A DNA stretch of 33,799 nt from Comamonadaceae bacterium (GTDB lineage: Bacteria > Pseudomonadota > Gammaproteobacteria > Burkholderiales > Burkholderiaceae_C): NCBI GenBank assembly GCA_025352965.1, contig JANXRP010000068.1:1-33799 (forward strand), given 5' to 3'. Below the pieces are notes generated by a model that did no database searches, was not told the origin of the DNA, and worked only from the letters and a program-made list of their open reading frames with translations. How positions within the stretch are numbered: the stretch's first letter is position 1; each line of letters opens with the position of its first letter. Shown here piece by piece: positions 1 to 33,799 of this stretch. The translations under genes and the position numbers were made by a program.

Positions 1-960
1 GCGATTTTGTCGCTGATGCGTGCGTCCAACTTGGACATCGCCATTTTGGAGGTCGGCCTTGGCGGACGCTTAGATGCCACCAATATCATCAACGCCGATT
101 GCGCGGTGATTACCAGCATTGACCTTGACCACACTGAGCTACTCGGTCACACACGCGAAGCGATTGGATTTGAGAAAGCAGGCATCATGCGCGCGGGCAA
201 GCCCGTGGTTTGCAGCGATCCGTTGCCGCCACACAGCATCATCGACCACGCCAAAACGATTGGTGCTGATCTCTGGCTTTTAGCTCGGGACTTTCACTTG
301 GGCGGTGACAAGCAGCAGTGGTCTTGGGCGGCGTCTGAAGGGCGTGGTCGCAGGCAGTACCACGGCCTCGCCTACCCTGCACTGCGCGGGGCGAACCAGC
401 TCATCAATGCAGCAGGCGTATTGGCGGCGCTAGACGCGATTCGACCACTCTTACCTGTGACGGCGCAGGCGGTACGAAATGGTTTTGCTTTTGTTGAGTT
501 TCCAGGACGCTTCCAAATCGTCCCAGGGCAACCCACCTTGGTACTGGACGTGGCGCACAACCCGCACTCCGTGGCGGCGTTAACGGCCAATTTAGATGCC
601 ATGAGCTACCACCCGCGCACCCATGCCGTGTTTGGTGCGATGGCAGATAAAGACCTTAGCGCCATGCTTGCCAAAATCTCCCCACTTATCGACTGCTGGT
701 ACGTCTGCGATTTGCCAACCAACCGCGCGGCAACGGCGGCGGCGCTGCAATCGCAAATCGAAGCCATTTTGGTGATGGAGAAAAAACGACTCCATACGCC
801 CAGCGTCTCATTGCACAGCTCGCCGCAGGCGGGGCTCGATGCAGCGCTCTTGGCTGCCGACCCCACTGATAGAATCGTGGTGTTCGGCTCCTTTTTTACC
901 GTCGGCGGTGTGTTGCAAAACGGTATTCCCTCGCTCACCGCCCCTCATCTGGCCTCGTAA
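1..960 (+). CDS. folC: Bifunctional folylpolyglutamate synthase/dihydrofolate synthase, C-terminal part (5' end outside window)
   Basis: FolC is an ATP-dependent Mur-ligase-type enzyme that joins glutamate to dihydropteroate and to folates in the cytoplasm. The frame is open from base 1 to the TAA at 958-960, giving about 319 residues of a protein usually 420-450 long. The N-terminal GTNGKGS-type P-loop therefore lies left of the window. The visible part begins close to the family signature EVGLGGRLDATN and contains ITSIDLDHTELLG and the C-terminal-domain motif LDVAHNPHS at about residue 180. It is followed after 12 bases by the SPOR gene, then cvpA, purF and metZ, an order common in Burkholderiales. 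The protein appears intact over the visible part. The identification is secure; only the true start is unknown. Confidence 0.96.
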   Translation, partial: AILSLMRASNLDIAILEVGLGGRLDATNIINADCAVITSIDLDHTELLGHTREAIGFEKAGIMRAGKPVVCSDPLPPHSIIDHAKTIGADLWLLARDFHLGGDKQQWSWAASEGRGRRQYHGLAYPALRGANQLINAAGVLAALDAIRPLLPVTAQAVRNGFAFVEFPGRFQIVPGQPTLVLDVAHNPHSVAALTANLDAMSYHPRTHAVFGAMADKDLSAMLAKISPLIDCWYVCDLPTNRAATAAALQSQIEAILVMEKKRLHTPSVSLHSSPQAGLDAALLAADPTDRIVVFGSFFTVGGVLQNGIPSLTAPHLAS

Positions 961-972
961 ATCTCAATCACC

Positions 973-1563
973 ATGGATTCCAACGACACCGAAACCCAAG
1001 CGACCAACGATCTTTCGCAATTGCGACACCAGGCACGCCAGCGTTTTGTCGGGGCAGCGGTGTTGGTGCTGATTGCCGTCATTGCCTTGCCTTTTATGCT
1101 GGATACCAAACCACGTCCCGTCTCCACAGACATAGCGATTGAAATACAAGCGCCCGCCGCTACACCATCAGCATCAGCACCACCACCAGCGCCAGCCCTG
1201 ACACCCGCCGCGCCAGTGCCAACACCCGTTCCGCAAGCCGCTGTATCAGATAAGCCTATCCAGCAAGACACCACGCCAGCTGAGTTAACCAAATCCGATG
1301 ATGGTGCGCGTGCTGCCGCGCTTTTAAATGGCACGGGTTATCAAATTCAAGCGGGCTCATTTACTGACAAAAGTAAGCTGCTAGCCGTGCAGGGTAAGCT
1401 TAGTCAAGCGGGATTCGAAAACTACACGCAAGATGCCATTGCCAAAGATGGCACCGCGCATACCCGCATACGAGTTGGCCCTTTTGCCACACAAGCTGAA
1501 GCCAATAACGTCGCTGCACGCATCGGCAAGCTCGGTATCAAAACCATTGTGATTAAACCCTAG
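973..1563 (+). CDS. Inner-membrane-anchored SPOR-domain protein (DedD-like)
   Basis: This 196-residue protein has a short charged cytoplasmic N-terminus, one membrane span at about residues 31-47 (GAAVLVLIAVIALPFML), a proline/alanine-rich periplasmic linker at about 55-95, and a C-terminal SPOR domain from about residue 115 (GYQIQAGSFTDK, then RVGPFATQAEANNVAARI). SPOR domains bind denuded peptidoglycan glycans at division sites, so a role in septation or cell-wall maintenance is likely from the family. DedD is the usual name for this architecture between folC and cvpA. The ATG at 973 has no clear SD, and the gene starts 12 bases after folC, so it is probably translated from the same mRNA. 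No catalytic domain is seen. Confidence 0.88.
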   Translation: MDSNDTETQATNDLSQLRHQARQRFVGAAVLVLIAVIALPFMLDTKPRPVSTDIAIEIQAPAATPSASAPPPAPALTPAAPVPTPVPQAAVSDKPIQQDTTPAELTKSDDGARAAALLNGTGYQIQAGSFTDKSKLLAVQGKLSQAGFENYTQDAIAKDGTAHTRIRVGPFATQAEANNVAARIGKLGIKTIVIKP

Positions 1564-1574
1564 GAGCAACGGAT

Positions 1575-2090
1575 ATGACCGCCTTCATGGACACGCTGCG
1601 CTTACTTGGACCTTTGGATTACGGCTATCTCGGCCTACTACTGCTCTCGATGTTGCTGGGTGCTGCTCGTGGCTTTATTCATGTGACCATGTCGCTGGCA
1701 GGCTGGTTTGTGGCGCTGGCAGCCTCGCACTATTTAGCCAGCTTTCTCTCCCCATATCTTGTATCAACGAGCCTGGGTGAAACGCCGCGCTATGCCTTGG
1801 CTTTTGTCGTCGTGTTTGTCATTGCTTTGATCGCTTGGAGCATCGTCACGATGCTGGTGAAACAAGCCGTGAGCGGCGTAGGACTTGGTGGATTAGATCG
1901 ATTGCTAGGCGGCATCTTTGGCCTTGTTCGTGGTGCCGTCGTTGCTATTTCGCTCACGGTGCTGGTCAGCAGCACACCCGCCGATCAGTCTGAGACTTGG
2001 CAAAATTCTGTGGCCGTCAAAATGTCTAAAGCTGCAGCCCACGCACTCAAACCTCTTCTGCCAGCCACTATTTCCACTCTGGTTCCCTAA
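1575..2090 (+). CDS. cvpA: CvpA family integral membrane protein
   Basis: This is a 171-residue, very hydrophobic protein with about four membrane spans (near residues 15-33, 37-58, 72-97 and 110-130), matching the CvpA/colicin V production family in length and topology. The glycine-rich segment GVGLGGLDRLLGGIFGLVRG at about residues 100-119 is the typical conserved CvpA loop. Family members support envelope homeostasis in several Proteobacteria; the biochemical activity is unsettled. The start is backed by an AGGAG sequence about ten bases upstream of the ATG, and the gene begins 11 bases after the SPOR gene. purF follows after 25 bases, and cvpA-purF linkage is classical in Proteobacteria. 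Confidence 0.92.
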   Translation: MTAFMDTLRLLGPLDYGYLGLLLLSMLLGAARGFIHVTMSLAGWFVALAASHYLASFLSPYLVSTSLGETPRYALAFVVVFVIALIAWSIVTMLVKQAVSGVGLGGLDRLLGGIFGLVRGAVVAISLTVLVSSTPADQSETWQNSVAVKMSKAAAHALKPLLPATISTLVP

Positions 2091-2115
2091 ATTCTGTTTT
2101 AACCTAAATCTTTTT

Positions 2116-3585
2116 ATGTGCGGTATCACTGGCATCGTCCAATCTCCTTCTGACCAAAGTCCACTCAGCCAAACGCTCTACGACGCGATGCTGCTTTTGC
2201 AACACCGCGGGCAAGACGCCGCTGGTATGGCAACGTTAGAAGACGCAGGCGGCGGACATCGCATCCATTTGCACAAAGACAAGGGCATGGTGCGCGATGC
2301 CTTTCGCACCCGCAACATGCGTAGCTTGGTGGGCAAAATTGGGTTGGGCCAGGTACGTTATCCAACAGCGGGCGACGCCGACAGCGAAGCCGAAGCGCAG
2401 CCCTTTTACGTCAGTGCACCCTTTGGACTGGTGTTAGTCCACAACGGCAATCTCACCAACGCCGATAGCCTGCGCGACGAGCTGTTCCGCACGGGACATC
2501 GCCATACCAACACCACCAGCGACTCCGAAGTGCTGCTCGGTGTGCTGGCAGACGAGCTAGAAAAATCCACGCGCGGCATCAATCTCACCCCCGAAGACGT
2601 GTTCCGCGCTGTGCACGGCGTGCACAAGCGCATCCGTGGCTCGTACGCTGTGATTGTGCTGATTGCAGGGCATGGCCTCTTAGCGTTTCGCGACACCTAC
2701 GGTATCCGTCCACTGTGCCTTGGCACCGACTCCTTTGGCTCGTACATGCTAGCCAGCGAGTCCGTTGCCTTGGAGGGCACAGGGCATCAGCTCTTGCGCG
2801 ACGTGGCCCCTGGAGAGGCGGTATTTATTGACACAGAGGGCACACTCCACGCACAGCCTTGTGCAGCAGTAACCAGCCTCAATCCTTGCATTTTTGAATA
2901 CGTGTATTTGGCTCGCCCCGACTCAGTGATGGACGGCATTTCTGTCTATCAAGCGAGGCTCAACATGGGCGAGACACTCGCCAAGCGCGTCGTCTCTACC
3001 GTGCCGCCCGATCAAATTGATGTGGTGATCCCCATTCCAGAATCTAGCCGCCCCAGCGCCATGCAACTGGCGCAGCTGATTGGCAAGCCGTACATCGAGG
3101 GTTTTGTGAAAAATCGCTACGTCGGGCGCACCTTCATCATGCCCGGGCAGGCGATGCGCAAAAAGTCGGTACGGCAAAAATTGAATGCGATAAGGAGCGA
3201 ATTTGTTGGCAAGAACGTGCTGTTAGTAGATGACTCCATCGTGCGCGGCACGACCAGCCAAGAAATTGTGCAAATGGCACGCGAAGCAGGCGCTAAAAAA
3301 GTGTACCTAGCCAGCGCCGCGCCGCCTGTGCGCTTTCCCAACGTGTACGGCATTGATATGCCAAGCGCCACCGAGCTGGTTGCCAATGGCAAATCAATTG
3401 CCGAGATTGAAGCGCACATTGGCTGTGATGCCTTGATTTATCAGGACTTGGATGCCATGCGCGGTGCGATTGAACGTCTCAATCCCAAAGTCAAAAACTT
3501 TGATGCCTCGTGTTTTGATGGTGTCTATGTGACGGGCGATGTGGACGCTGCGTCGATTGCTAAACTCAATGCTGGACGAATTTAA
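2116..3585 (+). CDS. purF: Amidophosphoribosyltransferase
   Basis: PurF catalyses the first committed step of purine synthesis: PRPP plus glutamine gives 5-phosphoribosylamine. The frame stays open upstream into cvpA, but the start is set by MCGITGIVQ at 2116. Cys2 becomes the N-terminal nucleophile of the Ntn-type glutaminase after Met removal. The protein has 489 residues, normal for the E. coli-type enzyme that lacks a propeptide. The glutaminase half shows LQHRGQDAAGMA and HNGNLTNA. The C-terminal phosphoribosyltransferase half carries the PRPP loop VLLVDDSIVRGTTS at about residues 368-381. There is no SD before the ATG; the upstream sequence is U-rich. The gene lies between cvpA and metZ on the same strand with small gaps and is probably in one operon with them. 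Confidence 0.98.
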   Translation: MCGITGIVQSPSDQSPLSQTLYDAMLLLQHRGQDAAGMATLEDAGGGHRIHLHKDKGMVRDAFRTRNMRSLVGKIGLGQVRYPTAGDADSEAEAQPFYVSAPFGLVLVHNGNLTNADSLRDELFRTGHRHTNTTSDSEVLLGVLADELEKSTRGINLTPEDVFRAVHGVHKRIRGSYAVIVLIAGHGLLAFRDTYGIRPLCLGTDSFGSYMLASESVALEGTGHQLLRDVAPGEAVFIDTEGTLHAQPCAAVTSLNPCIFEYVYLARPDSVMDGISVYQARLNMGETLAKRVVSTVPPDQIDVVIPIPESSRPSAMQLAQLIGKPYIEGFVKNRYVGRTFIMPGQAMRKKSVRQKLNAIRSEFVGKNVLLVDDSIVRGTTSQEIVQMAREAGAKKVYLASAAPPVRFPNVYGIDMPSATELVANGKSIAEIEAHIGCDALIYQDLDAMRGAIERLNPKVKNFDASCFDGVYVTGDVDAASIAKLNAGRI

Positions 3586-3588
3586 ATC

Positions 3589-4800
3589 ATGAACAGCAAA
3601 ACCACCCCTCCACTCCATTTAGACACACTCGCTGTACGCGAAGCCGTGGCCAAAAGCCAATACGGTGAAAACTCCGAGTCGCTCTATCTGACTAGCAGCT
3701 TCACCCAGCCTGATTGCGAGACGGCAGCACGTCGTTTTTCGGGCGAGGAAGAAGGCTACATCTACTCGCGCTTTACCAACCCCACCGTGGACAGCATGGA
3801 GCGACGCTTGGCCGCGCTAGAAGGCACGGAGGGCGCGATTGCCACGTCGAGCGGTATGTCAGCGATTTTGCTTCTCGTGATGGGCTTACTCAAAGCGGGT
3901 GATCATGTGGTGTGCTCGCGCTCGGTATTTGGCTCGACCATCAAGCTGCTCGCGTCTGAGTTTGGTAAATTTGGCGTGGAAACAAGCTTCGTTAGCCAAA
4001 CCGATGTGGCGCAGTGGAAGGCTGCAATCAAGCCAACGACCAAGCTTTTATTTGCCGAGTCCCCCACCAATCCGCTCACGGAGGTTTGCGACATTCAAGC
4101 GCTTGCCGACATCGCTCACAACGCAGGCTGCTTGCTCGCCGTCGATAACTGTTTTTGCACGCCTGCCCTGCAACGTCCAGCCAGCATGGGTGCAGACATC
4201 ATTGTGCACTCTGGCACCAAATATCTAGACGGTCAAGGCCGTGTGATTGCAGGTGCGCTGTGCTGCTCCAAACAACTCATCAAAGACAAGTTCATCCCCG
4301 TGATGCGCAGTGCGGGCATGAGCCTATCAGCCTTCAACGCATGGGTCGTTTTGAAGGGCATGGAGACGCTCGGCATCCGCATGGAAGCCCAGTCTGCACG
4401 TGCCCTAGCGATGGCTGCATGGCTAGAGAGCTTGCCTGGCGTGGCTCGTGTCTACTATCCTGGCCTCAAATCGCATCCGCAGCACGAACTGGCGATGCGT
4501 CAGCAAAATCAAACGGGCGTGGGCTTAGGTGGCGCAGTTGTCTCGTTTGATGTGAAGGCTAGCAGTCCAGCTGAGGCGAGGGCGCGTGCTTTCCATGTCA
4601 TTGACTCGACGCAATTGATGTCCGTGACAGCCAATCTGGGCGACGTGAAGACCATCATCACGCATCCTGCGAGTACGTCGCACGGACGGTTGACGGAAGA
4701 ACAACGTCAATCGGCAGGCATTCAGCAAAGCCTGATCCGCATTGCGGTTGGCCTTGAGCATGTGGGCGATTTGCAAACGGATTTGCTGCGAGGACTCTAA
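3589..4800 (+). CDS. metZ: O-succinylhomoserine sulfhydrylase
   Basis: This is a 403-residue member of the Cys/Met metabolism PLP enzyme family. MetZ makes homocysteine directly from O-succinylhomoserine and sulfide. The PLP-binding lysine lies in HSGTKYLDGQG (Lys211), and the N-terminal YSRFTNPTV and the loop ESPTNPL are typical. The position straight after purF (three bases between the purF stop and this ATG) is the usual one for metZ in beta- and gammaproteobacteria, which favours MetZ over MetB or cystathionine beta-lyase. Sequence alone cannot fully separate these paralogues. The 3' end overlaps the convergent acyl-CoA ligase by four bases, so no terminator fits between the two genes. 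Confidence 0.93.
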   Translation: MNSKTTPPLHLDTLAVREAVAKSQYGENSESLYLTSSFTQPDCETAARRFSGEEEGYIYSRFTNPTVDSMERRLAALEGTEGAIATSSGMSAILLLVMGLLKAGDHVVCSRSVFGSTIKLLASEFGKFGVETSFVSQTDVAQWKAAIKPTTKLLFAESPTNPLTEVCDIQALADIAHNAGCLLAVDNCFCTPALQRPASMGADIIVHSGTKYLDGQGRVIAGALCCSKQLIKDKFIPVMRSAGMSLSAFNAWVVLKGMETLGIRMEAQSARALAMAAWLESLPGVARVYYPGLKSHPQHELAMRQQNQTGVGLGGAVVSFDVKASSPAEARARAFHVIDSTQLMSVTANLGDVKTIITHPASTSHGRLTEEQRQSAGIQQSLIRIAVGLEHVGDLQTDLLRGL

Positions 4801-6560
4801 ACCTTCGCCATCTCCGCATCTTGAAGCGCTCGCCACATGGTTTTACCGCTGCCACTTTTGGGGAGTGTGTCAATAAATTCAACAATTTTTGGCACTTTGT
4901 AGGCAGCCATATTGTCTTTGCACCAAGCCGTAATATCAGCTTCTGAGATCTTGCCTTTATGAGTCCCGCGTAGCACCACAAACGCTTTAACCGTCTCGCC
5001 CCGATAGGCATCGCGAGCACCAATCACGCAGGCTTCTGCAATGGCTTCGTGTTTGAACATCAGCGCCTCCACCTCGGCTGGCCAGACTTTAAAGCCGCTC
5101 GCATTAATCATGCGCTTGAGCCTATCGGTCATAAAGAAGTAACCCTCTTCGTCCATACGACCAATATCGCCTGAGCGGAAGAATCGTTTTCCTTCAAAAT
5201 CAATGAACGCCTCTGCTGTGGCATCTGGACGCTTCCAATAGCCACTAAAAATTTCAGGGCCATGCATGATGATTTCACCCTGCTCGCCAACTGGGCATTC
5301 TTGGTTGGTTTCAGGATTCCACACACGCGAGTCGGTGCTCATAAACGGAATGCCAAGGCACTGCTGCTTGGCGCGATCAGGCGGATTGGTATGGCTGGGT
5401 GCGGCAGTCTCTGTGAGTCCGTAACCTTCAACGTATACCAAACCGTACGCATCTAAAAGCCGCTGTGCCACGGCAGCGGGCATGGCGGCACCGCCACCGC
5501 CAATATTAAGCAAGCTGGTGAGGTCGTAATCGGCAAAGTTGGGCGAAGCTAGTAAATCCATCACCATGGTCGGAATATTCGTCCAGTGCGTGACACGGTG
5601 CTTGGAGATCATGCGTCCTGCGAAATCTCTATCCCACCTTGGCATCAATACCAAGGTTGCGCCTTGCAAAATACTGGAATGCATGACGCTGACCATGCCT
5701 GTGATATGGAACATGGGCACCACTACCAGACCCACAATCGCAGCGCTTGCGTTTGTCCATAAGCCTGAGCTAATAGCGTTGTGCATGATAGAGCGATGCG
5801 TGTGCTCGCAGCCCTTAGGCAAACCTGTGGTGCCACTGGTGTAGGGAAGAATCGCTAGATCAAGCGGTTTAGCTGCATGCGCGGGCAATGCCGCTGTGAA
5901 GGCCGCCGCATCGGCATCCGCTAGCGCCATGATCTGGGGCCACGTGTGGACAAGGCTTGCGGTGCATCCTGCCCGCGCGGCCAATGTGGGCGCGGCATGA
6001 CGAGCAGATAACCACGGCAACCATGCTGCTGGCGGTGCATCCACGCCTGTCACGTTCAAATCAAATGCATCACTGATATGCGTGGTGACGATGTGCGCCA
6101 AACGCAGCGCAGGCTCTAATGCATTGCTGGCCGCAGCCATGTCCGCAGCGAGATCGGCTGTGGTGACGGCCACCCGCGTATCAGGGTCTGTGATGTAGTG
6201 TTTAAGCTCCTCAGCCTTATTCATCGGATTGACGGGCACAACCACCGCGCCAAGCCGCAAAATGGCGAAATGCGTCATGATGAGCTGCGGGCAATTTTGC
6301 ATGGACAGCACCACGCGGTCGCCTGCTTGCACGCCAAGACGATGCAAATACGCGGCTATCCGTAGCACTTTGTCTTGCAATTGAGCATACGTCAGGTGCG
6401 TGCCCAAAAACACAATCGCATCCTTGTTGGGATAGCGCAGCGCCGAACCTTCTAGGTTGTGCCACAGCGAGGTCTCGGGCAGTGGAATTGAATGCGGCAA
6501 GCGGCGAGGCCAGTGTTTAAAGTGTGGGCGATCAGATGGGGCGGCATGTGTGGAATTCAT
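4797..6560 (-). CDS. Medium/long-chain acyl-CoA ligase (AMP-forming, FadD-like)
   Basis: This 587-residue ANL-superfamily enzyme would activate a carboxylic acid with ATP and then transfer it to CoA. It has the AMP-binding P-loop YTSGTTGLPKG (about residues 240-250), the GYGLTETA motif, the hinge region RSGDIGRMDEEGYFFMTDR followed by KRMINASGFKVWPAEVE, and the C-terminal catalytic lysine in PKSGSGK (Lys573). The overall form fits a fatty acyl-CoA ligase; the exact chain length or acid cannot be read from sequence. It is the last gene of a minus-strand run after a DMT transporter and a 3-hydroxyisobutyryl-CoA hydrolase-like enzyme, so the acid may belong to branched-chain or fatty-acid catabolism (inference). 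The ATG at 6560 lies 47 bases after the preceding stop, and a hairpin occupies that gap. Confidence 0.9.
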   Translation of the reverse strand: MNSTHAAPSDRPHFKHWPRRLPHSIPLPETSLWHNLEGSALRYPNKDAIVFLGTHLTYAQLQDKVLRIAAYLHRLGVQAGDRVVLSMQNCPQLIMTHFAILRLGAVVVPVNPMNKAEELKHYITDPDTRVAVTTADLAADMAAASNALEPALRLAHIVTTHISDAFDLNVTGVDAPPAAWLPWLSARHAAPTLAARAGCTASLVHTWPQIMALADADAAAFTAALPAHAAKPLDLAILPYTSGTTGLPKGCEHTHRSIMHNAISSGLWTNASAAIVGLVVVPMFHITGMVSVMHSSILQGATLVLMPRWDRDFAGRMISKHRVTHWTNIPTMVMDLLASPNFADYDLTSLLNIGGGGAAMPAAVAQRLLDAYGLVYVEGYGLTETAAPSHTNPPDRAKQQCLGIPFMSTDSRVWNPETNQECPVGEQGEIIMHGPEIFSGYWKRPDATAEAFIDFEGKRFFRSGDIGRMDEEGYFFMTDRLKRMINASGFKVWPAEVEALMFKHEAIAEACVIGARDAYRGETVKAFVVLRGTHKGKISEADITAWCKDNMAAYKVPKIVEFIDTLPKSGSGKTMWRALQDAEMAKV

Positions 6561-6574
6561 GCACCCATTTTTAT

Positions 6575-6593
6575 CGCAAGCCGCTTGCTTGCG
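6575..6593 (-). repeat. Perfect 7-bp inverted repeat (hairpin) between the hydrolase and acyl-CoA ligase genes
   Basis: CGCAAGC and GCTTGCG pair perfectly around a five-base loop in the 47-base gap before the acyl-CoA ligase start. On the minus strand the stem is followed by ATAAAAATGGG rather than a U-run, so it is not a standard intrinsic terminator. It ends 14 bases before the ATG and could affect ribosome loading or mRNA stability, or protect the upstream 3' end. Function is not shown. Confidence 0.5.
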
Positions 6594-6607
6594 TGATGTG
6601 GTTTTCC

Positions 6608-7726
6608 CTAGAAAGAATCACCTAAGCGACGCAGAGGATGCTCACTTGGCTCCCACGGACTCACAAAGAATGCATTCACCATCGTAGGCGTGACATCTTC
6701 TATTCGTACAGGCTGCCATTTGGGTGCGTGATCTTTATCGATAACCAGTGAGCGAATGCCCTCAACTGTGTCGCTATGTTTGTTTGGCGTGTCTGCAAAG
6801 CACCGATACACCATGTCCCGCTCCATTCGCAAATCATCGCTAAGGCTCATCTGGCGTGCCCTGCGGATCTGCTCTAGCGTCACGGCGAGCATCAAGGGGG
6901 AGTTTTTTTGCAACTTGGCTAGTGCTATTTTTGCCCATTCGGAATCATTCGATTGCAAAGATTGAACGATCTCTTGCAAAGATCCGAAGGCAAAATGCTT
7001 TTGCATTAAATCCAGATGCTCAATAACGGGGCGTTCATGCGTAGGCGGGCTCAGCACGAACGGCACGGGATTATTCCAAATATCAAGTAAATCTTTTGAC
7101 TCAACCCATACATCTGCAAGCCCCATGGACAAAGCCTGTTGTCCAGAGAGCATCTGACCCGTCAGCGCCAAGTATTCACCCACGCCGACAATTGAATTTG
7201 CACAGCGGCTTAAAAAATAGCCACCGCCCACATCGGGAAATAAACCAATCGCCGTTTCTGGCATCGCCATTTTGGTTCGCTCGGTCACCATGCGGATGCT
7301 TGCCCCTTGCGTAAGACCCATGCCGCCGCCCATCACCACACCATCCATAAAAGCGATGACAGGCTTGGGGTAGTGGTGAATCAAATGATTGAGTGTGTAC
7401 TCTTCGGTAAAGAAGGCTTCTAGTGAATCACGGTTGCGCGCTTCGTCATAGCTTGCATCACTTGATTTTGAATAAACCGCTTCGTGAAAATACCTGATAT
7501 CACCACCTGCGCAGAATGAACCAAACGGCTCGGAAGCCTCGGAAGCCTTATTCCATTTGGTTCCGCGCAGGAGCATATGCGTAATAGTCGCATCATCACG
7601 CCATGCGAAGAGCGCTTTTGAAATGTCCCGAATCATGGTGAGCGATAAGGCGTTTAAAGCCTTCGGACGATTGAGCGTGAGCCGAGCGATGCCACCCTCT
7701 ACACTTGTGATGATATGTCTATCCAT
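6608..7726 (-). CDS. Enoyl-CoA hydratase/isomerase family protein, 3-hydroxyisobutyryl-CoA hydrolase type
   Basis: This 372-residue crotonase-fold protein has the size and active-site pattern of 3-hydroxyisobutyryl-CoA hydrolases, which release free acid from a valine-degradation intermediate. The first oxyanion-hole segment is FCAGGDIRYF (residues 71-80) and the second is VMGGGMGL (131-138). The characteristic MPETAIGLFPDVGGG follows, with Glu157 and Asp165 as the likely catalytic residues, and the C-terminal HIBYL extension is present. Simple hydratases are about 260 residues, which argues against that role. The start overlaps the end of the DMT gene by eight bases, implying co-translation. 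A 9-bp tandem repeat adds Ala-Ser-Glu-Ala-Ser-Glu just before the oxyanion loop. Activity on 3-hydroxypropionyl-CoA is possible too. Confidence 0.87.
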   Translation of the reverse strand: MDRHIITSVEGGIARLTLNRPKALNALSLTMIRDISKALFAWRDDATITHMLLRGTKWNKASEASEPFGSFCAGGDIRYFHEAVYSKSSDASYDEARNRDSLEAFFTEEYTLNHLIHHYPKPVIAFMDGVVMGGGMGLTQGASIRMVTERTKMAMPETAIGLFPDVGGGYFLSRCANSIVGVGEYLALTGQMLSGQQALSMGLADVWVESKDLLDIWNNPVPFVLSPPTHERPVIEHLDLMQKHFAFGSLQEIVQSLQSNDSEWAKIALAKLQKNSPLMLAVTLEQIRRARQMSLSDDLRMERDMVYRCFADTPNKHSDTVEGIRSLVIDKDHAPKWQPVRIEDVTPTMVNAFFVSPWEPSEHPLRRLGDSF

Positions 7727-8618
7727 TTGACTTTCTCATACCTAACAAGACATTACTTAACAATGCCACGAGCACCAATGTGCCGCCAGTGAGCACTTGA
7801 TACGTCGGTACTTCACCAATAAAAATCCATGCCCACGTGATGCCAAAAACAATCTCTAGCAAGGCGAGCAATGAAACTTCAGCTGCTTTCAAAACGCGGG
7901 CGCAGATAACAGCAATCGAGCAAGGAATTGCCAATTGAAACAAACCCAAAAACCCGAGCCACGCCACATCATGCGCCGTCGCTTGCAGCGGCAACGCAAA
8001 CGGCAACATGGTGATACTGGACAAGATAGCACCCAGAAAAACGCTAGGCACTAAATCGAGACTGCTGCTACTTGGCTGCGTCTGTTTCATTTGCTGAACT
8101 TGAGCATTTGTCCACATGATGGAGCCGCAAATAGGTACCAAGAGCGCAATCAAGCAGCCAGCAATATCGCCAGCCCTACCAATAGCAAATTGCGACCAAA
8201 ACATATAGCCAATGCCAAACGCGGCCAATCCGATGGCATAGTAAGTGCGGCTTGGCAACTGGTGTCTCGTGGCGAGCCTTGACACAAGTGCAGTCAAGAG
8301 CGGCCCTGCGGCCAAGGTGATGAGTACGTTAGCCACCGAGGTGAGCACCATCGCGATCATGAAAGCGCTAAACATCACCGACCAACAGATGCCAGAGACC
8401 CACAGCGCACCACTACGCCACGGCACGGCTTTGTACCACTGTTTGCCTCGTGTGAGTGGTAGCAGCACTAAGAGAGACACAGCCGTAAAGAAGCTTCTCC
8501 AAAACGTGACTTCAAAACTCTCGGCCGAGTCAAGCTGTTTGGTCACAACGCCCGCTGTTGACCATAACAAAGGGCAGAGCACCATGAGTGCCACTGCCCT
8601 GTTGTGTGTTATTTTCAT
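7719..8618 (-). CDS. EamA/DMT-superfamily transporter
   Basis: This is a 299-residue, highly hydrophobic protein with about ten membrane helices arranged as two EamA repeats. The first repeat begins near residue 10 (ALMVLCPLLWSTAGVVTKQL) and the second near residue 150. Family members export metabolites or amino acids in the drug/metabolite transporter superfamily; the substrate cannot be read from sequence. ALLEIVFGITWAWIFIGE in the second half is the usual EamA helix-nine pattern. The gene begins 16 bases after typA and overlaps the hydrolase gene by eight bases, so it links the translation operon to the two acyl-CoA enzymes. Efflux of an organic acid is possible but unsupported by anything beyond position. 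Confidence 0.88.
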   Translation of the reverse strand: MKITHNRAVALMVLCPLLWSTAGVVTKQLDSAESFEVTFWRSFFTAVSLLVLLPLTRGKQWYKAVPWRSGALWVSGICWSVMFSAFMIAMVLTSVANVLITLAAGPLLTALVSRLATRHQLPSRTYYAIGLAAFGIGYMFWSQFAIGRAGDIAGCLIALLVPICGSIMWTNAQVQQMKQTQPSSSSLDLVPSVFLGAILSSITMLPFALPLQATAHDVAWLGFLGLFQLAIPCSIAVICARVLKAAEVSLLALLEIVFGITWAWIFIGEVPTYQVLTGGTLVLVALLSNVLLGMRKSNG

Positions 8619-8634
8619 AACGGCTAAACGCTGA

Positions 8635-10455
8635 TTAACGACCCGCTTTTTTACGCTCGTGCTCTTTCAAATGACGCTTACGCAAACGCACGCTTTTAGG
8701 CGTGATTTCGACCAATTCGTCTTCCTCAATAAACTCAACGCCGTACTCGAGTGTCAAATCAATAGGTGGCGTAATCTTGATCGCATCTTCCTTGCCACTC
8801 ACGCGGAAGTTGGTAAGCTGCTTCGTACGCGTCGCATTGACCACCAAGTCGTTGTCACGGTTGTGGATGCCCACAATCATGCCTTCGTACACGGGGTCAT
8901 TGGCTTTCACAAACATACGTCCGCGATCGTCCAGTTTGCCCAGCGCATAGGTAAAGATTTCACCATCGTCCATCGAAATCAGCACGCCGTTTTTACGACC
9001 ACCAATGTCACCTTTGTGCGCTTCGTAGCTATCAAAGATGTTGGAAATGAGTCCAGAACCACGGGTCAAGTTCAAGAACTCGTTGGTAAAGCCAATCAAG
9101 CCACGCGCAGGAATGCGGTACTCAAGGCGAACCCGACCACGGCCGTCGGACTCCATGTTGACCAGTTCGCCCTTACGCTCGCCCAGTGCCTGCATCACGC
9201 CACCTTGGTGAGTTTCTTCCACGTCAGCGGTCACCAGCTCAATCGGCTCATGTTTCTCACCATCCACATCGCGGAACACCACGCGTGGCTTCGAGACAGC
9301 CATCTCGTAACCTTCGCGGCGCATGTTCTCTAGCAAGATGGTCAGGTGCAATTCGCCGCGCCCCATCACTTCAAAAATACCCTCTTCATCGGTTTCAGAG
9401 ACGCGCAGCGCCACGTTGTGCTGCAGTTCTTTTTGCAAACGATCCCAAATTTGACGACTGGTGATGTACTTACCTTCACGACCTGCCAGTGGTGAGGTAT
9501 TCACGCAAAAGTTCATGGTGAGCGTTGGCTCGTCAACTTTCAGCATGGGCAGCGGTGCGGGGGTCGTAGCATCCGTCACTGTCACCCCAATACCAATACC
9601 TTCAATGCCGTTGATCAGCACGATATCGCCAGGACCCGCTTCTGTTGCCTGAATGCGATCAAGTCCTTGGAACTTGAGCACTTGATTGACGCGACCTTTG
9701 ACTGCTTTGCCATCAGGCCCTTCCATCACCACCACATCCATCATAGGCTTGATCGTGCCTTGGCTGATACGGCCCACACCGATACGACCCACAAAGGTAG
9801 AAAAGTCGAGCGCGGAAATTTGTAGTTGTAATGGCGCGTCAGGGTCGCCCTTTTGTGCAGGTACATGTTCGAGCACGGTGTTGAACAGCGCCGACATATC
9901 AGGCCCCCATTGCTCACCTGGTTTGCCCTCAACCATCGAAGTCCAGCCATTAATACCCGAGGCGTACACCACGGGGAAGTCCAGCTGCTCATCGGTTGCG
10001 CCGAGCTTGTCAAACAAATCGAAGGCTGCGTTGACCACAAAGTCAGGACGCGCGCCTGGCTTGTCCACCTTGTTCACAACGAGGATAGGACGCAGGCCGA
10101 GTGCCAGCGCTTTCTTCGTCACGAAACGCGTTTGCGGCATCGGGCCTTCTTGCGCATCGATGAGCAGCACCACGCCGTCAACCATCGAGAGCGCTCGCTC
10201 GACTTCGCCGCCAAAGTCCGCATGTCCTGGGGTATCGACGATGTTGATATGCGTACCTTCCCAGCTCACCGCGCAGTTTTTGGCGAGGATGGTAATGCCA
10301 CGCTCGCGCTCGATGGCGTTGTTGTCCATCACGGTATCGACCACTTTTTCGTGCTCGGCAAAAGTGCCAGACTGACGTAGCAACTGGTCAACCATCGTGG
10401 TTTTTCCGTGGTCAACGTGCGCAATGATGGCGATGTTTCTAATTTGTTGTCGCAT
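8635..10455 (-). CDS. typA: Ribosome-associated translational GTPase TypA/BipA
   Basis: TypA/BipA is a translation-factor GTPase related to EF-G that acts in ribosome assembly and stress adaptation. The 606-residue length is typical. G motifs are AHVDHGKT (residues 12-19), DTPGHAD (74-80) and NKVD (128-131), and the effector region RERGITI is present. The C-terminal BipA-specific region is intact up to the basic end. The start is preceded by an AGAGAGAAG purine stretch and lies 18 bases after the truB stop, so it is probably the last core gene of the rimP-nusA-infB-rbfA-truB-typA run. Long open frames on the opposite strand here are shadows of this gene's codon bias. Confidence 0.98.
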
Positions 10456-10473
10456 GGTTTCTTCTCTCTTACT

Positions 10474-11439
10474 TTAAAAAATCTGTTGTATTTGCCCAAT
10501 ATCCAAAGGACTGAGCAAGCGGGTCGGAATCAACTCCCCCGCCTTGATGTGCGCCGAACCCAAAAGCTGTGCTTTGGGACCATAAACTGCCACAAACTCG
10601 TTATCCTTCAATTCCGTCCTACGCCGCACGCCGCTTAAAAAACGACCTGCATTTTCATCATCCAAATCAACTCTGTCATAGCCTGCGAGCATCACATCGA
10701 CTGGCAATAAATAGGTCTCGCGAGCCTTATCAGATAAGGCTTCTAGCTGTGCCAATGTCACTGCTTTGTCAATCCCAAAATCCCCTGTTGCCGTACGCCG
10801 CAAACTTGTCAAATGACCACCGCAACCCAGCACTTCGCCAATATCCTCACCCAAGGTTCGGATATACGTGCCCTTGCTACAAGTCACCGTTAACCGTAAC
10901 AAGTCATCGTCCAATCGTTCGATGACAAGCTTGTGAATGACCACCTCGCGCGCTGCCCGCTCTACCTCAATCCCTTGCCGCGCTAACTCATAGAGCGGCT
11001 TGCCATCTTTCTTCAAGGCACTTGTCATGGGCGGCACTTGCGAAATCGTCCCTGTAAACTGCCTGCAAGCCTTATCCAGAATGGCCTGCGAGGCTGCGTC
11101 TGCATTTACCTCACACACCTTTATGACACTACCTTCCGCATCGCCTGAACTTGTTTTCACGCCCAATTTCAATGTCGCCACATAGCTCTTCACCGCATCC
11201 AAATGAATATGAGAAAACTTCGTTGCTGCACCAAAACAAATCGGCAGCACACCTGTGGCCAATGGATCGAGCGTGCCTGTATGCCCCGCTTTCTCCCCAC
11301 GCAAAAGCCACTTCACTTTTTGCAGTGCATCGTTACTCGATAGATGCAACGGCTTATCTAGCAGCAGCACACCATGCAAGGGACGACGCACAATTTTGAC
11401 TCTTGCTGGGCGTTCCGCTTTAGCCTCATCAATGCTCAA
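10474..11439 (-). CDS. truB: tRNA pseudouridine(55) synthase TruB
   Basis: TruB converts U55 of the tRNA T-loop to pseudouridine. The catalytic aspartate lies in GHTGTLDPLATG (Asp58 from the start used here). The protein then has the usual pseudouridine-synthase core (GTYIRTLGEDIG) and a C-terminal PUA-like part. An in-frame ATG exists at 11478, inside rbfA, but I chose the TTG at 11439. It follows an AAGGAAG sequence at ideal spacing (six bases), starts right after the rbfA stop, and gives a short N-terminus like other betaproteobacterial TruB proteins. The longer version would add 13 residues that merely re-read rbfA. Length from the TTG is 321 residues. Confidence 0.96.
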   Translation of the reverse strand: MSIDEAKAERPARVKIVRRPLHGVLLLDKPLHLSSNDALQKVKWLLRGEKAGHTGTLDPLATGVLPICFGAATKFSHIHLDAVKSYVATLKLGVKTSSGDAEGSVIKVCEVNADAASQAILDKACRQFTGTISQVPPMTSALKKDGKPLYELARQGIEVERAAREVVIHKLVIERLDDDLLRLTVTCSKGTYIRTLGEDIGEVLGCGGHLTSLRRTATGDFGIDKAVTLAQLEALSDKARETYLLPVDVMLAGYDRVDLDDENAGRFLSGVRRRTELKDNEFVAVYGPKAQLLGSAHIKAGELIPTRLLSPLDIGQIQQIF

Positions 11440-11440
11440 A

Positions 11441-11809
11441 CTAATCTTCCTTGGCTTGCGTCGACAGCGCTTTTGCAATCAATGCATTCATATCCGCAGC
11501 CGTCTCCGTCGTGCGGTCATATTCAAAATGCAGTGTCGGCACTGTATGAATCATCAAGCGTTTAAACAACAGTGAGCGCAAATAACCTGCCGATTTATTC
11601 AATCCCTCAAGACATAAATCTTTATCGCCCATTAACTGACTAAAAAAAACTTTCGCATGTGCGTAATCGGGCGTGACGTCCACGCCTGTAATCGTGACCA
11701 TCCCTACGCGAGGATCTTTCACCTCGCGCGCAATCAACTCGCCCAAATCACGCTGGATTTGGTCGGCGACGCGCAAACTACGATTAGGGATGGACGACTG
11801 TTTTTTCAT
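11441..11809 (-). CDS. rbfA: 30S ribosome-binding factor A
   Basis: RbfA is a small KH-like-fold protein that binds immature 30S subunits and helps process the 16S rRNA 5' end and cold-shock recovery. The 122-residue product shows the family features [14 protein letters not shown] near the N-terminus, the segment [25 protein letters not shown], and a C-terminal LHFEYDRT. The ATG at 11809 gives MKKQSSIPN; a TTG one codon earlier is less likely. No SD is visible. The gene begins 14 bases after the infB stop, and its last codons contain the truB ribosome-binding site, so it is embedded in the translation operon between its usual neighbours. Confidence 0.96.
11446..11452 (-). promoter_or_regulatory. 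Ribosome-binding site that decides the truB TTG start
   Basis: AAGGAAG on the minus strand lies within the last codons of rbfA and ends six bases before the TTG at 11439. It is one of the strongest SD matches in the window and supports a TTG start for truB rather than the upstream ATG. Confidence 0.65.
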
Positions 11810-11823
11810 CAAATAGCGTTAAA

Positions 11824-14721
11824 TTAAAGCGTCCGCGCCACGTCACGAATCTCAAAGAACTCAAGCACATCGCCGACTTCAATGTCGTTGTAGCCCTTGA
11901 TGTTCAAGCCGCATTCGAAGCTTTCTTTGACTTCTTTTGCATCGTCTTTGAAACGCTTGAGCGATTCGAGCTCGCCCGTATAAATGACGGTATTGTTGCG
12001 TAGCAAACGAAGGCGTGCTGTGCGCCGCACGATGCCTGTGAGCACCATACAACCCGCAATCGATCCGACCTTGCTGGCCTTAAACACTTGCCTGATTTCG
12101 GCAGAGCCAATGATCTCTTCACGTTTTTCAGGTGCGAGCATGCCAGACATCGCTGCTTTCAGTTCGTCCACAGCGTCATAAATGATGTTGTAGTAACGAA
12201 TATCCACACCGTTGTGCTCGGCATGTTTGCGTGCTTGTGCGTCAGCGCGTGTGTTGAAACCAATCACCACCGCTTTAGACGCAATCGCCAAGTTGACATC
12301 GCTCTCGCTGATACCGCCTACGCCTGCATACACGATCTGCACCTTGACCTCGTCGGTCGACAGCTTGAGCAGTGACTGCCCCAGCGCTTCTTGCGAACCT
12401 TGCACATCGGCCTTGATGATGATGGGCAACATTTGCACGTCGCCAGCCGCCATATCGGTAAACATGTTCTCCAGCTTGGCCGCTTGCTGCTTCGCCAATT
12501 TGGTGTCACGGAACTTGCCAGAACGGTAGTTTGCAATTTCACGGGCTCGGCGCTCGTCCGCCATCACCATGAAATCATCACCCGCCATCGCAACTTCAGT
12601 CAATCCTTGAATTTCGACAGGAATCGAGGGGCCAGCCGATTTGATAGGCTTGCCGTTTTCGTCCAACATGGCACGTACGCGCCCCATGCAAGAGCCCGCG
12701 AGTACCACATCGCCCGCTTTGAGTGTGCCTGATTGAATCAACACCGTCGCCACAGGGCCACGGCCTTTATCTAGCCTAGCTTCCACGATCAATCCTTTGG
12801 CCATGGCTTCAACTGGCGCGCGTAGCTCCAAAATCTCAGCTTGCAAAAGAACTTGTTCTAAGAGCTCGTCAATGCCTTGCCCCGTGCGAGCCGAAACTTG
12901 CATGAACGGAGAGTCGCCACCAAATGCTTCTGGCACCACTTCTTCAGCAATCAATTCGTTTTGAACACGGTCAGGGCTAGCACCTGGCTTGTCGATCTTG
13001 TTAATCGCCACCACAATTGGAACCCCCGCCGCCTTGGCGTGCTTGATCGCTTCTTTAGTTTGCGGCATCACGCCATCATCGGCCGCCACCACCAAAATCA
13101 CGATATCGGTTGCCTTAGCACCGCGTGCACGCATCGCCGTAAAGGCTTCGTGACCAGGCGTATCTAAGAACGTGATCATGCCACGCGGCGTGTTGACGTG
13201 ATACGCACCAATGTGCTGCGTAATGCCGCCTGCTTCGCCCGCTGCCACTTTGGCCGTACGGATGTAATCTAAAAGCGATGTCTTGCCATGGTCAACGTGA
13301 CCCATGACGGTCACCACAGGCGCACGCGGCAACATTTCGGACGAAGACGCAAGCACTTCTTCTTCGGTAAACGCTTCCGGGTCATCCAGCGCAGCAACCA
13401 CCGCTTTGTGCCCCATTTCTTCGACCACGATCATCGCCGTGTCTTGGTCAAGCGGCTGATTAATTGTGACCATTTGGCCAAGCTTCATGAGGTGCTTAAT
13501 GACCTCCGAAGCCTTGACCGCCATCTTGTGTGCGAGGTCAGCAACCGTAATGGTTTCTGGCACATGCACTTCAATGACGCGAGCTTCTACTGGCTCTTGC
13601 GGTACTTGCTCCTCACGATCATCGCCCTTGCGCTTACCACGCGGACCACCGCGCCAGGAGCCACGCCCCACGCCACCCGAGCTATCGCCGCGGGTTTTGA
13701 GGGCTGCTTTTTTCTTTTGCTCGTCCGTCCAAGTGGACGACAGTTTTTCGGATTTAACTTCCTTTTTGCCGCCTTTTGCGTCCGTTGTCGTCGTTGCAGG
13801 TTTCTCGCCCACCTTAGGCTTCACACCCGTCCCAACGGCAGGCTTATGCAGCGTGCCTTTGGCGACTTCAGGTTTTTTGACTGGTTCTGGTTTTTTGGCA
13901 ACCATCACACCCCGACTCGGGGCACTCATCATGGCGCGAATCGCATTAGCTTCATCCATCGCCTTTTGACGACGGTCTTTTAAATCAACCGCTTTCGCCG
14001 CATCATCTGTTTCCTGTTGCGCAGCTAATTCAGCTGGCGTTGGACCTGCAGGTATGGCAACAACCACAGGAATAACTGCCGCTGCAACTGGTGCTGGCGC
14101 AGGCTTAGCCGGTGCTTGCTCGGGAATGATCTTGCCAATCGTTCTTTTCTTCGGCGTTTCCGCCTTCACTTCTACGGCACTGTGCACAGCATCCGCAGGC
14201 TTCTCCGCCAGCGCCATCTCGGCCGCAGCTTGTGCCGCTCTTGCGACCTCTTTGGCTTCGCGCTCACGCCTGCGCTCAGCTAACTCTTCCTCTTGACGAC
14301 GAAGTAGCTCTGCCTGACGCATCGCTTCTTGCTCACGCTTAGCAAGCTCTGCATCATCAAGCACATGTGGGGCGGGGGCGACTGGCGCCGCAGGCTGCAC
14401 CGTGGATGCAGCGTCTGCATCGTCACGCTGAATAAAGGTACGTTTTTTACGTACTTCAACCTGAATGGTGCGCGCCTTACCTGTGCTATCAGCCTGCTTA
14501 ATTTCGCTGGTCGATTTTTTTACAAGGGAGATTTTTTTACGCTCACCCGTGGCTGTGCCATGGCTGGACTGCAAAAATCCTAGCAATTTTTGTTTGTCAG
14601 CATCCGTCAGCACATCACTGCTGCTAGATTTGCTAACACCCGCACTGCTTAGTTGCTCTAGCAGGGTATCGGTTGTTTTTTTGAGCTCGGTTGCGAACTC
14701 GGCGACTGTAGTCGTGGACAT
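11824..14721 (-). CDS. infB: Translation initiation factor IF-2
   Basis: IF-2 is the GTPase that places initiator fMet-tRNA on the 30S subunit and promotes subunit joining. The 965-residue protein has an N-terminal IF2N-like domain, a long Ala/Lys/Glu-rich charged linker (about residues 110-370) with a glycine/arginine-rich patch near 350, a second IF2N domain ([19 protein letters not shown]), and then the G domain. G motifs are GHVDHGKT (about 472-479), DTPGHEAF and NKID. The C-terminal fMet-tRNA-binding domains are complete. The ATG at 14721 follows a GGAGA sequence by ten bases, and the gene starts 16 bases after nusA. The linker contains in-frame Met codons that could serve as internal starts, as is known for the E. 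coli gene, but none has an obvious SD. Confidence 0.98.
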
Positions 14722-14737
14722 AGTTTCTGGGTCTCCA

Positions 14738-16303
14738 TCATGTTTGAGCCGCGAACCAATGTGCGCGTGCTTTAATAATCAATGCCTTCGCGGCATCTTC
14801 ATCGAGTCCAGTCAATTCTTGCAACTCATCCACAGCTAGGTCAGCCAAATCGTCACGGGTATGAACGTTGCCTTCTGACAACTTACCCACCAACGTCGAG
14901 GTCATGCCTTCTAGGTCGAGCAAGTCTTGCGACGCCTCCTCAACACCTTCTTCGTTAGCAATCTCTAACGTCAAGAGCGCATCTTTAGCACGCGTGCGCA
15001 GTTCAGTCACGGTGTCTTCGTCAAAACTTTCGATCTCAAGCATCTCTTGGATCGGTACATAGGCCACTTCTTCCAAAGTGTTGAAGCCTTCGGCAATCAA
15101 AATGTCTGCAACTTCTTGGTCAACGTCGAGTTTCTCCATGAATAGCTTGCGCGTCACCGATAACTCGTCAGCTTGTTTTTGCGCCGATTCGGCTGCGTCC
15201 ATGATGTTGATGCGCCAACCTGTGAGCTCTGCTGCTAAACGCACGTTTTGTCCACCGCGACCAATCGCAATAGCAAGGTTCTCTTCGTCTACCACCACAT
15301 CCATCGCGTGACGCTCTTCGTCCACCACAATCGATGACACATTCGCAGGCGCCAATGCACCAATCACAAACTGTGCGGGGTCTTCGCTCCACAGCACAAT
15401 GTCGACGCGCTCGCCTGCCAGCTCAGTTGTCACGGCAGTGACGCGGCTACCGCGTACACCGACGCATGTCCCAATAGGGTCAATGCGTTTGTCTTCGGTG
15501 TGCACAGCAATCTTGGCACGAGAACCTGGGTCACGCGCACAAGATTTGATGTCCAACAAACCTTGTTCAATTTCAGGCACTTCGTTCTTAAAGAGCTCCA
15601 TCATGAACTCAGGACTGGTACGTGACAGCACAATTTGCGCACCACGCAAGGTGGTATCGACTTTCATAATCATGGCACGCACGCGATCACCCGAACGCAA
15701 GTTTTCCTTTGGAATCAAATCGTTGCGACGCAAGCGTCCTTCGACACGGCCGCTCTCCACAATGATGTCGCCTTTGTCTAAACGCTTGACGGTACCAACC
15801 AAAATTTTCTCACCGCGAGCCATGAAGTCTGCGAGCACCATTTCGCGCTCAGCATCACGGATTTTTTGCAGAATAACTTGCTTAGCCGTCATCGCACCAA
15901 TACGCCCAATCGGCAAAGACTCAATCGGCTTCTCAATGTAATCACCTTCTTCTAAATCCGCCAACTGCTCTTGCGCTTCGGATAACAGCTCTTCGGCATC
16001 TGGGTTTTGCAAACCTGCGCTATCAGGCACCACCAACCAACGGCGGAAGGTGTCATAGTTACCTGTATCACGGTCAATTTGCACGCGAATATCAACTTCG
16101 CCTTCGTAGAACTTCGCCGTCGCTTGCGCCAAGGCTGCTTCGACAGCACCGTACACAATGTCTGCTTCGACATTTTTTTCGCGAGAAATGGCATCAACCA
16201 ACATCAGCATTTCGCGGTTATGCGTCGGCTTGGCGGCCTCTGCAATCTCTAACGCTTTTTTCTTCGACACACGCTTCACAGGTTTTTTAACGACTGCTTC
16301 CAT
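14738..16303 (-). CDS. nusA: Transcription termination/antitermination factor NusA
   Basis: NusA binds RNA polymerase, promotes pausing and hairpin-dependent termination, and takes part in antitermination. The 521-residue protein has the RNAP-binding N-terminal domain ([16 protein letters not shown]), an S1 domain ([19 protein letters not shown]), KH1 ([12 protein letters not shown]), KH2 ([16 protein letters not shown]) and two C-terminal acidic repeats. I chose the ATG at 16303 because AGAGAGG precedes it by five bases; a TTG at 16342 lacks support. Even so, the protein carries about 28 lysine-rich residues ([11 protein letters not shown]) ahead of the position where NusA normally begins, and no start codon sits at the usual place. 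It lies 39 bases after rimP and 16 bases before infB. Confidence 0.97.
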
Positions 16304-16308
16304 GATGA

Positions 16309-16315
16309 CCTCTCT
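16309..16315 (-). promoter_or_regulatory. Ribosome-binding site for nusA
   Basis: AGAGAGG on the minus strand ends five bases before the ATG at 16303. It supports that start and therefore the lysine-rich N-terminal extension of NusA. Confidence 0.6.
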
Positions 16316-16342
16316 ACTTAAAAATAATTCTGTTGACGACAA

Positions 16343-16897
16343 CTACCCGCGGCCTTTGAAATTCACGATGGGTGCCAAGCGCGCCTCACGAATTTCAGAC
16401 CACTCAAACCCCAGCGCGTTTTGCGTTGCGGCATCAATTTTTTTCTGACTCACTTTGGCACCTGGCTTCAGTGGCTTTGGCTCGTCTCGCCACACAATTT
16501 GCCAAGCCGCAGCCGTTTTCTCTAAGGTGCCGCGAAACTTCCTGCGACTCACCGTAATCCCTTGTTCGGACACCTGCCCAGCTTGCCCAATCGGCATCTT
16601 TAGCGTGATATCAATTACCTCGCCCACAAACCGAGCTAAATCCATTTCGTGCCGCAGCAAGCGATCAATTCCAGGGCTAGACACCTCTAGTCGCGAGTAA
16701 TCCACACCTTCGACCTCCAGCACATACTGGAGTTGCCGCGTCACGCGCTCGCAATCTTCCACTTGCACATACTGCTCTGCATCGCCCACGGCATGCGGCA
16801 ATTCAATCGTGACTCGAAGCAAACCGCCAGCAGAACGCGTGATTTCGACGAGGTCTAGGCCCAGTCCTTTAACGGTTTGCTCGATGATGGTTTGCAT
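16343..16897 (-). CDS. rimP: Ribosome maturation factor RimP
   Basis: RimP is a cytoplasmic 30S assembly factor. The 184-residue product has the two expected domains: an N-terminal alpha/beta domain with LGLDLVEI, VEDCERVTRQLQYVL and the strongly conserved LEVSSPGIDRLL (about residues 71-82), and a C-terminal SH3-like barrel. It is the first gene of rimP-nusA-infB-rbfA-truB-typA. There is no SD before the ATG at 16897. Instead the upstream 12 bases are U-rich and follow a terminator-like hairpin, so ribosomal protein S1 binding or an almost leaderless mode of initiation may apply (inference). The start fits the usual betaproteobacterial N-terminus. Confidence 0.95.
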   Translation of the reverse strand: MQTIIEQTVKGLGLDLVEITRSAGGLLRVTIELPHAVGDAEQYVQVEDCERVTRQLQYVLEVEGVDYSRLEVSSPGIDRLLRHEMDLARFVGEVIDITLKMPIGQAGQVSEQGITVSRRKFRGTLEKTAAAWQIVWRDEPKPLKPGAKVSQKKIDAATQNALGFEWSEIREARLAPIVNFKGRG

Positions 16898-16909
16898 AAA
16901 AAATGAACG

Positions 16910-16935
16910 AAAAAAAGGGCGGTTGGTATCCGCCC
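16910..16935 (-). terminator. Intrinsic terminator-like hairpin just upstream of rimP
   Basis: On the minus strand a GC-only six-base stem, GGGCGG with CCGCCC, encloses a seven-base loop and is followed directly by seven U residues. It lies 29 bases after the MFS transporter stop and 12 bases before the rimP ATG. It has the form of a Rho-independent terminator for the MFS gene. It also sits in the only visible leader of the rimP-nusA-infB operon, so it may act as an attenuator. No competing antiterminator stem is evident. Confidence 0.8.
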
Positions 16936-16962
16936 TGCTTGCCTTATTGGTTGATGCATCAG

Positions 16963-16991
16963 ATTATACGCTACGCAGCCCTCTTAGTCGC
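16963..16991 (-). promoter_or_regulatory. Candidate promoter for the rimP-nusA-infB operon
   Basis: A perfect -10 hexamer TATAAT lies at 16963-16968 on the minus strand and overlaps the stop codon of the MFS gene. A weak -35, GCGACT (three of six matches), lies 17 bases upstream at 16986-16991. Transcription would begin near 16956 and the RNA would enter the terminator hairpin about 20 bases later. An 8-bp palindrome GATGCATC (16953-16960) covers the predicted start site. No promoter candidate is seen between the hairpin and the rimP ATG. Confidence 0.45.
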
Positions 16992-18571
16992 ACCAGAGCA
17001 ATCGTCGCAAGCGGAATCACTAACCCCAAGCACGCCACCCAAATCAGCGTGGGCGTGAGGTCAGCGTAATTGGCTGCAGTCGTGAGTTGTTGGGTCACGG
17101 GATCGCGTACCTCGCGCGCCAATACAAAAATTTGATTCAAATACTTGGTACCTAGCTGGGCGGCAGACAAAGCAAGATTGGTAAACGACGCCATCACCGC
17201 AAAGTACGTGGCTTTGAGATGCGGCGGTGCGGTTTGCGCAATCCATGCCAACATAGGAATCATGGCGATTTGTGCGAGTGGTGATTCGAGTGCCGTATCG
17301 GCAATACCAATAAATCTAGCATCCACCACGCCACCCGTCATTCGTGCCGTCCACTCATGCAAACCCATGCTCATGCCGATATTAGGCAACGCAATCACAA
17401 ACTGCGCGACTGACAACCACACCACCGTAGAAGCCACCGACCGATTAGCCACCCAACCACGCAGGGCAAACAAACCCGCCAGCGTGAGTGCGTAGCTAAT
17501 GAACGACAACACCGCTTGAAAGTGCTGGTCGTAGCCCAGCACATCAATCGCCCACCACGTGACCCCTTCGCCCGCACTAGGTACAGCACGGAACATAAAA
17601 ATAACGATGGCGGTTGCCCACAGCACTTGCTTGGCCTCACGCGGCAAATCGGTCGTGAGATTGCGAATCAAAAAAATTAAAATCGACAGCGAGCCGATAA
17701 AGACAAGCTCTTGCCCAAATTGTTGTACCCAGCGCCAAGGTAGTAAGCCCATGCCCACCGTAAATGCGATAAAGATGGCACTGCCGATGAGAAGCGTCCA
17801 ATTGGGCGTGGTCGTGGTGACACTGCGGATTTCCGCCTGCTTTTGCATCCAATGCCACAGCCAAATGCCAAGCACCGAGATGAGTGGAATCGCCAGCGAG
17901 CCTTCATACACACGCAAATAAAGCGTCGATTTTTCAACTTGCGTGAGTGTTTCCACGCCCGAGAACAACCAGATATTGAACACAGCCGTCAAAAGCGCAC
18001 CGCTCATCACCGCAATCCGTCCTAAAGTTTGCATCGTCGTATGCATCGCATGCAAAGCCACGTCGGATAAGGGCTGGCCGAGGGCGTCATAAGTCGGCAC
18101 GGCTTCCACCGTCATCGCATCAGCCACCACGTCTTGCAAGACATAGCCCATGGGCAGCAAAAGCGTGGCAATGACAAACCACGTTTGCGTGCTGGCGTAC
18201 ACGGTCATGGCGGCAAGATTGCCAATTAAGCCTACAAAGATCAAAAAGCTAGCTGCCATCAACAGTCCGCCCACGTACACCAGCCAGCTTTTAAAACGCC
18301 ACAGCAAATCGACGACATGACCTATTGGCATTTTGATGACGTAGGGCATGGCTCCCCAAAACGCAAGGCTTGCCAAAAATTCAGCCGATAAATCGAGATG
18401 CTCTTTCACAAAAAATGTGCCTGCAATCGCTGAGAAGCCTTGGATGCCTGCGGCAAAGTAAATCATCATCGGCGGTAGATACGACCACTGCCAATTGTTT
18501 TGCAGATCGCGAATTTCGCTGCTTATGCCATGCGAGAATCGCTTTTTTACATTTTCAAATAGGTTCATCAT
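16964..18571 (-). CDS. Major facilitator superfamily transporter, BT1/AmpG-like
   Basis: This is a large (535-residue) polytopic membrane protein with about 12 or more hydrophobic spans. Near residue 20 it has [21 protein letters not shown], then [29 protein letters not shown] with the polar GHVVDLLWR, a typical inter-helix loop of the BT1 (folate-biopterin) and AmpG groups. Around residue 140-155 the motif [14 protein letters not shown] matches the D-x3-D pattern of these families. The substrate is unknown. The start is uncertain: an AAGGAAG lies 12 bases before the ATG at 18571 and at better spacing (six bases) before an in-frame TTG at 18577; ATGs at 18568 and 18610 are alternatives. Every choice touches or overlaps the divergent fabI start. 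The stop overlaps the predicted rimP promoter. Confidence 0.7.
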
Positions 18572-19376
18572 GGGCAACACAGGCTTCCTTACAGGCAAAA
18601 AATTACTCATCACAGGTGTACTGTCCAACCGCTCTATTGCGTATGGCATTGCCAAAGCTTGCCATGCGCAAGGCGCGGAACTGGCGTTTAGCTATGTAGG
18701 CGAACGCTTCAAAGACCGCATCACCGAGTTTGCCGCAGATTTTGACTCCAAACTGATTTTTGATTGCGATGTGGGTAGTGACGAGCAAATCGGTCAAATG
18801 TTTACTGATCTCGCTAAGACGTGGCCGATGTTTGATGGCTTTGTTCACGCCATCGGTTTCGCCACACGCGAATCCATTTCGGGCGATTTCTTGGAAGGCT
18901 TATCCCGCGAAGGTTTCAAGATTGCGCACGATATCAGCGCCTACAGCTTCCCAGGCATGGCCAAGGCGGCGTTGCCGTACTTGAATCCTAAATCTGCGCT
19001 ACTCACGCTCACCTACTTGGGCGCTGAACGCGTCGTTCCTAACTACAACACCATGGGGCTTGCAAAGGCTTCGCTAGAGGCATCGGTTCGCTACTTGGCG
19101 GAGTCACTCGGCCCCAAGGGCATGCGCGTCAATGGCATTAGTGCGGGTCCTATCAAAACATTGGCGGCCAGTGGCATCAAAGGCTTTGGCAAGATTTTGA
19201 GTGTGGTCGCTGAAACCTCACCGATTCGCCGCAACGTGACGATTGAAGATGTGGGCAACGTCGCCGCGTTTTTGCTGTCTGATTTGGCGGCAGGCGTAAG
19301 CGCCGAAATTACCTATGTGGACGGCGGATTTAGCAACGTGGTGGGCGGGATTGCGGAGCCCAGCACATCAGAATAA
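18570..19376 (+). CDS. fabI: Enoyl-[acyl-carrier-protein] reductase (NADH), FabI
   Basis: FabI reduces trans-2-enoyl-ACP in the last step of each fatty acid elongation cycle. The 268-residue protein has the divergent SDR nucleotide-binding start [15 protein letters not shown] (about residues 16-30) and the catalytic set Tyr149, Tyr159 and Lys166 (Y-x6-K in NYNTMGLAK), spaced exactly as in E. coli FabI. I chose ATG 18570 ([13 protein letters not shown]), preceded by TAGG at six bases; the frame is open further upstream but that part does not look like FabI. The gene is boxed in: its start overlaps the divergent MFS gene, and its last 64 bases overlap the convergent glycosyltransferase. A promoter must lie within the MFS coding sequence; I found no strong one. 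Confidence 0.97.
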
Positions 19377-20542
19377 ATACGGACATAAGCATCCACCACG
19401 GCATCCCACGAATACTGCGCGGCAAAGCGCAAACCCGCATCGGATAAGGTTTTGCGCAAAGCTGGCTCGCCCAGCACACGGCTGATGGCAGCAGCTATTG
19501 CCGCTTCATCATGCGGGTCATCTAATACCAGCGCACCCTCGCCATGCTGCAAAAATTGACTAATACCGCAGTAACGCTGGCTGCTCACCACAATCGGCAA
19601 GCCATACGACATGGCCTCTAGCACGACCATGGCAAAGCCATCCTCTAACGTAGGATGCACCATCATGCTCGCGGCACGATAGACCAGCGACATATCACTT
19701 TGCGGTCCAACAAAATGCACAGACTCGGCGATGCCGTGCTCGGCTGCCATCAATTGAAATTTAGGAATTTGCGCGGCGTTGCCAACAACCAATAAATGTG
19801 CCCGCGAAGCCACATCCTGATTGCCCTGCACGAGTGCCAAACTGGCAAGTAGTGCAGGCAGCCCCTTGCGGGCATAGTCGTTACCGACAAACAAAATGAG
19901 CGGCGTATCAACCGTGACGTTGACTGGCAAGCCAAGCTGCACAAGGGCTGCAGCCTTATTCAATGCCATATTGGGCGCACCCACACCTGGCAAGATGATG
20001 GGGATATTGGCATCTAAATGTGGGTAGGCCACCAGCATTTGATTCTTCAATAGCTGCGAGCCCGCCACATGCACGCGAGCGGGCAGCGCCTTCATCCGCG
20101 CGCCCTCTAGCCACACATAAAACGCTAGGCGTGGACTGGTTGCAATCCTCGCCCAGCGAAGCCACAAACGCCATCCTGCACGCCCTTCTAGCAAATGAAA
20201 ACGTATCGGGCGCACCTGAACGGTTTGCACGTGGCCATGCCATGTGTTTTCGTGTGAATGAATGATGTCAAAGCCTGATTTGGTCTTCCACCACGTGTAA
20301 GCCGCAAACAACAACTGATTGATCCAGCGTGGATGCGTCAGTGGTCCAGGTACCTTGTGATACGTGACGTTTGGATTGCTGTGCGCCAGGGTTTGCGACC
20401 ACACATGCACGTCAAACTCGGGCGAGCCATCTGCCAAGCAGCGGCTCGCAAGCCCTTCCACTAACGAGACGGCGTAGCTCTCTGCCCCCCCTGCTCTGCG
20501 CGAAAAGTGACGATTGAAGTTGGCAACGCGGATGGGCTTCAT
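19313..20542 (-). CDS. Glycosyltransferase family 4 (GT-B fold), possibly lipopolysaccharide core type
   Basis: This 409-residue GT-B glycosyltransferase would transfer sugar from a nucleotide donor to an envelope acceptor. It shows the N-terminal acceptor-domain motif RAGGAESYA (residues 16-24), the linker [12 protein letters not shown] that begins the donor domain, and the retaining E-x7-E motif in [17 protein letters not shown] at about residues 297-305. The arrangement and the segment [18 protein letters not shown] recall WaaG/RfaG enzymes that add glucose to heptose, but donor and acceptor remain unproven. Start 20542 forms a four-base ATGA overlap with the deacetylase stop; an ATG six codons upstream is less likely. 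The last 64 bases run antisense into fabI and encode a Pro/Thr-rich tail. Confidence 0.85.
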
Positions 20543-21282
20543 GTCGCGATCATTCGCCACAGTTTGAAGAGAGAAGTGTTCTTGAGCACGCCAAGCCGTG
20601 GCAGTTCGAACGCGCTATCACGACTAGCGGCTACGCCATGTAGCGTGGTGGTTGCGCTGTCATATCCCGCCGCGCGTGCCATCGCAGCATGACTGGCATT
20701 GAAGTAACCATAAGGATAGCAAAAGTGCCTGCAAGCCACGCCAGTTAAGGCTTCTAGCTGTGCTTTTGAAGCAGCAATTTCAGCCTGAGCGATTGCAGAT
20801 TCACTCTCTAGCAAATTGACATGATGCTGCGTGTGTGAACCAATCTCTTGCCCACCAGTGATCCACTCGTGCAGCTCAAGCGCTGTCATCAATCGCTTCG
20901 CGCCTATGCCCTTCTGTGCATCCCATGTATTCGATCCGCCAGACATATCACTCACCGCATAGCAAGTCGATGAAAAACCATACCGCGCCAGCACAGGCTG
21001 TGCATGCGCTAAGTTGTTGTGATAACCGTCATCAAATGTGATGCCGACCACCTTGCCGTGCTGGGCTATAGTTTTTTCACCGCGCAAATACTGCATAACC
21101 TCACTCATATTCACGCCGCGATAACCCAGGGTTTTAAGTAACCACATCTGCCTCCCAAAGCTGCTAGGGGACACAATCAAACTACGGTATGGCGTGCGAA
21201 CGCCCGCCCCGTCTCGCTTAGGAGGGATGTGGTCGATTTGGTGATAGGTCAAAATCGGAATACGGCAAAGTGCGAAGCTCAT
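20539..21282 (-). CDS. Polysaccharide deacetylase (NodB/CE4 domain)
   Basis: This 247-residue protein has a NodB homology domain. Motif 1 is TFDDGY (residues 82-87), motif 2 is SHTQHH with His150 and His154, which bind metal together with the second Asp of motif 1, and motif 3 is FCYPYG. It opens with RIPILTYHQI, as usual for CE4 proteins acting on glycans. No signal peptide is evident, so it may act in the cytoplasm or on a lipid-linked precursor. The ATG at 21282 makes a four-base ATGA overlap with the maf stop and is preceded by GGGAGG at ten bases; an upstream start at 21309 would lie inside maf. Coupling to the glycosyltransferase suggests that the two act on the same envelope sugar (inference). 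Confidence 0.88.
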   Translation of the reverse strand: MSFALCRIPILTYHQIDHIPPKRDGAGVRTPYRSLIVSPSSFGRQMWLLKTLGYRGVNMSEVMQYLRGEKTIAQHGKVVGITFDDGYHNNLAHAQPVLARYGFSSTCYAVSDMSGGSNTWDAQKGIGAKRLMTALELHEWITGGQEIGSHTQHHVNLLESESAIAQAEIAASKAQLEALTGVACRHFCYPYGYFNASHAAMARAAGYDSATTTLHGVAASRDSAFELPRLGVLKNTSLFKLWRMIAT

Positions 21283-21905
21283 AGAATTTTCGCCTCCCGA
21301 AGTAAACACGCCGTCTCATGCAGCGGCAATCCCATGATGCCGCTATAGCTGCCCGCAATGTTGGAAATAAACGCCGCCGCCTTGCCTTGCACACCGTAGC
21401 TACCTGCTTTGCCAAAAGGCTCGCCTGTGGCAATGTATACCGCTATATCGGCTTTAGAAAGGCGTGCAAACGTCACACGTGAATCTGACAGGACAAAGCC
21501 CGTTTTGACTTGCTTGCCTACCCGCCAAGCCACGCCGACGCTGGTGAGCACACGGTGCGTTTTGCCAGATAGTGCACTAAGCATCTGCTTCGCAGCCCTT
21601 TCTCCATCTGGCTTGCCAAGAATCATTCGCCCCATGGCGACGGTTGTATCTGCGCACAAAATAGGCGGCGTATCTAAAGCATCCCAAAGATTACGGCGCT
21701 TGGCTCGCTCGACTGCCGCCTCTAGCTTGAGCTTTGTCACGCGGTGCACATAGGTGGCTGGCGCTTCTTTGCCGCGAATCTCCTCCAAGCTCTCAGCATC
21801 TTCCGTCTCATCTGCCAACAGCAAACGATGGCTCACACCCAGCTGCGCCAGCAGTTCAGCGCGGCGTGGGCTTTGGGAGGCAAGATAGATGAAATGTCTC
21901 TTCAT
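21279..21905 (-). CDS. maf: Maf family nucleoside triphosphate pyrophosphatase
   Basis: Maf proteins hydrolyse dTTP/UTP or modified nucleotides to monophosphates as house-cleaning enzymes. The 208-residue product begins MKRHFIYLASQSPRRAELL, with the signature SQSPRR, then contains ILCADTTVAMG with the metal-binding Asp, and the segment SYGVQGKAAAFI. The residue pattern fits the YhdE-like dTTP/UTP group. The start at 21905 is set by a GGGAG sequence five bases upstream and by its position two bases after the rlmH stop; an earlier in-frame start lies inside rlmH. The gene overlaps the deacetylase by four bases. In Burkholderiales I would expect RNase G next, but it is absent here. Confidence 0.95.
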   Translation of the reverse strand: MKRHFIYLASQSPRRAELLAQLGVSHRLLLADETEDAESLEEIRGKEAPATYVHRVTKLKLEAAVERAKRRNLWDALDTPPILCADTTVAMGRMILGKPDGERAAKQMLSALSGKTHRVLTSVGVAWRVGKQVKTGFVLSDSRVTFARLSKADIAVYIATGEPFGKAGSYGVQGKAAAFISNIAGSYSGIMGLPLHETACLLREAKIL

Positions 21906-21907
21906 AG

Positions 21908-22381
21908 TCACTCCCGATGATAAGGATGCCCCGCGTTGACCGACCAAGCGCGGTACAACGCCTCGGTCAACAGCACCCGAGCCATCGCATGAGGTAGCGT
22001 GAGGTCAGATAGTTTGATGCGCTCATGTGCAGCTTTTTTGAACGCAGGCTCTAGCCCATCGGGGCCGCCCAAAATCAGTGCTACGTCGTCGCCGCCAAGC
22101 TGCCAATCTTTGATTTTTGCAGCCAGTTGCATGGTGGTGAGATGGCTACCCCTCTCGTCCAGAACAACAACTCTGGGGTTACGGAGTGTTTGCAGCACGG
22201 CTTCAATGCGTGTGCGCTCGGCTTTGAAGATGGCCTCTAAGCCTTGCCCAGTACGGGTTTCAGTCTTAACGGTTTTAATCTCAAGGCGTAAGTCGTTGGT
22301 AAAACGCTTGGCGTAATCGTCCACAGCCGTTTGTGCCCAATCAGGCATTTTTTGCCCGACTGCCACGATGACTAACTTCAT
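21908..22381 (-). CDS. rlmH: 23S rRNA (pseudouridine(1915)-N(3))-methyltransferase RlmH
   Basis: RlmH is a small SPOUT methyltransferase that methylates pseudouridine 1915 in helix 69 of 23S rRNA on assembled 70S ribosomes. The 157-residue length matches the family. It shows the conserved LDERG (residues 74-78), the SAM-binding knot segment LILGGPDGL (102-110) and the C-terminal hallmark [29 protein letters not shown]. The start codon overlaps the rsfS stop in an ATGA arrangement, and maf begins two bases after its stop. The rsfS-rlmH pair is widely conserved, and both proteins act on the large ribosomal subunit. Confidence 0.98.
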
Positions 22382-23025
22382 GCCTTTTTAGCGACAGTCT
22401 TTTTAGCGGGGGTCTTCTTTACCGCTATTTTTTTAGCCGCAACCTTCTTTGCAGGCGGGCGACCCGAGAAGCCGCGCACCTTGCCAGCGCTTGCTGGCGC
22501 TGATTTTTTAGCGGCTGGTTTTTTGTCGGCTTTCGGCTTCTTCTCTTTCACTTCCTTCACCACCGCCACAGGCTTGGGCGCACCAAACTTCATGCGAACG
22601 GGCTTCTCGCCCCACAAATCTTCTAAGTGGTAGTACTGGCGAATCGCAGGTTGCATCACGTGCACGACGATGGCGTGGCAGTCGACGATGATCCATTCGC
22701 CGTTGTCTTCGCCCTCAATGCGCGGCTTGTCAAAACCTGCTTCGCGCACAGCATCGCGCACGCTGGCGGCCAAAGCTCTGGTTTGGCGATTAGAGGTACC
22801 GCTCGCTACCATGACGCGCTCAAACAGCGCGGTTTGGTCTTCGGTGTCAAAGACTTGAATGTCAGCAGCCTTCACGTCCTCAAGTGCATCCACAATCACG
22901 CGCTGCAATTTCTGCACATCTTTTTTGTCCATCGCCACGCGCATGGGTGAATGCGGTGCTTTTGGCACGGGAACAAATTCTTCGACTATTTTTTTGGATG
23001 AAGCAGGTTTTTTAGTAGTAGCCAT
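22378..23025 (-). CDS. rsfS: Ribosome silencing factor RsfS with lysine-rich C-terminal tail
   Basis: RsfS binds ribosomal protein uL14 and blocks subunit joining in stationary phase. The core (about residues 33-145) has the usual [50 protein letters not shown] and [13 protein letters not shown]. Family proteins are usually about 105-140 residues; this one has 215. Residues 151-215 form a Lys/Ala/Pro tail with 21 lysines and repeats of the AKK type, like histone H1 or AlgP tails. An N-terminal extension of about 31 residues is also present if translation starts at ATG 23025. ATG 22932 (MDKKDVQKL) would give the ordinary N-terminus. Neither has a clear SD. The first part of the reading frame overlaps the nadD end only if an earlier TTG were used. 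Confidence 0.94.
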
Positions 23026-23044
23026 TATTTTTTGAGGTCTGAAG

Positions 23045-23668
23045 TTAAGGATTGCCAAGGTAGAGCGAATGCTCGTGGATGTAGGCGAGAACCGATGGCT
23101 TCATTTTCGTCGCAAAAGCAGAATCCAATTCTTTGGTACGAATCATCTGCCTAATATCGCTTGAGCTGACTAGCCTTGGCACAAAACTAATGACCGTGTG
23201 CGGAATAGGGCTTGCGGCTTCGGCAGCACTTGCAGCAGCACCGCCACTACGGACAACAACGGCCAGCGTTGCCAGTTTTAAGATCTCCTCATAGCGATGC
23301 CACGTATGAAACACCATCAATTGATCTTGCCCAATGATGAGCGTGAACTTGGACTTTGGGTACAAGGCTCGCAGCTCCAGCAAGGTATCAATCGTGTAGG
23401 AGGCTCCGCCCCGATTGACTTCGCGCTCGTCAATCACTGTTTTAGCGACACCATGAAACGCTAACTTGGTCATGGCAATGCGGTGGACGGCGAGGCTGAG
23501 ATGACGACGTTTGTGCACGGCGTCGCCCGTGGGAATGACATGCATTTCGTCGAACTTAAACTGCGCCAGCGCTGATTCAGCAAGATTGATGTGGGCGCGA
23601 TGCGGAGGATCGAATGCGCCGCCGTAGATACCGATGTTCAGGTGCGCGTCGTTGGGTTTGGTGGTCAT
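23045..23668 (-). CDS. nadD: Nicotinate-nucleotide adenylyltransferase
   Basis: NadD adenylates nicotinate mononucleotide to form deamido-NAD. The 207-residue protein carries the nucleotidyltransferase motif [11 protein letters not shown] (residues 16-26, HxxH type), the segment [19 protein letters not shown] and the C-terminal [11 protein letters not shown], equivalent to the ISSTxIR motif. A small alanine-rich insertion ([13 protein letters not shown]) lies before the last strand. I chose ATG 23668 because it forms a four-base ATGA overlap with the hemF stop; a start four codons earlier lies inside hemF. rsfS follows after 19 bases. nadD-rsfS linkage is common across bacteria. Confidence 0.96.
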
Positions 23669-24585
23669 ATCGCAAGCCAATCTTGAATAGGTAAAAATTC
23701 AGTATACAGGGCAGCCTCGCGCGAGTCAGCCTCTGGTTTGTACTGATACGCCCACGAAGCCAGCGGCGGCATGGACATCAAAATGGACTCGGTGCGCCCG
23801 CCTGACTGGAGACCAAAATGCGTACCACGATCCCACACCAAATTGAACTCGGCGTAGCGACCACGGCGATAGAGCTGAAACGCCCGCTCGCGCTCGCCGT
23901 AAGGCGTATCCATACGCCGCTGCACGATAGGCATGTAGGCAGGCAAAAATGCATCGCCAACGGCTTGCATCAGCAGATGGCTGTCAGCACCCAACTCAGA
24001 AAAATCATCAAAGAATACGCCACCAATGCCGCGTTGTTCGGGCTTGCCCGTGGCTTCGCTCACACGGTGCTTGAGCACAAAATACTCGTCGCACCACTGT
24101 TTAAATCTCGGATATTTATCATCACCAAACGGCGCAAGCGCATCACTACACGTCTGATGAAAATGCACCGCATCGTCCCGATCGCCATAGTACGGTGTCA
24201 AATCCATGCCGCCACCAAACCAGCTCACAGGGCTTAGCCCATCAGGCTTGGCAGTCAACATCCGCACATTCATATGAACGGTTGGCACATGCGGATTGCG
24301 GGGGTGCACAACCAAAGACACGCCCATCGCGTCAAACGGTGCGCCTTGCAATTCGGGTCGATGCTGCGTGGCAGATGGTGGTAGCTTTGCGCCGCTCACA
24401 CAAGAAAAGCCAACGCCTGCACGCTCAAACACATCGCCACCCTCCAAGATGCAAGTCGTGCCAAAACCTTGTAGCGGTTCATGCGCGTCTTTCTTCCACT
24501 CGTCCCGCACAAATGCCTTGCCATCAATAGCCGATAAAGCATCCTCGATGCGCTGCTGCAAACCTGTGAAGTAATTTGAATTCAT
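23665..24585 (-). CDS. hemF: Oxygen-dependent coproporphyrinogen-III oxidase
   Basis: HemF oxidatively decarboxylates coproporphyrinogen III to protoporphyrinogen IX using O2, which indicates aerobic heme synthesis. The 306-residue length is typical. Signatures are [10 protein letters not shown] with the catalytic His104, [14 protein letters not shown] (residues 122-135) and [11 protein letters not shown] (about 190-200), plus the C-terminal [25 protein letters not shown] core. The start overlaps the acyltransferase stop by four bases (ATGA) and the stop overlaps nadD in the same way, so it is translated within the purD-to-maf run. The other heme genes of the window, hemC and hemD, lie about 8 kb away. 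Confidence 0.98.
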
Positions 24586-25223
24586 GACACGATCAAAGAT
24601 TTATCTCGCAAAACAGCTGCATCCAACAAGCGAATAGGCGACATGTTTTTGGGCTTGCGCCCGATATGACCTTCTAGCACTTTAGCAATATGCGCCATAT
24701 CTAGCGCCTCGTCACCCGTGGGCATAAAAAAATAATCGACTCCCACCGTCCGACGCGGGTAGTCAAAGTAGGCAATACATAGCGGTACACCCGCCGCTAC
24801 CGCTACACGATAAAAGCCACTACGCCAGCCAGGGATTTTTTTTCGAGTGCCCTCAGGTGCAAGCGCCAACCAAAACAAACCCTCTGGCGGTGTCGCTTGC
24901 ATCTGCGCCACGGTGCTCGGAATCAAGCCGTGCTTAGACGTTCGATCGACGGGAATACCGCCCACATAACGCATCCAATGACCAAACAATGGCACATTAA
25001 ACAGACTGTCTTTGCCCCAGAAACGAATCGGAATGCCAACCGCCCATTTCGCCAAAATTCCCAACGGAAAATCCCAGTTCGAGGTGTGTGGATACACCGC
25101 GATGACGCCCTTGTTGCCGGGAACACCATCAAAGAGCACATGCCAGCCAAACAGCGCAAGTACCCAGCGTGCGAGCACATTACCTTTAAAACGAATGATG
25201 TTGCTTGGCAAGCCAGTATCCAT
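24582..25223 (-). CDS. Lysophospholipid/1-acylglycerol-3-phosphate acyltransferase family protein
   Basis: This 213-residue PlsC-like acyltransferase would transfer a fatty acyl chain to a lysophospholipid or related acceptor at the inner membrane. It has the catalytic HX4D motif in [10 protein letters not shown] (His46, Asp51) and the acceptor-site motif APEGTRKK near residue 125, with a hydrophobic N-terminal stretch around 18-30. The sequence between these motifs ([12 protein letters not shown]) fits the compact family branch distinct from classical PlsC, so the acceptor is uncertain. ATG 25223 was chosen because the earlier in-frame start is a TTG lying almost inside the purD end. The 3' end overlaps hemF by four bases. 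Confidence 0.88.
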
Positions 25224-25230
25224 CAGGCTT

Positions 25231-26520
25231 TTAGCCAATCACCGCTCGGTGACCAATGTCTGTACGGTGCTGCGAACCCTCAATTTTTATTTGATCGACA
25301 ACGGCATACGCATGCATTTGCGCCGCTTTGACCGTTTGCGCGAGCGCTGTGACACAAAGAATGCGCCCGCCCGTACTCACAAGCTCACCCGATTCGCTCT
25401 GTTTTGTGCCAGCATGAAAGATTTGTACCTCGCCGTCCGTGGGCAGCGGGGGCAAGTCAGTAATGGCATCGCCTGTGCGCGGCGTTGCTGGATAGCCATG
25501 CGCGGCCATCACAACCCCCAGCGCCGTGCGCCTATCCCAGTCCAACTCGACCGTATCTAAGCGTTCGTCTGTGGCAGCAAGCAGCACGCCCACCAAATCA
25601 GATTTGAGGCGCATCAAAATAGGCTGCGTTTCGGGATCCCCCAAACGGCAATTGAACTCTAAGGTTTTGATGGTGGTCTTACTACTCGCATCTTTGCCAA
25701 TCATCAAACCCGCATACAAAAAGCCTGTGTACACAATGCCATCTGCCGCCATCCCTTTGATGGTGGGGGAAATGACCTCACGAAGCGCACGCGCATGGAT
25801 GTCGGGCGTGACTACAGGCGCAGGTGAATACGCACCCATGCCGCCCGTGTTCGGACCCGTGTCGCCATCCCCAATACGCTTATGGTCTTGCGATGTGGCC
25901 AATGCCGTCACATTTTTGCCATCGCACAGCACGATAAAACTGGCCTCTTCACCTACTAAAAATTCTTCAATCACGATACGTGATCCCACCTCAGAGCCCA
26001 CGCCAATCATGGTGTCCACGGCATTGTGCGCCTCGGCCAACGTCATCGCTACGACCACGCCCTTGCCAGCAGCCAAGCCATCAGCCTTCACCACAATGGG
26101 TGCGCCGTGCGTGTCAACATAAGCGTGCGCAGCGGCGACAGTTGCATCCGTAAATACATCGTAATGTGCCGTCGGAATGTTGTGCCGTGCCATAAACGCT
26201 TTGCTAAACGCCTTGGACGATTCAAGCTGCGCGGCCGCTTGCGTGGGGCCAAAAATACGCAGGCCTTTGCTTCTAAATAAATCGACCACACCCGCAGCCA
26301 ATGGGGCTTCTGGGCCGACTACGGTAAGGTTAATTTTTTGTTCGAGCGCCCACTCGGCTAGTGCTTGTACGTCTGTGATAGGGAGGTTTTGCAGGCGCTT
26401 GTCTAGCGCAGTGCCGCCATTGCCAGGCGCCACATACACCATTTGCACACGCGGTGATTGCGCCAATTTCCAGGCCAAGGCGTGTTCACGTCCACCACCC
26501 CCAATTACTAATATATTCAT
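25231..26520 (-). CDS. purD: Phosphoribosylamine-glycine ligase
   Basis: PurD is the ATP-grasp enzyme for step two of purine synthesis, using the phosphoribosylamine made by PurF, which is also encoded in this window. The 429-residue length is normal. It begins MNILVIGGGGREHAL (residues 1-15) and contains VGPEAPLAAGVVD, the ATP-grasp segment VIEEFLVGEEASF, and EFNCRLGDPETQPILMRL. The start at 26520 has no SD and lies 12 bases after yebC, in an A/T-rich gap. purD followed by hemF is common in Burkholderiales; here an acyltransferase separates them. Confidence 0.98.
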   Translation of the reverse strand: MNILVIGGGGREHALAWKLAQSPRVQMVYVAPGNGGTALDKRLQNLPITDVQALAEWALEQKINLTVVGPEAPLAAGVVDLFRSKGLRIFGPTQAAAQLESSKAFSKAFMARHNIPTAHYDVFTDATVAAAHAYVDTHGAPIVVKADGLAAGKGVVVAMTLAEAHNAVDTMIGVGSEVGSRIVIEEFLVGEEASFIVLCDGKNVTALATSQDHKRIGDGDTGPNTGGMGAYSPAPVVTPDIHARALREVISPTIKGMAADGIVYTGFLYAGLMIGKDASSKTTIKTLEFNCRLGDPETQPILMRLKSDLVGVLLAATDERLDTVELDWDRRTALGVVMAAHGYPATPRTGDAITDLPPLPTDGEVQIFHAGTKQSESGELVSTGGRILCVTALAQTVKAAQMHAYAVVDQIKIEGSQHRTDIGHRAVIG

Positions 26521-26532
26521 AAATAAAACTGT

Positions 26533-27252
26533 TTAAAAAACCGCATTGTGAAAGACATTTTGCACATCATCCAAGTCTTCCAAAACGTCCAGTAACTTTT
26601 GCATCTTGCCAGCGTCTAACTCCGACATGTCAATCGCGTTATCCGCACGCATCGTGACCTCTGCAATCTCGCTCTTAAAGCCAAGTGCCTCTAGCGCAAG
26701 CTTGATGACCTCAAAATCTAGCGGCGCTGTGAGCACCTCAATCGCACCATCGTCACTTGTGATGATGTCCTCTGCCCCCGCATCCAGTGCTGCATCCATC
26801 AGTTTTTCTTCATCTGTGCCAGGCGCAAAAATCATTTGCCCCACGTGCTTAAACTGAAACGCAACCGAGCCCTCGGTTCCCATGTTCCCGCCGTGCTTAG
26901 AGAACGCATGGCGCACCTCCGCCACCGTACGCACCTTGTTGTCTGTCATGGTGTCCACAATAATCGCCGCGCCGCCAATGCCATAGCCTTCATAGCGGAT
27001 TTCTTCATATTGCACGCCTTCCAAATTGCCCGTGGCTTTGTCAATATTGCGCTTGACGGTATCAATCGGCATATTGGATGCTTTGGCCTTCTCTATCGCC
27101 AAGCGAAGACGCGGATTGGCAGATGGATCGCCGCCGCCCACGCGAGCGGCAACCATGATTTCACGCACCACACGCGTCCAAATCTTTTGTCGCTTTTCGT
27201 CTTGCCGCCCTTTACGGTGCTGTATGTTCGCCCACTTGGAATGACCTGCCAC
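26533..27252 (-). CDS. yebC: YebC/PmpR family DNA-binding or translation-associated regulatory protein
   Basis: This 239-residue protein is of the highly conserved YebC/TACO1 family. It begins with the signature [20 protein letters not shown] and contains the conserved NIDKATG and [19 protein letters not shown] segments. Family members have been described as transcriptional regulators and more recently as helpers of ribosomes stalled at proline-rich sites; the role here cannot be decided from sequence. Two adjacent GTG codons could serve as start. The one at 27252 is preferred because AGGAG lies six bases upstream. It heads the yebC-purD-hemF run and starts 37 bases after the Ig-repeat lipoprotein stop, with no terminator visible between them. 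Confidence 0.95.
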
Positions 27253-27258
27253 CACTAA

Positions 27259-27263
27259 CTCCT
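27259..27263 (-). promoter_or_regulatory. Ribosome-binding site for yebC
   Basis: AGGAG on the minus strand ends six bases before the GTG at 27252 and only three before the neighbouring GTG at 27255. It favours the downstream GTG as the start. Confidence 0.6.
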
Positions 27264-27289
27264 AAATTTTCAAAGTGGGGATTGTCGCA

Positions 27290-29350
27290 TTAGGGGACGG
27301 TAACCGTGGCAGAACCTTGCTGACCCGAGGGGGCTGTCGTATTAATTGTTAAGACAGCGCCGTTGCAAGTGACAGCGGGTGTAACGCCAGCAGCTGCCGT
27401 GCCAGTCAAGGTGACCGTGTGCACAGACCCTATATTGGCCGCTGGATCGGTGCCACCAACGACATATTGCACAGCACTAGGCGATATCGTTCCTACCGTG
27501 CAACCCGTCACTGAAGATGTAATTGAAATCGATGTGCTAGACGGCATAGGCAATAAAGTCCGCACAGTTCCATTTAAAGTAAAACTAAAACCGCGCGCAG
27601 TAACCGCAGTAAAGCTTGCTTGCCCAGCCACAGCAGTCACCAAAGGTAAATTAGACGACAACAAAATAATGGCCTGGGCACGCACCGTAGTGGGAAGTAG
27701 CCCTGTACACGTATTCAACCTCTTCGGTGTCGTCCCGCCCGCACCTGCGCAAGCCACCGCTCCGCCTTTACTCACAACAAACTCCCCACTGTTATACACA
27801 CCATCTTCGTTATCGTCACGGTAAGCATCGCCTTGATCGCTGAGCGTGTCAGTCCCAGAGTCGTACTGATTATTGGCATTGGTATCCGTGTAGTTTTTAA
27901 CACCTTCAAGGTACGCCAATACAGCGACTCGCCCATTGGTAGGGCGAGGATTTTGACTTGAAAAATTCACGCTGCACTGCGAAAAAGTAGCCACAAGCGC
28001 TGTCGTACAGGTACTATTAATTTGACCGCCAGAGCTCACAAAATTAATCACTGTGCCATTTGGAACTGCATTGCCATTGGCATCGGAAATTCGTACCGTC
28101 AACTGAGTTGTACTGCCATCAATATTCCAACCTTCAATGTTCGGGTTGGTCATAGACAAGCTCATCGCACTTTGTCGCGGCGGACCCGAGGCCACAGAAA
28201 AACCACTCGAAGTCGTATAAATCGCTGAATTAGCATTCCAAGTTGCCTGAATGGTCACCGCCCCAGGCGTTCCGCCCGCAAATACGGACACCGTCACCAA
28301 GCCCGACGCATTGGTTGTGCCTGCCACCAGCGCTGTATTGCCTTGCGTGCCAAAGGTGACGCCGCCTGGATTGCTGGTTAATGTCAAATCGACGGGCCAA
28401 TTCGCAAGCGCCGTTCCTGTATTGGATAGCGCCTTAAATGTCAAAGTGGCCTGTGAAGTTGCACCCGCCCCAGTTAAATAAATTTGCGTGGGTGATGCAG
28501 AAATAAATGTCACGGATCCGGTTGTGGGCGCACTCACATACATCGAGACTTGGCTGGTCACCCCACTCGTGGTGGCAGTCACTGTCCCGGCTGGCGAGCC
28601 TTGGCATAAACTGCCGTCTGCATTCACCGAAGAGTAGGTCGCGGAGACGACCCCACTGCCATTGCTAGTTGCAGGCGTAGGCGAGACCTGCCCGCAAGTT
28701 GTCGTAAAAGCAACGCTAGCGGGTGTGGTCGGCGCGACACCATTGCTATAAACCGTCAAGCTGAGGGCTGTCGAGCTGCCCGATGTGAGCGATGTGCCTG
28801 AAGTCGAGCCCGAGGTTGCGGTCAAGGCGCTCAGTGTCACGACAGCGGGCGTGCCCGATGCGCCAAGCGTCGCCACCGAGTAATTGGAGGATCCCGTCAC
28901 CGCGACAGTGGTTGTGGTCGTTGTTGCAGCCGTAGTGGACGTCGCAGCCGTTGTGGTGATTTTGTTGACAGTGGCACTGGCTGTGGCCGTTGACGCGCCT
29001 GCGGTGGTTGGCACCAGCACCATCGTAGCAACGCCCGAGCTATTGGTGAGTGCCGTCCCCGTACTTGGCGTTAAAGTTGCTAAGCTACCTGACGTAAATG
29101 TCACCACCACATTAGTAGCCGCTCCGCCTGTTTGCGATGCCGTGGCAACCAACGTATAACTGGTGCCCACCACCATATTGGTGACCGTTGCGCCTGAAGC
29201 ATTAATTAAGGTCAGTGTCAGCCCTGGCGTATTGCTACTACTGCTACCCGCCGCACCGCCGCAAGCGACAATAGTCATGGCGCAAAAAGCGGCGGCCAAG
29301 CCACCGATGGCAAGGTGCAAGTAACGGTCTAACAGGGCTCTAAATTTCAT
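27290..29350 (-). CDS. Large Ig-like-repeat outer-surface lipoprotein (Big-1/invasin-like)
   Basis: This 686-residue protein has a lipoprotein signal peptide ending in the lipobox TIVAC (Cys at about residue 30), then an extended Ser/Thr/Gly/Ala-rich region. I see about four beta-sandwich-like repeats (roughly residues 38-160, 165-272, 275-390 and 392-480) with the pattern of bacterial Ig-like domains (TNSSGVATMVLVPTTAG, SNGSGVVSATY, TNASGLVTVSVFAGG, DANGNAVPNGTVINF). Around 485-522 lie two EF-hand-like calcium loops (DTNANNQYDSGTD and DDNEDGVYNSGEF). A Thr/Ala homopolymer-like tract lies near 120-140. The likely place is outside the cell or in the outer membrane; adhesion is only an inference. 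An ATG at 29350 and a promoter just upstream leave almost no leader. Confidence 0.8.
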   Translation of the reverse strand: MKFRALLDRYLHLAIGGLAAAFCAMTIVACGGAAGSSSSNTPGLTLTLINASGATVTNMVVGTSYTLVATASQTGGAATNVVVTFTSGSLATLTPSTGTALTNSSGVATMVLVPTTAGASTATASATVNKITTTAATSTTAATTTTTTVAVTGSSNYSVATLGASGTPAVVTLSALTATSGSTSGTSLTSGSSTALSLTVYSNGVAPTTPASVAFTTTCGQVSPTPATSNGSGVVSATYSSVNADGSLCQGSPAGTVTATTSGVTSQVSMYVSAPTTGSVTFISASPTQIYLTGAGATSQATLTFKALSNTGTALANWPVDLTLTSNPGGVTFGTQGNTALVAGTTNASGLVTVSVFAGGTPGAVTIQATWNANSAIYTTSSGFSVASGPPRQSAMSLSMTNPNIEGWNIDGSTTQLTVRISDANGNAVPNGTVINFVSSGGQINSTCTTALVATFSQCSVNFSSQNPRPTNGRVAVLAYLEGVKNYTDTNANNQYDSGTDTLSDQGDAYRDDNEDGVYNSGEFVVSKGGAVACAGAGGTTPKRLNTCTGLLPTTVRAQAIILLSSNLPLVTAVAGQASFTAVTARGFSFTLNGTVRTLLPMPSSTSISITSSVTGCTVGTISPSAVQYVVGGTDPAANIGSVHTVTLTGTAAAGVTPAVTCNGAVLTINTTAPSGQQGSATVTVP

Positions 29351-29360
29351 CAAGTTTCAG

Positions 29361-29387
29361 ATTATATTATGGGACGCTTTAATTCAA
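29361..29387. promoter_or_regulatory. Back-to-back promoter region between the lipoprotein and the DUF1499 gene
   Basis: On the minus strand a perfect TATAAT (29361-29366) has a TTGAAT -35-like box (29382-29387) 15 bases upstream. RNA would start near 29354, only about four bases before the lipoprotein ATG, and there is no SD. On the plus strand TATTAT (29365-29370) overlaps the same bases and could serve DUF1499 with a leader of about 49 bases that includes GGAG; its -35 is poor. The 75-base intergenic region is A/T-rich. Confidence 0.45.
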
Positions 29388-29425
29388 GGTAAATTTCATT
29401 GATTTCAAAAACTTGGAGAATAATC

Positions 29426-29923
29426 ATGTTGATTCGCATCATATTACTGATCGTGGCATTTTTAGCTGGTTTACTGCTCTTGGCAGGTCAATGGGGTTTG
29501 CTTAGTGGCAAAACCCCCACAAATCTAGGTGTCACAGACGGAAAATTGAAGGCTCCTTCGCAGACCGAAAACAGCGTTTCAAGTCAAGCATCGCTCTACC
29601 CGACCCATCCGATGCGAACCTATGCCGAGATTGCTCCTATCGCCTATACAGGCGACGCTTCCGCTGCGTGGACAAAGCTAGAGCGTGCAGTTGCGACACT
29701 CCCACGCACCTCTGTCGTCACCCATAAGAAACTGGATACGGGTCAGCGTTACCTCTACGTGCAATGCACCACGCTAGTGCTGCGCTTTACCGACGACGTT
29801 GAGTTTGCGATGGATGAGGCCAATCACGTCATTCATGTGCGCTCTGCCAGTCGCTTTGGGCGCAAAGATTTTGGCGTGAATCGTGCCCGCATCGAGGCCG
29901 TCCGCGCCGCTTTTAACGCATGA
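29426..29923 (+). CDS. DUF1499 family protein with N-terminal membrane anchor
   Basis: This 165-residue protein of unknown function has one N-terminal hydrophobic segment (about residues 2-24) and then a DUF1499 domain: PTNLGVTDGKL, YLYVQCTTLVLRFTDDVEF, and the typical end VRSASRFGRKDFGVNRARIEAVR. The domain probably faces the periplasm if the hydrophobic segment is an anchor (inference). The start at 29426 follows GGAG by seven bases; an earlier in-frame TTG is unlikely. The stop overlaps the next gene's ATG in an ATGA arrangement, so the two proteins are probably made together. DUF1499 proteins have no agreed biochemical activity that I know of. Confidence 0.88.
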   Translation: MLIRIILLIVAFLAGLLLLAGQWGLLSGKTPTNLGVTDGKLKAPSQTENSVSSQASLYPTHPMRTYAEIAPIAYTGDASAAWTKLERAVATLPRTSVVTHKKLDTGQRYLYVQCTTLVLRFTDDVEFAMDEANHVIHVRSASRFGRKDFGVNRARIEAVRAAFNA

Positions 29924-31314
29924 CATCTTCATTTTTCACGTCAGCGGGGCTTGCCCTGTGTTTCAGCTTTTGCGCTACTGGCGCGCTAGCTGACACTGGC
30001 CTTGAGGCCGTGCAAGCTTTGAGCCGCTATCGTCAGGCCATGGGACTTAGCGCTGTGACCCCGAGCGAGAAGCTAAACCAAACGGCACTTGGGCACAGTC
30101 AATATTTATCTGCGCTCACCGACCGCTCGATTCTTGGCAAACTAGCCCCCGATGGCACACCCGAAATGCACCGCGAGCGCGCGGGTTATCCCAAATTTAT
30201 TGGCGTCACCATTGGCGATCGCACCAAACGCTTCGGCTACGCCTACAGTGCTGGCGAGCAAATCGTCTTTAGCGACAAAGGCAATACGGGGGCTGCGGCG
30301 GTAGAGCAACTCATCGCAACGGTGTACCACCGCTCAGGCCTATTTAATCCTGCTTGGACGGAGCTAGGCACGGCAGTGGATACGACGGATGCCGTGCTGG
30401 TCATGGGCGAAGGCCCTGTCCGAGGCCGCGTGGCAGCGGACTGGCTAGGCGTCTATCCTGCTGATCAATCGACGACGGCACGAGTCGCCTTTCGCAACGA
30501 GCTCCCTGATCCCGCGCCCGACAGGCCTGGCCAATGGCTCGGCTTGCCCATCAGCATTCATGCCGCGACGGGGCAAATGCTCAAAGTAGCCAAGTTTGCG
30601 CTGTTGGATAAGAACTCAGCCCCAGTCATAGGTCGATTGCTGGAGTCGAAATCAGACACCAGAATTGCCAAAAACGAAGCGTTCTTTATGCCCGAGCGTC
30701 CCCTGCAATACGGTGCTCGTTATCTGGTGGAGGCCGAAATTAGCGTGGGAGCGGTGTCAAAAAGCCTACGCTGGTCATTTCAAACACCACCCAACCCGTT
30801 TGTGGTTTTACCTGTCACTGCCACCACCGAGCTGATGCCAGGCGTACCGCAAATCATTGAGCTGCAAGGCCTGCAAGGTAATTGGAATTGGCAAACACAA
30901 ATCAGCGCACCACAAGGCGTGACCATTGAAGCCAAAAGTGTGGGAGCTGGCAAGATGCAAATCACTTTTCCAGCTAGCTGCCAAGGCGACTGCACAGCAA
31001 CCGTGATCGTGCGGCACGAAGGTCCACATCCCAGCACTGAGCAGCGCGAGTTTGTCATAAACCAAGCTTGGCTAGCCAACCGCCCTGCATCGCTCGCCAC
31101 GTTCCCCAAGCAGCTCATCGATGAAGCGCTCGCGCTGCGCGGCGCTCGCCCACACAGCGCCTTGGCTTACAGCAACGTGGGCAATGGCTGGAGTTGGAAC
31201 ACGATAACGGGCGCTCGCAATCAAACCGAAGCCGAGCAAAGCGCATTGGCCAGTTGCAACAAAAACCCTAGCGCAGCCAACGGCTGCAAGCTATACCCTC
31301 TCAATATGCCTTAA
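29920..31314 (+). CDS. Secreted CAP-domain (SCP/PR1-like) protein with Ig-like and Cys-pair C-terminal parts
   Basis: This 464-residue exported protein has a signal peptide with likely cleavage after Ala24 (GALA, then DTG). Residues about 30-165 form a CAP domain: the cavity residues appear as His59 (GHSQYL), Glu113 (AGEQIVF), His137 (YHRSGLFNP) and Glu148 (WTELG), so the tetrad seems kept. Residues about 245-290 resemble a Big_5-type Ig-like domain ending RWSFQTPP. The C-terminus has two cysteines (Cys446 and Cys456) in an AxxSCNKNP...GCKLY pattern, reminiscent of DUF4189. CAP proteins bind lipids or glycans in other systems; the role here is unknown. The gene is coupled by ATGA to DUF1499. 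Its last 14 bases overlap the convergent hemD. Confidence 0.78.
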   Translation: MTSSFFTSAGLALCFSFCATGALADTGLEAVQALSRYRQAMGLSAVTPSEKLNQTALGHSQYLSALTDRSILGKLAPDGTPEMHRERAGYPKFIGVTIGDRTKRFGYAYSAGEQIVFSDKGNTGAAAVEQLIATVYHRSGLFNPAWTELGTAVDTTDAVLVMGEGPVRGRVAADWLGVYPADQSTTARVAFRNELPDPAPDRPGQWLGLPISIHAATGQMLKVAKFALLDKNSAPVIGRLLESKSDTRIAKNEAFFMPERPLQYGARYLVEAEISVGAVSKSLRWSFQTPPNPFVVLPVTATTELMPGVPQIIELQGLQGNWNWQTQISAPQGVTIEAKSVGAGKMQITFPASCQGDCTATVIVRHEGPHPSTEQREFVINQAWLANRPASLATFPKQLIDEALALRGARPHSALAYSNVGNGWSWNTITGARNQTEAEQSALASCNKNPSAANGCKLYPLNMP

Positions 31315-32038
31315 GCGTCGCTAAGACATCGGTAAGTACAGGGCGGGTGATTTTGACTTCGCCAAACCCTGCGCCCATTGCTGAAATAAAAATCCGCTCA
31401 TGCGTGGCAATAGCGCGGCTAGTCTTCCAACCACGCGTGGGCACCAACAGCTTAAGGTGCTCAATCGACTGACTACTGCTAAACAGCCACACATCACCCT
31501 CTCGCGGATTTTGCAAAATCTCTCGTGATGCATCGGGCAGCACAGGCAAACGGCGCTCGTAAACAGCAACAAAATCAACTATCGCACCAGCAACAATCAA
31601 TTGATCCGCCAACCACGGCCGACCTTCTTGTTCGCCCAAGTTATTTGCGCCGCGCACGATAAGCACGCGCTTGCCGCTCCAATCGCGTTTGCTAGATAAC
31701 TGCCACAGCGCTTCGGAATCAAACTGAGTCGAAGCTGCATCAGGTGCATCTATTAAATCGGCCTGTAAGCCATACTGGATAAGGGCTGCACGAGTGCCGA
31801 GCCCAGACGTCAAGCAGCGCTTGGCCTGCAAAGCATCTTTCGATACAACTTTTAAAAATCCGTCCACAGCGCTGCGACTCACGAATACAAACGCGTCGTA
31901 GTTTTGCCGCGCATCGAATGCAAACGGGATACTGACAATCTCAATTAGCGGCAAAGCCACGGCAGATATGTCCTGCGAGGTCATTTCTGCAACCCAACGA
32001 GAGCATTCAGGCTCAGGGCGGGTGACAATCACTCTCAT
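31301..32038 (-). CDS. hemD: Uroporphyrinogen-III synthase
   Basis: HemD cyclises hydroxymethylbilane, with ring D inversion, to uroporphyrinogen III. The 245-residue length is normal for this poorly conserved family. It starts [10 protein letters not shown], has [13 protein letters not shown] and the [13 protein letters not shown] segment near residue 50, a central GKRVLIVRG, and VAVYERR near residue 160. The identification rests partly on these patterns and firmly on context, since its ATG overlaps the hemC stop by four bases (ATGA). The 3' end overlaps the convergent CAP-protein gene by 14 bases. In other Burkholderiales hemX and hemY may follow hemD; here the cluster stops after hemD. Confidence 0.93.
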
Positions 32039-32934
32039 AGCAACTGCGCTGCAATCGATTTGCCAAGTAACTCTGCTTGTTCAATCGTCTTAACCATCGC
32101 TCGTCCTTCGGCTCGTTTAATCACGCCCGTCGCTTCATCACCAAACGCCGCACGAAGATACATTGCATCGTCCGCAGAACCTACAAAGACGGCGTGCGCC
32201 GCCAAGGGCATCGAGCAGCTACCGCCCATCGCACGGCTCACCGCCCGTTCGGCATAGGCTGCCAAGAGAGTCGGCTGGTGAATCATTGGTGCGAGGAGTG
32301 CCAAAAGATCACTTCGATCTGCGCGAATCTCAAGTCCCAGTGCGCCCTGCGCGGCGGCGGGCAGCATTTGATCGGTTTCAAAAACGGCGCGAATGCGGCT
32401 ACCTAAACCTAAGCGCTTCAGTCCCGCAGCAGCTAACACGATCGCGGCGTAATTGCCCGCATCCAACTTGCCAAGGCGTGTATCCAAATTGCCACGTAGC
32501 GGTTCGATTTGCACATCAGGCCGCAAAGCCTTAATGAGCACAGCGCGGCGCAGGCTAGATGTGCCCACGACTGCTCCTTGCGGTAACTCAGCCAGCGAGG
32601 CATAGTCATTCGACACAAACGCATCGCGCGGATCTTCGCGCTCTAGCACAGCGGCCAAGGTAAAACCATCGGGCAACTCCATCGGTACGTCTTTCAGCGA
32701 ATGCACAGCCAGATCGGCGCGACCATCCATCAGCGCAGTCTCTAACTCTTTGACAAACAAACCTTTGCCACCGACCTTAGAGAGCGTTTTGTCCAAAATT
32801 TGATCCCCCAGCGTTGTCATGCCCAAGAGCGTGACCGCACAGCCTTTCGATTCCAGCAGGTCTTTGATGTGATTTGCCTGCCAAAGCGCCAGTCTTGACT
32901 CGCGCGTGGCAATGGTAATGTGGGGAGCTTTCAT
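32035..32934 (-). CDS. hemC: Hydroxymethylbilane synthase (porphobilinogen deaminase)
   Basis: HemC polymerises four porphobilinogens to hydroxymethylbilane. The 299-residue protein (from ATG 32934) has [10 protein letters not shown] (residues 11-20), the catalytic Asp82 in HSLKDVP, the arginine-rich SSLRR (126-130) and [12 protein letters not shown] loops, and Cys240 in [14 protein letters not shown] for the dipyrromethane cofactor. Upstream in-frame starts at 33009 and 32955 would run into argH, so 32934 ([13 protein letters not shown]) is preferred. The gap to the divergent argH ATG is only 19 bases, so each promoter must overlap the other gene's coding sequence. The stop is coupled to hemD. 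Confidence 0.97.
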
Positions 32935-32953
32935 AGGCAGGGATAATAACGCC

Positions 32954-33799
32954 ATGAACCAATTAGACACAAAATCACAAGCGTGGTCGGCACTCTTCTC
33001 CGAACCCATGAGCGACTTAGTGAAGCGCTATACCGCCAGCGTATTTTTTGACAAGCGCCTCTGGCAAGCCGACATGGCGGGCTCACTGGCGCATGCTGAC
33101 ATGCTGGCTGCGCAAAAAATTATTTCCACTGACGATCTCGCCTCCATTGAGCGCGGCATGGCACAAATCAAGTTTGAGGTCGAATCGGGGGCGTTTGAAT
33201 GGAAGTTAGATTTAGAAGATGTCCACCTGAATATCGAAGCCCGCCTCACGCAACTGGTGGGCGATGCGGGCAAGCGCCTGCACACAGGGCGCTCGCGTAA
33301 TGACCAAGTGGCCACCGATGTTCGGCTGTGGCTGAGAGGCGAGATTGACCTCGTCATTGATTTGTTAGCCGCCTTGCAAGCCGCACTAGTCTTAATTGCC
33401 GATAAAAATACCGACACCATCCTGCCTGGCTTTACGCATTTGCAAGTCGCCCAGCCCGTCAGCTTTGGCCACCACATGCTGGCGTATGTCGAAATGTTCG
33501 CCCGCGATGCCGAGCGCATGGGGGATGTGCGCAAACGCGTCAATCGCCTGCCGCTGGGCGCAGCGGCACTGGCAGGCACTAGCTACCCGCTAGACCGCGA
33601 ACGTGTCGCTAAAACACTAGGCATGGTAGACGAACAAGGCAACCCGCAAGTTTGCCAAAACAGCTTAGATGCCGTCAGCGACCGCGACTTCGCGATTGAG
33701 TTTGCAGCCGCCGCATCTTTGGTGATGATTCACACTAGCCGTTTGTCCGAGGAACTCATCATCTGGATGAGCCAAAACTTTGGGTTCATCCAAATTGGC
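32954..33799 (+). CDS. argH: Argininosuccinate lyase, N-terminal part (3' end outside window)
   Basis: ArgH splits argininosuccinate into arginine and fumarate, the last step of arginine synthesis. The open frame runs from ATG 32954 to the window edge, giving 282 of about 460 residues. It shows [34 protein letters not shown], the signature [37 protein letters not shown] and [16 protein letters not shown]. The fumarase/lyase signature loop GSSxMPQKxN would lie beyond the edge. A GGGA sequence ten bases before the ATG is a weak SD. It is divergent from hemC, an arrangement common in Burkholderiales. Confidence 0.96.

Follow-up and report, generated by a model that had tools for sequence, protein, structure and literature searches.

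What does a terminator-like hairpin do when it lies just ahead of a translation operon? The minus strand of the 33,799-nt stretch of DNA analysed here (the window) carries rimP (16343..16897; Pfam RimP_N, 3.4e-11), nusA (14738..16342; Pfam N-terminal, S1, KH and HHH domains) and an open reading frame at 11824..14721 that we take to be infB from its translation. Upstream of rimP, on the same strand, is a gene for an MFS-type transporter (16964..18655; Pfam BT1), and the hairpin stands between the two. It might simply end the transporter mRNA, or it might control the operon behind it. We favor the latter, at a probability of roughly 75%: a promoter-proximal attenuator of the rimP-leader type, at which termination would be partial and NusA most likely raises it, thereby lowering expression of its own operon. 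The window comes from an assembly of 2.29 Mb in 203 contigs; its closest named relatives are for the most part metagenome assemblies of Comamonadaceae.

Read on the minus strand, the region begins with a perfect TATAAT (16968-16963) overlapping the TAA stop codon of the transporter gene (16966-16964), exactly as a preliminary description of this DNA had placed it. We regard it as the -10 element of a rimP promoter with a probable transcription start about 7 nt past it, near 16956; the coordinates of the TATAAT can be read off directly, while the start suggested earlier fits the spacing and is putative. No -35 element was recognisable at this promoter either by reading the window sequence or in a consensus promoter scan, which did not list the promoter at all, and the candidate promoter rests on its conserved -10. 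A short 5' leader (16937..16956) would then run from the start to the terminator hairpin, AGGGCGG-AUACCAA-CCGCCCU (16916..16936), in which GGGCGG (16935-16930) pairs with CCGCCC (16922-16917). The GC-rich six-base hairpin with seven Us described previously at 16910-16935 is thus correct and gains one A-U pair (16936/16916), making seven pairs, six of them G-C, around a 7-nt loop. The U7 tract (16910..16916), whose position 16916 is the one that can also pair with 16936, is the predicted site of release. Twelve U-rich bases (16898..16909), kept in all four congeners, separate it from the rimP ATG at 16897, before which no Shine-Dalgarno sequence is visible; on this point, too, the earlier account holds.

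With a strict definition (at least six G-C pairs and at least 7 T in 8), the hairpin is the sole match in the 33.8-kb window, both strands included, and none was found in 20 dinucleotide shuffles. A looser terminator scan gave four sites in 4 kb, which is no excess over shuffles (mean 5.5). Folding yielded z -2.67 for the hairpin with short flanks (3/200 shuffles as good), -1.46 for the 63-nt leader (19/200) and -1.05 for a 101-nt stretch reaching into rimP (31/200). Fold stability by itself is unremarkable; the weight is borne by the strict hairpin measure and by conservation.

We gathered 261 rimP-encoding loci, which came to 253 distinct ones after removal of five duplicates (L031-L034, on contigs identical to L002-L005, and L071, the same as L013) and of three with too little or no usable upstream sequence (L061, L102 and L220, the last being rimP of G034); L111-L118 are matches to Rfam RF01770 and not rimP loci. 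The family set joins 26 loci whose genomes are placed in the family to others assigned by titles and similarity. All of the evidence is comparative, and since the genomes are related, the conservation counts represent non-independent samples. A terminator-like hairpin was detected by script in 239 of the 253 loci, and a GGGC/GYCC hairpin signature in 91 of 99 distinct family upstream regions. All eight unscored family loci (L013, L015, L020, L022, L023, L024, L098 and L119) turned out on reading to carry a comparable hairpin and T-tract, differing by a G-U pair, a bulge or a slip. A -10 element (at least 5/6 matches) is present no more than 60 nt upstream of the hairpin in 89 of the 90 family loci with enough flank, L108 being the exception, as against 2/90 in control stretches 66-126 nt upstream and 0/90 at 126-186 nt. 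The gap from -10 to hairpin is 14-27 nt, in a tally that still includes the duplicate L071, removed from the final counts. In the other families of the order the signature was found in 74 of 91 loci and a -10 close upstream in 43 of 71 (controls, 19/71 and 9/71); in other orders of the class the figures were 32 of 63 and 11 of 31 (controls, 8/31 and 15/31). The hairpin is therefore widespread, while the tight arrangement of promoter and hairpin is clear in the family, is less marked in the order and does not rise above background beyond it. This looser promoter arrangement outside the family counts against the attenuator reading.

Within the hairpin, the GGGC/GCCC core occurs in 212 of 276 hairpins within 250 nt upstream of rimP and in 2 of the 79 from other parts of these loci, a set lying mostly in coding flanks. 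The rows of our alignments of family leaders (A1) and of leaders from the order's other families (A2) were picked for GGGC in the 5' arm, so its invariance there is not independent evidence. The inner stem pairs are nearly invariant and thus say little about structure; the pair that closes the core is C-G in 10, U-A in seven, A-U in four and unpaired in three of 24 diverse family leaders. Three of five whole-structure measures exceeded shuffles (0/500 as high), and the other two, both-side pair changes (102/500) and further pair types (337/500), were within the shuffle range. The consensus fold of 24 family leaders of 58-63 nt each shows the terminator hairpin alone, with no antiterminator. 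An outer stem, GACC...GGUC, reaching past the U-tract in family leaders was considered and rejected: in 12 of the 24 rows one of its pairs cannot form, and pairing holds in only 70% of the helix cells.

Family leaders in A1 also conserve a 5' segment, (T)CACGACC, for which we saw no clear pairing partner. The genus of the window has neither this segment nor the longer hairpin-to-start spacer of its relatives and is for these reasons an extreme variant. Many leaders in A2 have (G/A)TTTGTG following the U-tract, past the expected release point.

A separate element, TTGVAAATCAA, often inside CCTTGAAAATCAAGG, precedes the -10, with at most one mismatch, in 45 of the 91 family loci (for example L055, L041 and L089) and was seen in 0 of 93 control stretches; it is not in the window. 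It stands 17 nt from the -10 in eight loci, 26-28 nt in 36 and 38 nt in one, so that the shortest corresponds to perfect -35 spacing and the distances step by about one helical turn. It is possibly a phased regulator site, to judge from this pattern. Seven exact copies of the 14-mer CTTGVAAATCAAGG were counted, spread over 5 of 24 genomes; a single one, the sole copy in G006, sits at a rimP promoter.

A covariance search of relatives with the promoter kept upstream was the check that the preliminary description had proposed. The family leader model (R1) matched all 24 searched family genomes at E<=0.1, its best match lying directly upstream of rimP in each. Eleven of the 24 genomes are absent from the model, three of these being close congeners of a member. 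In the window's genome the rimP leader is the sole R1 match at E<=0.1. A second, weaker match occurs elsewhere in five family genomes; of two further matches that we read, one follows an open reading frame that presumably encodes glutamine synthetase. Of 16 genomes from other families, four had weak R1 matches (E 0.025 or worse), all of them away from rimP. A model of the whole order (R2) was discarded as unspecific, its window match having E 0.69 with many other matches listed; it does match at rimP of G034. The Rfam model RF01770 (rimP), alike in gene context by its name, had no match in the window at the gathering score, a loose threshold brought out none in the leader, and none of 40 relatives rose above the cut-off; at the loose threshold it matched in 26 of the 40 genomes, and among the matches listed none was at rimP. 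A loose Rfam search of the leader returned mir-228 and PhrS, both rejected as chance-level matches.

The plainest account of the hairpin is that it is the 3' terminator of the MFS gene and that the -10 match arose by chance. The transporter gene is on the same strand, so its mRNA would also meet the hairpin, and its frame ends 27 nt upstream, a position shared by four of the genus's five genomes; the lack of a recognisable -35 fits as well, as does the longest upstream open frame being same-strand in 68 of 94 family loci, a crude measure that still counts L071 once too often and is unreliable for orientation in GC-rich DNA. We therefore argue from loci checked by reading or by Pfam. In the fifth genome of the genus (G002, locus L004), a divergent open frame replaces the MFS gene, with weak transposase-like Pfam matches (HTH_32 and rve, both below curated cut-offs). 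From the -10 to the ATG this locus and the window agree in 65 of 71 alignment columns, and in the 60 nt upstream of the -10 they agree in 34 of 67, which is within the shuffle range (18/200 shuffles as high). Elsewhere in the family the neighbor may be an ABC transporter ATPase (L041), an M16 peptidase (L036) or an SNF2 helicase (L070), and a divergent gene for a solute-binding protein stands upstream in L077 (by Pfam) and L037 (by similar sequence), where there is no upstream mRNA needing the terminator. The hairpin and -10 persist beside the divergent neighbors of G002, L037 and L077, and a -10 by chance would hardly keep its 14-27 nt distance in 89 of 90 family loci. Loss of the hairpin in close relatives had been named beforehand as evidence against attenuation; hairpin and -10 are in fact kept in all four congeners (G001-G004), including the one without the MFS gene. 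The linkage to the upstream gene expected of a plain 3' terminator was not found, and as the hairpin holds a fixed place behind the promoter while the neighbor varies, the terminator belongs to the downstream operon. We consider the plain-terminator account very improbable.

If the terminator belongs to the operon, its position constrains how it could work. Only 12 nt lie between the U-tract and the ATG, leaving no room for a rimP promoter downstream of the hairpin, as had been argued before, and RNA entering rimP, whether it starts here or farther upstream, therefore has to cross the terminator. RNA polymerase would start near 16956 and reach the intrinsic terminator with its GGGC/GCCC core within about 47 nt, the hairpin beginning at about +20 and release falling near +47, in keeping with the earlier figure of about 50 bases. 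Some polymerases would release a short RNA there and others read through into rimP-nusA-infB. A ribosome at the rimP start could not block termination, because the start codon is downstream of the predicted release point. Nor is there a conserved upstream open reading frame in the leader: a leader peptide was considered and dropped, as the ATG at 16959-16957 is kept in none of the four congeners. With the ribosome excluded and no such frame conserved, a factor acting on the polymerase remains, and NusA is the natural candidate, being encoded in the operon, proposed for this leader class in 2010 and implicated by reports from Bacillus subtilis and Streptococcus agalactiae (below). NusA would most likely boost termination at the leader, such that high NusA lowers its own operon.

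The same anatomy could serve as a fixed throttle, a promoter-proximal terminator that reduces expression of the operon by a constant factor and senses neither NusA nor anything else. The consensus fold, being the hairpin and nothing more, has no antiterminator or ligand-binding fold and suits this idea; the GGGC/GCCC core, however, varies less than a mere terminator would require (the 212/276 against 2/79 above, the latter set mostly from coding flanks), and leader termination in B. subtilis is stimulated by NusA, as stated in a passage of a review (PMC12288461). On balance we think a fixed throttle unlikely. Less probable by far is that the short terminated RNA is the main product, a trans-acting small RNA with readthrough into rimP secondary. 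Conservation of CACGACC in family members without clear pairing would be in its favor, but the segment is missing in the genus of the window, and the best R1 match precedes rimP in every family genome searched; we give this idea almost no credence. What counts against attenuation itself is that a fairly strong hairpin (seven pairs, six G-C, U7) precedes a usually essential operon, so that heavy termination must be relieved somehow.

The comparison with known systems draws on excerpts of the published accounts. A rimP-leader attenuator was named by Naville and Gautheret (2010, PMC2965389), with NusA proposed as the factor. As in that class, the terminator here is 5' of rimP, the first gene of a nusA-infB operon; the GGGc...gCCC stem and U-stretch have their counterpart in GGGCGG/CCGCCC followed by U7; the distance from terminator to start, 4-130 nt in the class, is 12 nt after U7 and 18 nt after the hairpin end; and no antiterminator is visible in the consensus fold. 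Because of these shared features, the leader is an attenuator of the already known rimP-leader kind, despite the miss by RF01770. What differs from the published description is that a -10 conserved at near-fixed spacing ahead of the hairpin is documented across the family, whose stem is also longer, GGGCGG/CCGCCC. This near-fixed promoter-to-hairpin spacing is a new detail, and so is the genus variant, which leaves 12 nt to an ATG lacking a Shine-Dalgarno sequence. For B. subtilis, the review states that nusA is controlled by leader termination that NusA stimulates (PMC12288461); that operon likewise has an intrinsic leader terminator, with the NusA dependence reported there and extended here by analogy, which makes NusA a plausible trigger of termination. 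The rimP leader of S. agalactiae is also very short, although in a Firmicute: RNA-seq placed termination 31 nt past the mapped start and also showed a long readthrough RNA, and NusA feedback was suggested (PMC4448216). NusA feedback on its own operon is reported for Escherichia coli (PMC6511841, PMC2965389), where metY-nusA-infB resembles the present case in this regulation and in having terminators upstream of rimP but differs in what lies ahead of rimP, namely a tRNA gene plus several promoters and terminators (PMC6511841). The figure legend of a Herbaspirillum survey names 'rimP' among cis-encoded RNAs. The main texts of two transcript papers on Burkholderia cenocepacia contain neither nusA nor two candidate locus tags. 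In the openly available rimP and nusA leader literature, as excerpted, we recognised no description of a Comamonadaceae version, and the supplementary lists of the 2010 paper may contain cases.

Comamonadaceae leaders of this kind, with promoter and terminator within about 50 nt and little else conserved, could provide a compact test system for NusA feedback, and the genus of the window, at only 12 nt from U-tract to ATG, is the minimal case. One could go further and suppose that, with the terminator so near the promoter, the leader gauges free NusA at the moment when sigma gives way to it, the GGGC/GCCC core serving as a recognition mark and, in the window genus, the U-rich tail being shared with the SD-less start. 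The outcome at the terminator would then depend on the speed of NusA replacing sigma on the polymerase just past the promoter. We regard this elaboration as doubtful, indeed rather improbable.

A last observation concerns the order's other families. In 21 of the 64 loci fetched from them (L190-L254, L220 excluded), the contig ends less than 1,000 nt upstream of the rimP match, which hints at repeated sequence upstream of rimP in these families.
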